From Caldisericales bacterium (GTDB lineage Bacteria > Caldisericota > Caldisericia > JAAYUI01), in the NCBI GenBank assembly GCA_012517765.1, contig JAAYUI010000010.1:104558-168557 (forward strand): a stretch of 64,000 bases of DNA. The letters run 5' to 3'. A model generated the notes under the pieces. The model ran no database searches. It was not told the DNA's origin and worked only from the letters and a program-made list of their open reading frames with translations. Shown piece by piece: positions 1-64,000 of the stretch. Within the stretch, counting starts at the first letter, position 1, and each line of letters begins with the position of its first letter. The position numbers and the translations under genes are program-made.

Positions 1-711
1 CGTAGATGCAATCTCTTCCACAGTTACGGTTCTTACTGCGTAACCATCACTTTTTTGTGCTTGTTCAAGTTTTTTGGCGGCTTCAATCAATGAATTCGGA
101 CATATAATGACTGCCTTGTTTTGAGGTTTTTCTGCCACCGAAGAGGAGGTGGCAACTGCATCAAAAACTAAATCCAGAATTGCTTTTTTGGCTATCCTGA
201 CAGTTTTCCTGTCAAAATCCAGTATCACAGGATTGAAGTAAATAGCGGCAATCTGGCCATCACTGCCATTTTCTATTTTCATGTCACCAAGTGATCCAGG
301 GAAAATCCCCTTCCACGGTCCCCTGTTCGCTTCAACAACACTTTTGCTCCAGGTTTTTGGATAGTATGGCTCAAGCTCTGGTAAAGGAATGATTTCAAAG
401 GAAAGCTCTTTTAGATAGGCTCCTTTTGGATAAAAACCTTTTGGAACCTGAATTCTTGTTGAGAAGGACGGCACCCCTGGCATTCCTACCTCAAGCATCC
501 TCGAAAGGCCGGATGTAAAAAGCTGGCCCTTAAATACAAGAACAGATTCAGGTTCTACTGAACAGTCAATCCTTTGTGAAAAACCGCCCGGATTTCCAGT
601 CAGAAGACCGCCAAGGGGGATGTCGGTTCTAAGAGGTAAATTGTGGGCTGCAAAGGCAACCCCAGGTGCCACAATAGCAAAAACCAAGATTACAGAAAAA
701 AGTTTTTTCAT
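1..711 (-). CDS. Secreted peptidase, C25 (gingipain-like) family, N-terminal part (partial, runs off the window start)
   Basis: Manual reverse-strand translation from ATG at 711 gives MKKLFSVILVFAIVAPGVAFAAHNLPLRTD... (signal peptide) and continues open to position 1. The segment NKAVIICPNSLIEAAKKLEQAQKSDGYAVRTVTVEEI resembles the start of the C25 peptidase domain. SD GGGAGGAAAATC precedes the ATG. Not in the ORF track because it is truncated. Confidence 0.6.
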   Translation of the reverse strand, partial: MKKLFSVILVFAIVAPGVAFAAHNLPLRTDIPLGGLLTGNPGGFSQRIDCSVEPESVLVFKGQLFTSGLSRMLEVGMPGVPSFSTRIQVPKGFYPKGAYLKELSFEIIPLPELEPYYPKTWSKSVVEANRGPWKGIFPGSLGDMKIENGSDGQIAAIYFNPVILDFDRKTVRIAKKAILDLVFDAVATSSSVAEKPQNKAVIICPNSLIEAAKKLEQAQKSDGYAVRTVTVEEIAST

Positions 712-728
712 GATTTTCCTCCCGGAAA

Positions 729-3047
729 TTAGGGTGTGTAGACAATCCTTAACTGCTTGGTCATTGAGTCCCAATAAACCTCGCAGTCAAGTATGTCAGT
801 AAAAAATTTAAGGGGCACAAACGTTTTTCCCTGCTTGACCACTGGCGGTGGTGCAATTTTCACAAGCTTTGTTTCACCGTTATCTTCAATGGCAACGTCA
901 GAAAAACCCACCTGGAGCGAAACAAATATCTTTCTCAAATCGAAAGATACATCAATAAAACCTTCATCAAAACTTACATTACCGCCAAAAGCCTCAGACA
1001 GGAACCTGAGCGGGACCATTGTCGCACCCTTATCTATGAATGGTGCAACTCCGAGATCAACAGTCTTTCCTCCAACTTTAGCAGTTTTTTGGCCAATTTT
1101 CAGCTCAATGTTTATTTGCTTTGGCAATTCATCTGGCGTCAGAAGTTTACAAGGGACAACGGCTGATCCAGCATTAGTTTCGATAATGATATTTTCAATA
1201 TAGGTTTTTTTGGCCATGAAATGGGCTGTACTGGCGGTCACTTTGATTACAACATCATCACCATTAATTGTCCTTGGAGAAATCGATATCCACTTCGGAA
1301 ACTTCACCAGGCTGCCAGCCAGTGACTCACCGCCAAGATTTTGTATCACAAGCTCTCTGGTTGTGTTTGTGTCCGGTTTTACTACCCCAAAATCCACCAG
1401 CTCCGGCATTATCTTCATTACCGGTGGGGCAAGCAGGAGTTCTTTGGGAAATCTGACGAGCCTCATTGCTGTTTTATCAAGAACATACAGCCAGTTGCCA
1501 AACCTAGAGACGGCAACAGGCCGCGTGAACCTGTCCAGCTCTGATGAATAATCAATCTGTTCCTGTACCGGCTTGTGTGATGACCTTATCCCGCCGCTTC
1601 TTCCAAAAGCTTTCATCACGAAACCGTTTTTGTCCAACAACTCAACTTTGTGCTGGAAAAGAACGATAAACCTTTGGGGCGAGAGCATTATGAAATCTGA
1701 AGGTTCATCAGCAAGATCGATAACATTTTCTTTGATGCCAGACTGGGAAAACACAATTATCCTGTTCTCACCGCTCACAGCTACAGCAAAATGGCCCTCC
1801 ATTGCAGATATCGCAACCGGTTTCCATGATGGGTCAGAGGCCAGCATTCCCACTTCAAATGATCCCCTAAAATGCACCACCTCGCCTTTGCCAGTCAGAA
1901 CCAGGATGGAGTCTTCCGATCCAAAAACGGAATCACAGACATTTTCTTTTTTACAAGAGAAAAGTTTTTCACCAGCCCTCGTCCTTATCTCGACACCATC
2001 AACTTTTACAATCGCCAGATTTTCTCCACCAATTGTTATCCTTTTTGGGGAATCGGTTTCAATCGAAAAAAGCTGATTGCCTTTCTGGTCCATCACCATA
2101 ACAGCGTTTCTGGCCTCGTCCGCAACATATATTCTTCCGTTGGCATCAACATCCAGGCCTGATGGCACAAAAAGGCCGGAATCATCTTTCGACACAAGAA
2201 CAGAGATCTTCCCGGTTTTGCCAACTTTTACGATTTCGTGATCAAAGAAAGAGGCAAAAACATAGCCATCTTCAAACGGAACAAATGGACAGTACCCTTC
2301 CCCAGGGTGTTTGGGTACAAAATTCGTCTTTTCAAGTTGTTTTGAATCCATACCAAAAATTTTTATCGAGTCGTCATCAAGCACGACAATCTTTTGGGAA
2401 GCATCGGTCCAGACTGAATGTGGCGAGATAAATTCACCAAAACTCTTTATTTTTGAATAGAAAGACGAGAGAATGGTGACCTTTTTGGTGCCAAGTTCCA
2501 GCACAAGAAGATTGGAGTTTTGAAGGAGATGACACTGGGCAGGCCTGTCAAGGTCCCTGATTTGCCTCCATAACCCAAAATCCTCCCCGCATATGAGCAC
2601 AGATCCAGCCTCCGGATCAGAAACATACAATTTTTTTCTGCTGTCGGTTGAAAGGCCCAAAGGCCTTTTAAGATCGACATTGCCAATCTTTGTAATTTTC
2701 TTTTTGAAGTTACCTTTAAGATCAAATACTAGGAGCGAACCAACATCTGAAATAACAATGTTTTCATCGAATATCACAAGATCTGCTGGATCCACAAAAT
2801 CATTTGGACCAGTTCCAGAACCACCAGTCCTATACCTTAGCTTGAGGTCCCTGGAGTAGGAACAAAGTTCGTTTGTACCTTTGCAGTAAACATAAAAATT
2901 GCCTTCTCTGTCAGTTTGTACAAATTTTGGGAAAAGCAATTTGTCTGCAGCTATTCCACCTTTGATAAGGGTGCCTGCTGTCTCTTGCGCAAAAACAACT
3001 GGAAACGCAAAACATAAAACAATCAGAAGCGATAGATATCTTTTCAA
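729..3047 (-). CDS. Secreted NHL/beta-propeller protein with Ig-like segment and C-terminal copper-amine-oxidase-N-like (stalk) domain
   Basis: 772 aa; signal peptide MKRYLSLLIVLCFAFPVVFA; repeated propeller motifs (GLDVDANGRIYVADEARNAVMVMD); C-terminal VGGKTVDLGVAPFIDKGATMVPLRFLSEAFG typical of Cu_amine_oxidN1. TTG start with SD GAGGAA. Confidence 0.75.
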   Translation of the reverse strand: MKRYLSLLIVLCFAFPVVFAQETAGTLIKGGIAADKLLFPKFVQTDREGNFYVYCKGTNELCSYSRDLKLRYRTGGSGTGPNDFVDPADLVIFDENIVISDVGSLLVFDLKGNFKKKITKIGNVDLKRPLGLSTDSRKKLYVSDPEAGSVLICGEDFGLWRQIRDLDRPAQCHLLQNSNLLVLELGTKKVTILSSFYSKIKSFGEFISPHSVWTDASQKIVVLDDDSIKIFGMDSKQLEKTNFVPKHPGEGYCPFVPFEDGYVFASFFDHEIVKVGKTGKISVLVSKDDSGLFVPSGLDVDANGRIYVADEARNAVMVMDQKGNQLFSIETDSPKRITIGGENLAIVKVDGVEIRTRAGEKLFSCKKENVCDSVFGSEDSILVLTGKGEVVHFRGSFEVGMLASDPSWKPVAISAMEGHFAVAVSGENRIIVFSQSGIKENVIDLADEPSDFIMLSPQRFIVLFQHKVELLDKNGFVMKAFGRSGGIRSSHKPVQEQIDYSSELDRFTRPVAVSRFGNWLYVLDKTAMRLVRFPKELLLAPPVMKIMPELVDFGVVKPDTNTTRELVIQNLGGESLAGSLVKFPKWISISPRTINGDDVVIKVTASTAHFMAKKTYIENIIIETNAGSAVVPCKLLTPDELPKQINIELKIGQKTAKVGGKTVDLGVAPFIDKGATMVPLRFLSEAFGGNVSFDEGFIDVSFDLRKIFVSLQVGFSDVAIEDNGETKLVKIAPPPVVKQGKTFVPLKFFTDILDCEVYWDSMTKQLRIVYTP

Positions 3048-3048
3048 A

Positions 3049-4914
3049 CTACTTGTTCCTCAATGTAACATTGACAGTTTTTTCATCTCCTGCAGAAACA
3101 TTTATCGTTTCCGAGTATGATTTGAACCTGGCCATCCTGACCTCTATCTTATGGGTGCCCGGCACGAGCACAATACTTGAAGGAGTTGTACCCTTTACCA
3201 AACCATCGATGTATATAAAAGCCCCTGGAACATTTGACGTTATATGAACAGTTGCAGTAGTTTTTACAGGTGGCGGTGTGGTTGGGGTGATTGATCCTGA
3301 ATTATTATTGTTTTTGCTACCGCTGTCTGGTTTTGGTGCTGTGCCGTCCTGCCCTCCGCTCTGGTTTTGGCTACCACTTCCGGTTTGACCTGAACTCGTC
3401 TTAACATATTCCATAGCCACCAGAATCAGAACTTCCTTTGATGGATTGTCTTTAGGTTTCAAAGTAATGGTGGCAGAATAGCTATTCCCGGACAAAACCT
3501 TGTCTGGGTTCACGGCCACCCTTATTTGTTTCTGTTCTTTGGGCTGGACAACAAATGGTTCCTGGTCAAAAATTATCCAGTCTCCCTTAAATGATCTCTC
3601 AATTTCGATCTCGGATTCACCATCATTAACAACAGAGATTGACGATGCCCCAGGCACTCCTGAAACTTTGCCCCAGTCAATCTTGTTTGTAAGCACTCTC
3701 ATGAGACCCTGCTTCGAAAGCTTTATGATTCCAAGATCAAGGTTTTTGCCTGACTCCATCCTGAACTGTTGTTCATGGGTCCTGTAACCACCAAGCTCGA
3801 GCCTTAGAACATACTTGCCAGGGTACAGATCTTTTATTTCAGAATCAGTATTGGACAGTTTTTTAAAATTATCATCATCGGGCCCTTTTAAAAGCACGGA
3901 TGCCCCTTTTGGTTCAGATTTCACAAATGCTGAGGCCGGACTTGGGGAGCTGAGCATAAAAAGCAAATACCCCAACCCAACAACAATCACCGATGATAGA
4001 ACGCCAATCGTTATGTTTCTTACTTTCCTTTTGAGTTTTGGATTGGACCTCGGGATTTTTTTACTCTTGACCTTTTCGCCTTTTGGCGTTTTGTAGGATT
4101 TCATTACTATATCAAGCGCCTGCACAAGTTCGTTTGGGCTCTGGAACCTGCAGTCCGGGTCCTTGGTCATCATCCTCCTGATGATCTCTACAAGACCCTC
4201 TGGTATGTCGCTGCGAAGATTTGTCAGTGGGAAAGCCTCTTTTGAGATGTGCATGTTGAGCACACCCCATGGAGTATCGGCCTCAAACGGAACTTCACCT
4301 GCAAGCATCTCGTAGAAAACAACGCCCAGGGAATACATGTCAGATCTTGAATCAACCTTGCCACCCTGTGCCTGTTCTGGTGACATGTATTCTGGTGTTC
4401 CAACAAAAGAACCTGCTGTGGTCATCGTTGCAAAATCTCTCGATTTTGCAATCCCAAAATCCATCATTTTTACCTGGCCATCAGGGGTTACCATTATGTT
4501 CTGGCTCTTTACGTCTCTGTGCGCAATTATTCCTGACCTGTAAGCTTCACCCAGGGCAAGCGCCGACTGCTTTATGTACGAAACAGCAGTCTCAACCGGC
4601 AATGGGCCTTTTTCTTCTACGACGCTGGATAGAGTTTTTCCTTCAACAAACTCTAGAACCATGAAGTAGGTATGGTCGTCATCACCAAAATCCTTGACGA
4701 TACATATGTTGGGGTGGGAAAGTTTCATGGCTGATTTTGCTTCGCGCTGGAAACGCTCGATATAATCAGCACCTTCTGTATACTGGTCCCTGAGGATTTT
4801 TAATGCAACTATTTCACCAGTTTTGATGTCTCTGGCCAGAAAAACCTCGGCCATTCCACCACCACCCACCTTGTCATAGATCTTGTATCTTTCGCCTAAT
4901 GTTTTTCCAATCAT
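3049..4914 (-). CDS. Membrane Ser/Thr protein kinase with PEGA domain
   Basis: Kinase motifs GGGGMAEVFLA, VALKIL, HRDVKSQNIMV, DFGIA, GTPEYMSPEQ; single TM (ITIGVLSSVIVVGLGYLLFML); C-terminal PEGA-like VHITSNVPGAFIYIDGLVKGTTPSSIVLVPGTHKIEV. Confidence 0.9.
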   Translation of the reverse strand: MIGKTLGERYKIYDKVGGGGMAEVFLARDIKTGEIVALKILRDQYTEGADYIERFQREAKSAMKLSHPNICIVKDFGDDDHTYFMVLEFVEGKTLSSVVEEKGPLPVETAVSYIKQSALALGEAYRSGIIAHRDVKSQNIMVTPDGQVKMMDFGIAKSRDFATMTTAGSFVGTPEYMSPEQAQGGKVDSRSDMYSLGVVFYEMLAGEVPFEADTPWGVLNMHISKEAFPLTNLRSDIPEGLVEIIRRMMTKDPDCRFQSPNELVQALDIVMKSYKTPKGEKVKSKKIPRSNPKLKRKVRNITIGVLSSVIVVGLGYLLFMLSSPSPASAFVKSEPKGASVLLKGPDDDNFKKLSNTDSEIKDLYPGKYVLRLELGGYRTHEQQFRMESGKNLDLGIIKLSKQGLMRVLTNKIDWGKVSGVPGASSISVVNDGESEIEIERSFKGDWIIFDQEPFVVQPKEQKQIRVAVNPDKVLSGNSYSATITLKPKDNPSKEVLILVAMEYVKTSSGQTGSGSQNQSGGQDGTAPKPDSGSKNNNNSGSITPTTPPPVKTTATVHITSNVPGAFIYIDGLVKGTTPSSIVLVPGTHKIEVRMARFKSYSETINVSAGDEKTVNVTLRNK

Positions 4915-7900
4915 TTGTCTCGCTCTTCCAGTGGCCTCATGGACTGATCGATTATCTCTTTAATAAATATGATATTGCTCTTCGCCTGGTTTGAAAGGGT
5001 AGTTAAATCTTCGGTATGAACAGCATCATGCGTTATCCTGTCCAGAATGTCATAAACCTGTCCTATCGGCTCTGAAATTTTTCCAAACAATTCGGTCAAA
5101 AATTCTCTTTTTTGTTTTTCAAGCTCCCTAGATGCACGATTCTCCTCAAAAAGCCTCGCATTTTCTATGGATTTGTGATGAATTTTCGTCTGGTGGAGTG
5201 CTATCGCCGCATGTGAGCAAAGCGCTTCAAAAAATTCGGCGTTTTTTCTGGAGAAATAAAATGTCGGCACCTGACTGTCAACATATATCAGTCCAAGCAT
5301 CTCATCGCCAACACGGAGTGGTGCACACATGACCGATCGGAGTGAAAGACCAACAATTGACTCCTTTGCCCTGAACTTTTCATCTGTTGCTGTGTCGGTA
5401 ACACAAACAAGCTTCCTTTCAGAAAGGGCTTTATCGGTAACAGATGTAGAAAAATCGAACTTCTCTTTGGTCAAATTTTCCTTTTTCTGGTTCCTTCCTA
5501 TCGCAAATTCAATCTTGTCAGAAGGTTTCAGGAGCATTATAAACCCTCTCTCGGCTCCAGAAACCTTTATAGCCATATCGACAACCATGGGCAAAAGTTC
5601 ATCCACATCACCAATTTGGGAAAGGGCTTTCGAAATTTCCAAAAGCATGCGCAGATTGCGGTAATCTTCGCCGTACTTTCCCAGTTCCTTATCAATTGCG
5701 AGCTCTGCATTTCTGATCTTTTTTATTTCCTTGCCCGAATTCTGCTCCTCAAAATAAAGCCTCGCCTCAGAAAGTTTTGACATGGCCCTGAAATATTCAC
5801 CCTGCCTGACAAATATATCTGCCAGTTCAATTTTCAGCAGATTGAGCTCTCTCCATTTTCTCTGACTTTCGTAAATGTCAAGCGCTTTGATATTGCATTC
5901 TTCAGCCTTTTCATATTTTTCCTGGAACACTGCAAGTGCACCACTCAGTTTCAGGTATGCTGCTTCATGAAGCTGGTCTGGAGATTCCTGCACAAGGTCC
6001 TTGAGGAGTTTCGCATATTTTCTAGCCCGCTCCAGCTCCGAGGAAAAAAGCCACATCTTGCCAAGCCTCTCGTATACCCTGCAAAGATACTCCCTGTCCT
6101 GGACATCACACAGCAACTTCTCTGCTCTTTCAAAACTTATCAGTGCCTGGTCTGCAAGATTTGCCGACAGGTAATGCTCTCCGGTATAGAACAATGCCCT
6201 TCCGACTGTTTGAAGATCAGAAACCTCTTCGGCCACCCTTCGCGACTTCTCGATTGTCATCTGGGCATCTTTTGAGAGGCCCTTCTCATAAAGTGTCGCG
6301 CCAAGATTGAAAAAAGCTCTCGCAAGATCTATTGAAGTTCCAATCTTGGCCCGAGCACAGGCCCACATCCTGAGGTGTGAAAGTGCATTTTCAATTTCCC
6401 TTTCCTGAAGGAAGAAGTTTGACGCAAGTTTGTAATACTCAGCTTTGGTGACAATATCCCAACTAGTACCTATCAAACCAACAGATTTCCTTATAAGTCT
6501 TGCAATTTTGTCGCTTTCTCCCCTGGCTTGGGCCAGCCTTAATTGCCAGAGGGCAACTTTTGCCTGGAGATTGGATTTGCCAGATTGCAAGGCAAGCTTC
6601 AGGGCATCTGCGCATGACGTTTCGGCAGACTCGAAATCGGCCATTGCCATTTGCAACCTTGACACAACAAGCAGACATGAAATTTTCAAAGAAACGTCAT
6701 CGGTGGTGGAGGCCCTGTTAATGGCAAAAGAAAGTGCTGCTGACGGATCAGTCTCGCAAAGAAAATCCAGATATGACAAAATAAGGTTGCCAGAGAGCAT
6801 TTTGTCATGGATTTCATCCACAAACGGAACCGCTTCCCTGAGATAAACCCCCGCCTTGTGCGACTTGGAAGCAACCGCTGAAATGGCTTTGCCGGCCTTG
6901 GCCACAAGAGATGGAGTATCGATCCTTTCAAATCTTTCAAGTGCTTCCTGACTTGCCTCCATTCCAAGATCACAAAAAGCAAGTTTCTCAACACAATCCT
7001 GGTGATATTTTAGCTCTTGGTCGGGTATCATCTGGATTAGTTTCGAAAGGTAAAACCTGGCTTCGCTGAAAGCAAATTGGCGGATGCATGCTGAATATGC
7101 CTGTGCAACAGCTCTAAATGCAGCAACTGGATCAGAGCCTTTGAGTGCAAGCTGCGCCATTCTTGTGACCCATTCAACATTGCATCCATCTTCGACTTCA
7201 CGCCTGAGTGCCTGATAAACTGCATCATATATGTCTTTCTTTGAGCCAATCTGCGTTGCCTGAAGCAGCGTTTCCAGGTAAATTCCATGGCCTAATGCCC
7301 AAAAAGACCCACCAGCCTCGAATCTTCTCCTTAAAAGACCTTTTGAAAGCAGCGAAAAAATGATCTTTGAAAAATACTTTGTATCAGTAGAGCTAAAAAG
7401 TTTTGTGTCTTTGAAAATTTTTTCCAGATCAACAAGCTTTGATTTTCCGCCCAGAACAGCAATACATTTTAAAGCAACAATTTCATCAGAATTCAAGCTT
7501 TCGATAATTTTAGAAACAATAAGTCTTGTTTCTCCCAATTTCTTTGTTTCCACAAATTTTCTCTCGTTAAGAGACCACTTTCCGGAAGGGTTGATAAAAA
7601 GTGAACCGTCAACAAGTGACAGTTTTACAAGTTCTTTGGTCTTCAAGATGTTCCCTTGTGAACTTTCAAAGTAATGCATCGCGATTTGCTCGGGAAATTC
7701 CGGGGAAGAGAGAAGAGACCTCAAGTAGGAAACAGTCCCGTTATAATCAAGGGGGGCCATCTGTATTCTTGTCAGGTCGTCGGCGCCAAAAAGGGACTCA
7801 AGGATTGCCTGAATGTCGCCCCTTACCTTTGTTGGAGCATAAGTTGTCACCAAAAGCATTTTGGTATCGGCCATCCCTGACTGCAAATGTCTTAAGAGTT

Positions 7901-9158
7901 CCAACATTTGAATTGATGAAGATTCCATGTCTTCAACAATTAAGACAAATGGCTGGATTTGGGACACTTCTGTCAAAAAAGACTGTATCCCTTCAAAAAA
8001 CTCCAGGGTGGCCGTTGGTATTTCAACGGCATCGAGGTCTGGAAGCCCCTTCATTCTGTCAATTACATGCTGGTAATTTTTGAGCAGAGCCGGATTCAGC
8101 GCTTTCAGGCCAGCTTCAAGGTCGCTGATGAACCTTATCATTGGTTCAAGTGGACTGAATCTCGAAGTACAAGAAGTGATCGACACCTGATTGCCAAGGA
8201 ATTGCGCCAGCGAGGCAAACTCCCTTACAAGAGCCGATTTGCCAGAACCCTCCTCGCCTTCTATGATTACAAAATGGCCCCTGGTTTTTGAATCGACAAG
8301 AAGGTCCATGAGAAATGACCGTCTTTCAGAATCTTTCTGGACCAGAACATTTTTTGAAAGACGTTCGATGGAAATTTCACCGGAAAGCTTTGGTTGCAGT
8401 TCGGAAAGTCCAAGGGCAATCTGCTGAAAAGACCTGTATGGTTCGTCCTGTGAAAGACCAAGCATCCTGGCAACAACCATTGTCAGGGGCTCTGGAACAT
8501 GGGATCTTATGGTGGCAAGATCAGGCTTCAAGCCTTCCTCAAGTTTTCCTGCATAGGCTTCGTACACCAGTTTTCCAAGTGCCACAATATCGGTGCGCTC
8601 GCTCGGATCTTTTGGCAATAATCCGCCATTCCTGAGACCCTCCCTTGGTGGCACAGCTCCAAAATCACAAATCTTGACGGAAAATGGTGTTTCAAATGGT
8701 CTGGAAACCTCCCATTGACCACCAGTGCGCCCGCCCTTCGACACTATTATGTTTTCAGGATGAATATTACCGTGGAGGAAACCATTACAATGAACGAAGT
8801 CTATCGCATCCACTACTTGCAGCAGCAACATCTGGGCGCCAACAGTGTCAATCTGCGGCAAGACAATGTCAAAGCTTTCTCCCTGTATATATGGCCTTGT
8901 GTACCATAGTTTCCCAACCTCAGTGGTCCCCACCTCCAAAACCTGTACAAGATTGGGGTGCAAAAGTTCTGTGAGCCTGTAGAGTGTAAGTTCTGCCTGT
9001 AATCTTTCATCATTGCTGGTGTAATCCCATCTTAAAACCTTGAGAACAACATCTCTGCCCTGGTTGTCTCTGGCTCTGTAGGTAATACCGGTTTCACCAA
9101 TACCAAGGATATCAGAAATTTCCAGCCCGGCAATCCTTAAATCACCATGCTCAGACAT
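4911..9158 (-). CDS. Multidomain sensor: kinase-like (probable pseudokinase), AAA ATPase, TPR repeats, GAF
   Basis: ORF 4911..9308; likely start ATG at 9158 (MSEHGDLRIAGLE, SD GGAAGGTG). Kinase-like region with HGNIHPENIIV and CDFGAV; P-loop GEEGSGKSALVREFA; TPR-type helices; GAF-like GAERGFIMLLKPSDKIEF...SVMCAPLRVGDEMLGLIYVDS. Confidence 0.8.
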   Translation of the reverse strand: MSEHGDLRIAGLEISDILGIGETGITYRARDNQGRDVVLKVLRWDYTSNDERLQAELTLYRLTELLHPNLVQVLEVGTTEVGKLWYTRPYIQGESFDIVLPQIDTVGAQMLLLQVVDAIDFVHCNGFLHGNIHPENIIVSKGGRTGGQWEVSRPFETPFSVKICDFGAVPPREGLRNGGLLPKDPSERTDIVALGKLVYEAYAGKLEEGLKPDLATIRSHVPEPLTMVVARMLGLSQDEPYRSFQQIALGLSELQPKLSGEISIERLSKNVLVQKDSERRSFLMDLLVDSKTRGHFVIIEGEEGSGKSALVREFASLAQFLGNQVSITSCTSRFSPLEPMIRFISDLEAGLKALNPALLKNYQHVIDRMKGLPDLDAVEIPTATLEFFEGIQSFLTEVSQIQPFVLIVEDMESSSIQMLELLRHLQSGMADTKMLLVTTYAPTKVRGDIQAILESLFGADDLTRIQMAPLDYNGTVSYLRSLLSSPEFPEQIAMHYFESSQGNILKTKELVKLSLVDGSLFINPSGKWSLNERKFVETKKLGETRLIVSKIIESLNSDEIVALKCIAVLGGKSKLVDLEKIFKDTKLFSSTDTKYFSKIIFSLLSKGLLRRRFEAGGSFWALGHGIYLETLLQATQIGSKKDIYDAVYQALRREVEDGCNVEWVTRMAQLALKGSDPVAAFRAVAQAYSACIRQFAFSEARFYLSKLIQMIPDQELKYHQDCVEKLAFCDLGMEASQEALERFERIDTPSLVAKAGKAISAVASKSHKAGVYLREAVPFVDEIHDKMLSGNLILSYLDFLCETDPSAALSFAINRASTTDDVSLKISCLLVVSRLQMAMADFESAETSCADALKLALQSGKSNLQAKVALWQLRLAQARGESDKIARLIRKSVGLIGTSWDIVTKAEYYKLASNFFLQEREIENALSHLRMWACARAKIGTSIDLARAFFNLGATLYEKGLSKDAQMTIEKSRRVAEEVSDLQTVGRALFYTGEHYLSANLADQALISFERAEKLLCDVQDREYLCRVYERLGKMWLFSSELERARKYAKLLKDLVQESPDQLHEAAYLKLSGALAVFQEKYEKAEECNIKALDIYESQRKWRELNLLKIELADIFVRQGEYFRAMSKLSEARLYFEEQNSGKEIKKIRNAELAIDKELGKYGEDYRNLRMLLEISKALSQIGDVDELLPMVVDMAIKVSGAERGFIMLLKPSDKIEFAIGRNQKKENLTKEKFDFSTSVTDKALSERKLVCVTDTATDEKFRAKESIVGLSLRSVMCAPLRVGDEMLGLIYVDSQVPTFYFSRKNAEFFEALCSHAAIALHQTKIHHKSIENARLFEENRASRELEKQKREFLTELFGKISEPIGQVYDILDRITHDAVHTEDLTTLSNQAKSNIIFIKEIIDQSMRPLEERDK

Positions 9159-9189
9159 GAACACCTTCCATTTGGTAGGATTAATAAAA

Positions 9190-9217
9190 ATTATAGCCCT
9201 GGAGTGAATATTTACAA
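9190..9217 (-). promoter_or_regulatory. Sigma70-type promoter of the sensor/kinase block
   Basis: Minus strand TTGTAA-N16-TATAAT, 32 nt upstream of the 9158 start. Confidence 0.5.
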
Positions 9218-9363
9218 CCTTTTCAATCTGGGCAAACACGAATAAAGCTGGCCAGTGCAACTCAATAAAACCGCAAATAATCCAAAAAACAAAAAAACAC
9301 TTGTGCAAACATAAATTTTAGGTTATCATTTCTTGGATTGATATATGAAGGAGGACTGGAGTA

Positions 9364-9798
9364 TTGCGCAGTTATTTGCCTAAGGCCAAGGAGATAGTCC
9401 TGGAGGTCCTTAACAAACTGGGTTACAGCCTGGTTGAGATACGGGAAGTTTTTGGAAGAGAAGACTATCTTGTCTCAATTGTTGTATGGAAGTCGCAGGG
9501 GATCAAAATAGATGATTGCGTGAAGATAACCAGGGCCACGTTGCCAAAACTCCAGCAGGACCCTTCCCTTCCAGACTACACAAGGCTTGAGGTTGCGTCG
9601 CCAGGCATCAACAGGCAGCTTAAAAATCCTTCAGAGTTCTCTGTTTTCAAGGGACGCATGGCAACAGTGGCAACACAGGAAAAATCGGTCACAGGAATGA
9701 TAGGAGATTCTGACGAGAATGCTGTTTTAATGGAAACCGATGGCATCTTGACCAGCATCCCGCTCCCACAAATCAAATCGGCAAAGCTAGTGGACTAG
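9364..9798 (+). CDS. rimP: Ribosome maturation factor RimP
   Basis: 144 aa with RimP-like fold motif LEVASPGINRQLKNPSEFSVFKGR; position directly upstream of nusA. TTG start, SD GGAGGACTGGAG. Confidence 0.85.
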   Translation: MRSYLPKAKEIVLEVLNKLGYSLVEIREVFGREDYLVSIVVWKSQGIKIDDCVKITRATLPKLQQDPSLPDYTRLEVASPGINRQLKNPSEFSVFKGRMATVATQEKSVTGMIGDSDENAVLMETDGILTSIPLPQIKSAKLVD

Positions 9799-9806
9799 GA
9801 GAAAAG

Positions 9807-10838
9807 ATGAAACTGACAGAACTTTTTGCTGCCCTAGCAGACATAGCCCGCGAAAAAGATATAGAATATGCAGTTTTGCTGGACGCGATAAGACTTGGTA
9901 TCCTTGCCGCATACAAAAAAACCTACCATGCGAACGCAAACATAGATGTTATTGTTGATGATTCACAAAAAAAGATCCAGATAATTGCAAAAAAAATCGT
10001 TGTAGACAGTGTTGAAGACGGCTCCATGGAAATCTCGCTGAAAGATGCGAAAAAAATTTCGCCGGATGCTGAAATTGGTGACGCTGTAGAGATCGAGGCC
10101 ACTCCTCCAGATTTTGGCCGATTTGCTGCATCGACATGCAAGCAGATCATCATGCAAAGGTTGAAAGAAGCCGAAAAAGACAAGGTAATAAAAGAATATT
10201 CCGATAAAGAAAAAGACATGGTCTTTGGCGAAGTTTCAAGAGTAGCTGGAGAAAATGTTTACTTTAACCTTGGTAAGGCTGAAGGGCTCCTTCCAAAACA
10301 GGAGCAGATTCCTGGGGAACCTTACACGCCAGGTAGAAAATTCCACTGTTTTGTCCTAAGGGTTGACAGATCTACAAGGGAACCCCTGATAATCCTCTCA
10401 AGAACCCACCCCAATCTCCTTGCGAAACTCATGGAGCTCGAGATACCAGAAATCATGCAGGGCGTTATCGAGATAATAGGCATCGTCAGGGAGCCCGGGG
10501 TCAGGGCCAAGGTGGCCGTACATTCCAACCAGTCCAGGGTTGATCCTGTTGGTTCGTGCATTGGCTCAAAGGGAGTAAGAATAAACGTCATTTCTGACGA
10601 GCTTAAGGGCGAAAGAATAGATGTTCTGAGGTGGTTTGAAGACCCAAGACTTTTTGTGGCGTCTTCCCTGTCGCCAGCAAAAGTTTATTCAGTGCAGATA
10701 TTCCAGAACGAGAAAAGGGCCGTTGTAGCAGTTTCTTCGGACCAGTTCTCGCTCGCAATCGGGAAAAAAGGCTCGAATGTCAGGCTTGCCTCAAGACTGA
10801 CCGGATACAAGATCGACATGAAGGTGATGGAGGACTGA
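9807..10838 (+). CDS. nusA: Transcription termination/antitermination protein NusA
   Basis: 343 aa; S1 and KH motifs (DPVGSCIGSKGVRINVISDELKGERIDVLRW; QFSLAIGKKGSNVRLASRLTGYKID). Confidence 0.95.
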   Translation: MKLTELFAALADIAREKDIEYAVLLDAIRLGILAAYKKTYHANANIDVIVDDSQKKIQIIAKKIVVDSVEDGSMEISLKDAKKISPDAEIGDAVEIEATPPDFGRFAASTCKQIIMQRLKEAEKDKVIKEYSDKEKDMVFGEVSRVAGENVYFNLGKAEGLLPKQEQIPGEPYTPGRKFHCFVLRVDRSTREPLIILSRTHPNLLAKLMELEIPEIMQGVIEIIGIVREPGVRAKVAVHSNQSRVDPVGSCIGSKGVRINVISDELKGERIDVLRWFEDPRLFVASSLSPAKVYSVQIFQNEKRAVVAVSSDQFSLAIGKKGSNVRLASRLTGYKIDMKVMED

Positions 10839-11101
10839 TGCCGGAAAGAATGTGCGTGAGTTGTGGCATCAGGAATGAGAGATCTGCGTTTATAAAGATT
10901 TCTACCAGACTGGAACCACAAAACACAAATAATTCAACCGGAAGAAATGCATATGTGTGCAGAAAAATTGACTGCATACAAAAATTAGCTGGTGGTAAAA
11001 CAAGGATAGGAATGTCCTTGAAGAGAACCAATATAAAAAAGGAAGACTTGATAAAGCTTTCTAACGAAATTCTTACAAAGGTGATTAATGGGCAAGATTA
11101 A
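10838..11101 (+). CDS. ylxR: YlxR family RNA-binding protein (DUF448)
   Basis: MPERMCVSCGIRNERSAFIKIS...GRNAYVCRKIDCIQKL; between nusA and infB. Confidence 0.85.
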   Translation: MPERMCVSCGIRNERSAFIKISTRLEPQNTNNSTGRNAYVCRKIDCIQKLAGGKTRIGMSLKRTNIKKEDLIKLSNEILTKVINGQD

Positions 11102-14000
11102 GGTTGAAGAGTTGGCGGTTCAGCTTGGTGTTGATCCGCAGGAAATCCTGGAATCAGCAAAAAGACTCGGCGAGTCAATCAAGGGTGTTTCATCAACACT
11201 GGAAGATTCCACTGCAGCGAAGATAAGGGCAAGTTTTCTATTGAGGCGTCCTTCACCACCTCCACAGGAGCAAAAGCAACCGGCACAAACAAGGACGAGT
11301 CTGTTCGATGTGGACAAGAAAAAAACCCCGATACTCAAAGCTGCAACCGCAGAGGCAGTAGAGGCCGCAAAGGCTGCAGAAGCTGCCCTTGTAAGCTCAA
11401 AGGAGGACAAGACTGCCCAGAAGCCGGAACCGATAACCAAGGTTGCGAAGCCGGAAGCAAAACAGGCAGCAGTAAAGAAACCCATTCCTCCTACAATCCT
11501 TGAAGAAGTAAAAGCAAAACAGCCAAAACCTGTAAAACCAGAGCCCAAAACAGAAGAAAAACATGAACTTCCAAAAGAAGAATTCAAGCAGGTCCAGCCA
11601 AAACAGGAAACAATAGAGCCAAAATCCAAGAAAACACCGCACAGGGAAGAGGCTGCCACACCAACAAAACCTGCGGAAGAGCACAAAGAAGCCAAGGAAA
11701 AGGAAGTCCAGCAAGAAATTTCTTCTGCTCCAGTGAAAGAAAAACACCCTGAACATCCAAAAACCAAAGAACTACCAAAGGCACAGGAAGTCAGGCCAGT
11801 AGAAGAAAAAATTCCGGTAAAAGAACCACCAGCAAAAGAAAAACCACAGACCGAAAAACCTCCGGAGCACACAGAAAAGCTCATAATAGACAAAACACTC
11901 AATGTACCTGTTTCAAAATTCAGGTCAGACCAGAGACCAACTGGCATACAGATGCCAAAAAGGGTCGAACCAGTCAAACTTCCACCTCTTCCACCACAAA
12001 AACAGCCACTATACCCGATTACACCAAAATCCAATTTCCAGAGGACACCTTCTTCGCAAAGACCCCCATCCCAAAGGCCACCTTCCAGTGGTCAGAAACC
12101 GCCAGTGACACAAAGACCGGTTGTTGACAAAGACAGGGAAAAACAGAAATATGAACATGCAGTCGACCACAACAAGGACAAACAGGTCTCGAGTGTACCA
12201 TTCATCGTCGGCAAGGAACATTTTGTAATCAAAAGAACGCCCCCAAAGAGCACCCGAAAAACACAACAACCCAAACAGGCTCCAAAACCTGTTGAAGTAA
12301 AACCACAAAAACTTACCATAGATGTTTTTGCAAAAACGGCAGGGATACCGGAACAGAGAATCATGGCCTATATGCTCAAACAGGGGTACATCCCGAACCC
12401 TAACGAAGAACTGGCTGGTCCAGTCCTGGAGATGCTCTCTTCTGCATTTGGCCTGAAAACCTCCCAGGAAGGCACGCTTTCCGATGAAAATCTTATCCCG
12501 CGCTCACCAATCGTCACCGTCATGGGACATGTCGACCATGGTAAAACAACTCTTCTTGACTACATAAGAAAAACCTCGGTTGCCCTGGGGGAAGCCGGAG
12601 GAATAACACAAAGCATCGGCGCTTACAAAGTTACGGTGAATGGAAGAGACATTGTTTTCATAGATACTCCTGGTCACGAGGCATTTGCAACAATGAGGAG
12701 GGAAGGCGCTAATGTCACTGACATAGTTGTCCTTGTTGTAGCTGCAGATGAAGGTGTAAAAGAGCAAACTATTGAAGCTCTAAATATGGCAAAAGAAGCC
12801 AAGGTAACGGTCATCGTTGCTGCAAATAAAATGGACCGTCCCGGGGCCAACCTGGACAAGCTCTATTCCCAACTTGCGGAACTGGGACTTACACCCGAAG
12901 CATGGGGTGGCGAGACCATGGTCGCACCAATCACCGCAAAAACTGGTGATGGCGTAAAGGACCTTCTTGAAATGATACTTCTCCAGGCAGACATCCTTGA
13001 CCTCAAGATGAACAAGGCTGGCAAGCTTGCAGGAACAATAATTGAATCACACATGGACAGGTTTGTGGGTCCACTGGCAACTGCAATCATCCAAAGCGGA
13101 CAACTCAAGGCCGGGGACTATATCGAAGCAGGCAATGCGTGGGGAAGAGTCAAGGCACTGTTTGATCACGCAGACAAAAAAATACAAAAAATACAGGCAA
13201 TAAGCCCTGTCAAGATAATGGGGTTTGACCAGGTCCCAAAACCCGGTTCAATCCTTCTTTCATCGGACATATCCAGAAGGCGCAAGCCAGACAAAGGGCA
13301 AGTCCTTGAACCACAGGCAATCCCGCAGGTTCCGGCAGGTGATGAGGCACCTTCAAACCTTGATGATCTCTTCAAGGTTTTCGACCAGCAGGGTGCAACA
13401 AAACTGAATGTGGTGGTAAAAGCTGATTCAGAAGGTTCCCTTGATGCAGTAAAATTTGCCCTCTCAAAAATAAAAATCAAAGATATACCTGCAAATATTG
13501 TTTATTCAGGGATCGGAGTCATATCTGACAACGATGTTCTTCTTGCTGATGCATCAAAAGCAATGCTGGTAGGATTCAATGTACAAATAGATCCGATTGC
13601 CAAAAAAACTTCCAAACAGAATGGCATTCCAATAAATACTTACAACATCATATTTGAATTGACCGATGCAATCACAGAGGCAATAAAACGCCTCATAGCG
13701 CCAGAGTACAGGGATGTGAAAGTCGGTCAGGCAGAAGTCAGGCAAGTTTTCAATATTTCTGATGTAGGAAACATCGCAGGCTGCTTTGTCTCCGAAGGAT
13801 ATGTCAACCACAAGGTAAAAGTAAGGGTCGTAAGAAATAGGCTGCCGGTCTACGAAGGCAAGATAAGCTCCCTCAAGCGATTCAAGGAAGACACCCACGA
13901 GGTCAAAGCTGGCTATGAATGCGGCATCGGTATCCAGGACTTCAACGACATCAAGGTTGGTGACACCCTGGAGTTCTACACCACACAAGAGGTGCAGTAG
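11088..14000 (+). CDS. infB: Translation initiation factor IF-2
   Basis: 970 aa; G-domain [33 protein letters not shown]; long K/P/E-rich N-terminal linker. Confidence 0.98.
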
Positions 14001-14285
14001 TTGCCGGTAGGCCTGATCGAGATAACAATGAGGCTTTTTGGCGTAAAATCACTGAAAGAGAAAAGGAGTCTTGTCAGACCAATACTGGCCAGATTAAGAC
14101 ACGATTTCAATTGTGCTGCAATCGAATCAGACGCCCAGGACAGCCATGATGTTTTTATTTTGTCTGCGGTCACCATAAACACTTCCAGCATCGAAATGGG
14201 AATCACACTCGACAACATCTTCAAAACTGTGGAACATGAGAGCAGTCTCCCCTGTGATGTGACAAGAAGGGAGACCTTCTCATGA
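14001..14285 (+). CDS. ylxP: YlxP/DUF503 family protein
   Basis: 94 aa, MPVGLIEITMRLFGVKSLKEKRSLVRPILARLRHDFNCAAIESDAQD; TTG start directly after the infB stop. Confidence 0.8.
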   Translation: MPVGLIEITMRLFGVKSLKEKRSLVRPILARLRHDFNCAAIESDAQDSHDVFILSAVTINTSSIEMGITLDNIFKTVEHESSLPCDVTRRETFS

Positions 14286-14692
14286 GTGACCTCAGGAGAA
14301 AAAGGCTTGAACACCAGATACAGGAAGCTGTTTCCTGGGTGCTTATCAGAAACATCGATAACCCAAAAATAGGCTTTGTGACAATAACTGGAGTTAGGGT
14401 GTCAGTAGATTTCAAATTTGCTACCGTGTTCTATTCAGTGCTTGGATCACAAAAGAAAATCGATGAAACCCAGACAGGTCTCTCGTCTGCGTCAAAAATG
14501 ATACAAAAACTGGTAGCTGAAAAAATTGAATTCAGGCAAGTCCCGCTTTTGCGCTTCAAGTTTGATGAAACGCCATCAAAAGCACAAAAACTTGAATATA
14601 CATTCAGGGAGTTGGAAAATGAACAAGGTGGATCTGACAACGATAGCCGCAGAATTGAAGAAAACGAAGAAAGCGGTCATTCTGACCCATGA
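14282..14692 (+). CDS. rbfA: Ribosome-binding factor A
   Basis: MSDLRRKRLEHQIQEAVSWVLIRNIDNPKIGFVTITGVRVSVDFKFATVFYSVLG; operon context. Confidence 0.9.
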   Translation: MSDLRRKRLEHQIQEAVSWVLIRNIDNPKIGFVTITGVRVSVDFKFATVFYSVLGSQKKIDETQTGLSSASKMIQKLVAEKIEFRQVPLLRFKFDETPSKAQKLEYTFRELENEQGGSDNDSRRIEENEESGHSDP

Positions 14693-15602
14693 AAATCCTG
14701 ACGGAGACGCCATAGGGTCGGCACTTGCCCTTTCTAAGGCAATGCAGTCGAATGGGTCAAAAGTTGTTGTATTCAGCCCTGACAACCCTCCATCCAGTTT
14801 TGATTTTCTTGAGGGATTCAGTGACATAAGGATAGCAAACGATCCCGAAGTGACAGGACTTGTCCAGGAAGGCTACAGAATAATTGTGGTCGATGGTTCA
14901 TCACCAAACAGGTGCGGCATATCGAATTTTCCACCAGGTTCTGATCCCATGGTAATCGACCATCACCCAACGGTGGAAGACTATGGACAAATTGTCTTTG
15001 TCGACACGACAAGATCTTCAACTGCAGAAAACATATTTCACATACTGAATGCTGCAGGGTTGCAAATTGGCCTAACGGTCAGCGAATGTCTTTTTACCGG
15101 GATCATAACCGACACAGGATCTTTCAAGTATCCAAATGCAACTTCAGAAACATTTGAAATTACTGCCCAGCTTGTAAAAAGTGGAATGTCGACAGCAAAG
15201 GTTTCGTCGATGATCTACGAAAGGATGAGCTACGCAAACAGGAAACTCCTCGGGAGAGCAATGGAGAGGCTTTCCGTTTCATTGGGGGGCAAACTTGCAA
15301 TAACTGCAGTCACCTGGAAAGACATGAACGAATTTGAAGCAGAGCTCAGGGACACAGATTTTATAATAGACGAGATAAGAAAACTCGGTGGTTGCGAAAT
15401 TTATGTTTTTGCAAAAGAATACAGACCAGACCAGTTCCGTATTTCCATGAGAGGAAGAGGCATGTTCGACCTTTCTCAGCTTGCACTCAAGTATGGTGGC
15501 GGTGGTCATCATGATGCTGCAGGCTTCAATGCAACAGGTGACTGGCTTTTTGTAAGGGCAAACCTCCTGCAGATATTCGAATCGCTGCTCAACAACAAAT
15601 GA
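14619..15602 (+). CDS. nrnA: DHH/DHHA1 phosphoesterase, NrnA-like oligoribonuclease
   Basis: Start ATG at 14619 (MNKVDLTTIAAELKK) inside ORF 14526..15602; motifs ILTHENPDGDAIGSALAL, VIDHHPT, GGGGHHDAAGF. Confidence 0.88.
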   Translation: MNKVDLTTIAAELKKTKKAVILTHENPDGDAIGSALALSKAMQSNGSKVVVFSPDNPPSSFDFLEGFSDIRIANDPEVTGLVQEGYRIIVVDGSSPNRCGISNFPPGSDPMVIDHHPTVEDYGQIVFVDTTRSSTAENIFHILNAAGLQIGLTVSECLFTGIITDTGSFKYPNATSETFEITAQLVKSGMSTAKVSSMIYERMSYANRKLLGRAMERLSVSLGGKLAITAVTWKDMNEFEAELRDTDFIIDEIRKLGGCEIYVFAKEYRPDQFRISMRGRGMFDLSQLALKYGGGGHHDAAGFNATGDWLFVRANLLQIFESLLNNK

Positions 15603-16486
15603 TTTCGGGCGGGATACCAATAAACAAGGAAGACGGTCCAACAAGCTTCCAGGTAACAAACAGGGCAAAAGGGCTGTATTGCGCTTCTAAAGCAGGCCAT
15701 ATGGGTACCCTTGATCCCCACGCCAAAGGTGTTCTTGTTGTGCTGTTTGGCCCATCCACAAAAATCATTCCATACGCCGCAGAGCACAAGAAAAGCTACA
15801 AGGCAAGGTTCAGACTTGGCTTTACATCAAATACCTACGATGCCTGGGGCGAACTGACAGAGCACGGATACAATGGCGATACCACAAAAAAGCACATAGA
15901 AGCAATACTGTCACAGTTTATCGGTAAAACAGAGCAGATACCGCCAATGTTTTCTGCCAAGAAAATTGAAGGCACAAGACTTTATGAACTGGCGATGAAA
16001 GGGATCGAACTTCCCAGAAAACCACAACCAATTGAGATTGACGAATTGCAATTGAACTCCTGGGACCAAAGTTCGGGAGAGGGCGAATTCAATCTTACCT
16101 GCACAAAAGGGACCTATGTCCGTTCGCTAATATCCGATATCGGGATACATGCAGGTTGTGGCGCTATAATGACGGCACTGACAAGAACAAGCGACCAGGG
16201 ATTTTGCCTGGAGCAAAGCATCCCCATTTCTAAAATCGAAGAGCACGTTTTTGAGGGTAGCCATCTTGACCTCATCGTTCCAACTGAACATTTCTTGTCG
16301 CATTTGCCAGAGGTCCGGGTCTCGACAAGACAGCAGGAAATACTTTACCACGGTAATCCTGTAAATTTGAGGTCGCCAACAGCTCGTGCTGGACTGACAA
16401 AAATCTTTGGACCAAAAGAAAAACTTGTTGGAATCGGAAAATATGTTCCAGCAACAGGCCAGTTGCTTCCAGAGAGGATGTTATGA
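15599..16486 (+). CDS. truB: tRNA pseudouridine(55) synthase
   Basis: GIPINKEDGPTSFQVTNRAK...KAGHMGTLDPHAKGVLVVLFG; YVRSLISDIG. Confidence 0.95.
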   Translation: MISGGIPINKEDGPTSFQVTNRAKGLYCASKAGHMGTLDPHAKGVLVVLFGPSTKIIPYAAEHKKSYKARFRLGFTSNTYDAWGELTEHGYNGDTTKKHIEAILSQFIGKTEQIPPMFSAKKIEGTRLYELAMKGIELPRKPQPIEIDELQLNSWDQSSGEGEFNLTCTKGTYVRSLISDIGIHAGCGAIMTALTRTSDQGFCLEQSIPISKIEEHVFEGSHLDLIVPTEHFLSHLPEVRVSTRQQEILYHGNPVNLRSPTARAGLTKIFGPKEKLVGIGKYVPATGQLLPERML

Positions 16487-17421
16487 GGGTCATAAAGGGC
16501 GATCCTGCCCTGCAGATAAAAACTCAGGAACCAGGTGCATGCGTAATGATTGGCTATCTGGACGGAGTTCACGTTGGCCACCAGATGCTTGCACAAAAAG
16601 TTATAGATCTTGCGAAAGAAAAGAATGGTTATCCCTCTGCATTCACCTTTAATGGAAAACTGTACACAAAAAATATCCCTTCAAGGGGAATGCTTACGAC
16701 AAGCCACGAGAAAATTGAATTACTTGAAGAGAAAGGCATAGAAACAGTCTTCCTTGCCGATTTTACCGACTGGCTGAGAGACATGACAGATGAGGATTTT
16801 GTAAGAACAATCCTTAAAGACAACATAAAAGCAAGCGCTGTTGCAGTCGGTCCAACATTCACGTTTGGGAGGGGCGGAAAAGCTGGCGCCAAAGAATTAA
16901 GAAATCTGTGCTTAAAAAATGGGATAGATTGCGTCATCATCCCACAGGTAACAATAGGCGATGAACCTGTTTCTTCAAGCAGGATTAGAAATTATCTTTA
17001 CGCAGGCGATATTTTCGAGGCAAACGTTCTCCTTGGAAGAAGATATTTTCTTACAGGAACAATAGTCTCCGGTGCGATGGTTGGAAGGTCGCTGGGTTTC
17101 CCAACGGCCAACCTGGATGTTTCAAATCCCCTCAAATTAATCCCTGGTGGTGGTGTTTATGCTTGTTTTGGCCACCTCGAGGGTGTAAAGTACGAATGTG
17201 CCGTGTCAATAGGGAACAGGCCAACTTTCTTGGGCGGCGACAATTCCCTTGAGGCACACATCCTTGATTACTCCGGATTGATATACGGAAAAGAGCTGAA
17301 ATTAGAGTTTGTGGCAAAAATAAGAGACCAGATCCAGTTTGAAAGCAAGGAAAAGCTCTCCTTGCAGATTTCAAAGGATGTCATAAAGATAAGAGAAATT
17401 CTGGAGGGCCAGCATGAGTGA
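16483..17421 (+). CDS. ribF: Bifunctional riboflavin kinase/FAD synthetase
   Basis: MIGYLDGVHVGHQMLAQ; SSSRIRNYLYAGDI; VSGAMVGRSLGFPTANLDV; ATGA overlap with truB. Confidence 0.93.
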   Translation: MRVIKGDPALQIKTQEPGACVMIGYLDGVHVGHQMLAQKVIDLAKEKNGYPSAFTFNGKLYTKNIPSRGMLTTSHEKIELLEEKGIETVFLADFTDWLRDMTDEDFVRTILKDNIKASAVAVGPTFTFGRGGKAGAKELRNLCLKNGIDCVIIPQVTIGDEPVSSSRIRNYLYAGDIFEANVLLGRRYFLTGTIVSGAMVGRSLGFPTANLDVSNPLKLIPGGGVYACFGHLEGVKYECAVSIGNRPTFLGGDNSLEAHILDYSGLIYGKELKLEFVAKIRDQIQFESKEKLSLQISKDVIKIREILEGQHE

Positions 17422-18961
17422 CAAGAAAACGACTTACACGCCAGACGATCTGGCAAGTTTTGATTACGGTAGGGACCTTGGAAATCCAGGTTCATACCCC
17501 TACACCAGGGGTGTTTATCCAACCATGTATACCGAGAAGCCATGGACAATGAGGCAATATGCAGGCTTCTCCACCGCAAAAGAAACAAACGAGCGCTTCA
17601 AGCTGTTGCTCCAGAAAGGCCAGACAGGGCTTTCCACTGCTTTCGACCTGCCAACCCAGATGGGCTATGATTCCGATCACGAAATGGCACTTGGTGAAGT
17701 TGGAAAAGTCGGTGTCGCCATATCAACAGCTGATGACATGGCAGAGCTTTTTGATGGCATACCACTTGAAGAAATTTCCACCTCAATGACCATAAATGCC
17801 TCCGCAACTGTCGTTTTGGCAATGTACATGAAGATAGCCAAAAACCAGGGCGGGGACATCTCAAAACTCTCTGGAACAGTACAAAACGACATCCTGAAAG
17901 AATATATCGCCAGGGGTAACTACATTTATCCGGTCAAGCCGTCCATGAGACTCAATTGTGACCTTATTGAATGGGCATCCTTCAAACTTCCAAAATTCAA
18001 CACCATTTCAATATCTGGCTACCATATCAGGGAGGCCGGTGCTACAGCGGCTCAGGAGCTTGCGTTCACTTTTGCCGATGCCTTTGCTTATGTTGATGAC
18101 CTTATTGGCAGGGGCCTCACAATTGATGATTTCGCCCCCAGACTCTCATTCTTCTTCGCATCACACAACAACTTTCTCGAGGAAGTTGCCAAATTCAGGG
18201 CGGCAAGGAGAATCTGGTCAAGAATGCTTGAAAAGAAATACCAGCCAAAAAACCCAAAATCGATGCTCCTCCGTTTCCATACCCAGACAGGCGGCTCTAC
18301 CCTCACAGCACAACAGCCGGAAATCAATATCGTTCGCGTTGCTTTCCAGGCCATGGCAGCAGTGCTTGGTGGAACACAGAGCCTCCATACAAACTCCTAT
18401 GATGAAGCACTGGCGCTCCCTTCACCAAAATCGGCCACAATCGCACTTAGAACGCAGCAGCTTGTTGCTTACGAGTCCGGGGTTTGCGATGTTGTTGATC
18501 CACTGGCCGGCTCATATTATGTCGAATCACTGACAAACAAGATTGAAAATGAGGTCTATGATTATCTGGACAGGATTGAAAGAATGGGTGGCACTCTGAC
18601 CTGCTTTGAAAAGGGGTTTTTCCAGAGCGAGATCGCCAAGTCTGCATATCAGTTCCAGATGGATGTTGAATCCGGCAAACAGGCAGTCGTTGGGGTCAAC
18701 AAATTTACAACCAGTGAAGAGCCAAAGATGGATATTAGCAGGAGTGGAGTCGACGAAAACGAGAGAAGGGCAAAACTCAAAACATATAAGGAATCCAGGG
18801 ACCAGGACAAATTGAAAGAGGCCATGGGCGCATTGAGGGAAGTTGCAACCGGAAAAGGAAACCTTATGGAACCGATCATACAATGTGTTGATGCGCAGGC
18901 AACACTTGGTGAAATATGTTGTCTGATGCGCGAAATCTATGGCGAATACCAGGAGGGATAA
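17414..18961 (+). CDS. Methylmalonyl-CoA mutase catalytic (alpha) subunit, without B12-binding domain
   Basis: 515 aa; YPYTRGVYPTMYTEKPWTMRQYAGFSTAKETNERFKLLLQKGQTGLSTAFDLPTQMGYDSDH; ends without a DxHxxG cobalamin domain. Confidence 0.93.
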   Translation: MSDKKTTYTPDDLASFDYGRDLGNPGSYPYTRGVYPTMYTEKPWTMRQYAGFSTAKETNERFKLLLQKGQTGLSTAFDLPTQMGYDSDHEMALGEVGKVGVAISTADDMAELFDGIPLEEISTSMTINASATVVLAMYMKIAKNQGGDISKLSGTVQNDILKEYIARGNYIYPVKPSMRLNCDLIEWASFKLPKFNTISISGYHIREAGATAAQELAFTFADAFAYVDDLIGRGLTIDDFAPRLSFFFASHNNFLEEVAKFRAARRIWSRMLEKKYQPKNPKSMLLRFHTQTGGSTLTAQQPEINIVRVAFQAMAAVLGGTQSLHTNSYDEALALPSPKSATIALRTQQLVAYESGVCDVVDPLAGSYYVESLTNKIENEVYDYLDRIERMGGTLTCFEKGFFQSEIAKSAYQFQMDVESGKQAVVGVNKFTTSEEPKMDISRSGVDENERRAKLKTYKESRDQDKLKEAMGALREVATGKGNLMEPIIQCVDAQATLGEICCLMREIYGEYQEG

Positions 18962-18967
18962 ATACTA

Positions 18968-19360
18968 ATGACAGGCCTTTCACACATAGGAATAGCAACA
19001 ACCGATATAGAAGAAGCAGCTAAAACCTGGTTACTGCTTGGTTTTCAGTTTGTGCACACCACCGAAGTACCAGACCAGAAAGTCAAAGTGGCCAAGTTAA
19101 GATATGGCGGACTAATTGTCGAGCTTCTTGAGCCAACATCAGACGATTCTCCAATAAAGGGTTTTCTGGACAAAAAAGGGCCTGGAATACACCATCTTGC
19201 CATAGAAGTCGATGACATGGAGCACAAGATAGATGAATTCCTGAATTCAGGAATCAAGATGATTGACAAGAAGCCTCGCATTGGCGCCGCTGGAAAACCA
19301 ATCGCTTTCATACATCCATCTTCAACAGGTGGGGTATTGGTAGAACTGGAGCAGGATTGA
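18968..19360 (+). CDS. mce: Methylmalonyl-CoA epimerase (VOC family)
   Basis: GLSHIGIATTDIEEAAKTWLLLGFQ...GPGIHHLAIEVDDMEHKI; adjacent to the mutase. Confidence 0.9.
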   Translation: MTGLSHIGIATTDIEEAAKTWLLLGFQFVHTTEVPDQKVKVAKLRYGGLIVELLEPTSDDSPIKGFLDKKGPGIHHLAIEVDDMEHKIDEFLNSGIKMIDKKPRIGAAGKPIAFIHPSSTGGVLVELEQD

Positions 19361-20097
19361 TGAGCAAAAAACTTCTCTGGGGATTTGTAGCCACGCTGGG
19401 GCTTGTAGCCATAATAATTGTTGCTTTCATGATGTTCAACCCCGGGGATAAACCAAAAAACACCTATTCACAGCTTTACCTGACAGTAGTGCCTGTAAAC
19501 AGCGAAAAGCCGGACTGGGAAACCCTCAAAAAAGCAATTGAAGCAAGAGTCAGTTATCTGGGTGAGCTGAGGTTCTTTGAAAACATGGAGAGCCATGCGA
19601 GACTTGTGATTACGGGATCGGAAGACCCGAATGAAATGGGATCGATGCTGCTTGTCCAGGGAAAAACGCTGCTCATAACCGACAAGGGCCAGAAAGTTGC
19701 TACCGATGACGAATTTGAATCGGCAATGCCGGTTTCATTCAAAGACACCACTGGTTCTTACGGGATCGCAATCCAGCTAAATGACACCGGTAAACAAAGA
19801 TTGTTGGCAATGCTGAACGCCAAAGACAAACCATCAAAAATACAGCTTGTCCTGGATGAAGTGCCTATTGGCGCAATGAAATTTGATGAAATAGGGCAAG
19901 ACGGCACATTGAGTTTTCATCTTCGAAAAGGGATGAGGAAATCTTTTGCAGAATTGCTCTCAAGGGTTTTCATAACTAGATTGCCATTCAAGATAGCAGG
20001 CATTGTAAATTCTTCCTATTTTGTTGCCCCGCAATCAGATGTGGAATCGCCATTGAATTTTGTCGATTTCCTGTATGAGGCAAGAATAGACAGGTAG
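19360..20097 (+). CDS. Membrane-anchored protein with SecD-periplasmic-like segments, function unknown
   Basis: N-terminal TM LLWGFVATLGLVAIIIVAFMMF; IEARVSYLGE...ITGSEDPNEMGSMLLVQGKTLLI and KIQLVLDEVPIGAMKFDEIGQDGTLSF loosely match SecD P1-type motifs. ATG 19360 overlaps the upstream stop. Confidence 0.5.
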   Translation: MSKKLLWGFVATLGLVAIIIVAFMMFNPGDKPKNTYSQLYLTVVPVNSEKPDWETLKKAIEARVSYLGELRFFENMESHARLVITGSEDPNEMGSMLLVQGKTLLITDKGQKVATDDEFESAMPVSFKDTTGSYGIAIQLNDTGKQRLLAMLNAKDKPSKIQLVLDEVPIGAMKFDEIGQDGTLSFHLRKGMRKSFAELLSRVFITRLPFKIAGIVNSSYFVAPQSDVESPLNFVDFLYEARIDR

Positions 20098-20099
20098 AC

Positions 20100-20570
20100 C
20101 TAAGGTGCTTCCACTCCGAAATAGGTTACGGAAAATCCCGTATCCAGAAGTCTGAAGATAAGCTGGAGCTGCTTCTTCCTTTGTGATGCAACCATTTTTG
20201 CCGGTTCTCCAATAACAAGGTTTTGGAAGCTGTTTTTTTCAGCCATGTTTTCAGATGAGCCAAAAACAACCTCGGAAATATCCCAGCCTTCCACTACAAG
20301 ACTTTTTTTGTACCATGTAACAGGATTTCCGCCAATTTCAGAAAAAATGAGTGTTCCCTGTATCCTGGGTTCAAACTTTTCATTGCTGGTGGCAAAAGGC
20401 TGTTGAGCATCAGTGGTGATTGTTCCATGGCCGTAGATGGGGTAGATTGAAGGCACTTTCATGAGATCGTTTTTAAGCTGTTCATTGTCTGTCCTTGAAT
20501 CATAGGGACCAGCTAACCCACAGCCAGAAACAAGTACCACAAAAAGAAAAAAGGCAAGGTCTTTTTTCAT
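20100..20570 (-). CDS. Putative lipoprotein
   Basis: 156 aa; lipobox MKKDLAFFLFVVLVSGCGLAG; SD GGAGAAGG. Confidence 0.65.
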   Translation of the reverse strand: MKKDLAFFLFVVLVSGCGLAGPYDSRTDNEQLKNDLMKVPSIYPIYGHGTITTDAQQPFATSNEKFEPRIQGTLIFSEIGGNPVTWYKKSLVVEGWDISEVVFGSSENMAEKNSFQNLVIGEPAKMVASQRKKQLQLIFRLLDTGFSVTYFGVEAP

Positions 20571-21556
20571 TTGCCTTCTCCATGTTTCTCAAGGTGTTCC
20601 CTGAATCTCGAGAGAATGTCATTCATCTGGGAAAAAGTTTTTCCTGCAACTGCCTCTTCCCTAAACTTCGATGCGCCAGGAAGACCTTTCACATACCACG
20701 CCCAGTGTTTTCTCATCTCGCTAACGCCGACCTTTTCACCCCTCATATTCACTTCAAGGTCGAGGTGCTCCATCATCACCGAGAACCTTTCCTTAAGTGG
20801 AATGATTCTTCTGCCAAGTCCATCCATTTCATCTTTAATCCATTCAAAAGCCCATGGTGCTCCGAGTGTCACCCTTCCTATCATTGCAGCATCTGCGCCA
20901 GCATCAAAAACGTCCAGCGCATCTTTACCATTTTTAATGCCACCATTGGCAATTACGGGCATTCTAACAGTCTGCTTGATTGCCCTGATATGTTCCCAGT
21001 CAAATGGACCAGCAAATCCCTGGCTGACATAGCAACAGTTGAGAGCAAATGCCGATGCTCCGGCCATCTCACACAATCTGGCAATTTCACTGGCAACCGG
21101 AAACCCTCTGCGAGTGCCAATTCTTGTCTTGACAGTAACAGGAAGCGATGTTGACCTGACCATCGCCTCAACAATACGGGCAATGAGGCAGGGATCACCC
21201 ATAAGGGCCGATCCGGAGCCAGTCCTGACCACTTTTGGCTCCGGACAGCCACAATTGAGGTCTACAAAATCTGCTCCAGCCTGTTCCACATACTTCACTG
21301 CCTCGGCAAGGTGCTCCGGTTTTGAGCCAAAAAGTTGTATGGTTACAGGATGTTCTTGCTCAACAATTTTGAGCATCTCAAAAGAAACCCTGTTTTTGTG
21401 CAATAGACCCTGTGCTGAAACAAACTCGGTATAAACAAGATCTGCACCATAACGCTTGCACAAAATCCGGAATGGTATGTCGCCAATCCCGGCAAGGGGG
21501 GCCAGCACAAGCGGACCTTTTATTGTTTTATTCCCTATGCTCCACGTTTTTGTCAT
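20567..21556 (-). CDS. dus: tRNA-dihydrouridine synthase
   Basis: LVLAPLAGIGDIPFRILCKRYGADLVYTEFVSAQGL; DLNCGCPEPKVVRTGSGSALM; VIANGGIKNGKDALDVFDAGADAAMIGR. Confidence 0.93.
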   Translation of the reverse strand: MTKTWSIGNKTIKGPLVLAPLAGIGDIPFRILCKRYGADLVYTEFVSAQGLLHKNRVSFEMLKIVEQEHPVTIQLFGSKPEHLAEAVKYVEQAGADFVDLNCGCPEPKVVRTGSGSALMGDPCLIARIVEAMVRSTSLPVTVKTRIGTRRGFPVASEIARLCEMAGASAFALNCCYVSQGFAGPFDWEHIRAIKQTVRMPVIANGGIKNGKDALDVFDAGADAAMIGRVTLGAPWAFEWIKDEMDGLGRRIIPLKERFSVMMEHLDLEVNMRGEKVGVSEMRKHWAWYVKGLPGASKFREEAVAGKTFSQMNDILSRFREHLEKHGEGK

Positions 21557-22322
21557 AAAGGGCCTTTAGTCCATAAAGCGAGAGGAACGGGTCAAATCTT
21601 GACACGGTTGTTGTAACAGTCGAAATAAGGTTGAGGAGGCCACCGGTGGCTATGACTGTTGGCTGTTCATCCATGCTCTTTGACATCTCGACTGCTATCC
21701 TGTCTACAAGGCCTGCAAAACCAAACGTTATTCCAGCTCTCATCGAATCGATGGTGTTTCTGCCAAGAGCAGTTTCAGGCACCGCGATTTCGATCCTTGG
21801 GAGTTTTGCTGTCATTGTAGTCAATGAATTCAGCGCTGATATGATTCCTGGCGCAATGGCCACACCCATAATCTCGGGTTTTCTCGAGACGGCCACAAAA
21901 GCAGTGGCCGTCCCGAATGATACGATAATTGCTGGCAAGGAATGTCTTACGGTTGCACCTATTGCAAGACAAAGAAGGTCTGAGCCAAGCTCTTTTGGGT
22001 TCTCTGCCTGTATGCCCATTCCGGTTTTTATGCCAGGTTTGACAACAATGCTATTTTTGGCAAGAACCTTTTCGATGGCCCTCTCCATGAGCGGGGTCAC
22101 AGGGGGTACCACCGAAGATATTATGGCACCCTCAAACTGGTTTGGCTCAAGCTTGTCCTCCTTGAGAAGGGACCTGAGCATGATCGAATATTCATCAGAG
22201 GTCTTTATTGTGTCTGTTGCAACCCTGAAATTGGCAATAAGGCTGACAGAATCAAACACCCCAAACTTAATGTTTGTGTTGCCACAATCTATACAAAGCG
22301 TAAGCTTCCCTGAAGACATCAT
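21528..22322 (-). CDS. coaX: Type III pantothenate kinase
   Basis: LTLCIDCGNTNIKFGVFD; GADLLC-like GSDLLCLAIGA; VSFGTATAFVAV; AIAPGIISALNSL. Start ATG at 22322 or 22319. Confidence 0.9.
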   Translation of the reverse strand: MMSSGKLTLCIDCGNTNIKFGVFDSVSLIANFRVATDTIKTSDEYSIMLRSLLKEDKLEPNQFEGAIISSVVPPVTPLMERAIEKVLAKNSIVVKPGIKTGMGIQAENPKELGSDLLCLAIGATVRHSLPAIIVSFGTATAFVAVSRKPEIMGVAIAPGIISALNSLTTMTAKLPRIEIAVPETALGRNTIDSMRAGITFGFAGLVDRIAVEMSKSMDEQPTVIATGGLLNLISTVTTTVSRFDPFLSLYGLKALYDKNVEHRE

Positions 22323-22332
22323 AATTATATGT

Positions 22333-23064
22333 TTATGCTTCCTTTCCAACCACTTTCAACAACGGTGGAACAACGGCTGCACAGATAACCACGGCAATTA
22401 TAATCTCCAAAGGACCATTTGTCGCAGCAGCGAGTCCAGCATTCACAAGTCTCTGCGGCATTGTGCTGCCGAAGGCGTCAGTTAACAATATAGCAAGCCC
22501 CAGAGTTCCAACAGTATTAGTCAGTGTGCCAGCAATTGCAGAAAGTGACACCGAAGAACCTTCAACACGCGATCTGATAAGCAGAAAATATGTCAGAAAA
22601 CCAAGCCCAACACCAATAAAAGCTGCGATTATATTGGCCGTTGTTTCATTTCCAGTAAAGCCTTTCGCTGCAGTGAACCAGACAGTGAGAGCCACGAAAG
22701 AAACAAAAAATGAGATGAGTATCGCAGCAGTAGGCTTCATCTCACCCTGTCTGGAGAAGGCTTTCCTGACAGAAGCATAGACCCACCAAGCAACAGGGCC
22801 AATAAGTAATCTAGCAGGCATGAGTACAAACCATGGGAAACTACCCCCAAGCATAATCTGGACGACAATAGCAAAAATAATACCCAGAAGAAGGCCAACA
22901 ACTGGCCCACCAACAATTGCTCCAACAATTACAGGGATGTGCATGATGGTCATTGCGCCTGTTATGTTCGGTACCGGTATCATCGATATTCCGACAAAGT
23001 ACATCACGACCATTAAAGCACCCAAAACTCCAGCAACAGTTAACTGTTTTATGGTAATCTTCAT
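22333..23064 (-). CDS. ECF transporter S component (vitamin uptake, substrate unknown; pantothenate plausible)
   Basis: 243 aa, about 6 TM; HIPVIVGAIVGGPVVGLLLGIIFAIVVQIMLGGSFPWFVLMPARLLIGPVAW; next to coaX. Confidence 0.8.
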   Translation of the reverse strand: MKITIKQLTVAGVLGALMVVMYFVGISMIPVPNITGAMTIMHIPVIVGAIVGGPVVGLLLGIIFAIVVQIMLGGSFPWFVLMPARLLIGPVAWWVYASVRKAFSRQGEMKPTAAILISFFVSFVALTVWFTAAKGFTGNETTANIIAAFIGVGLGFLTYFLLIRSRVEGSSVSLSAIAGTLTNTVGTLGLAILLTDAFGSTMPQRLVNAGLAAATNGPLEIIIAVVICAAVVPPLLKVVGKEA

Positions 23065-23125
23065 AAAATCTCCTTTTTATTAGGGTTTGGCTTGGTTGCC
23101 CAATGCCAACCGGTGGAGATTTTAT
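23063..23125 (-). promoter_or_regulatory. Structured leader / SD-masking inverted repeat upstream of the ECF S-component gene
   Basis: Minus strand ATAAAATCTCC (23125-23115) is perfectly complementary to GGAGATTTTAT (23073-23063), which holds the SD and the first bases of the start codon. The loop has TTGGC-A-TTGG-GCAA-CCAA-GCCAA nested hairpins. Confidence 0.5.
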
Positions 23126-23223
23126 TTCATTGGCCAAAATGAGCAAGATCACAAGTAGTGACATATTTGCGAAAAATTTGTAGAATTAAACATGAAATCA
23201 AAAACAACAAGGAGGTCACGTTT

Positions 23224-23907
23224 ATGGAATTCGAGATTTTGGGCAACCAGCTCCCTGTGGTAGTCTGCAAGATGAAAAAGGGTGAGAAAATGGTTTCTGA
23301 ATCTGGTGGAATGAGTTGGATGACGCCTGGAGTTGCCATGCAGACAACAATGAAGGGTGGTCTGCTTGGTGCACTGACTCGAGGCTTATCAGGAGAATCC
23401 GCCTTTGTGAACACTTTTGAATCAACAGGCGAGGATGATGAAATAGCTTTTGCATCATCATTCCCAGGGCAAATCGTGCACATGAAGCTTGAGGAAGGCC
23501 AATACATCATAGCTCAAAGGGGTGCCTTCCTTGCTGGCTCCGAGAATGTCAAGCTCGAAGTGTACTTCAGAAAAAAATTCTGGGCAGGCATGTTTGGCGG
23601 AGAAGGTTTTGTTCTGAACAAAATCTCTGGGCCAGGAGACATTTTCCTGGAGATAGATGGCTCATTAATAGAAAAAACACTTGCACCTGGAGAAACACTC
23701 AAGATAGATACAGGTCATTGCGCCATTCTTGAGCCAACGATCAATTTTGACGTGCAGATGCTCAAAGGTTTCAAAAACATCTTCTTTGGTGGCGAAGGCC
23801 TGTTCCTTGCCGTTGTAACCGGTCCTGGAAAAATATGGATACAGACGCTGACAATAGCAGAACTTGCCAAAGACATCATCCCATTTATCCCAACCAAGAG
23901 CAGCTAA
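23224..23907 (+). CDS. TIGR00266/AIM24 family protein
   Basis: Start at 23224 after SD AAGGAGGTCACG; MSWMTPGVAMQTTMKGG, AGMFGGEGFVLNKISGPGDIFLEI, GFKNIFFGGEGLFLAVVTGPGKIWIQTL. Confidence 0.9.
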   Translation: MEFEILGNQLPVVVCKMKKGEKMVSESGGMSWMTPGVAMQTTMKGGLLGALTRGLSGESAFVNTFESTGEDDEIAFASSFPGQIVHMKLEEGQYIIAQRGAFLAGSENVKLEVYFRKKFWAGMFGGEGFVLNKISGPGDIFLEIDGSLIEKTLAPGETLKIDTGHCAILEPTINFDVQMLKGFKNIFFGGEGLFLAVVTGPGKIWIQTLTIAELAKDIIPFIPTKSS

Positions 23908-24066
23908 AATTTAAGGATTGCGCAACCTGCTAACATTAATTTACAATCAAAAACCTGTTTTGATGAAGAATGCAGGAAAACAAATAAACACATTGGCATT
24001 CAATTGTAAACAGGTATTCACAATCTTATTCACAAATGCTAACAGCATGGTGACGCAAAAACATTA

Positions 24067-24652
<586 letters not shown>

Positions 24653-24666
24653 TAAACCGTTTATTC

Positions 24667-24698
24667 AGCCCCTGGCCTCCGGTCAGGGGCTTTTTTTT
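24667..24698 (+). terminator. Intrinsic terminator/attenuator between pyrR and pyrB
   Basis: AGCCCCTGGCC-TCC-GGTCAGGGGCT stem (11 bp, one G-T) followed by TTTTTTTT; pyrB SD (GGAGGTTGA) begins immediately after the T tract. Confidence 0.85.
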
Positions 24699-24707
24699 GG
24701 AGGTTGA

Positions 24708-25634
24708 ATGGGTCTGAAACAAAAAGATTTGCTTGGTCTGAAGGACCTGTCCAGGGAAGAGATCTCGCTCATCCTGGACACGGCCGTGAGTTTCAAGGAA
24801 GTCCTCGGCAGGGACATCAAGAAGGTCCCGGTATTGAGAGGTAAAACCGTTGTCAATCTGTTCTATGAGCCATCCACAAGGACCAGGACGAGTTTTGAAC
24901 TTGCCTCAAAAATGCTTTCTGCTGACGTTATAAACATTGCGACCCAAACATCGGCAGTACAGAAGGGCGAATGCCTGAAGGACACCGTCCTGACACTTAC
25001 TTCCCTTGGAGCGGACTATATAGTCATCAGGACAAGCATGTGTGGAGCACCACACTTTATATCTACCTTCTTCCAGGGTCATGTCCTGAACGCCGGCGAT
25101 GGCATCAACGAACACCCGACACAGGCACTCCTGGACATGTACACCATCAAGGAAAAACTTGGCAAGATAGAGGGCCTCAAGGTCCTGATCCTGGGCGACA
25201 TCCTTCATTCCAGGGTTGCAAGATCAAATATGTTCGGGCTCGTAAAAATGGGCGCCGAGGTGGGAGTATGCGGGCCACCAACCCTCATCCCAAAAGATGT
25301 TGCAAAACTCGGGGTAAAGGTCCATCTTGATCTCGACGAGGCGCTACCAAACTACGACATAGTCAACGTTCTCAGGGTCCAGCTTGAAAGACAGCGTCAG
25401 GGGATGTTCGCTTCTGCCCACGAATATTACGAACACTACGGACTGACAACGCAGAGGCTCGAGAAAAACAAGCACCTGCTTGTCATGCACCCGGGACCAA
25501 TGAATAGGGGTGTCGAGATTTCGCCAGATGTCGCCGAGTCAGAGAATGCGGTCATCGAAACACAGGTAACAAATGGAGTGGCTGTCCGCATGGCGGTGCT
25601 TTATCTTCTGCTTGGAGGTGAGTCTCATGAATAG
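24708..25634 (+). CDS. pyrB: Aspartate carbamoyltransferase catalytic subunit
   Basis: NLFYEPSTRTRTSFELASKML; INEHPTQALLDMYTI; VMHPGPMNRGVEI. Confidence 0.96.
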   Translation: MGLKQKDLLGLKDLSREEISLILDTAVSFKEVLGRDIKKVPVLRGKTVVNLFYEPSTRTRTSFELASKMLSADVINIATQTSAVQKGECLKDTVLTLTSLGADYIVIRTSMCGAPHFISTFFQGHVLNAGDGINEHPTQALLDMYTIKEKLGKIEGLKVLILGDILHSRVARSNMFGLVKMGAEVGVCGPPTLIPKDVAKLGVKVHLDLDEALPNYDIVNVLRVQLERQRQGMFASAHEYYEHYGLTTQRLEKNKHLLVMHPGPMNRGVEISPDVAESENAVIETQVTNGVAVRMAVLYLLLGGESHE

Positions 25635-26919
25635 CAAGGTGCTCAAGGGTGGAAAAGTCGTTGATGTGGTTTCGGAGAAAATCTTCGAAGCCGACATCAA
25701 AATTGAGGACGGCAAAATAGCTGAAATCGGGCAAAACCTGACTGCAGAAGAAACAATCGACTGCAAAGGAATGCTTGTGAGCCCTGGGCTCATCGATCTT
25801 CATGTGCATCTCAGAGAGCCTGGTTTTGAGCACAAGGAAACCATCGAAACGGGTGTCAGGGCAGCTGCGGCTGGCGGTTTTACGCGTATTTATGCAATGC
25901 CAAATACCGAACCGCCATGCGACAACGAGGCATCTGCAATCTACATCAGGCAACAGGCAGACAGGCTGGGACTGATAAGGGTAGAGCCCGTCGGCTCAAT
26001 ATCACAGGGCCGCAAGGGCGAGTTCCTGGCAGAGATGGGCGGGCTAGCAAGGGCCGGTGTCAAGATGGTCACCGATGATGGCAATCCGGTTTCCTCCGCT
26101 TCGCTGATGCTTCTTGCACTAAAATACTCCAAAGCTTTCGGGATGCTCGTGGCGGACCACTGCGAAGACAAGTCAATATCGGCCAATGGCATCTGCAACG
26201 AAGGTTACTTCTCAACACTCTACGGCCTACAGGCATGGCCAAAATCGGCAGAGGAAACGATCGTTTCCAGGGACATCATTCTCGCTGGCGAAACAGATAG
26301 CAGGATCCACATCATGCACATCTCCACCAAATTCTCGGCTCAGTTGATCGCACAAGCAAAATCAATGGGCATTAAGGCAACCTGCGAAGTCACACCACAC
26401 CATCTCACACTCACAGACGAGCTTATTGGCGACTACAACACAAACTGGAAAGTCAATCCTCCGCTAAGAAGCAAGGAAGACGTAGAAGCACTTAGAAAAG
26501 CACTTTCCGACGGAATCATAGACTGCATAGCAACTGACCATGCACCACACGCCAGGGAAGACAAGGAAGTCGAAATAAACATAGCCCCACCTGGTATATC
26601 CGGTCTAGAAACTGCAGTTGGCCAGCTTTTCACCGAGCTGGTAAACAAGGGCGTAATAACCCCTGAAAAACTTCTTTCAAGAATGACTGTTGGCCCTGCA
26701 AGTATAATCGGTCTGGAAACACCAGAAATAAAAGCAGGAAAACCAGCCGATATTACAATCATTGACCCGAACTCAAAATGGACCGTTGAGCCAAAGAAAT
26801 TCTTCTCGCTGGGACACAACACACCACTGGCAGGAAAAATCATGACGGGCAAGGTCCATGCAACAATCTGCTGCGGCAAGGTGGTATATCTGGATGGCCA
26901 AATCCAAAAGGGCATGTGA
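25627..26919 (+). CDS. pyrC: Dihydroorotase
   Basis: Start at ATG 25627 (SD GGAGGTGAG); LIDLHVHLREPGFEHKETIETGVRAAAAGGFT; DCIATDHAPHAREDKEVEI. Confidence 0.96.
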   Translation: MNSKVLKGGKVVDVVSEKIFEADIKIEDGKIAEIGQNLTAEETIDCKGMLVSPGLIDLHVHLREPGFEHKETIETGVRAAAAGGFTRIYAMPNTEPPCDNEASAIYIRQQADRLGLIRVEPVGSISQGRKGEFLAEMGGLARAGVKMVTDDGNPVSSASLMLLALKYSKAFGMLVADHCEDKSISANGICNEGYFSTLYGLQAWPKSAEETIVSRDIILAGETDSRIHIMHISTKFSAQLIAQAKSMGIKATCEVTPHHLTLTDELIGDYNTNWKVNPPLRSKEDVEALRKALSDGIIDCIATDHAPHAREDKEVEINIAPPGISGLETAVGQLFTELVNKGVITPEKLLSRMTVGPASIIGLETPEIKAGKPADITIIDPNSKWTVEPKKFFSLGHNTPLAGKIMTGKVHATICCGKVVYLDGQIQKGM

Positions 26920-27655
26920 AAAACTCCAAATAACACAAAACAGGCCGGCGACCAAAGGTTCTGGCCTGATGCTTCTTTCTTTTTTTTCACCAGAGATTGC
27001 ACTATCTGCAAAACCAGGCCAGTTTATAGAGATCGGCTTTGACGGACCAACTCTCCCAAAACCTTTTTCAATCCACGATGCCTACGAGTACGGGATTGTA
27101 GAAATCCTCTACCAGGTTGTGGGCCCTGGAACGCAAAAACTGGCCGGCCTGAATGATGGAGACGAGATAGTGGTTTTCGGGCCGCTTGGCAAAGGGTTTG
27201 ACTTGCCGGAGGAAGGCCCTGTTTATCTTGTTGGCGGTGGTACCGGAAACGCGCCGATAAAGTTTTTGCAAAAAAAACTCGCCAAATTATCTCCAAAAAC
27301 ATTTCTTGGAGCAAAGACAAAAACTCTTCTCCCGCCACAGGAAATGTTTGATGAGAACACATACTTTGCAACAGATGATGGCAGCGCCGGTTTCAAGGGT
27401 ACAGTTGTCGATTTGATGTCTGGCCAGCTCCTGCCCCCCGGTCATGTGTTCGCATGTGGGCCAAAGCCAATGCTGAAAGGCCTCTGGAAGTTTTCAAAGG
27501 GTTTCGAAATGTCTTGCCAGTTCAGTCTCGAGAGCTATATGGCCTGTGGCGTGGGGGCATGCCTTGGATGTGTCATCCAGACAACTTCCGGATACAAAAA
27601 AGTTTGTTCGGATGGCCCAGTCTTTAATGCTTCAGAGGTGGCCGATGCCCTTTGA
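26894..27655 (+). CDS. pyrK: Dihydroorotate dehydrogenase electron transfer subunit
   Basis: GQFIEIGFDG...KPFSIHDA; GPLGKGFDLPEEGPVYLVGGGTGNAPI; C-terminal 2Fe-2S motif CGVGACLGCVIQT...KKVCSDGPVF. Confidence 0.9.
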   Translation: MAKSKRACEKLQITQNRPATKGSGLMLLSFFSPEIALSAKPGQFIEIGFDGPTLPKPFSIHDAYEYGIVEILYQVVGPGTQKLAGLNDGDEIVVFGPLGKGFDLPEEGPVYLVGGGTGNAPIKFLQKKLAKLSPKTFLGAKTKTLLPPQEMFDENTYFATDDGSAGFKGTVVDLMSGQLLPPGHVFACGPKPMLKGLWKFSKGFEMSCQFSLESYMACGVGACLGCVIQTTSGYKKVCSDGPVFNASEVADAL

Positions 27656-28562
27656 CATTTCTGTCGAACTTTTTGGCCAGAAATATGCAAACCCACTCGT
27701 CATGGCATCGGGGACTTTCGGCTGTGGCGAGGTTTATAAGGATTTTCTGGACTACTCAAAAATCGGCGCATTCGTCACAAAAGCAGTCACCATGGAGCCA
27801 AGGGCAGGCAACAAGCCACAACGGCTTGTGGAAACACCCTCGGGTCTCCTGAACGCGATTGGCCTCCAGAACGAGGGCCTCAAAACATTTATTGAAGACA
27901 AGCTGCCCAATTTTGAAAACTACTCTTGCAAGGTCTGGGTCAACATTTCCGGGGCCAGCTTTGAGGAATATGAGCACATAGTAACGGAACTCAATCCTTT
28001 CGACTCGATCTCGGTTTTTGAGATCAATGTGTCATGTCCGAATGTTGCACACGGAGGAATGAACTTCGGAACTTCCTGTAACGACATCGGACAACTCACG
28101 TCAAGCCTGAAAAAAATCTCAAAAAAGCCAATCATCATAAAGCTCACACCAAATGTCACAAACATAGCAGAGATGGCCATATCTGCCGAGCAGGCCGGGG
28201 CCGATGGCCTCACGGTTGCAAACACGTTTTTGGGAATGGCGATAGACACAGAAAAAAGAAAGCCGGTACTTGACAATGTGACAGGTGGCCTGTCTGGCCC
28301 GGCGATAAAACCGCTTGCCCTCCGCTGTGTATACCAGGTATACAAGGCAGTAAAAATACCAATCATTGCTTGTGGTGGAATATCAAATCACAATGATGTT
28401 CTCGAGTTCATAATGGCGGGTGCCTCCCTCGTGCAAATCGGGACGGCAGTTTTCAAATACCCAAGGTGCCCGGAAGAAATCGAGAATGGCCTCCTGAAGT
28501 GGGGAAAGGCCAAAAATTTGAACAATATATCCGAACTGAGGGGGGTGGCCCATGACGCATGA
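27645..28562 (+). CDS. pyrD: Dihydroorotate dehydrogenase B catalytic subunit
   Basis: PLVMASGTFGCGEVYKDFLDYSKIGAFVTKAVTMEPRAGNKPQRLVETPSGLLNAIGLQNEG; INVSCPNV. Confidence 0.95.
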   Translation: MPFDISVELFGQKYANPLVMASGTFGCGEVYKDFLDYSKIGAFVTKAVTMEPRAGNKPQRLVETPSGLLNAIGLQNEGLKTFIEDKLPNFENYSCKVWVNISGASFEEYEHIVTELNPFDSISVFEINVSCPNVAHGGMNFGTSCNDIGQLTSSLKKISKKPIIIKLTPNVTNIAEMAISAEQAGADGLTVANTFLGMAIDTEKRKPVLDNVTGGLSGPAIKPLALRCVYQVYKAVKIPIIACGGISNHNDVLEFIMAGASLVQIGTAVFKYPRCPEEIENGLLKWGKAKNLNNISELRGVAHDA

Positions 28563-29274
28563 AGAGAAACTCATAATTGCCCTGGATTTGCCCAAAAACC
28601 AGGTTGCCAGTTTCATAGGCAAGATACCAAAAGGTCCGATTTTCAAGATAGGCATGAGGCTTTTTACATCCTCCGGTCCTGAAGTTGTCAGAAATGTTCT
28701 GGAGAAGGGCCATAAAGTTTTTCTGGACATGAAGTTTATGGACATCCCAAACACTGTTGCCGAGGCCTCTGAAAGCGCTTTTGAACTTGGCGTTACAATG
28801 TTTAATGTTCATGTGCTTGGTGGCCCGACCATGATAAAAAACGCCAGGGCAAAGCTGGACGAAATTTCTCAAAAAACCGGCAAGAAGCCCCCTATACTGC
28901 TCGGAGTGACAGTTTTGACATCAATGGACGAGGCTGAAATGAGCCAAATTGGGCTTCCTGGCAAACCGGCCGAAATGGTCACAAGACTCACCGAGCTTGC
29001 ACTGAAAAATGGCTGTGACGGGGTTGTCTGCTCTGCCCAGGAAGTGGCAACTTTAAGAAAATATTTTGGCGAAGAGTTTATAGCTGTCACACCAGGAATA
29101 AGAAGAGAAGAGGACGCAACTGGCGACCAGAAGAGGGTCGCAACACCATCTTCTGCAATCGGTGACGGAGCAACTTGCATAGTTGTTGGAAGGCCCATTC
29201 TCTCTGCTGCAGATCCGGCAACAGAAACCGCAGAATTTATAAAGGAGATACAAAATGCCAAACGAAATATATGA
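28552..29274 (+). CDS. pyrF: Orotidine 5'-phosphate decarboxylase
   Basis: KLIIALDLPKNQVASFI; VFLDMKFMDIPNTVAEA; VTPGIRREEDATGDQKRVATPSSAIGDGATCIVVGRPI. Confidence 0.95.
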   Translation: MTHEEKLIIALDLPKNQVASFIGKIPKGPIFKIGMRLFTSSGPEVVRNVLEKGHKVFLDMKFMDIPNTVAEASESAFELGVTMFNVHVLGGPTMIKNARAKLDEISQKTGKKPPILLGVTVLTSMDEAEMSQIGLPGKPAEMVTRLTELALKNGCDGVVCSAQEVATLRKYFGEEFIAVTPGIRREEDATGDQKRVATPSSAIGDGATCIVVGRPILSAADPATETAEFIKEIQNAKRNI

Positions 29275-29842
29275 TGAGGCAGCAAGCATACTTGAATCAG
29301 CAAACGCAATCCTGACCGGGCATTTCAAGCTCACATCCGGGCTCCATTCAGACAGGTATATACAGTGTGCCCAAGTTTTCCAGTATCCGGAAAAGGTTGA
29401 AAGGCTCTGCAAATTGCTGGTCCAGAAACTACCAACACTCAACGTACAGACAGTAATCGGCCCCGCTGTCGGCGGAATAATCTTTGCTTACGAACTCTCA
29501 AGAACACTTGGCGCGAGAAACATCTATGCCGAGAGGGCTGACGAGAAAATGACTTTCAGGCGTAATTTTGCAATAAATCCTGGCGAAAATGTTATTGTTG
29601 TTGAAGATGTTGTTACAACAGGTGGCTCTGCAAAAGAAGTTGCAGAACTGGCAAAAGCAAACGGTGCCAATGTAGTTTCGATATGCTCCCTCGTCGACAG
29701 GTCTGGTGGAAAGGTCAAATTTGATTCGCCATTTGTGCCACTCCTGAGACTTGATGTTGTTGCATATCAACCAGAAGAGTGTCCGCTTTGCAAGGCAGGT
29801 CAGCCGATTACACAGCCCGGATCAAGACATCTCAAACTTTAG
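29255..29842 (+). CDS. pyrE: Orotate phosphoribosyltransferase
   Basis: GHFKLTSGLHSDRYIQCAQVFQ; IGPAVGGIIFAYELSRTL; VIVVEDVVTTGGSAKEV. Confidence 0.95.
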   Translation: MPNEIYDEAASILESANAILTGHFKLTSGLHSDRYIQCAQVFQYPEKVERLCKLLVQKLPTLNVQTVIGPAVGGIIFAYELSRTLGARNIYAERADEKMTFRRNFAINPGENVIVVEDVVTTGGSAKEVAELAKANGANVVSICSLVDRSGGKVKFDSPFVPLLRLDVVAYQPEECPLCKAGQPITQPGSRHLKL

Positions 29843-30363
29843 GACAGGAAAATCTCCCGTAATTTGCTGTAGGAAAGGGCAAGCCAGGCAACTATTGGAA
29901 CAAGCACGGGACCAGTTGCAATCAGGAAACTCGTGAAGGAGACCATCCAGAACGGGCTTTCACCAGAAAGCCCCATATATACCTGGAAAAATTGTCCGAG
30001 CATGGAAAGTAACACCAATAAAACCAGAACACCGAGAGACCAGAGGATGGTTTTTGTGTTTATCTTCCCGTCTTTCATAAAAAGTCCCAGGCCCCAGGTT
30101 CCAACCATGAGAATTATAAATGGGATTGCAGGACTCATAAGGGCATCAGTAAGCTTTGGGGACGCGTTTGTGTAGTAACCAAAAGCATTCACAAGTGATG
30201 TCACAAAAGATTTAGTAAGAGCAATATAGACAGGTGAGACAAACCACCAAAGTATAAAAACTACGATAATTGTAAAAACCATGCGAAGAGCAAAAGCTCT
30301 CCGCATTTTTGCTTTTTGGGACGATGAAACTAGGCCTGTAGTGTTTTTTGTTTGTTTGACCAT
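29839..30363 (-). CDS. Multi-TM membrane protein paired with exosortase
   Basis: Likely start ATG 30363 (MVKQTKNTTG), overlapping the exosortase by 34 nt; several TM helices (FTIIVVFILWWFVSPVYIALTKSFV...). Confidence 0.65.
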   Translation of the reverse strand: MVKQTKNTTGLVSSSQKAKMRRAFALRMVFTIIVVFILWWFVSPVYIALTKSFVTSLVNAFGYYTNASPKLTDALMSPAIPFIILMVGTWGLGLFMKDGKINTKTILWSLGVLVLLVLLSMLGQFFQVYMGLSGESPFWMVSFTSFLIATGPVLVPIVAWLALSYSKLREIFLS

Positions 30364-30923
30364 GCCACAAATCCCCAGAACATGAGTATCACAAATCCAA
30401 TTATTATCAGCTGCCACAGGTAGGCATGCGCAAATTCAAATGCATTTGGCCACCAGGCGCCAATCATCCCGAGGAACACAAATCTGATAAGGTTTACAAC
30501 ATATATAAACGGTATCCCGGCTGCAAAACCAATCAGTCTGTTCCTCCAGCTTGTTGGATAGGGTAAAACGGCCGCTGAATAGGCTATCCAGGCATAGATA
30601 CCCGTGCATTCATATATGATCTGAAATTTGAACTGACCAAGATTTATGTACATTCCAGTATTGCTTCTAAATGCCGTTTCAATCGAGGCACTTATTCCAA
30701 AGAGCTTTAGTATTGCAACAAGGGGATAGGCTGTTGCGTAGGCAAGTGCTTTTTCAAGCGGATTGAGAAAGCCATCCGGATAACCATTTGCTGAATATGT
30801 AGGGATGTTTATATGAGTTACCACCTGAAGGACAATAGCAGTCAGAATACCCCAGAGTATCCATAACCACACACTTCGGTTATTTTTAAAGAGATCCGTT
30901 ATCCTTGACTGGATGTTTTTCAT
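30330..30923 (-). CDS. Exosortase/archaeosortase family transpeptidase (XrtH-like)
   Basis: Start ATG 30923 (SD GAGGTGAAG); catalytic signatures Cys YECTGIYAWIAYSAAVLPYP, Arg NLIRFVFLGMIGAW, His FEFAHAYLWQ in a multi-TM protein. Confidence 0.9.
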   Translation of the reverse strand: MKNIQSRITDLFKNNRSVWLWILWGILTAIVLQVVTHINIPTYSANGYPDGFLNPLEKALAYATAYPLVAILKLFGISASIETAFRSNTGMYINLGQFKFQIIYECTGIYAWIAYSAAVLPYPTSWRNRLIGFAAGIPFIYVVNLIRFVFLGMIGAWWPNAFEFAHAYLWQLIIIGFVILMFWGFVAWSNKQKTLQA

Positions 30924-30973
30924 CTTCACCTCAAGACAATAAATTAAAGCCAATAACCTTTTTTGACAAGAAC

Positions 30974-31018
30974 AAAATGAAAAACGGGGAACCTTAATGG
31001 TTCCCCGTTTTTCATTTT
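30974..31018 (-). terminator. Long-stem intrinsic terminator after the S8 protease gene
   Basis: Perfect 20-bp stem AAAATGAAAAACGGGGAACC / GGTTCCCCGTTTTTCATTTT with 5-nt loop. Confidence 0.85.
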
Positions 31019-31037
31019 AGATGTTAAAGTTCAGAAA

Positions 31038-34000
31038 TCAGGCCACTTCTTCTTTTTTCCTGAAGAGGAAGAAAGCGCCAATTGCTATTACGCCAGCGAC
31101 AACTGCGATGAGTCCATAAGTTCCGAGCATTGGGACTTCTGGCGGAGGTGTGACTGCAGAGCGGAGGTTTCCACCAGAGACCACGAAAGCGTAAGTCTGC
31201 GGGATGTTGGTTGAAGACTGTTCAACGCGTGAACCTGAAACTGTCACTGTCCATGTGCCCTTCTTGACCTGAACCGGCGGAATTACTACGCGTTCAACAT
31301 TATTTCTCCTGTCGAAGTTTGTGCCGCCCGGGTTGGAGAGGGATATTCTTCCCCAAGTCTCATAAACATTTGTATGGGCATCGACATGTGGGTCTGTTGT
31401 GTAAACGTTGCCATGGTATTCTGTTCCACCCGGATCAATGACAATGAGGTCGAGGTCGTTGGCAAGTGCAACTTGTGGGTTTGGATGTTTTGGCATGTCA
31501 GTCCAGCAAAGCGTTGCTTCGAATGGGACAGTGTCGTCAAGGACATCATAATAGTAAGCATGACGCTCGCCGGTGGTGATACCGGAGATGTGATCTTCAT
31601 AGGTCATCATTGTTGGTGCGTCCGGGAAGAGTGACTTGTGTATGTCGAGCCTTCCAAATCCCTGGTCATAGCTTGGCTTGGCCGAAAGAACAAACCAAGC
31701 GTTGTAGTTTTGTGGAATATTAAGGTCATAATCAAGCTGGCCGCCAAGGTTCCTGGCACCATGAATAAGTGTAGCTTTGATTAGAGCGGACTGCGGATGT
31801 GGATAAAGCGTGAGTCCCCTGTTCTGATAATACTGCCTTGTTATTGCGGCTGCTCCGGCAACAAAACCTGTTGCACATGAAGTACCTTCCATGATTGCAT
31901 AATGGCGGTACATTCCATGGCCACCACCACCTGGTGTTGCGGTTGACGGATGACGCATGAGGTATGGCCCACCAAGTTGCACATTTCCATCGGTGACCTG
32001 GCGGATACCATCGTAGTTGTTTCCTGTGTAATTACCATCCGGGGCCCTTACACCAATGTCCCAGTTTGTAAGGTAGGACGCAGTAGACATAATCTGTGTG
32101 CCTGGTGCCACGATGTCTGGTTTGAAGCGACCGGCCGGGTTCCATGTATTCGGGTCTGGATTACCCTGTGAGTAGTCAAGATCGGGAGTCGGTCCCCTGC
32201 CAGAAAAGGCTGCAACCTGTCCATAACCATTTGTGGCATCATTGACCCACATTGTTACTGCGCCGGCCGAATGCGTCCAGCCTTGTGGAGCACCCGAGTT
32301 GGCGGTGTTGTCTGTTGAAAGTGGAGCGCGCGGGAACCATCCACCGTACATGGCGTTATAAGTCCACGGTCTATTTGGTGTTGTTGGCCTTATTGGGCTG
32401 TATGGTGCCCACTGCTGTATTGCACGATAAGATTCGGAGGCACCAACAACGATCGGGTTCTTTGCAGTTGCCGGTGAAAGGCAGGATGTACCAAAATCTG
32501 TCTTTCCATCAGCATTTGCTGCCGGCCATCCAGCAAGGTCCGTTGGGGGCTGAGTAATGTTCTGGTAATAATAATTGAATTCGACCGGAAGGTTCTGCGA
32601 AGTGTCGCCTATTGGCGGATAATATACACCCTTGCCAGGAACTGGTACTGGGTAGGCAAGATTTGGAGGATTGTAGTATTGCGCTGCATTTGGTGTTGTA
32701 AAGCACCATGGTGAAGAATAGTATGGGCTACCTATGTACCACCCAGAAGCACCATTTGGAAGACCAAACTGTTGCCAGTCATATGGCTCGAAGTCATATA
32801 TGAATGGAGCGGCAAACCTTGTGTTTGTTGTGCCGGCATTGACAAGGAGCATGTCCTTGCGCTCCCAGCAATAGCGGTCCATCTGGTTTGCACAATAATT
32901 GTATTCATTGGAGTTATAGATATTGCCATCATAAGTGATTTCGCGATCACCAACAGGAGATGGCGGGGAACCCTGGATGTGTGTTCCACGATGTGGCATG
33001 ACCCAAGCATTGACCTGGATCCTTGCACCAAGCTGATAGGCATCATTTATGATTGTAAATACAGAATCTGGCGCCCTCAGATAACCTGATTCCGGGAGAC
33101 CCAAGTTTGACGAATAGAGGCCAAGATAACGCGGGCGACCGGCATAGGTCCAGTAAAGCCTGTATGGATAACCATATCGATAATTATATGCATCAATGAA
33201 GTTGTTTTCGGTTACTCTCTGAACAATGATGCCTGCGCGGTATGCAACGCCACGGTAGTCCCACGGGCCAGCTGAAGATGTGTTTCCAAACGGAGCTGGC
33301 AGTATTGGGAGTGACCTTCCTGAAAGAGCAGTTCCAGGAGCAACAGAGGTGCTCGGGGCATAGGTTGGTGCCTGGCCATAAGGGTTTCTTCCCTGGGCGT
33401 CATCTGTTGGTGTTGAACCTCTCGACCAGTAGCCATCACCGAAACCCGAGCCGGTAACATGGGTATCATGACCGTCCCAGTCCATCCATGGCTCAGTGCG
33501 GCTTCCCTGGACAGGAGCATTATATACGTCAACAAAACGGTTGATGTTGGCCCAGTAACCCTTTGGTGTACGTGTTGCACTACCAGTTCCTGGCGGCCAG
33601 CGCCAGTTTGGTGCCTGGCCATTGCTCCAGTTTCCGTAAGAATTAGTTTTGCGCACATAGGCAAGGTGGTCGACAACACGGCCACCGAAGTCGCCGGTAC
33701 CGGTTCCGTACTGGTCTGATACAAGATACCCGGTGTCTTCGACGTCACCGGTGTCAAGTCCGGTTCCGACAACAGCGACTATCTGGCGATAGTGTGTGCC
33801 ACCGATGTAGCTCTGTGTTCCCTGGAGTGATTCGCCATGGAGTCCAAAATGGTCAAGTCTTGCGTGTGGAAGAGGAGTTGTCCCGTCTGGAACAACACCG
33901 GAAAGTTCGTTTGCTGCCCATGCCCACTGCGAACCAATCATGTAGTTGGCAATATCATTCTGGGCCTCTGGTGCAGAGAAGGTATCAATATTGAGGACGT

Positions 34001-35042
34001 AAGGTATTTTTGCGATATCCTCAAAGGAAGCTGCCGGAGCAATAACGGTGGTGAAGGCAACTTCAAAATCACCCTTGAGAGGGTTTTGTGTAAGCTCGTT
34101 GACTGAGCCGGAAGTTCCAAAGGTGATGAACTGGGAAGCCTGGCGGATTGTCATTTTGGAATTCTTTGTTACCGGTCCATTATAATAATCTTCAACGGCT
34201 TTCCTGTCCTGTCTCCAGAACTCAACGAGCTGGTTGTATTCTTCGTCTTTCATGCCTTCCGGTCTGGCTGGCGGTTTCTGCTCGTCAAACCTTTCGATCT
34301 GGGCCATAATAAGGCTCTTGCAACCAAGCCCCTGGAGTGCCTTTGACAGGTTTGTAATCTCGGAGTCAGTAAGACCACCAGCTACTGTGATGACTACTGA
34401 TTCCTGGAGCTGGTTTTTCTCCTTGTTTTTCGGGAAGATTGTGGCCTTGAGTGCCGGATTGTGGATGGTGTAGGCCTTTACAAAATCAAGCTGGGAAAAT
34501 GCCTGGACATCGGCCTTGTTTATGCGAACAAGGTAGGTGTCTGGCCAGAGTGGATACCCGTCGAGTATCTTGGCACCCATCGAGTTGATTTTGTCAATCC
34601 AGACCTTCTTCATTGGGCCAACAAAACGGACCACATAATAAGCAAAATCGTAGGTCTTGTAGTCCCAGGCGGCAAGGTTCTTTATATAGTCATTTTCCAA
34701 CTCATCAATCTGGAAAAGTTTTGAACCAGCCTTGTCAAGAGAGAGGTGCATGCCACCAACGATGCATACATCAGCCCTTCCGATGGTGACAAAATCAATA
34801 TTGTTGTCGCCAAGGGACTTGACCTGTTCGGTCGTGGCTTCTGTAAGAATCGATCCCTGTGCATAATCTGAAAGCTTCGGGAGATGAAGGCTCTCAAAAG
34901 TGCTTCTCTGTGTGGGGTTCTTGAGATAGACAAGAAGCTGCATGACCGGCCCATCAGCAGAAGCCCTGGCACCGATACCCGCCAATGACGGGAGGACCAT
35001 CACAATGGCAAGCAACGCAGTAAGCAACTTAATTTTTCTCAT
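31038..35042 (-). CDS. Large secreted S8 (subtilisin-like, KP-43-type) serine protease with C-terminal sorting signal
   Basis: Start ATG 35042 with SD AAGGAAG; signal peptide MRKIKLLTALLAIVMVLPSLAGIGARASA; catalytic motifs VAVVGTGLDTGD, GHDTHVTGSGFGDG, EGTSCATGFVAGAAAI; C-terminus PPEVPMLGTYGLIAVVAGVIAIGAFFLFRKKEEVA. Confidence 0.9.
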   Translation of the reverse strand: MRKIKLLTALLAIVMVLPSLAGIGARASADGPVMQLLVYLKNPTQRSTFESLHLPKLSDYAQGSILTEATTEQVKSLGDNNIDFVTIGRADVCIVGGMHLSLDKAGSKLFQIDELENDYIKNLAAWDYKTYDFAYYVVRFVGPMKKVWIDKINSMGAKILDGYPLWPDTYLVRINKADVQAFSQLDFVKAYTIHNPALKATIFPKNKEKNQLQESVVITVAGGLTDSEITNLSKALQGLGCKSLIMAQIERFDEQKPPARPEGMKDEEYNQLVEFWRQDRKAVEDYYNGPVTKNSKMTIRQASQFITFGTSGSVNELTQNPLKGDFEVAFTTVIAPAASFEDIAKIPYVLNIDTFSAPEAQNDIANYMIGSQWAWAANELSGVVPDGTTPLPHARLDHFGLHGESLQGTQSYIGGTHYRQIVAVVGTGLDTGDVEDTGYLVSDQYGTGTGDFGGRVVDHLAYVRKTNSYGNWSNGQAPNWRWPPGTGSATRTPKGYWANINRFVDVYNAPVQGSRTEPWMDWDGHDTHVTGSGFGDGYWSRGSTPTDDAQGRNPYGQAPTYAPSTSVAPGTALSGRSLPILPAPFGNTSSAGPWDYRGVAYRAGIIVQRVTENNFIDAYNYRYGYPYRLYWTYAGRPRYLGLYSSNLGLPESGYLRAPDSVFTIINDAYQLGARIQVNAWVMPHRGTHIQGSPPSPVGDREITYDGNIYNSNEYNYCANQMDRYCWERKDMLLVNAGTTNTRFAAPFIYDFEPYDWQQFGLPNGASGWYIGSPYYSSPWCFTTPNAAQYYNPPNLAYPVPVPGKGVYYPPIGDTSQNLPVEFNYYYQNITQPPTDLAGWPAANADGKTDFGTSCLSPATAKNPIVVGASESYRAIQQWAPYSPIRPTTPNRPWTYNAMYGGWFPRAPLSTDNTANSGAPQGWTHSAGAVTMWVNDATNGYGQVAAFSGRGPTPDLDYSQGNPDPNTWNPAGRFKPDIVAPGTQIMSTASYLTNWDIGVRAPDGNYTGNNYDGIRQVTDGNVQLGGPYLMRHPSTATPGGGGHGMYRHYAIMEGTSCATGFVAGAAAITRQYYQNRGLTLYPHPQSALIKATLIHGARNLGGQLDYDLNIPQNYNAWFVLSAKPSYDQGFGRLDIHKSLFPDAPTMMTYEDHISGITTGERHAYYYDVLDDTVPFEATLCWTDMPKHPNPQVALANDLDLIVIDPGGTEYHGNVYTTDPHVDAHTNVYETWGRISLSNPGGTNFDRRNNVERVVIPPVQVKKGTWTVTVSGSRVEQSSTNIPQTYAFVVSGGNLRSAVTPPPEVPMLGTYGLIAVVAGVIAIGAFFLFRKKEEVA

Positions 35043-35183
35043 GTACAATCTTCCTTTCGTGCGAGGCAACACCTCAAAGGATTTCAGCCAAAAGTTCCAG
35101 AGCAGTGGCACAACTAACCCACATGCTCCGAACACAATAAAAATGGCTGTTACGCATTAACGCCTCAACCATTTGCTCGTACG

Positions 35184-35217
35184 GAGGGTATTATAACGAG
35201 AAGGTACCCTCTGTCAA
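35184..35217 (-). promoter_or_regulatory. Consensus promoter with embedded dyad operator for the S8 protease
   Basis: Minus strand TTGACA-N16-TATAAT (35217-35190); 7-bp inverted repeat GAGGGTA (35211-35205) / TACCCTC (35190-35184) within the promoter core. Confidence 0.7.
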
Positions 35218-35370
35218 TACCATATATAAAAGCATTCTGGCGCATGACCAAGTAATCAGACATACCAGTTATTCCACCAAAAAATATAAATATGGTAAAA
35301 TAATGCACAGTGTTTGAGAAATTATAACACAAGATATTTTTTTGGGAACAATTTTGTGACGTTTATTGTT

Positions 35371-35445
35371 TGGCAGCCCCGACGAGAGTCGAACTCGTAC
35401 CTACACCTTGAAAGAGTGTCGTCCTAACCGCTAGACTACGGGGCC
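35371..35445 (-). tRNA. tRNA-Glu(TTC), CCA encoded
   Basis: Reverse complement GGCCCCGTAGTCTAGCGGTTAGGACGACACTCTTTCAAGGTGTAGGTACGAGTTCGACTCTCGTCGGGGCTGCCA; anticodon loop CTTTCAA. Confidence 0.95.
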
Positions 35446-35453
35446 CTTTCACC

Positions 35454-35526
35454 TGAGTCGTGCAAGATTCGAACTTGCGACCCCCTGCTTAAAAGGCAGG
35501 TGCTCTACCTGCTGAGCTAACGACCC
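35454..35526 (-). tRNA. tRNA-Lys(TTT), CCA not encoded
   Basis: Reverse complement GGGTCGTTAGCTCAGCAGGTAGAGCACCTGCCTTTTAAGCAGGGGGTCGCAAGTTCGAATCTTGCACGACTCA; anticodon loop CTTTTAA. Confidence 0.96.
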
Positions 35527-35537
35527 ATACCCACAGA

Positions 35538-35565
35538 ATTTTATAGGTGGCCAAATACTTGTCAA
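35538..35565 (-). promoter_or_regulatory. Promoter for tRNA-Lys/tRNA-Glu
   Basis: Minus strand TTGACA-N16-TAAAAT just upstream of tRNA-Lys. Confidence 0.6.
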
Positions 35566-35574
35566 GGATTATTC

Positions 35575-35603
35575 TTGACCGTTATTTTGCATTCGGCTAA
35601 ACT
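35575..35603 (+). promoter_or_regulatory. Promoter for prfA
   Basis: TTGACC-N17-TAAACT, -10 ending 10 nt before the ATG at 35614. Confidence 0.5.
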
Positions 35604-35613
35604 GGATTTTTGC

Positions 35614-36687
35614 ATGAACAAAAGGGCACAAGGTGTAATACAGCGATATAACGAACTGGTGAAACTGTTGGCTGATCCAGCCACTCTTTCAGACCAGAAC
35701 AAGTTTAAGGAACTCTCCAGGGAACAGTCACAGCTTGCTGACATTGTAGAGTGCGCAACAATGGTTGAAAAGATAGAAAGCGAGATCGAGCAGGCAAAGA
35801 TAATGCTCTCTGGTGAAGACAGGGAACTCAAGGAGCTGGCACAGGCCGAGATTGACTCGTTAACAGCGCAGCTCGAAGCATCCTCAAGTAGACTAAACAG
35901 GCTCCTGATACCCAAAGATCCAAGGGACGAGAAGTCTGTAATTATGGAGATGAGGGCCGCAGCTGGTGGTGAGGAGTCTGCTCTCTTTGCTTCGGAGCTT
36001 TTCAGGGTCTATTCCCTGTACGCAATGAGAAGGGGATGGAAACTTGAAGTAATAGATTCCCATGCCACAGATATTGGTGGTTTCAAAGAAATAACCTTCT
36101 CCATCGAGGGCAAGGATGTATACCGCTACATGAAATATGAAAGCGGGGTGCACAGAGTGCAAAGGGTCCCAGAAACTGAGGCTTCTGGAAGAATACACAC
36201 AAGCACAATCACCGTGGCTGTTATGCAGGAAGCTGAAGATGTCGATGTCCAGATAAAACCAGAGGATTTAAGAATAGATGTCTACAGATCATCTGGGCAC
36301 GGAGGGCAATGCGTCCAAACAACTGATTCTGCAGTCAGAATAACCCACTTACCAACGGGCATCGTGATGACTTGCCAGGACGAAAGATCTCAAACTCAAA
36401 ACAAGGAAAGGGCCATGAAGGTCCTCAGGGCAAGACTTTTTGAGCTTGAACAGGAAAAACGCGAAAAGGAACAGGTCAATGCCAGGAGGGTCCAGATTGG
36501 TTCTGGCGATCGCGCAGAAAAGATCAGAACATACAATTTCCCGCAATGCCGCGTGACAGATCACCGTATTGGGTTAACTATATATAGATTGCCTGACGTG
36601 ATGATGGGCGATCTCGACCTTGTCATCAGTGAATTGATAGAGGCCGAGGAGAGGGCCAAGCTTGAGCAACTCTCAAAGACTCAGTAG
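35614..36687 (+). CDS. prfA: Peptide chain release factor 1
   Basis: GGQ motif SSGHGGQCVQTTDSAVRITHLPTG; RF1-type PxT tripeptide in RVPETEASGRIHTSTITVAVM. Confidence 0.95.
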   Translation: MNKRAQGVIQRYNELVKLLADPATLSDQNKFKELSREQSQLADIVECATMVEKIESEIEQAKIMLSGEDRELKELAQAEIDSLTAQLEASSSRLNRLLIPKDPRDEKSVIMEMRAAAGGEESALFASELFRVYSLYAMRRGWKLEVIDSHATDIGGFKEITFSIEGKDVYRYMKYESGVHRVQRVPETEASGRIHTSTITVAVMQEAEDVDVQIKPEDLRIDVYRSSGHGGQCVQTTDSAVRITHLPTGIVMTCQDERSQTQNKERAMKVLRARLFELEQEKREKEQVNARRVQIGSGDRAEKIRTYNFPQCRVTDHRIGLTIYRLPDVMMGDLDLVISELIEAEERAKLEQLSKTQ

Positions 36688-37507
36688 TAAAATCAAGGAG
36701 ATCGGGAAAATTCTTGAAGCCAGACGACCCAACCCAAACTGGGACGCGATGGAGATTGCAAGGCGTACGCTTAGGACCAGCAGACAGGAGATCATTCTGA
36801 ATCTCGGCACCATCTTGCTTTCAAAAGATGACTCCGACAAGATGACTGGAATCGCAACCAGAGTAGCAGGAGGCTTTCCACTCGAATATGCGCTTGGCGT
36901 GACGTCGTTCCTCGGAATAGACATAAAAGTCACACCTTCTGTCTTGATTCCAAGGCCAGATACAGAAATATTGGTGCTTGAAGCTGAGAAAGCAATCAAT
37001 GGAAGGGCTCTCAAGATTATAGATATCTGCACAGGTTCCGGCTGTATTGCCATAGCCCTTAAAAAAAGAAACCCACAGTGTGAAGTAACTGCAACAGACA
37101 TCTCACAGGATTGCCTCAAGATTGCGAGAGAAAATGCCACAATCAACGGGACTGGGATAAGTTTTTTACAGGCCGATCTTACAAAAAACATCAACGGAAA
37201 ATTCGATGTTTTAATTTGCAATCCACCTTACATACCCACAAAAGAAATCCCCCTTCTTGAAAAAGAAATATCATATGAGCCAATATCTGCACTTGATGGG
37301 GGAAAAGATGGTTTTGAATATTACAGGAAACTTTCCAACGAGATACCAGATGTTCTATCAGAAGAAGGTTTTGCTATAATCGAAGTGGATTGCCCAAAAA
37401 ATGAAACTGCTAAAAAACTTGAAAAAATTTTTGAAAATTACTCTTTCCGTTTCGTGCCCGACATATCAGGCAACAAGAGAGCACTCAAGCTATGGAGGAA
37501 AAAATGA
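36662..37507 (+). CDS. prmC: Release factor glutamine methyltransferase
   Basis: PRPDTEILVLEA; IIDICTGSGCIAIALKK; NPPYIPTKE; overlaps prfA. TTG start. Confidence 0.93.
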   Translation: MSNSQRLSSKIKEIGKILEARRPNPNWDAMEIARRTLRTSRQEIILNLGTILLSKDDSDKMTGIATRVAGGFPLEYALGVTSFLGIDIKVTPSVLIPRPDTEILVLEAEKAINGRALKIIDICTGSGCIAIALKKRNPQCEVTATDISQDCLKIARENATINGTGISFLQADLTKNINGKFDVLICNPPYIPTKEIPLLEKEISYEPISALDGGKDGFEYYRKLSNEIPDVLSEEGFAIIEVDCPKNETAKKLEKIFENYSFRFVPDISGNKRALKLWRKK

Positions 37508-38424
37508 AAGAATTTGATGTGGCAATTATAGGTGGCGGACCCGCCGGCCTTGGTGCTGCAATATATTCAGGAAGGGCGATGTTGAAAACAGTGCTTTTTG
37601 ACAAATTTGGCACTGGCGGCCAACTCAACTCATACGAAAAGATAGCCAACTATCCTGGTTTTTTCGAGGATACACCAACATATAGGCTCTCTGAATCACT
37701 CCTTGCACATGCACAAAGGTTCGGAGCTGAAATTATCTACGACGAAATAACCTCAATAAGCGACGATGGGGAATGGAAGGTCTTGAAAGGTCTTGCAGAT
37801 TCGTACAAAGTCCGCGCCTCAATAGTGGCCACAGGCGTGAGATACAAAAACCTTGGCGTTGAAGGCGAAGAGGGGCTAAGGGGAAGGGGCGTATCTTATT
37901 GCGCCACCTGTGATGGCCCATTTTTTGTAGGCAAGGACATTGTTGTGGTGGGCGGAGGAGACAGCGCCCTCCAGGAGGCACAGCATCTCACACAATTCGG
38001 TAGGGAAGTGACCATCATCCACAGGAGGGACGAATTTAGGGCATATCCTGATCTCAGGGAGATGGTGCAAAAACACCCAAAAATAAAATGCCTTATGAAT
38101 TCAACAGTACAATCCATTGAGGGAAAAGATTTTGTGGAAGGGATAATAATAAAAAATGTTGTAACTGGAGAGATATCAAAAATGAAAACCGATGCGGTTT
38201 TCATTTTTGTTGGTCTCCAGCCAAACACTGAGTTTCTTTCCGGGTATGCTGACCTTGATGATTACGGCTATGTAAAAACTGGCGAAGACATGTCAACATC
38301 AAAAAAAGGCGTCTTTGCAGCAGGAGACATAAGAATCAAGGACGTAAGGCAGGTGATAACGGCTGTCTCCGATGGTGCAATAGCAGCACAGAGCGCATGG
38401 AAATATATGAGTTGCAGAAAGTGA
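37504..38424 (+). CDS. trxB: Thioredoxin-disulfide reductase
   Basis: GGGPAGLGAAIYSGRAML; SYCATCDGPFF (CxxC); VVGGGDSALQEA. Confidence 0.94.
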   Translation: MKEFDVAIIGGGPAGLGAAIYSGRAMLKTVLFDKFGTGGQLNSYEKIANYPGFFEDTPTYRLSESLLAHAQRFGAEIIYDEITSISDDGEWKVLKGLADSYKVRASIVATGVRYKNLGVEGEEGLRGRGVSYCATCDGPFFVGKDIVVVGGGDSALQEAQHLTQFGREVTIIHRRDEFRAYPDLREMVQKHPKIKCLMNSTVQSIEGKDFVEGIIIKNVVTGEISKMKTDAVFIFVGLQPNTEFLSGYADLDDYGYVKTGEDMSTSKKGVFAAGDIRIKDVRQVITAVSDGAIAAQSAWKYMSCRK

Positions 38425-38432
38425 GGATTGTT

Positions 38433-39518
38433 ATGGACACAAGGATACATGATCTCAGGGAAGCGATGAAGGAGCACGGGATTGACGCTGCATTGTTTGT
38501 CAGCACAGAAACAAGGATCAACAAAAACGTTTTTTATCTTTCCGGATTTACTGGTGAAGATGGCTATTTATTAGTTACCCAGGACAGTGTGCAGCTTTTT
38601 GTCGATGGCAGGTATCCAGAACAGGCCCATGAAGAAGCAAAAAAGGGTATTGATGTGGCACTCGTTGAATACCCGATTTCAGATTTTCTCGTCAAAATGA
38701 TACAGGATGGCTGTATTCAGTCTCTTGGCCTCGAAGAAAGTATCCTTTCGCACTCTTTTTACAAAATCATGTCAGAAAAGCTTCCCAAAACAGTCTTCAA
38801 ATCTTCCGATGGCATGTGCGAAGCAATGAGGATCATCAAGAGCCAGGATGAAATTGAATTTATAAGGAATTCATGCAAAGTTGCCTGCGAATCTTTCACT
38901 GAGACACTTGGTGTCGTCAAGGAAGGGGTCTCGGAGAGAGACATCTGCGCCGAACTTGAATACCAGATGAAAAGACGTGGTGCAAAAAAACCGAGTTTCG
39001 ATATAATCATTGCTTCCGGTTTCAGGGCCGCAATGGCCCATGGCGTCGCATCAGACAAAAAACTCAAAGCAGGCGAATTTGTTGTTTTCGACTGGGGATG
39101 TTTTGTAAACAATTACGCTTCAGATTTCACAAGAACACTTATTGTTGGAGAGCCAACACCAAAACACATCGAAATCTACGACACGGTAAGGCGCGCCCAA
39201 GAAGCGGCAATGGGGAAATTTAAACCAGGAACAAAAGCTTGCGACGCCGACAAAGTGGCAAGGGATATAATTTCAAATGCCGGATATGAAAAAAACTTCA
39301 ATCATTCTCTGGGGCACGGAGTTGGCCTGGACATTCACGAGAAACCAGGTGCTTCAATGAAAACGGAAGATGAATTCAAGGCTGGCATGATATGCACAAA
39401 CGAGCCTGGAATTTATATTGAAGGGTGGGGTGGTGTCAGAATAGAAGACACCGTCCTCATAAGCAACGAGGGCGGTGTCCCGCTTGCTAATCTGTCAAAA
39501 GACCTGATTATGGTTTAG
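38433..39518 (+). CDS. Xaa-Pro aminopeptidase / M24 family peptidase
   Basis: DIIIASGFRAAMAHGVASDKKL; FDWGCFVNNYASDFTRTL; NHSLGHGVGLDIHEKPG; TNEPGIYIEGWGGVRIEDT. Confidence 0.92.
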   Translation: MDTRIHDLREAMKEHGIDAALFVSTETRINKNVFYLSGFTGEDGYLLVTQDSVQLFVDGRYPEQAHEEAKKGIDVALVEYPISDFLVKMIQDGCIQSLGLEESILSHSFYKIMSEKLPKTVFKSSDGMCEAMRIIKSQDEIEFIRNSCKVACESFTETLGVVKEGVSERDICAELEYQMKRRGAKKPSFDIIIASGFRAAMAHGVASDKKLKAGEFVVFDWGCFVNNYASDFTRTLIVGEPTPKHIEIYDTVRRAQEAAMGKFKPGTKACDADKVARDIISNAGYEKNFNHSLGHGVGLDIHEKPGASMKTEDEFKAGMICTNEPGIYIEGWGGVRIEDTVLISNEGGVPLANLSKDLIMV

Positions 39519-39736
39519 AGCCTGTATACGGTGATGACGTTGTCCGGGCAAATAGTTGCACAGGACTTGCAGGCAATGCACTGGTCCATGTTAACACAGT
39601 AGGCTGGATGGTAGCCGTTCTGGTTAATGTTGTCGGAGAGTGCAAGTATGTGCGTCGGGCAAACCTCGATGCACAGTCCGCATGCCTTGCACCTTTCATC
39701 AATGAAAACCACTTTTCCCTTTACAGCTGTTGCCAT
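39515..39736 (-). CDS. 2[4Fe-4S] ferredoxin-type protein (possible orphan 2-oxoacid oxidoreductase delta subunit)
   Basis: Start ATG 39736 with SD AAAGGAG; two CxxCxxCxxxCP motifs CKACGLCIEVCP and CIACKSCATICP. Confidence 0.85.
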   Translation of the reverse strand: MATAVKGKVVFIDERCKACGLCIEVCPTHILALSDNINQNGYHPAYCVNMDQCIACKSCATICPDNVITVYRL

Positions 39737-39800
39737 TTCAACTCCTTTCAACCACATGTTAGCTTGGGCAAGGTTGCATTTCAAGGACAGGGTGGCATCT

Positions 39801-39828
39801 TTGACATGACAAAACAAATATTTACAAT
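39801..39828 (+). promoter_or_regulatory. Promoter for the butyrate kinase operon
   Basis: TTGACA-N16-TACAAT upstream of SD GGAGG and the GTG start at 39846. Confidence 0.6.
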
Positions 39829-39845
39829 ATATTCTGGAGGTATAA

Positions 39846-40958
39846 GTGAGCAATTCTTTTCACATTCTGGCGATTAATCCAGGTAGCACTTCCAACAAGA
39901 TCGGGCTTTACAATGGCGCTGAAAAAGTGTTTGAGCACACAATCAGACATGACAGGGAAGAACTAAAACAGTTTAAAACAATCTGGGACCAGTACGATTT
40001 CCGTTACAACGTTATCAGGGACGAGTTCAAAAAACACCCTCTGACCGTTGACCGCCTCGATGCAGTCGTAGGGAGGGGCGGGCTCCTGAAACCGATCATT
40101 TCAGGCACATACGAAGTAAATGACGAAATGGTACAAGATGCCAGAAACAATTATCAGGGTGAACATGCATCAAATCTTGGTTGTGTCCTCGCCCGTGATT
40201 TGGCAAAGGAGTATAATTGCAGGGCATTTATTGTGGATCCCCCTTCAACATGCGAATTCCAGAGACTATCCTTTTATTCAGGACACCCTCTCATAACAAG
40301 GCGACCGATAGCACACGCCCTGAACATCCATGCAATAGCAAGGAAAGCAAGTCACGATCTTGGGATTCCCTATGAAAAATCAAGACTAATTATTGCCCAT
40401 TGCGGTGGAGGAATCACAGTAGCCTCTGTTGTTGGCGGAAAAATGATTGACAACAATGACGCCACCTGTGAAGGGCCATTTACGCCAGAAAGAACTGGTG
40501 GAATGCCGCTCATGCCCTTTGCAGACCTGTGTTTCTCCGGAAAATACACCCTGCCACAAATCAAAAAAATGGTTATGGGCGAAGGCGGTTTTGTGGCCTA
40601 TCTTGGAACAAACTCGGCAGTCAAGGTCGAAGAGATGGCCGCCTCAGGAGACACCCTGGCCAGGGAAGTTTATCAGGCAATGGTTTACCAGATAGCAAAA
40701 GACATCGGATCGCAGGCAACCGTCCAGAACGGCAAATTTGATGCAATAGTAGTTACTGGTGGTCTAGCATATTCAGACTTCTTTTTCAACAGTCTCTCTG
40801 AGAGGACGGGATTTCTTGGCAAGATATTAAGGTATCCCGGCGAGGATGAGCTTGGAGCTCTCGCTGGTGGTGCATTAAGAATTCTGGAGGGCTCGGAGAA
40901 GGCCCTATCTTATCCACAATTTGGAGAAAGGCCGCCTGAATGGAAATTTGCCACCTAA
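39846..40958 (+). CDS. buk: Butyrate kinase
   Basis: HILAINPGSTSNKIGLYNGAEKVFEHTIRHDREEL; IIAHCGGGITVASVVGGKMIDNNDA; GPFTPERTGGMPLMPFADLCFSG. Confidence 0.95.
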   Translation: MSNSFHILAINPGSTSNKIGLYNGAEKVFEHTIRHDREELKQFKTIWDQYDFRYNVIRDEFKKHPLTVDRLDAVVGRGGLLKPIISGTYEVNDEMVQDARNNYQGEHASNLGCVLARDLAKEYNCRAFIVDPPSTCEFQRLSFYSGHPLITRRPIAHALNIHAIARKASHDLGIPYEKSRLIIAHCGGGITVASVVGGKMIDNNDATCEGPFTPERTGGMPLMPFADLCFSGKYTLPQIKKMVMGEGGFVAYLGTNSAVKVEEMAASGDTLAREVYQAMVYQIAKDIGSQATVQNGKFDAIVVTGGLAYSDFFFNSLSERTGFLGKILRYPGEDELGALAGGALRILEGSEKALSYPQFGERPPEWKFAT

Positions 40959-41704
40959 AAAGAAAGCTTGAGGAGGGGGTCCTCACAATTGTCATTGACA
41001 GACCCGCACAATTAAACGCCCTTAACAGGGAGGTCCTTGCGGAACTGGACCAGGTGATTGATGAGGCAGAGAAAGATGCGTCCGTCAGGGCAATAATACT
41101 GACCGGGGAAGGAAAGGCCTTTGTGGCAGGGGCCGACATCTCGGCCATGGTCGGGATGGATGGGCCACAAGCACTGGATTTTGCAAATTTTGGCCAAAAA
41201 GTTTTCAGCAAGATCGAGAACCTTCAGAAAATTATCATAGCTGCAATCAATGGCTTTGCACTCGGTGGAGGTTGCGAGCTTGCAATGGCATGCGACATCA
41301 GGTATGCAAGCGAAAAGGCAAAACTGGGTCAGCCAGAGGTCAACCTTGGTGTTGTTCCTGGTTTTGCAGGTACACAAAGACTGCCAAGACTCGTTGGGCC
41401 CGGAAAAGCAATTGAGCTTCTGGCAACTGGCAACATCATAGATGCCAATCAAGCCCTCCAGATGGGGCTTGTCGACAAGGTGTTTTCTCCAGAAACATTG
41501 ATGGAAGAGTCAATAAGGCTGGCCAAAACAATTGCCACAAAATGCCCAAGGGCAGTGTCGCTTAACAAAAAAGCCCTCAGATCAGGTCTTCATCCCATGA
41601 ATGAAAAAGAGGAAGCGGCTATTTTCGCCAGGTGTTTTGAGTCAGGCGACGCCAAAAAGGGCATGGAGGCTTTCCTAAACAAGACCCAAGCGGACTGGAG
41701 CTGA
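40940..41704 (+). CDS. Enoyl-CoA hydratase/crotonase family protein
   Basis: VIDRPAQLNALNREVLAELD; ILTGEGKAFVAGADISAM; AAINGFALGGGCELAMACDIRYAS; GFAGTQRLPRLVG. Confidence 0.92.
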   Translation: MEICHLKRKLEEGVLTIVIDRPAQLNALNREVLAELDQVIDEAEKDASVRAIILTGEGKAFVAGADISAMVGMDGPQALDFANFGQKVFSKIENLQKIIIAAINGFALGGGCELAMACDIRYASEKAKLGQPEVNLGVVPGFAGTQRLPRLVGPGKAIELLATGNIIDANQALQMGLVDKVFSPETLMEESIRLAKTIATKCPRAVSLNKKALRSGLHPMNEKEEAAIFARCFESGDAKKGMEAFLNKTQADWS

Positions 41705-41705
41705 A

Positions 41706-42257
41706 ATGGAACTTCCGGCCAACCTCAGGGAAACAACTCTTGCGGAGCTTATCCAACTGATCGAGCTTCACAGCGCCTCTGGAAGGCTCCAGATAATAAA
41801 AACGGACGCAGACGAAAGGGCCTCGATCTTCTTTACCCAAGGCCAGGTTGTTCATGCAACAACTCCGAGGTGCCAGGGAGAGGATGCAATAATAGAACTT
41901 TTTTCCTGGGACAAGGGGAAAATATTATTCTCAGAGGCATCTGCCATCCCGCCAAAATCAATAAACCTCTCAAATACTGACATCATAATAAAAGGGCTTG
42001 GCGAGGCCCAAAAAACTGCAGAATTCATGATGGGGTTGCCTCCGATGTCTACAATACTGAGATTGAATACAAGCTCGATGTCAGGGGATAGCGGGGAAAA
42101 AATAATGCTGGATGCTTCGGAATGGAATTTCCTGATACTGGTTGATGGCAGGAGAACACTGCAACAAATCTTTGATGAATACAATCTTGGCCAGAGTCAG
42201 GCCGCCAAGCTGATTGGAAAACTTCTCGAACAGAAGGTGGTTGTACCAGTAAGATGA
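41706..42257 (+). CDS. DUF4388-type domain protein
   Basis: ANLRETTLAELIQLIELHSASGRLQI...ASIFFTQGQVVHATTPRCQGEDAIIELFSWDKGKILF pattern of DUF4388. Confidence 0.75.
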   Translation: MELPANLRETTLAELIQLIELHSASGRLQIIKTDADERASIFFTQGQVVHATTPRCQGEDAIIELFSWDKGKILFSEASAIPPKSINLSNTDIIIKGLGEAQKTAEFMMGLPPMSTILRLNTSSMSGDSGEKIMLDASEWNFLILVDGRRTLQQIFDEYNLGQSQAAKLIGKLLEQKVVVPVR

Positions 42258-44623
42258 AATTTTTTTCAATAGTATCTGCCATTACAATAATTTCTGCATC
42301 ATCATTTCCTGTTGGCATGATAGGGATCAGGGACGATGGTGCCCATTTTAAGTATCCAAAGTCGGTATTTGTTGATCCGGAGTCAAAAAACATGTTCGTT
42401 GCAGACACCGGAAACAAAAGAATTGTCCTCATCAAAAGTGATGATGGTGCTTTTATTATGGATTTTGGCAAGGAAAGATTGAAATATCCAACGAAAGTAA
42501 TCCAGGACAAAGGTTCAAGGCTTTTGGTCTGTGACCCGGAGGCAAAAACAATCCACCTTTTTGATAAAAAAGGGGCCTACCTTGCCGATTTTTCTGCAGG
42601 AAATGATCCTGTTACGGGCATTATTGAGCCCGTATCGCTGGCTTTTGACAAAAACGGCAGGTTCTTTGTGCTCGACCATGAGGCCTGCCAGATCAAAATA
42701 TTCGAAAGTTCCGGTGAATTTCTGTTTTCGATGGGATCCAAAGGTGATGGTGAAGGGCAATTGTCAAGTCCTTCCGATGTTGCACTTGATGCTGACGGAA
42801 ATGTTTATGTAACCGATACAGGCAACAACAGGGTTGTGGTGTTTGACAAAAATGGTACTTTCAAAACTTCATTTGGCCAAGATGAACTTTCCTATCCGAC
42901 AGGGATAGCGATAAACTCAAATAATATATACGTCTCAAGCACTGGCAAACACGAGATTTCAATTTTTTCAAAAAAAGATTTTGCCTACAAGGGAAACTAT
43001 GGCTCGATAGGGACCGGCAATTCCCAGCTCAGGTTCCCTACAGGACTTTGTCTTGATTCTGACCAGAAACTCTGGATAGCTGATTCTGGCAATTGCAGGA
43101 TTGTACATACCCAAAAACTGGAATTGGTAAAAACAATCGGCACTGATGGCATAGCAATTTCACCAAAAGGCTTGGTCTTAAAGGATGGAATGATCTATGT
43201 TTCAGAGCCAGAATCAAACTGCATAAATGTTTACGAAGCCCAGAGTGGAGTTTTTTCAAGATCGATAGGCCTCCAGGGAACGGTCCTCACAGGGCTCAAA
43301 TCACCACAATCATGCTGCATATCATCAAGGGGTGACCTTGTAGTTGCAGACACAGGAAACCACCGGATACAGATTTATAGTTTATCCGGAGAACACCTGG
43401 TGAGTTTTGGTTCCCAGGGTTCGGGTATCGGACAGTTTGAATCACCAACATCCATAGCTTGCACAAAAAATGGAAACATAATAGTGGCCGACTCCGGCAA
43501 TTCAAGGGTCTGCGTACTCACGCTTGGCGGTGCCTGGCAGTTTGATATCACAAAAGAACTAAAAAAACCTGTTGCAGTTGCAGAGGACATGACTGGCAAT
43601 ATCTGGACATGTGACCAGGAACTTGGCAAGATATTGATATTTGACCAGAAAGGGGACCAGGTAAACGAAATCCAGGGTTTCAACAAGCCAAGTGCAATTT
43701 TCTGCGATGCGATGGGAAGGCTGTTTGTAACTGATGAAGAAACAGGTCTTATAAAAGTTTTTTCAACAACAGGGTATGAACTTGCAACAATAGGTGGTGA
43801 AGGTGGCCCAATGTCAGCCACAAAACCACCATTTTTGCCCGAACAACCCGGCAAGTTTTTTAAGCCTTACGGAATAACCGCTTCAGATGATTATGTTTAT
43901 GTTTCAGACACAGGAAATTCACGCATCCAGAAAATCCCTCTCGCTGCTTTTGGAGGACTGCCAAGGCTGGGAACAGACAAACTCAAGCTGGATTATCCAA
44001 AAGTGCCGAGATCATCAAAACGCTCGCAGACAATCAAAATAACAAATGATGGTGGTGGAGTGATCGAGGGCACAATCACTGCTGACCAGCCATGGATAGT
44101 ACTTGGGCAGACCACATTCACCGGCGACACCGAGGTGACAGTAACACTCGACGGAACAAAAGCACCTGAGGGCCAAAGAGAAGGAACCCTCACCATTCAA
44201 AGCAATGGTGGCATAGCAAAAATCAAAATCACTGGAAGATTTTTTACCGGACAGGTCAAACGGCTTGAAATAAAGATCGGCAGCAACACAGTCATTTCAA
44301 GCGGGAAAAAGATCTATGTCACGCCGGCACCACTAAAAGATACTAAATACAACAAGGTCTACACTGCTTTTAGATTTGTAGGCGAAGAGCTTGGGGCAGA
44401 CGTAATACTCTCCGGTAAAAAAATAATCTATATCCTGGAAGGCAGAACATTACAGCTAACAATAGGGTCCCAAAAAGCATCATTCCAGGGAAAAGAAATG
44501 GACATGGGTTCACCATGCTACATGTATGGCAAAGTACCACTTGTGCCCCTCAGGTTTGTTGCCGAAACACTTGGCGCAACCTTGATGTCCGAGGGCAACA
44601 AAATAATTGTCGAATACCCATGA
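42254..44623 (+). CDS. Secreted NHL-repeat protein with Ig-like segment and C-terminal copper-amine-oxidase-N-like (stalk) domain
   Basis: Multiple NHL repeats (LSSPSDVALDADGNVYVTDTGNNRVVVFDKNG); C-terminal ISSGKKIYVTPAPL...CYMYGKVPLVPLRFVAETLGATL. Confidence 0.85.
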   Translation: MKFFSIVSAITIISASSFPVGMIGIRDDGAHFKYPKSVFVDPESKNMFVADTGNKRIVLIKSDDGAFIMDFGKERLKYPTKVIQDKGSRLLVCDPEAKTIHLFDKKGAYLADFSAGNDPVTGIIEPVSLAFDKNGRFFVLDHEACQIKIFESSGEFLFSMGSKGDGEGQLSSPSDVALDADGNVYVTDTGNNRVVVFDKNGTFKTSFGQDELSYPTGIAINSNNIYVSSTGKHEISIFSKKDFAYKGNYGSIGTGNSQLRFPTGLCLDSDQKLWIADSGNCRIVHTQKLELVKTIGTDGIAISPKGLVLKDGMIYVSEPESNCINVYEAQSGVFSRSIGLQGTVLTGLKSPQSCCISSRGDLVVADTGNHRIQIYSLSGEHLVSFGSQGSGIGQFESPTSIACTKNGNIIVADSGNSRVCVLTLGGAWQFDITKELKKPVAVAEDMTGNIWTCDQELGKILIFDQKGDQVNEIQGFNKPSAIFCDAMGRLFVTDEETGLIKVFSTTGYELATIGGEGGPMSATKPPFLPEQPGKFFKPYGITASDDYVYVSDTGNSRIQKIPLAAFGGLPRLGTDKLKLDYPKVPRSSKRSQTIKITNDGGGVIEGTITADQPWIVLGQTTFTGDTEVTVTLDGTKAPEGQREGTLTIQSNGGIAKIKITGRFFTGQVKRLEIKIGSNTVISSGKKIYVTPAPLKDTKYNKVYTAFRFVGEELGADVILSGKKIIYILEGRTLQLTIGSQKASFQGKEMDMGSPCYMYGKVPLVPLRFVAETLGATLMSEGNKIIVEYP

Positions 44624-45342
44624 ACGAAACTGGCAATTTTATAAGGGGACTCAGATGGCACATCGGCGATCTTGATGGCACCGCAGATAGAATCGCAAAC
44701 CTTCTAAATGACAACAAAATCAATCACATAATCACAACAAATATGGAGATTCTTTCCATGGCTTTCAAAAATAAAGAACTCCGGGAATTGTGTACAAATG
44801 CCGATATGCACATTCCGGATGGCATTGGCGCCGTAAGGTTGCTTAAAAAGCTTGGTTTTTCAAAAACACAAAGAATCCCTGGCATAGAGCTCTGCCTTGA
44901 GGCACTCAAAAAAATGCCCGAAGGAACAAAGATTTACCTGTTTGGGGCAAGGGAAGGTGTTGCCATAAAAGCCCTTGAAAAACTTTCTGCCAGGTTCCTC
45001 CAACTGACCTTTGCTGGTTGGCATGAGGGTTTCGGATATGAAGGCAACAAATTGGTGGAAGAGATAAACAATTCCGGGGCACAAGTTCTCCTTGTGGCCC
45101 TGGGCGTCCCAAAACAGGAACTGTGGATAGCAAAAAACAAGTGTAATCTAAATAATATTCGTGTTGCAATAGGGGTCGGCGGAAGCTTTGATGTCTGGGC
45201 CGGAGATGTAAACAGGGCACCCAGGTTTTTCCAGAAAACAAATCTGGAATGGGCCTGGCGCATTTTATCGCAACCTGCAAGATTGCCAAAGTTTTTGAAG
45301 ACCCTTGCCGGTTTTCTTCCGATCTATTTGAGGGCAAAATGA
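44620..45342 (+). CDS. WecG/TagA/CpsF family glycosyltransferase
   Basis: HIITTNMEILSMAFKNKELRELCTNADMHIPDGIGAVRLLKKLG; IYLFGAREGVAIKAL; VALGVPKQELWIAKNK; GVGGSFDVWAGDVNRAPRFFQKTNLEWAWRI. Confidence 0.93.
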   Translation: MNETGNFIRGLRWHIGDLDGTADRIANLLNDNKINHIITTNMEILSMAFKNKELRELCTNADMHIPDGIGAVRLLKKLGFSKTQRIPGIELCLEALKKMPEGTKIYLFGAREGVAIKALEKLSARFLQLTFAGWHEGFGYEGNKLVEEINNSGAQVLLVALGVPKQELWIAKNKCNLNNIRVAIGVGGSFDVWAGDVNRAPRFFQKTNLEWAWRILSQPARLPKFLKTLAGFLPIYLRAK

Positions 45343-46406
45343 AGAAACTCACCCTCTGGGGCTATTATGGGTTTGGAAACGTTGGCGATGAGGCACTTCT
45401 TGATGTTTGCCTGAGTCTCATGAAAGATGTCAAAGTTGACCTCGTATGTGGGCCTATGCCATCGGTTAAAGTTTCAGAAAAGCTGTCCATTGTCCCGAGG
45501 AGCCCGGAAAATCTGTACAAATCAATAAAATCTTCTGATGGTTTTGTGCTTGGCGCCGGGGGCTTGATACACGAGAGAGCAAAACCACTCGGAACCTACT
45601 ATCATCTTTTGGGACCATTCATATCAAAGTATTCCAGAAAACCATACTGCGCCATTGGCCAGCAAATAGGCCCTTTCCAGAGGGATCTTACGAAAATGCT
45701 TGCAAAAAAAGCCCTTGAAAAGGCAAGATTTATAACTGTCAGGGACAATGCTTCACAAGTCGAAGCAAGCTTTCTTGGCCTGGAAACGACACTTTCTGCA
45801 GATCTGGCGTTCCTCCTGAATCCAGAGGACCCATCAGGTGAAATCAAAAAAACCATTGAATCCATGCCAAAACCAAGGATCATATTTGCGCCAGCTTCAT
45901 ACATGAAGGAAACCCCTTCTCCAGAATTCTGTGCAAAAGTCCTTGGAAAGATCATCTCATTAACCGGTGGCTCCTTAATAATAATCCCGTTTTTCCAGGG
46001 CAAAGATGACGAATTTGGCGAAAAAACAGAAGCGTTGTTGCCTCCAGGAAGGGTCTTGAGGCTCAAAAGCCCTGTTGACTGGAGGGACGCCTTCGGGGCA
46101 TTCAACCTGTGCGACTTCTCAGTTCCCATGAGGCTTCACTCTGTAATAGCTTCTTCACTTGCCTGTATTCCAGCCTTGCCCATGCCATACTTTCAGAAAG
46201 TCCGCTCAATATCCTCCGAGATAGGCTACAAAACCATGGTTGAGAAAAACGATCCGGACTGGGAACAAAAATGCTTGTCCTTCCTTTCTACAAGCCAGAA
46301 CATATGTCAGCAAACAGTTCTTCTTTCAAAAGAAATGAGAAAACGCGCCGAGATAACAGCAAAACTTATGGAGGATTTCATTGGGGGTCTGGAAAGAACT
46401 GCTTGA
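45339..46406 (+). CDS. csaB: Polysaccharide pyruvyl transferase, CsaB-like
   Basis: MKKLTLWGYYGFGNVGDEALLDVCLSLM; FVLGAGGLIHE; YCAIGQQIGPFQRDLTKML; FSVPMRLHSVIASSLACIPALPMPYFQKV. Confidence 0.9.
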   Translation: MKKLTLWGYYGFGNVGDEALLDVCLSLMKDVKVDLVCGPMPSVKVSEKLSIVPRSPENLYKSIKSSDGFVLGAGGLIHERAKPLGTYYHLLGPFISKYSRKPYCAIGQQIGPFQRDLTKMLAKKALEKARFITVRDNASQVEASFLGLETTLSADLAFLLNPEDPSGEIKKTIESMPKPRIIFAPASYMKETPSPEFCAKVLGKIISLTGGSLIIIPFFQGKDDEFGEKTEALLPPGRVLRLKSPVDWRDAFGAFNLCDFSVPMRLHSVIASSLACIPALPMPYFQKVRSISSEIGYKTMVEKNDPDWEQKCLSFLSTSQNICQQTVLLSKEMRKRAEITAKLMEDFIGGLERTA

Positions 46407-47016
46407 TTTTATATTCCCTCCATCATGTGTACTGTGCGGGGAAAATGGAACCCATCCACTATGTCACAGTTGCATGGAGAAAATAGAAATAGATCCCGTT
46501 TGTTCGACCAAAATGGGGCTGACGGTTACCAGTTTTTCAAAATATGAGGATACAACAAGGGCACTTCTGGCAAGGCTCAAATATGACTTTCAGGAACAAG
46601 TAGGGGTAATCATCGCAGACCTCATGACCCCATACCTGTCAACCCTCGCTCCAAGGATACTCATTCCGGTGCCATTGCATTTCATCAAGATACGCCAGAG
46701 AGGATTTAACCAGTCTGCGATCATTGCAAAAAGACTTTCAAAAAATCTCGGCTGGAAATATACCCCAAGGCTCATCATCAGGCAAAGGAACACAAAACCC
46801 CAGTTTGAGCTCGATGATGAAGAGCGACTAGCAAATGTAGAAAAAGCTTTTGCCAGATATCCTTTTGCAACCATACGTCCAGACCACCCATACATGCTTG
46901 TTGATGATATCGTCACCACCGGAGCAACACTGGCAAGCTGTGCAAAAACATTAAAAGAGTCAGGCGTAACAAGGATCGAAGGTCTTACTTTTGCCAGGGC
47001 AAGGAATGTAAACTAG
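46381..47016 (+). CDS. comF: ComF family phosphoribosyltransferase-like protein
   Basis: LLDFIFPPSCVLCGENGTHPLCHSCMEKI; IRQRGFNQSAIIAKRLSKNLG; MLVDDIVTTGATLASCAKTL. TTG start. Confidence 0.9.
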   Translation: MGVWKELLDFIFPPSCVLCGENGTHPLCHSCMEKIEIDPVCSTKMGLTVTSFSKYEDTTRALLARLKYDFQEQVGVIIADLMTPYLSTLAPRILIPVPLHFIKIRQRGFNQSAIIAKRLSKNLGWKYTPRLIIRQRNTKPQFELDDEERLANVEKAFARYPFATIRPDHPYMLVDDIVTTGATLASCAKTLKESGVTRIEGLTFARARNVN

Positions 47017-47072
47017 CAACCATTGAAACACGAGGAATTTGTGATAAATAAAACCGCCATGGAGGAAAAAAT

Positions 47073-47621
47073 ATGAAAAATTCATGGTTCGGTTTTCTGA
47101 CTCATCTGAGAAGCCTTATTACTGTATCAATTCTTGCTGCCCTTGCAATCGCCTCAAAGTTTGCAACCTTCTTTATTGGAGCAACAAAATTCGATCCAGC
47201 CGGTCCTGCAGTAATAATGATCGCTGGCATGATGTATGGGCCAATCGCTGGCGCAATTGTTGGAGGTTTAGCTGATTTTCTTGGTTTCCTTGTATACAAC
47301 CCTACCGGGTTCGCATGGAACCCGGTAGTGACGATTGGAAATATCTGTCTTGGTTTCTTTGCTGGGTTTTTTTATTGGATTTTTAAATATTTCTCCAAAC
47401 CAAAACAGATTACAGCATTACCAGTAATAATATCAGCTTTTGCTGGAAGGCTGATAGGATTTTTTGTCATAACATGGGGGCTTATTGCCACATACAAAAT
47501 GGACTTCTATGGAACCCTCATGGCAAGAATTCCCTCAGAACCATTTCTTATGGTCTGGTATATCGTGGTCACCCTGGCAATCATGCTCTGGGTAGAAAAA
47601 AACAAATGGAGCGAAGCATGA
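47073..47621 (+). CDS. ECF transporter S component (FolT-like)
   Basis: 182 aa, multi-TM; IAGMMYGPIAGAIVGGLADFLGFLVYNPTGFAWNPVVTIGNICLGFFAGFFY; SD GGAGGAAAAAAT. Confidence 0.75.
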   Translation: MKNSWFGFLTHLRSLITVSILAALAIASKFATFFIGATKFDPAGPAVIMIAGMMYGPIAGAIVGGLADFLGFLVYNPTGFAWNPVVTIGNICLGFFAGFFYWIFKYFSKPKQITALPVIISAFAGRLIGFFVITWGLIATYKMDFYGTLMARIPSEPFLMVWYIVVTLAIMLWVEKNKWSEA

Positions 47622-47824
47622 CGGTAGACATCAAAAGTAAAAGTATAATGTGCAGTGGCTGTGCGCAAACCATCACCAAGGCCCTGATGGGTGTAATAGG
47701 GGTCAAGTCGGTTTCGGTTGATGTACCCAAAAAAACAGTCACCGTGGACTTTGACGAGAGAACAACCAGCGAGCTTGTGCTCAGGACTGTAATGATAGGT
47801 GCCGGCTACCCGCCAGACGCCTGA
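47618..47824 (+). CDS. Heavy-metal-associated (HMA) domain protein, copper-chaperone-like
   Basis: Start ATG 47618 (MTVDIKSKSIMCSGCAQTITKALMGVIGVKSVSVDVPKKTVTVDFDE); CxxC motif. Confidence 0.85.
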   Translation: MTVDIKSKSIMCSGCAQTITKALMGVIGVKSVSVDVPKKTVTVDFDERTTSELVLRTVMIGAGYPPDA

Positions 47825-47831
47825 TCCGGGC

Positions 47832-48779
47832 CTAGTAAAGCAAGTAGAAGAGGCCGAGCATCAGTAAACCAAAAACTGCTGATGCCACCCAGAACACCAC
47901 CACCACTTTGATCTCTTTCCAGCCAGAAAGTTCAAAATGGTGGTGGATTGGACTCATCTTAAAAATTCTGATGCCCTTTTTTAGTGGAGATATGTACTTT
48001 GTATACTTGAAATAACCCACCTGGACCATTGAAGAAAGCGCCTCTATGATAAAAAAACCGGCACCAATGGCAAAAAACCAGATATGTCCTGAATAGATTG
48101 CAGAGACAACGAGCACTCCACCAATGGCATTTGAGCCAAAATTCCCCATCCATATCTTTGCAGGCTTGAGATTAACAAAGAGGAAACCCAAAAGGGCACC
48201 TGCAAGAGCAAGCGGAACAATTGTCGCTGTAGGCTGTGTCGCCCAGATGATAGGCGCGAGGCACAACAAAGTGATGGATGAAGCCCCTGCTGCAAGGCCA
48301 TCAAGACCATCTGCAAGATTGACCGCATTGACCCCGCCAACCATGATAAACAGGTAGAATGCGAAATTGAGCCAATTTGGGGCTGACTGTCCAAAGGCAC
48401 TTGGCAGGGTGCCCCAGTTCAAAACAAGGAACGGCAAGGCAAAAACTATTTGTAAGATTACAGTCCATCTTCCGGAAAGACCATAGGGCGAGTGACGGAA
48501 AACCTTGATGTAATCGTCTACAAAACCCACTAAACCATAAGCAAGCAAAGCATAAACTCCCCAAAAAACATCTTTTGTCTTTGCTGGCGAAATGGCAATG
48601 GCAAGCAATGTTGCCAAAATGAAAATAAAACCACCCATGGTTGGAGTCCCAGCTTTTGCATAATGTGTTTTTGGGCCTTCTTCCCTAACCTGCTGACCAG
48701 CTTTTAATTTGCGCATAAGCCAGACAACTGGCCAGGAAAAAACAAGCGAAAATATAAACGAGAAAATCAAAGATTCCAT
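47832..48779 (-). CDS. mraY: Phospho-N-acetylmuramoyl-pentapeptide-transferase
   Basis: Start ATG 48779; EGPKTHYAKAGTPTMGGFIFI; GFVDDYIKV; NLADGLDGLAAG; PIHHHFELSGWKEIKVVVVFW. Confidence 0.93.
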   Translation of the reverse strand: MESLIFSFIFSLVFSWPVVWLMRKLKAGQQVREEGPKTHYAKAGTPTMGGFIFILATLLAIAISPAKTKDVFWGVYALLAYGLVGFVDDYIKVFRHSPYGLSGRWTVILQIVFALPFLVLNWGTLPSAFGQSAPNWLNFAFYLFIMVGGVNAVNLADGLDGLAAGASSITLLCLAPIIWATQPTATIVPLALAGALLGFLFVNLKPAKIWMGNFGSNAIGGVLVVSAIYSGHIWFFAIGAGFFIIEALSSMVQVGYFKYTKYISPLKKGIRIFKMSPIHHHFELSGWKEIKVVVVFWVASAVFGLLMLGLFYLLY

Positions 48780-48801
48780 TTTCACCTCACAAATACAAGG
48801 C

Positions 48802-48829
48802 ATTATAACTTCCAGGTGTTTCGTGTAAA
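48802..48829 (-). promoter_or_regulatory. Promoter for mraY
   Basis: Minus strand TTTACA-N16-TATAAT, 22 nt upstream of the ATG. Confidence 0.6.
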
Positions 48830-48898
48830 GTGAGGGTAAGTTTTGTTTTTACCCAAATAGTTTTAGATTAGATTTGTGTTTATATCACAGGAGGAAAT

Positions 48899-50320
48899 AT
48901 GAGTGAAGAAGAAAAAAAAGAAACGCTGGGTTCCAAGCTGTTCTATAAAACCAAAAACGTTTGGGAAACCACAGAAGACCACGCTGAAATCATGAATTTT
49001 GCAAAACCATACAAAACTTTCCTTGATAAGTGCAAAACCGAAAGGGAAGCTGTGGCTTGGGCCGCAAAAAAGCTTGAGGATGCTGGTTTCAAAGCACCTG
49101 GCAATGGAGACAAAATCTTCATGGTCAACAGGGGCAAGGCAGTCATCGCCGCAAGGCTTGGCAAGAAGCCGATCAAAGAAGGTTTCAACATTGTGGTTTC
49201 ACACGTTGATGCACCAAGGCTGGACCTCAAGCAGGTACCGTTCTACGAAGATTCCGGGCATGCAATGCTCGACACCCACTACTACGGTGGAATAAAGAAA
49301 TACCAGTGGGCCAACATACCGCTTGCCATGCACGGCAGGATAATCAAGGCTGATGGCTCAAAGATTGATCTTGTCTGGGGTGAAGACGAGAATGAGGGAT
49401 CACTCCTGATTCCAGATATTCTCATCCACCTTGCACAGAAGCAGATGGAAGGGTCGGCCGCAAAGGCACTCACAGGTGAACAGATGAACGCTATAGCCGG
49501 AACGATCCCGATACCAGGCAAGGAATATGAGAAAGAGTCAGACAAGGTAAAACTGAATGTTCTCAAAATCCTCAACGACAAATATGGCATTACAGAGGCA
49601 GATTTTGTCTCGGCAGAGATCGAGCTTGTCCCATCAGAAAACTGCAGGGAGATTGGCATAGACAACTCCTGCATCATTGGCTACGGCCATGACGACAGGA
49701 TATGCTCCTATTCCGCACTCCAGGCTCTTCTTGACATGAAGGAGCAGCCAGAGCGTACTGCAATTGCATACCTCGTCGACAAGGAAGAGATCGGTTCCGA
49801 AGGTACAACCGGGGCAATCACAAAATTCCTCGAATACTTTATCGAAAAGATTGCCGGTTCATGTGATACAACAGAAATCATGCAGAATTCGTTCTGCATG
49901 TCAGGTGATGTAAATGCAGGGTATGATGTTAACTTCAAGGAAAATTTCGAAACGAAAAATGCCTCTTTTCTTGGCAAGGGCGTAACCATAACAAAATTCA
50001 CCGGCAGGGGTGGGAAAGGTGGAGCAAACGACGCATCAGCCGAATTCATGGGCGCGATAAGGAAGCTCCTCTCCGACAACAATGTTGTCTTCCAGACTGC
50101 AGAACTCGGCGCCGTTGACATCGGTGGTGGCGGGACTGTTGCAATGTACTTCGCGGCAAGAGGGATAGACACAATCGATGCTGGTCCGGCAGTCCTCGGA
50201 ATGCATGCACCAAAAGAAACCATAAGTAAGGCAGACCTCTTCAGCACCTACCAGGCGTACAAAATCTTCCTCGACAAATTCGCCGGGGAGTATGTAAAGA
50301 TAGCCAAAAACACCAACTGA
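48899..50320 (+). CDS. M18 family aminopeptidase
   Basis: FNIVVSHVDAPRLDLKQVPFYEDSGHAMLDTHYYGGIKKYQW; GYGHDDRICSYSALQALL; VDKEEIGSEGTTGA; SGDVNAGYD. SD AGGAGGAAAT. Confidence 0.92.
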   Translation: MSEEEKKETLGSKLFYKTKNVWETTEDHAEIMNFAKPYKTFLDKCKTEREAVAWAAKKLEDAGFKAPGNGDKIFMVNRGKAVIAARLGKKPIKEGFNIVVSHVDAPRLDLKQVPFYEDSGHAMLDTHYYGGIKKYQWANIPLAMHGRIIKADGSKIDLVWGEDENEGSLLIPDILIHLAQKQMEGSAAKALTGEQMNAIAGTIPIPGKEYEKESDKVKLNVLKILNDKYGITEADFVSAEIELVPSENCREIGIDNSCIIGYGHDDRICSYSALQALLDMKEQPERTAIAYLVDKEEIGSEGTTGAITKFLEYFIEKIAGSCDTTEIMQNSFCMSGDVNAGYDVNFKENFETKNASFLGKGVTITKFTGRGGKGGANDASAEFMGAIRKLLSDNNVVFQTAELGAVDIGGGGTVAMYFAARGIDTIDAGPAVLGMHAPKETISKADLFSTYQAYKIFLDKFAGEYVKIAKNTN

Positions 50321-50739
50321 TGAAGATCAAAAAGCTCAGGCAGGACGCAATACTTCCTCAAAGAGCGCATGATACGGACGCAGGGCTCGACCTCACCACA
50401 CCGGATGAGGTCGAGCTTTTGCCTTTAGAGAGAAAGCTCGTCATGCTGGGATTTTCAATGTCCATCCCAAACGGAATGGTCGGCCTTGTTTGCCCGCGCT
50501 CCGGGCTTGCCGCCAAAAATGGCATAACCGTATTGAACGCACCAGGAATAGTTGATTCGGGTTACAGGGGAGAGGTTGGGGTCGTACTGATCAATCTTGG
50601 GAAAGATAAAATAACACTTCCAAAAGGCTCAAGGATTGCCCAGATGATGATTGTGTCATACAATGACACGCAACCGGTGTGGGCCGAAAACCTTGATGAA
50701 ACAGAAAGAGGGCAAGGCGGTTTCGGTTCAACTTCCTGA
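50320..50739 (+). CDS. dut: Deoxyuridine 5'-triphosphate nucleotidohydrolase
   Basis: AHDTDAGLDLTTPDE; GLVCPRSGLAAKNGITVLNAPGIVDSGYRGEVGVVLINLG; KGSRIAQMMI; RGQGGFGSTS. Confidence 0.96.
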   Translation: MKIKKLRQDAILPQRAHDTDAGLDLTTPDEVELLPLERKLVMLGFSMSIPNGMVGLVCPRSGLAAKNGITVLNAPGIVDSGYRGEVGVVLINLGKDKITLPKGSRIAQMMIVSYNDTQPVWAENLDETERGQGGFGSTS

Positions 50740-50750
50740 GGAGGAAGCAT

Positions 50751-51686
50751 TTGAACAATCAGCACCTTGAATTGTTTGCCAAACTAGATGGGGACTTTCA
50801 TGATTCATTCACGGAAGCTCTGTCTGCGGTATTAAATGCCAGCGGAATCAATATTAGCACAGGTTTTCTGGCTGGACTCGCAGGCACCGCATTCGCCCCT
50901 GCGTGTGATACTGGAGAAGACTGCACTGCATGGTGGATGGAACCTGATTGTATTGATCACAGGCTCGACTTCATCAAAGATGCAATTGATTTGGACATAA
51001 AAACTTTCAATCTGGGAAAAGGAATATGGCCAATTCCTGAAAAATTGCCTGAAGAAGCACTGTCACACATTGCAAACGAGAAGGCAGTTCTCCTGAAATC
51101 ATGGCCAGTGTGGCAAATTGCAGTCAATACAAATGGAAAAGCTGAAAAAATAGCATTTAAGGGGTTTGAAGGGCTTGATTGGTGTGAAAATTGTTTCAAA
51201 AATTGTTTTATTATTACAGCAAAAACAAAATCCTCCGATGAAAAATACATTGCGCTTGAAGCCATAAAACATGGCGCAAAGCTGGCTACTGGAGATTTTT
51301 CAATTGACAAAACCTGCTGGGGGACAACTCTCTATGACAAAGCAATAGAAAAACTGGAAGAAGAGTATTTTTGCCCTTCTTGCAAAGAAGAGAGCATTGG
51401 TTGCGCATACAGAACATTCAGAAGAATAGAAGGAACGATTTTTTACGGAAAATCTTTCGCCAACGAAATTAAAAAACTCGGCGCAATAAAAGATCAAATT
51501 TCAAATGAGCTGACAAACACTTTTGAAACCATGTCCAGGGTTGCAGAAAAATTGACAAGCAAGGGTTTTGGGGAGAGGTACGCTTCCAACAGTTTTGCAT
51601 CAGATTCAAAAATATCGCTCCTGGAGCTGAAAAAAGGTCAGGAGAAAATTGGTGAACTATGGACAAAAGCTGCTTTATCAATCTAA
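50751..51686 (+). CDS. Conserved-looking Cys-rich hypothetical protein
   Basis: 311 aa, TTG start with SD GAGGAGG; GTAFAPACDTGEDCTAWWMEPDCIDH, DWCENCFKNC, YFCPSCKEESIGC; no family confidently recognised. Confidence 0.6.
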   Translation: MNNQHLELFAKLDGDFHDSFTEALSAVLNASGINISTGFLAGLAGTAFAPACDTGEDCTAWWMEPDCIDHRLDFIKDAIDLDIKTFNLGKGIWPIPEKLPEEALSHIANEKAVLLKSWPVWQIAVNTNGKAEKIAFKGFEGLDWCENCFKNCFIITAKTKSSDEKYIALEAIKHGAKLATGDFSIDKTCWGTTLYDKAIEKLEEEYFCPSCKEESIGCAYRTFRRIEGTIFYGKSFANEIKKLGAIKDQISNELTNTFETMSRVAEKLTSKGFGERYASNSFASDSKISLLELKKGQEKIGELWTKAALSI

Positions 51687-51747
51687 GTACAGGGTGTATA
51701 AATTTTGACCCTTTGATTGTCATTTTTCTTTGCTAAAATAGCCTGCA

Positions 51748-52611
51748 ATGAAAAGCGTCCTGGTCACAGCCGATGATTTTGGATTCACAAAATCTGTTAC
51801 AGAAGGCATTCTGAAGGCACATGACGAAGGAATAGTTACCCACACAGGCCTGATGGTCAACATGCCAGACGCCCCAAGAGCGGTCGAACTTGCTAAATCA
51901 AGACCTTCGCTTTCTGTTGGGCTTCATTTCAATCTGACTCAGGGCAAACCTGTTTCAAATCCCGAACTTGTGCCTAGTCTCATTCGCGAAAATGGCGAAT
52001 TCAGGGGGCTTTCACTCTGGCATCCGCGAAGAGCCAACCCAAGGGACATCGAAACAGAGCTCAGGGCACAAATTGAAAAATTCCTGTCATTTGGTTTTGA
52101 AAAAATACATATCGATGGTCACCACTATGTTACTTTTATACCAAATGTCCTGAAGACTGTCATTAAATTGTCAAAGGAGTACCCGATAACATCAACAAGA
52201 ATGATTGACCCAGGAATGATCAAAAAGGGCGTAAAGAGAAAAATTATTGGTTTTTCGATACTTTGCCTTGGGCCAAAATTTGTTTTTGGTCTTGGGAGAT
52301 ACATCAAATTCTGGTTGAAAAAACTTGAAGAAGCAGGACTTGTCCATCCTGATGCCCTTGTTTCGTGGGAACTTTTCGGCGAGTCCGATTGTGAGGCATC
52401 GCTTTTAAAAAGTCTCGCAACACTTAATGAAGGCGTTACAGAAATTTTCGGGCATCCAGGTCTGGTTGATGAAGAACTCCTGAAAACATCAACATACACA
52501 GATATAAGGGAAAGGGAGCTTACAGCTTTCACGTCAGCAAGGGTAAAAAATGCCATCATGCAATCAGATACCAAACTCATAAATGCTTTTTGTCTGGGAG
52601 GCCGCCTATGA
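51748..52611 (+). CDS. ChbG/YdjC family carbohydrate deacetylase
   Basis: MKSVLVTADDFGFTKSVTEGILKAHDEGIVTHTGLMVNMPDAPRAVELAK; SVGLHFNLTQGKPV; IHIDGHHYV-like HIDGHHY. Confidence 0.92.
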   Translation: MKSVLVTADDFGFTKSVTEGILKAHDEGIVTHTGLMVNMPDAPRAVELAKSRPSLSVGLHFNLTQGKPVSNPELVPSLIRENGEFRGLSLWHPRRANPRDIETELRAQIEKFLSFGFEKIHIDGHHYVTFIPNVLKTVIKLSKEYPITSTRMIDPGMIKKGVKRKIIGFSILCLGPKFVFGLGRYIKFWLKKLEEAGLVHPDALVSWELFGESDCEASLLKSLATLNEGVTEIFGHPGLVDEELLKTSTYTDIRERELTAFTSARVKNAIMQSDTKLINAFCLGGRL

Positions 52612-53603
52612 AAATTGGGCCAATAGGGATCCATCTTGGTGACCAGAGAATAAAGATAGCCCAGGTTGCATCCGACAAAGACAGGATACAGGTGATCGAG
52701 ATGGTGTCCCTACCAACCCCGGAAGGCTCGATTGTTCAAGGTTTCGTGAAGGCACCGAGGGTAGCAGCAGATGCAATCATGAGGGCCATATCCGAATCAA
52801 AATTCAACGGAAGAAAAGCTGTAATAGCCCATCCCACCGAAATCCTAAAGGTCCACACGATGACGGTCCAGGACAGCACAGAACTTGATAAAGCCATCTC
52901 GACAAAACTCTCCCAGATGTCTTTTGAACAACCAGAAGAGCTCATATTTGACTACAAAATCGCCTCAAGGGAAAATGGAAGGGTCAAGGCGATTGTCGCA
53001 ATAACAAACAAGAAACATGTGCAAAAGATCCAGGAGTTGGCCACACAGTCAAAACTGACCCTTGGTGGAACCGACCTGGAAATGCTTTCAACATATAGAG
53101 TGGTTGCAGGAACATACAGGACACCTGACATGCCAACTGTCATTGCAATGCTCTCAGACCAAAATGTCAAACTGGCCCTTTTTTGTGAAAGGGTGCTGTC
53201 GTATGTAAAAACAACCGATCTTCAGTCATCACAGGCCAAAAGCGACCCAAAGCAGCTATCGTCCGAGATTGGAAAATTCCTTGGCGAATACAGAAAAACA
53301 AACCTTCTGACAGGGGAACCGGTCATTTTCCTTGCTGGACTGCCGGAGCCAAGCTTTGAAATGGAAAAAGCTCTCTGGGAGGATCTAGATAGCCGGACAA
53401 CGTCAGTGAGATGGTCGGAGGCTTTTTCGCTTTCACAAACTTACAACAATTTTGGCGAACTAACCACCCGTTTTGGTGCCTTCTGCTGTGCGATCGGACT
53501 TTCACTCTCCGACATGCAACTTCCACAAAGTTTTAAAAGCCCCATCATTCCTGATGTGAGGCAACCCGGATACACTCCAGATCTTCTAAAATTTGAGGGC
53601 TGA
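52608..53603 (+). CDS. PilM/FtsA-like actin-fold protein
   Basis: Start ATG 52608 (MKIGPIGIHLGDQRIKIAQVASDKDRIQVIEMVSLPTPEGSIVQGFV...AHPTEILKVHTMTV); PilM-like N-terminus. Confidence 0.6.
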   Translation: MKIGPIGIHLGDQRIKIAQVASDKDRIQVIEMVSLPTPEGSIVQGFVKAPRVAADAIMRAISESKFNGRKAVIAHPTEILKVHTMTVQDSTELDKAISTKLSQMSFEQPEELIFDYKIASRENGRVKAIVAITNKKHVQKIQELATQSKLTLGGTDLEMLSTYRVVAGTYRTPDMPTVIAMLSDQNVKLALFCERVLSYVKTTDLQSSQAKSDPKQLSSEIGKFLGEYRKTNLLTGEPVIFLAGLPEPSFEMEKALWEDLDSRTTSVRWSEAFSLSQTYNNFGELTTRFGAFCCAIGLSLSDMQLPQSFKSPIIPDVRQPGYTPDLLKFEG

Positions 53604-53604
53604 A

Positions 53605-54276
53605 ATGGATACATTTTCCCAGGCAAAAGAATTGCTTATTTTTGCATTATTGGTCATCTTCCCATACATTATTGGCTCAATTCCATTCGGACTCCTGATA
53701 GGTCTGGCTTTTGGAATTGATATAAGAGGCAAAGGTTCCGGAAATATAGGTGCAACAAATGTACAAAGGACCCTTGGGTGGTTCCCGGGCCTTGTATCGT
53801 GGATACTCGATACCGCAAAAGGTTTTTTCCCCGTTTATATGACCAGCTGCATGCTTCAAAATAAATTCTTTGGGCAAGAACTCGCTGGAACCAGCACAGG
53901 ATGGCCAATCGCCCTTGTTGGACTAGCTGTGATTGCTGGTCATTGCTGGTCGGTCTTTCTTAAATTCAGGGGAGGAAAGGGAGTCTCAACAACACTGGGT
54001 GTTGTAATGGCCCTTGACTGGAGAATCGGAATCGCCTGCTTTATTTTGTGGGCAATCATTGTCGCTTTGACAAGATATGTAAGTGTTGCATCAATTATCA
54101 CTGCCATTTTGATGCCATTTGGTTTTATTTTTCTGAGGGCAGACCCGATTTTTTGGGTCCTCTGTTTTGCGATCGCAATCATCATTGTCATTAAACACAA
54201 AGACAATATAAAAAGGTTGAGGGAAGGAACAGAAAACAAGTTTGGTTCTGGGAGGAACAGTGCTCATAAGAGTTGA
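53605..54276 (+). CDS. plsY: Acyl-phosphate glycerol-3-phosphate acyltransferase
   Basis: IGSIPFGLLIGLAFGIDIRGKGSGNIGATNVQRTLG; GHCWSVFLKFRGGKGVSTTLGV. Confidence 0.94.
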   Translation: MDTFSQAKELLIFALLVIFPYIIGSIPFGLLIGLAFGIDIRGKGSGNIGATNVQRTLGWFPGLVSWILDTAKGFFPVYMTSCMLQNKFFGQELAGTSTGWPIALVGLAVIAGHCWSVFLKFRGGKGVSTTLGVVMALDWRIGIACFILWAIIVALTRYVSVASIITAILMPFGFIFLRADPIFWVLCFAIAIIIVIKHKDNIKRLREGTENKFGSGRNSAHKS

Positions 54277-54913
54277 TCCACAAAACCCGAAAGAATCCAT
54301 GATAAAGGCCGCTTCAGGAATGGCCTCGATGGGTGAACTGATAATTTTCCCAACTGACACAATTTACGGAATAGGGACATCCTCCTACTCGCAAGCTGGT
54401 GTAATGAGGCTCTTTGCCAGCAAGAAAAGGCCACAGACAAAACCACTTGGCGTTTTCATGTCTGGGATTGGCCAATTGGTCGAACATTGCATTGTTTCTG
54501 AAACCCAGGAACGTTTTTTGTCGTCAATCTGGCCCGGGCCTGTTACATGCGTTTTCCTGAGACAACCGAAAAACAGAATGCTCACCACGCCGCTCAAAAC
54601 ACAACCACCGACCGTAGCAGTAAGGATACCAGACAACCTAGTATGCAAAATGCTCGTAGAGCTTCTTGGTCACCCCCTTCTTCAGACCTCTGTCAACATC
54701 TCGGGTCTCCCGCACGGGTCACACAATGAGTTGCTTTATTACTACGAGCGCTTTGCTGATGCGATGATCGATGGTGGGCCAGAGAAGGAGTCCCTACCTT
54801 CCACAGTAATAAGTCTTGCCGGACCAGATGCAAAACTGGTGCGTGAAGGCTCTGTCTCGTGGGAATCACTAAAATCAACGCTTTCGGAGTTTGGGATAGG
54901 GTCAGCAGACTAG
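54260..54913 (+). CDS. tsaC: L-threonylcarbamoyladenylate synthase (Sua5/YrdC)
   Basis: GELIIFPTDTIYGIGTSSYSQAGVMRLFASKKRPQTKPLGVFM; WPGPVTCVF; TSVNISGLPH. GTG start likely. Confidence 0.9.
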   Translation: MLIRVDPQNPKESMIKAASGMASMGELIIFPTDTIYGIGTSSYSQAGVMRLFASKKRPQTKPLGVFMSGIGQLVEHCIVSETQERFLSSIWPGPVTCVFLRQPKNRMLTTPLKTQPPTVAVRIPDNLVCKMLVELLGHPLLQTSVNISGLPHGSHNELLYYYERFADAMIDGGPEKESLPSTVISLAGPDAKLVREGSVSWESLKSTLSEFGIGSAD

Positions 54914-54986
54914 CCTTTTGGAATTTCTTCAACAACACGCCTGCATGCCTTGCATATTGCGTTGACGGGACTATCATTTTTCTAGT

Positions 54987-55448
54987 ATGGAACACCCAAT
55001 AATAGCTATCGGCAGTGATCATGCCGGCTGGCAGCTCAAGGAGTTGTTAAAACCGATATTGGCCCAGTCAGGATACCACGTGATTGACTGCGGTCCAAAT
55101 TCCAAAGATTCCGTAGACTACCCAGATTATGCCCAGCTTGTTGGCCAAGAAGTAAGCATTGGCCATGCCGATCTTGGTATTCTGGTTTGCGGAACAGGAA
55201 CCGGAATGGCCATAGCTGCCAACAAAATAAGGGGTGTAAGGGCAGCCAACTGCACGAACACGACCCAGTCAAAACTCTCCAGGGAGCACAATGATGCGAA
55301 CATTCTCTGTTTGGGGTCAAGAATAGTCGGAGATGAATTGGCAATCGACATAGTAAAATCATTCCTCCAGGCAACATTCCTTGGTGACAGGCATGCCAGG
55401 AGGGTAAACAAAATAAAATCATTGGAGGAAGCAGATGACAGAGCTTAA
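54987..55448 (+). CDS. rpiB: Ribose-5-phosphate isomerase B
   Basis: [62 protein letters not shown]. Confidence 0.95.
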
Positions 55449-56685
55449 CAAATTGGATCCGGATGTAGCAAAACATCTTGAATTGGAACTGAACAGGCAA
55501 AGAGAAAACATCGAACTCATTGCATCAGAAAACTTCGTTTCCAAGGCAGTGCTTGAGGCACTGGGTTCGATTGCAACAAACAAATACGCTGAGGGCTACC
55601 CGGGAAAAAGATACTATGGTGGCTGCGAATTCCTCGATGTGGTGGAACAACTGGCCATTGACAGGGCAAAAGAGCTTTTTGCATCTGACATGGCAAATGT
55701 CCAGCCACACTCCGGGGCACAGGCAAATCTTTCTGCCTACTTCTCCATCCTCGAACCTGGCGACACAATCATGGGAATGAATCTTTCCCACGGAGGGCAC
55801 CTCACCCATGGTCACCCACTTTCAATTTCAGGAAGGTACTTCAAGGTAGTCCCATACGGGGTTAATGAATCAACCGAAACCATCGACTATGATGAGATGG
55901 AGAAAATCGCAAGCGAGGCAAAACCAAAGGTAATAGTTGCTGGCGCCTCGGCTTATCCACGTTTCATTGATTTCGAGAGAATTTCCAGGATTGCAAAATC
56001 AGTCGGTGCATACCTCATGGTCGATATGGCGCACATCGCAGGCCTGGTGGCAACAAATCTCCACCCATCACCAGTTCCACATGCTGACATTGTCACATCG
56101 ACAACCCACAAGACCCTGAGGGGGCCAAGGGGTGGTCTTATTGTTGCAAAAAAAGAGCTTTCAAAGGAAATCAACAAGGCTGTGTTCCCAGGAATCCAGG
56201 GCGGACCACTCATGCACGTCATTGCCGCAAAAGCTGTATGTTTCAAAGAAGCTGCACAACCAGAATTCAAGACATATCAGGAACAAGTCCTCAAAAATGC
56301 GAAAGTATTGGCCAAATCACTCCAGGGAATGGGCCTGAGGATCGTTTCTGGTGGAACAGACAACCACCTGATGCTAGTTGATCTGAGAAGCAAAGGTCTC
56401 TCTGGTGCCGAGGCCGAATCACTCATGGAATCCATCCACATAACAATCAACAAGAACTCGATACCATTTGATACTGCACCACCTCTCAAGCCATCAGGCA
56501 TCAGGCTTGGCACACCGGCTGTCACAACAAGGGGAATGAAGGAACCAGAAATGGAACAAATAGCAAACATCATCGGAAGGGTCCTGACACACAAGGACGA
56601 CACAAAAGTAATCGATCAGGCAAAAGCAGAAGTTTCCGAGCTGACCAAACGCTTCCCGCTCTATCAGGGGCTTTCCTACCTTTAA
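55435..56685 (+). CDS. glyA: Serine hydroxymethyltransferase
   Basis: [64 protein letters not shown]. Confidence 0.98.
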
Positions 56686-57632
56686 TGCCCAGACCGTTGC
56701 TGGCTTTCTTAATATCGCTGGGGCTTGCGGTCATTTTGACCCCCCTTGCAATGATTTTTGGGAAAAAGGCCGGCATAACAGACAAGGTAGGAGACACTAC
56801 ACCCAGCGGACAAACCAAGATAACAAAAAAGCCAACCGCCCGTACGGGCGGTTTGGCACTCATTTTCGCAATATTACTACCATTCCTGTTTCTGAATCTC
56901 CCATCATCAAAAGCCATAGGCATTACTGGTGGGACAATAATAATTTTCCTGGTAATGCTGCTTGATGACATCTACGGGCTTGGCCCAGTCCCAAAACTCC
57001 TTGGGCAACTGGCCGCAGCGACAGCAGCCATCCTGGGAGGCCTCAGGATTGGGTACCTGACAAACATTTTTGGCCAGGGATGGCTCAACCTTGAATGGCT
57101 CTCGATACCCCTGACCTATTTCTGGATACTGACTGTCACAAACGCAATGAACTTTATTGACGGGCTAGACGGTCTGGCGGCTGGAATAACTGTAATTGCA
57201 ACAATAGCATCAGCTTTCGCCTCAAGTTCAAGGGGGATATTCCCGCCAACAATCCTCCTCGCATCAATTGCCGGTGGGGCGCTCGGGTTTCTTCCTTTCA
57301 ATTTCAAACCTGCGAAGATTTTCATGGGAGATTCCGGGGCAAATCTTATAGGTTTTCTTATAGCAACAGCAACCATATGGGGAACATCAAAGGCCACATC
57401 TGCAGTTGTCATTGGTGTTGCAATACTCTGCCTTGGTGTCCCAATGTTTGATGTCTTCTTTTCTGCCACAAGAAGGATGATGGGCGGAAAATCTCCATTG
57501 AAAGGTGATATGGACAACATCCACTACATCCTTGTCAAAAAAGGGTGGAGTGAAACTTCTGTCGTCCTTGTTTTCTACCTTATCACGGCAATATTGTCTG
57601 CAATCGCACTCTCATTCACAGTTTTGAGGTGA
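56685..57632 (+). CDS. WecA/TagO-type undecaprenyl-phosphate sugar-1-phosphate transferase
   Basis: TARTGGLALIFAIL; LDDIYGLGPVPKLLGQL; NAMNFIDGLDGLAAG; FMGDSGANLIGF; DNIHYILVKKGWSE. Confidence 0.92.
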   Translation: MPRPLLAFLISLGLAVILTPLAMIFGKKAGITDKVGDTTPSGQTKITKKPTARTGGLALIFAILLPFLFLNLPSSKAIGITGGTIIIFLVMLLDDIYGLGPVPKLLGQLAAATAAILGGLRIGYLTNIFGQGWLNLEWLSIPLTYFWILTVTNAMNFIDGLDGLAAGITVIATIASAFASSSRGIFPPTILLASIAGGALGFLPFNFKPAKIFMGDSGANLIGFLIATATIWGTSKATSAVVIGVAILCLGVPMFDVFFSATRRMMGGKSPLKGDMDNIHYILVKKGWSETSVVLVFYLITAILSAIALSFTVLR

Positions 57633-57639
57633 CACACAA

Positions 57640-58746
57640 ATGAAAGTTCTAACAATTTTTGGAACAAGACCAGAGGCCATCAAGATGGCCCCGCTGGTAA
57701 AATTGCTCAAAAACACCGATGGCTTTGAGGCAAAGGTTGTCGTCACGGCACAACACAGGGAAATGCTCGATCAGGTATTAAATCTGTTCGAGATAACGCC
57801 TGATTATGACCTCAACATCATGAAAAAAACACAAAGCCTGACCGAGATAACAACCAAGGCCCTGATTGGTCTTGAGGAAATACTTGGAAAAGAACTCCCC
57901 GACATGATCCTCGTTCATGGTGATACAACAACGACATTTGTAGGTGCGCTCGCAGCCTTTTATCAAAGACCCTCCATTCCATGTGGACACGTTGAAGCTG
58001 GCCTTAGGAGTTATGACATGCAAAATCCCTTTCCGGAGGAAGGCAACAGGCTTCTCACAGACCACATTTGCGGTCTCCACTTTGCACCAACGGAGCTTTC
58101 AAAGCAGAACCTCGTTAGGGAAGGTATTCCGGAGAACACGATCTTTGTGACTGGCAATACGGTTGTCGATGCGTTGCAACAGATCAAAACAATGAGCAAA
58201 AACATGCCACTCCCATTTGAGGTCAGGGAAGGGGAGAGAGTCATAACAGTAACGATGCACAGAAGGGAAAGCTGGGGCAAGCCGTTGGAAAATGTCTGCA
58301 TGGCAATTCTCAGACTTGTCAGGGAATTCCACGATGTACACTTCGTTTTCCCATGGCACCCCAACCCAAAGGTGAGGGGCATAATATCCCCAATTCTGTC
58401 AGGTGTCGAAAGAGTCAGCCTTATCGAACCGCTTGACTACAAAGACTTCATAAACCTTATGGGTAAATCTTATCTCGTGATGTCCGATTCAGGTGGAATA
58501 CAGGAAGAGGCGGCATCACTCGAAGTTCCAGTCCTCCTTCTGAGATTTGTTACGGAGCGCCCTGAAGCAATATCCTGCGGTATAGTCAAACTGGTCGGGA
58601 CAAAAGAAGAGGATGTTTACAATAATGCTTCTGAACTCCTCACCGACAAAACCAAGAGGGCAAAGATGATACCAAGTTCAAACCCTTTTGGTGATGGGCA
58701 TGCATGCGAGAGGATCAGGGATCATCTCATCACATACGGGAGGTGA
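57640..58746 (+). CDS. wecB: UDP-N-acetylglucosamine 2-epimerase (non-hydrolysing)
   Basis: MKVLTIFGTRPEAIKMAPLVKLLK; VHGDTTTTFVGALAAFYQRPSIPCGHVEAGLRS; PFPEEGNRLLTDHICGLHFAPTELSKQNL; SDSGGIQEEAASLEVPVLLLR. Confidence 0.97.
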   Translation: MKVLTIFGTRPEAIKMAPLVKLLKNTDGFEAKVVVTAQHREMLDQVLNLFEITPDYDLNIMKKTQSLTEITTKALIGLEEILGKELPDMILVHGDTTTTFVGALAAFYQRPSIPCGHVEAGLRSYDMQNPFPEEGNRLLTDHICGLHFAPTELSKQNLVREGIPENTIFVTGNTVVDALQQIKTMSKNMPLPFEVREGERVITVTMHRRESWGKPLENVCMAILRLVREFHDVHFVFPWHPNPKVRGIISPILSGVERVSLIEPLDYKDFINLMGKSYLVMSDSGGIQEEAASLEVPVLLLRFVTERPEAISCGIVKLVGTKEEDVYNNASELLTDKTKRAKMIPSSNPFGDGHACERIRDHLITYGR

Positions 58747-60041
58747 CAGTGGAATCTTTTGTTGTAAAGGGTGGCAGAAAACTTAGCGGCAAAGTACAAA
58801 TCTCCGGCGCCAAAAACGCTGTGATGCCGATCATAACGGCATGTGCAATGGTTGGCGGAGAAGTCGTCCTCCATAATGTACCCGATTCAATTGATCCGCT
58901 CACTTTGCTGGATGTGATGAAAAAGCTTGGCATGAAGATCAAGCAACTCTTACCCGGAACATGGTCTCTCTCATCAAATGGTGACCTGAAATCGGTTGTC
59001 GAGGGTGCCCAGACAGAGAAAATAAGGGGGAGCCAAACACTTTTGGGTGCCATACTGGCCAGAAAGGGCGAAGTGACCCTCCAGGCACTAGGCGGGTGCA
59101 GAATTGGCGCAAGGCCAATTGATCTCCATATCAAGGGCTTGAGGGCTCTTGGTGCCGAAGTTGAGATGGTAAAGGGCTCTGTTTTCGCAAAAGTAAATGG
59201 AAGGCTTAAAGGGGCAAATATATTTCTTGATTTTCCATCGGTAGGTGCAACAGAAAACATAATGCTTGCGGCATCAACAGCAGATGGGCAAACAATAATA
59301 GAAAATGCCGCTGCAGAGCCGGAGATTGAAGACTTGGCAAAATTCCTCAGGCTGTGCGGTGCAAAAATATCTGGCGATGGGACAAAAACAATCCAGATTG
59401 AGGGTGTTGAATCACTTAAAGGCACTCATCATTCAATAATACCAGACAGGATTGAAACTGGGACATTCATGATCGGGGCGGTAATGGCAGGTGGAGATGT
59501 CCTCATAGAGCAAGCACTGCCGTCAACCGTCGATTCTCTTATCTTCAAGCTCCAGGAGGCCGGAGTAATTGTTAGAATCGAAAACCACACTTCAATAAGG
59601 ATCAGAAACACTTCCAGACCAAAAGCCATAAATATAAAAACATTGCCATATCCAGGCTTTCCAACTGACCTGCAACCACAAACAACTGCAATGTGCTCGA
59701 TTGCTGATGGTGTTTCAGTGATTTCCGAATCAGTTTTTGAAAGCAGGTTTGGAGCAGTCCCCGAGCTTGTAAGAATGGGTGCCGAGATACAGGCAGAAGG
59801 TCATTCAGTCATTGTCAAAGGTGTTGAAAAACTCCAGGGTACCGAAGTGATAGCCCCTGATTTAAGGGGTGCCGTTGCACTCGTCCTGGCAGGGCTCTGT
59901 GCAGAAGGAACAACAAAAGTTGTCGGTGCGCACCACGCCGACAGGGGATATGAAAAATTCGAGATGAAGCTAAAGGGGATCGGCGCCGATATAGAAAGGG
60001 TGGCCGAAAACCAAACCAACCAGCATCCGGAGGAACAATGA
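58743..60041 (+). CDS. murA: UDP-N-acetylglucosamine 1-carboxyvinyltransferase
   Basis: FVVKGGRKLSGKVQISGAKNAVMPIITACAMVGGEVVLHNVPD; PGFPTDLQPQTTAMC; DLRGAVALVLAGLCAEG. GTG start at 58743 or 58749. Confidence 0.96.
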   Translation: MTVESFVVKGGRKLSGKVQISGAKNAVMPIITACAMVGGEVVLHNVPDSIDPLTLLDVMKKLGMKIKQLLPGTWSLSSNGDLKSVVEGAQTEKIRGSQTLLGAILARKGEVTLQALGGCRIGARPIDLHIKGLRALGAEVEMVKGSVFAKVNGRLKGANIFLDFPSVGATENIMLAASTADGQTIIENAAAEPEIEDLAKFLRLCGAKISGDGTKTIQIEGVESLKGTHHSIIPDRIETGTFMIGAVMAGGDVLIEQALPSTVDSLIFKLQEAGVIVRIENHTSIRIRNTSRPKAINIKTLPYPGFPTDLQPQTTAMCSIADGVSVISESVFESRFGAVPELVRMGAEIQAEGHSVIVKGVEKLQGTEVIAPDLRGAVALVLAGLCAEGTTKVVGAHHADRGYEKFEMKLKGIGADIERVAENQTNQHPEEQ

Positions 60042-61255
60042 TAGATTTTGAGTACACTTCAGAGCAAAATATGGTGGCAAAGATGGTCAGGGAGCTTGCA
60101 GCAAGGGAATTTGCACCGCGCATTAAGGAATGGGACGAAAAAGCGATTTTCGATCCTGGAGTCTTGCCAAAACTGGCCAGCCAAGGCATTCTTGGGCTTT
60201 CCACCCCTGAAAAGTATGGAGGGGCAGGTTTTGATTATGTTTCATTGGGGCTTGCCTGCGAGGAACTGGAATATGTAGACACAGCGCTTCGCGTTATTCT
60301 TTCTGTGCACATCGGGCTGGTTACGCTCCCAATACTCACATGGGGCAATGAAAAACAAAAGGCAAAATATCTGCCAGACCTCGCTTCCGGAAAGAGAATA
60401 GGTGCATTTGGGCTCACAGAACCAAACGCCGGTTCGGATGTTGTTGCGCTTGAAACAAAGGCCGAAAAAGATGGCGATGGGTGGCTTATTTCTGGCGAGA
60501 AGATGTGGATTTCCCTTGCAGATGTTGCCGGCACCTTCCTAGTCTTTGCATGGACCGACCAGGACAAGAGGAAAAAGAGGGACCACTCCGGAATTTCAGC
60601 TTTTGTGATTGAAAGAGGAATGCCCGGCATTACAACTGCCTCAATCCACGGCAAGCTCGGTGTCAGGGCTGGAAATACCGGCTCGATCTCGATGGAAAGG
60701 GTCAAGGTTGGCCCAGAGCACGTCCTCGGCGAAGTTGGCGAAGGGTTCAAGATAGCCATGTTCTGCCTCGACCAGGGCAGGTTCACCGTCGGCTGGGGTG
60801 CAACAGGCCTAGTGAAAGCATGTCTGGATGCCTCTGTCTCCTACGCCCTGTCCAGGGTCACTTTTGGAGTGCCAATCGGCCACCACCAATTGATAAAAGA
60901 GATGATCGGGAACATGAAGGTAAACTATGAGGCAAGCAGATTGCTTAACCTGCAGGCCGCATGGATGAAGAACAAGGGTTTGCGATGCACAAAAGAAACT
61001 GCGCAGGCAAAATGGTTTGCCTGCAATGCATCAGAAAAATCGGCCTCTGATTGCGTCCAGATCCACGGTGCATACGGCTTCTCCAATGAATTTCCGGCAG
61101 AGAGGTTTTACAGGAATGCTAAAGGCGCTGTGATTTATGAAGGTGCAAGGGAAATCCAGGCACTCATGGCCGCGGATTACGCCCTCGGGTTTAGGATAGA
61201 CAAACCGACCAGAAAATCACTCCCGCCACACCCATACCCGGAGAACTGGCAGTAA
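60038..61255 (+). CDS. Acyl-CoA dehydrogenase
   Basis: GAFGLTEPNAGSDVVALETKAEKDGDGWLISGEKMWIS; QIHGAYGFSNEFPAERFYRNAKGAVIYEGAREIQ. Confidence 0.94.
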   Translation: MIDFEYTSEQNMVAKMVRELAAREFAPRIKEWDEKAIFDPGVLPKLASQGILGLSTPEKYGGAGFDYVSLGLACEELEYVDTALRVILSVHIGLVTLPILTWGNEKQKAKYLPDLASGKRIGAFGLTEPNAGSDVVALETKAEKDGDGWLISGEKMWISLADVAGTFLVFAWTDQDKRKKRDHSGISAFVIERGMPGITTASIHGKLGVRAGNTGSISMERVKVGPEHVLGEVGEGFKIAMFCLDQGRFTVGWGATGLVKACLDASVSYALSRVTFGVPIGHHQLIKEMIGNMKVNYEASRLLNLQAAWMKNKGLRCTKETAQAKWFACNASEKSASDCVQIHGAYGFSNEFPAERFYRNAKGAVIYEGAREIQALMAADYALGFRIDKPTRKSLPPHPYPENWQ

Positions 61256-61264
61256 AACAAGCCA

Positions 61265-61305
61265 ATAACAAAACCCCCGCTTTTTTATGGCGGGGGTTTT
61301 GTTAT
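61265..61305. terminator. Bidirectional terminator between convergent genes
   Basis: Perfect 16-bp stem ATAACAAAACCCCCGC / GCGGGGGTTTTGTTAT, loop TTTTTTATG. Confidence 0.88.
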
Positions 61306-61307
61306 TA

Positions 61308-62369
61308 TCACCTTTTGACAAGCATTGTCTTATCAAAAGATCTCCAGTAGAGCTCTCGCTGGAAAATTTCACAGAATTGCCTTAGTGGAACCATGGGAAC
61401 TCCCTTTACTGTTTCATAAGGGGGTACAACCCATTGCTGCTTTTTCCCATCAATCTGGAATTCTTTTTTGCCAAGCGTAAATTTGACTTCCAGCCACTCC
61501 TTTTCAATGAACCTTCTAAAAGTCCAGAGTTTTGTTTTTTCATCATAGGAAGTGGTGTTTGAACTTGTGAAGTTTTCAAGAACCCATTTGCCAGGAACCA
61601 TCGTTGTTCCATTCCTTGTTTCCACCTTTGCGGGAAGAGTTTTCTTTTCTCCATTTACAAACGTTTCTCGTTCACCAATTTTCATCCATATATAGCCACC
61701 CCAGGAGGGTATATAAAAACTATCCAGTGCTGGTACACATTCATTTTTAACATCCGGATTGACAGCTTCCATTTTGTAAAGGCTCAGTTTTTTCCCATCA
61801 TATTTCCTAATATCAACATTGAAATTCCCGTCAGCAAAGAAACAGGACCCGGGAGGCAGCTTTTCTTTGCAATAGAACAATCTCACACCAAAATTTATTA
61901 ATGAGGATTCTGAGTCTCTATTGCGGTAAAGCCTCTTTATGTAGTAGAATCCGTTATCTTTATTCGATATGACCATGCCCAAATACAACCCTCTGTCGTA
62001 TGATGGGCCCAAAAATCTACAACGGAATGTATTTTCAAAACATTTTTTAACTTCTTCAGGAAAATTCTTGGCCGAGGGATCAAGCTTGACTGGATTGCCT
62101 TTGGCATCTTTTGCTGGTATGGCGAAAGTTTTACCATCTTTGGTGATTTCTGTGATTTTGTAGAAAGTAAAACCATTCTCACCGTATTCGGCAAGTGGCA
62201 TTTCCTTGTCAAGATAGAAAACATCTCTGTTTTTGTCGTATGATCTCAATACCATTATTTTGAATGGCTGCATTTTTTGTTTGGCTGTTTCTGTCCGTGC
62301 ACATGGAATGCACAAGCCTGTGATAATAATTAACGACACCAAGATGCTTATTTTAGAAGATTGTTTCAT
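61308..62369 (-). CDS. Secreted protein with C-terminal copper-amine-oxidase-N-like (stalk) domain
   Basis: Signal peptide MKQSSKISILVSLIIITGLCIPCARTE; NGEKKTLPAKVETRNGTTMVPGKWVLENF...VKGVPMVPLRQFCEIFQRELYW; SD AAGGAGG. Confidence 0.75.
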   Translation of the reverse strand: MKQSSKISILVSLIIITGLCIPCARTETAKQKMQPFKIMVLRSYDKNRDVFYLDKEMPLAEYGENGFTFYKITEITKDGKTFAIPAKDAKGNPVKLDPSAKNFPEEVKKCFENTFRCRFLGPSYDRGLYLGMVISNKDNGFYYIKRLYRNRDSESSLINFGVRLFYCKEKLPPGSCFFADGNFNVDIRKYDGKKLSLYKMEAVNPDVKNECVPALDSFYIPSWGGYIWMKIGERETFVNGEKKTLPAKVETRNGTTMVPGKWVLENFTSSNTTSYDEKTKLWTFRRFIEKEWLEVKFTLGKKEFQIDGKKQQWVVPPYETVKGVPMVPLRQFCEIFQRELYWRSFDKTMLVKR

Positions 62370-62388
62370 GTTTCCTCCTTGTTCCTTG

Positions 62389-64000
62389 CTATAGGCCTGT
62401 CAAATCCCAGTACCATAAGCCATCTTTGTCTTTTTTAAATCTAAATCCATCAGGTAGGCGGTAAAGAGAACCTTCTGTGAGATCAACACCACCGGAAAGA
62501 TGATTCCCATAATTATCACTATATCTTAAATTTGATCCCAATCTCCAAACTTTTCTATATCCAATTGAAGATGGATCATTCTCATTTTCAGCTAATGCAT
62601 AATCATACAAAACAATGAAGAGCTCTAAATCATTTTCGCTACAGCCAGAAGGTATACCAAAATCAACATCTTTACCTGTTCTAACTTCTGGGTTTTTGCC
62701 AGGTTGGACGAATATGCCTCTAAATTCACCATTCCCCATATTCATACTTATTGTTCCAGTTGTGGATCTGCCAATCGAATCATATATGCCAACTGATGAA
62801 AGGCCCTTTGATACACTATCGCATATTGAATTCCACATGCCTTTTAGTTCTGATGATGATGCAAGTTCAGCTTTCGATGTTCTTACACCATTCGAGTCTA
62901 CTTTAAACACATATGCAACACCAGATTCACCTTTAAGTCTACAAGCAACAATAGACCCTTCTGAATCTCTAATGACCCAATCATATTGTTCACCATCATC
63001 ATTAGGGTTATAATCTTCTGCAATTTCTTTCGCCTTTTCTTCATCAGCTACTTCGTCATTTAATAGTGTCATATCCACCATACTCGCAATCCCCTTCATT
63101 GGGAGAAGTATTGGCATCTCACTGACTTTATGCATAGAGCCCTCATCAGAGACGATTTGGCCATCCCTGAGGTCTTCCATGAACTTTTTTCTTTCTTCGT
63201 ATTCCTTTGATGTCTCACCACCATTGCTCTCAGGGGGGAGGTCCTGGTTCCTGCTGAAGTCAAGTCCCTGATCAAAGATTGATTTGTTGACCCATGAGTT
63301 GCCACCACCAGAGTAGCTGATGGAGATGCCACCTATGGACATGCTGTCCAGACTTGGTGGGCCAGACTGCCTGCCAGAGTGGGAGATGCCATCAGATGGT
63401 CCTGAAGGGGGAGCAAAGGAGCCAGGTTCACCACCAGAGGAGGAGCCAGCTGTGGTGGCAGAGGTGATGGAGTGGGAGAGCAGCTGTTCCTCAGGGAGGG
63501 AGGAGGTGGACATGGAGTTGATGGTAGAGATGGAGGTGGGATTGGGCATGGCTGGTGAGCCTGTTCCCTGGAGCAGGGTGCCTGTCTGTGGGTTGTAGTA
63601 GCCTGAGGAGAAGTAGAGGCCCGTTTCTGTATCAAGGATGGTCTGTGATGCTCCCATGAAGGTGAAGGGGTTTGGTATGGAGTCAGGGTTGGTCTGTGAG
63701 GTGATGTTGCCAAGGGTATCATAGGTGTAGGTGATCTTGGTGTCCTGGTTGGTGTCAGTTACCTTGAGGGTATTGCCATGTATGTCATAGTGGTAGTAGT
63801 AGGTGGAGGTGGTTGTTGTCTGTGATTCTCCAGTTCCTGTGTGTCTTGTCCATTCAAAGGAGATTGGCTGGCTGTTTGCTCCTATGTGGTATATGAGTTC
63901 CTGGTCCAAGAGGGTGGTTGTGGAGTCTCTCACTTTGTCTAACTCTATCTCTGTTATTGCTCCTCCTGCATAGTGGTACTTGTATGTGGTTACGTCTGTG
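62389..64000 (-). CDS. RHS-repeat protein, C-terminal part (partial, runs off the right edge)
   Basis: Frame open through 64000 (...TDVTTYKYHYAGGAITEIELDKVRD). RHS-type YYYHYDIHGNTLKVTDTNQDTKITYTYDTLGNITSQTNPD and core-like FTFMGASQTILDTETGLYFSSGYYNPQTGTLLQGTGSP, then a Ser/Gly/Pro-rich linker and an unrecognised C-terminal region. Confidence 0.85.
   Translation of the reverse strand, partial: TDVTTYKYHYAGGAITEIELDKVRDSTTTLLDQELIYHIGANSQPISFEWTRHTGTGESQTTTTSTYYYHYDIHGNTLKVTDTNQDTKITYTYDTLGNITSQTNPDSIPNPFTFMGASQTILDTETGLYFSSGYYNPQTGTLLQGTGSPAMPNPTSISTINSMSTSSLPEEQLLSHSITSATTAGSSSGGEPGSFAPPSGPSDGISHSGRQSGPPSLDSMSIGGISISYSGGGNSWVNKSIFDQGLDFSRNQDLPPESNGGETSKEYEERKKFMEDLRDGQIVSDEGSMHKVSEMPILLPMKGIASMVDMTLLNDEVADEEKAKEIAEDYNPNDDGEQYDWVIRDSEGSIVACRLKGESGVAYVFKVDSNGVRTSKAELASSSELKGMWNSICDSVSKGLSSVGIYDSIGRSTTGTISMNMGNGEFRGIFVQPGKNPEVRTGKDVDFGIPSGCSENDLELFIVLYDYALAENENDPSSIGYRKVWRLGSNLRYSDNYGNHLSGGVDLTEGSLYRLPDGFRFKKDKDGLWYWDLTGL

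Follow-up and report, generated by a model that had tools for sequence, protein, structure and literature searches.

The pan motif (RF01749) is an RNA stem broken by two conserved bulged A residues; most examples occur in tandem, and they have been reported upstream of panB, panC and panD (aspartate decarboxylase), with a dimeric protein suggested in 2010 for the tandem RNAs (Weinberg et al. 2010, PMC2864571). We found no solved mechanism for pan in the literature, and a 2022 review lists no known CoA riboswitch and calls the gap notable (PMC9971707). The RF01749 consensus places a 5-bp helix between the two bulged A. In panB-linked pan RNAs from another phylum one hairpin is clear, with the form CCG/CUUGG/A/UCC..GGA/CCGGG/A/CGG. 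One of these RNAs scores 31.9 bits, under the Rfam cut-off of 36.2 bits, and we therefore regard the threshold as conservative; most such RNAs also fall under it.

The stretch that we analyze, referred to as the window, comprises 64,000 nts from a Caldisericales genome, and the leader and operon described below are on its minus strand. We label the family of the window f1 and other Caldisericota families f2, f3, f5 and f7, and genomes carry handles such as G000 (the genome of the window) and G004. The gene order on the minus strand is an ECF transporter S component (22333..23064; PF12822, E 3e-13), then coaX, a type III pantothenate kinase (21528..22349; PF03309, E 5e-60; TIGR00671), then dusB, and an AIM24/TIGR00266 gene is the divergent neighbor upstream of the S component. 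The best solved relative of the S component is 4rfs_S, which we take to be the L. brevis PanT, a weak match with an E-value of 0.037. From this match and from the linkage to coaX in three families (f1, f5 and f7), we infer that the S component is probably specific for pantothenate (PanT-like). Its predicted structure has a mean pLDDT of 43.6, too poor for fold comparison. In the f3 loci examined, the S component and coaX are not neighbors. The G000 bin, at 2.8 Mb and 5% contamination against congeners of 1.5-1.9 Mb, may contain foreign contigs; at the ECF-coaX locus the window contig shows synteny with relatives.

The original prediction described a perfect 11-bp inverted repeat enclosing a nested hairpin upstream of the ECF gene, and re-reading the sequence finds both exactly in place. 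In minus-strand order, the left arm ATAAAATCTCC (23125-23115), which is the complement of the Shine-Dalgarno (SD) and start region and also appears in the fold and the repeat scan, is followed by ACCGGTTGGCATTGGGCAACCAAGCCAAACCCTAATAAAAA and by the right arm GGAGATTTTAT (23073-23063), which runs from the SD GGAG (23073-23070) to the start codon (ATG at 23064-23062). The 67-nt leader RNA has a folding energy of -24.1 kcal/mol (z = -4.9), which none of 200 shuffles reaches. The inner hairpin, CGG/UUGGC/A/UUGG/GCAA/CCAA/GCCAA/A/CCC in the centroid fold, extends from 23112 to 23083 and consists of a lower stem, a 5-bp middle helix, one bulged A per strand, an upper stem and a loop; in f1 its 3' end lies 9 nts before the SD. 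The 5' bulged A (23104) is found in all 19 hairpins that we aligned by hand. On the 3' strand the pan register puts the bulged A at 23086, one of three A residues (23088-23086) where the fold is degenerate, and because of this ambiguity a reading with three middle pairs, shared with G004, is also possible. Within the window this is the one strict two-bulged-A hairpin, versus a mean of 0.08 in shuffles, for a descriptor set after the site was seen.

The inner hairpin is kept in all five f1 genomes examined. Three genomes of the same genus have near-identical leaders, with differences confined to the loop of the hairpin (GCAA, GTAA, ATAA); variable columns amount to 2/31 in the hairpin and 7/79 upstream, which is weak evidence of conservation. 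G004, from the sister genus, retains the AIM24, ECF, coaX, dusB order with a diverged leader, where the alignment to the window has CCGG..GGCAUUG..CAAGC..AA.CC in common. Between the two genera the closing pair of the upper stem changes from G-C to C-G, a middle G-C pair becomes G-U, and the hairpin center differs in length by 2 nts. The nested hairpin is thus conserved, with some compensatory changes in the second genus. The expectation of a structured leader for an operon linked to pantothenate and CoA is supported by this hairpin and by the identities of the ECF S component and coaX. A covariance model of the f1 leader (R1), searched in the class and the phylum, identifies one strong site per genome in the five f1 genomes and none in the rest of the 54 Caldisericota genomes. 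Among the weaker R1 matches elsewhere, those inspected align mainly to the SD flank and were discarded.

Rfam scans of the window and of the leader report nothing relevant, and RF01749 is silent at the site. The original statement that no described class was recognized is nevertheless revised, since the hairpin is laid out like the pan motif, a resemblance that we noticed after the fact. Like pan, it lies in the leader of a pantothenate-pathway operon, and in the pan register it has one bulged A per strand, separated by five pairs. This geometry is present in the window and in three same-genus genomes, with the register ambiguity in the AAA run; the G004 hairpin, with two broken pairs among the five of the middle helix, does not have the pan geometry. 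The differences concern the genes, which for pan are biosynthetic (panB, panC, aspartate decarboxylase) and for f1 are a transporter S component and coaX; the copy number, as pan is mostly tandem whereas f1 leaders carry a single hairpin (a single clear hairpin is also seen in the f7 and in the panB-linked copies); and the stem, CCGGU-A-UC in pan versus UUGGC-A-UUGG at this site, which is below Rfam detection. The RF01749 cut-off is passed in none of the 54 Caldisericota genomes, and none of nine stretches immediately upstream of panB in Caldisericota has a pan RNA. Two of the weak RF01749 matches elsewhere in the phylum were examined; they are without pan-pathway context and were taken as chance.

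The S component also lies next to coaX in f5 and f7, and the leaders there are structured RNAs with covariation. In the 10 f5 and f7 leaders examined, each strand of the hairpins has one bulged A, and five pairs separate the two. The f5 leaders (L012, L015, L018, L019, L020) have tandem hairpins of pan geometry below a conserved TTGCAA-N16/17-TAAAAT, and the 3' strand of the second hairpin holds part of the SD. The f7 leaders have a single pan hairpin, with the SD abutting its lower stem. On an f5 leader, the best RF01749 match has 17.8 bits and runs along the whole leader with both hairpins in register; on an f7 leader, the best same-strand match has 22.0 bits with the first hairpin in register; both are below the cut-off. 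These leaders resemble that of f1 in belonging to the orthologous operon and in having a pan-geometry hairpin near the start codon, which in f5 and f7 touches or overlaps the SD. They differ in that f5 has two hairpins and f7 carries the pan consensus GGUAUC..GAACC and a further hairpin, located early in the coding sequence or in a short upstream ORF, while f1 has one divergent hairpin. With the f5 tandem hairpins, pan occurs ahead of genes other than those reported for it.

We then compared the f1 site with pan models trained without any f1 sequence. In a set of 14 distinct pan hairpins that excludes f1, 95.5% of the cells are paired and 11/11 pairs have two-sided changes; 0/500 shuffles reach either the pairing share or the number of two-sided changes. 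Model R2 was built from equal-length hairpins (panB-linked, f7 and one from f5), and not from MAFFT alignments, in which the helices of short hairpins are misaligned; model R3 is broader. For both, the best local match is 23112-23083 on the minus strand, exactly the stretch of the inner hairpin, at full length and with the bulged A in register, with scores of 12.0 bits (R2) and 12.3 bits (R3) and an E-value of about 0.005 in 151 nts (0.0055 for R3). With R3, f1 copies score 12.3-13.1 bits, compared to 9.8-15.8 bits for f5 pan hairpins outside the training set. Over the whole 64-kb window the site is third best for R3, with an E-value of 2.3 and three other sites scoring about equal; R2 applied genome-wide finds no f1 site. 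The match is therefore persuasive only jointly with the gene context. Neither R2 nor R3 matches the G004 hairpin, and this is the main reason why our confidence in the pan reading is moderate. Together with the scores below the Rfam threshold, it leads us to file the site as pan-like and not as a member of RF01749.

The outer arms are a different matter. A shuffled 64-kb window contains about 1.9 perfect 11-bp inverted repeats within 60 nts, which makes the arms alone unremarkable. The window has further perfect inverted repeats of at least 11 bp, some with longer arms, at 30974-31018, 38177-38209, 47302-47328, 50385-50416 and 4331-4393. The left arm contains a -10-like TAAAAT (23119..23124), located 16 nts past a -35-like TTGCTC (23141..23146). 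That this TAAAAT might be a -10 box had been given as a caveat to the original prediction, and the caveat has gained weight, as the -35-like partner and the spacing persist in the sister genus (TTGTCT-N16-TAAAAT in G004, at nearly equal distance to the hairpin); in f5 leaders the equivalent position is taken by TTGCAA-N16/17-TAAAAT or TAGAAT. The stretch from -35 to -10 has 15/28 identity between genera, no better than a gap-optimized stretch upstream, and in a simple promoter scan TTGCTC-N16-TAAAAT is below the cut-off; the same scan flags no alternative upstream promoter on the minus strand. We favor the promoter reading, which these sequence comparisons do not prove. If it holds, the left arm corresponds to the -10 region of the promoter and would be largely or wholly absent from the RNA.

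As first proposed, transcription would start upstream of 23125, and an 11-bp P1 helix would sequester the SD and the AUG and be opened or closed by the nested hairpin. The strong fold of the leader agrees with this, as does the 4-bp CCUU/AAGG pairing that G004 retains at the same place, and such a P1 could coexist with a pan-type core. Against it, the arm overlaps TAAAAT, with a -35-like TTG at 16 nts in both genera and no other upstream promoter flagged, repeats of this length are expected by chance, and the arm shows no covariation, being invariant in the genus of the window and mostly lost in the sister genus. The SD-masking arm is thus poorly supported as the core of a switch, and we consider this explanation improbable. 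Alternatively, the palindrome TTGGC..GCCAA at the start site might be a DNA operator bound by a repressor, with no RNA structure involved. Dyad symmetry just past a -10 box is the classic position for an operator, and variation within the genus is restricted to the center of the dyad. The 2-nt change in length of that center, the conserved unpaired A on one side and the G-C to C-G swap are more RNA-like, however, and the f5 and f7 counterparts covary as RNA, which makes an operator very improbable.

A more serious competitor, which we still consider unlikely, is a lineage-specific 5' hairpin unrelated to pan that regulates the ECF-coaX transcript or protects it by stabilizing the mRNA. The structure common to the two f1 genera has a lower stem, a 3-bp middle (GGC/GCY), a bulged A as well as UUGS/SCAA; in place of a clean 5-bp helix there is an internal loop (A/CAA or U/AA). 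The strong R1 matches, moreover, are confined to f1. On the other hand, clear pan hairpins in f5 and f7 share the operon, a similar position and the 5' bulged A, and the copies in the genus of the window fit the full pan layout. We slightly favor the explanation that the ECF S component-coaX(-dusB) mRNA carries the hairpin at its 5' end, or close to it, as a single and divergent RNA of the pan type, which would limit translation of the genes for pantothenate uptake and phosphorylation when there are enough CoA precursors. The match is good, not conclusive, and suggests that import of vitamin B5 is controlled by a pan element in these bacteria.

For the pan-type RNA we propose that transcription would start near 23112, from TTGCTC-N16-TAAAAT. 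An effector, either a protein or a metabolite of the CoA pathway, would bind and stabilize the hairpin when pantothenate or CoA is plentiful, and the bound hairpin, 9 nts before the SD, would hinder ribosome access and lower the production of PanT and CoaX. That a stabilized hairpin would hinder initiation is suggested by the position of the SD, which is partly inside the hairpin in f5, abuts it in f7 and lies just past it in f1. The f5 switch would be the more direct one, given that its second hairpin includes part of the SD; a single hairpin, as seen in f1 and in f7, would be compatible with one binding site. For Caldisericota in general, we put at somewhat less than even the chance that pan-type RNAs at the ribosome-binding site, double in f5, single in f7 and strongly divergent and single in f1, control pantothenate import and phosphorylation, as a minimal sensor of pantothenate/CoA status made of a 30-nt RNA, alone or with a protein.

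We do not detect panB in four genomes of the window genus, in f7, in f3 or in most f5 genomes, nor panC in 5/5 f1 genomes, calls that are limited by the 69-96% completeness of these metagenome-assembled genomes. In G004, panB is found (G004:C16:23327-24100) with no detectable panC, possibly due to a missing contig or to an alternative pantothenate synthetase. Given these absences and the presence of EcfT, uptake plus CoaX looks like the route to CoA, and the bacteria of the window genus are predicted to be pantothenate auxotrophs. Pan-type hairpins on the import-and-kinase operons of predicted auxotrophs would mean that control of uptake is separable from control of biosynthesis. One effector acting on both would point to pantothenate or CoA rather than to a biosynthetic intermediate such as ketopantoate. 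If true, the reading as a minimal sensor would help to identify the pan effector, and the minimal f5 forms that overlap the ribosome-binding site would be convenient test constructs.

The f7 leaders have other features of their own. The second hairpin, CCUGUGGAACCGGGAGGAACACAAGG and variants, at about 1443-1475 in L017 with counterparts in L011, L013, L014 and L016, has no convincing Rfam match; it has compensatory stem changes, sits within the first ECF codons or in a short upstream ORF, and perhaps completes a bipartite sensor as its second half. In L013 and L014 (from G052 and G050), a short ORF apparently separates the pan hairpin from the start of the ECF gene, and in L014 this interval includes about five GACAGCCCCCGGCAACTT-like repeats.
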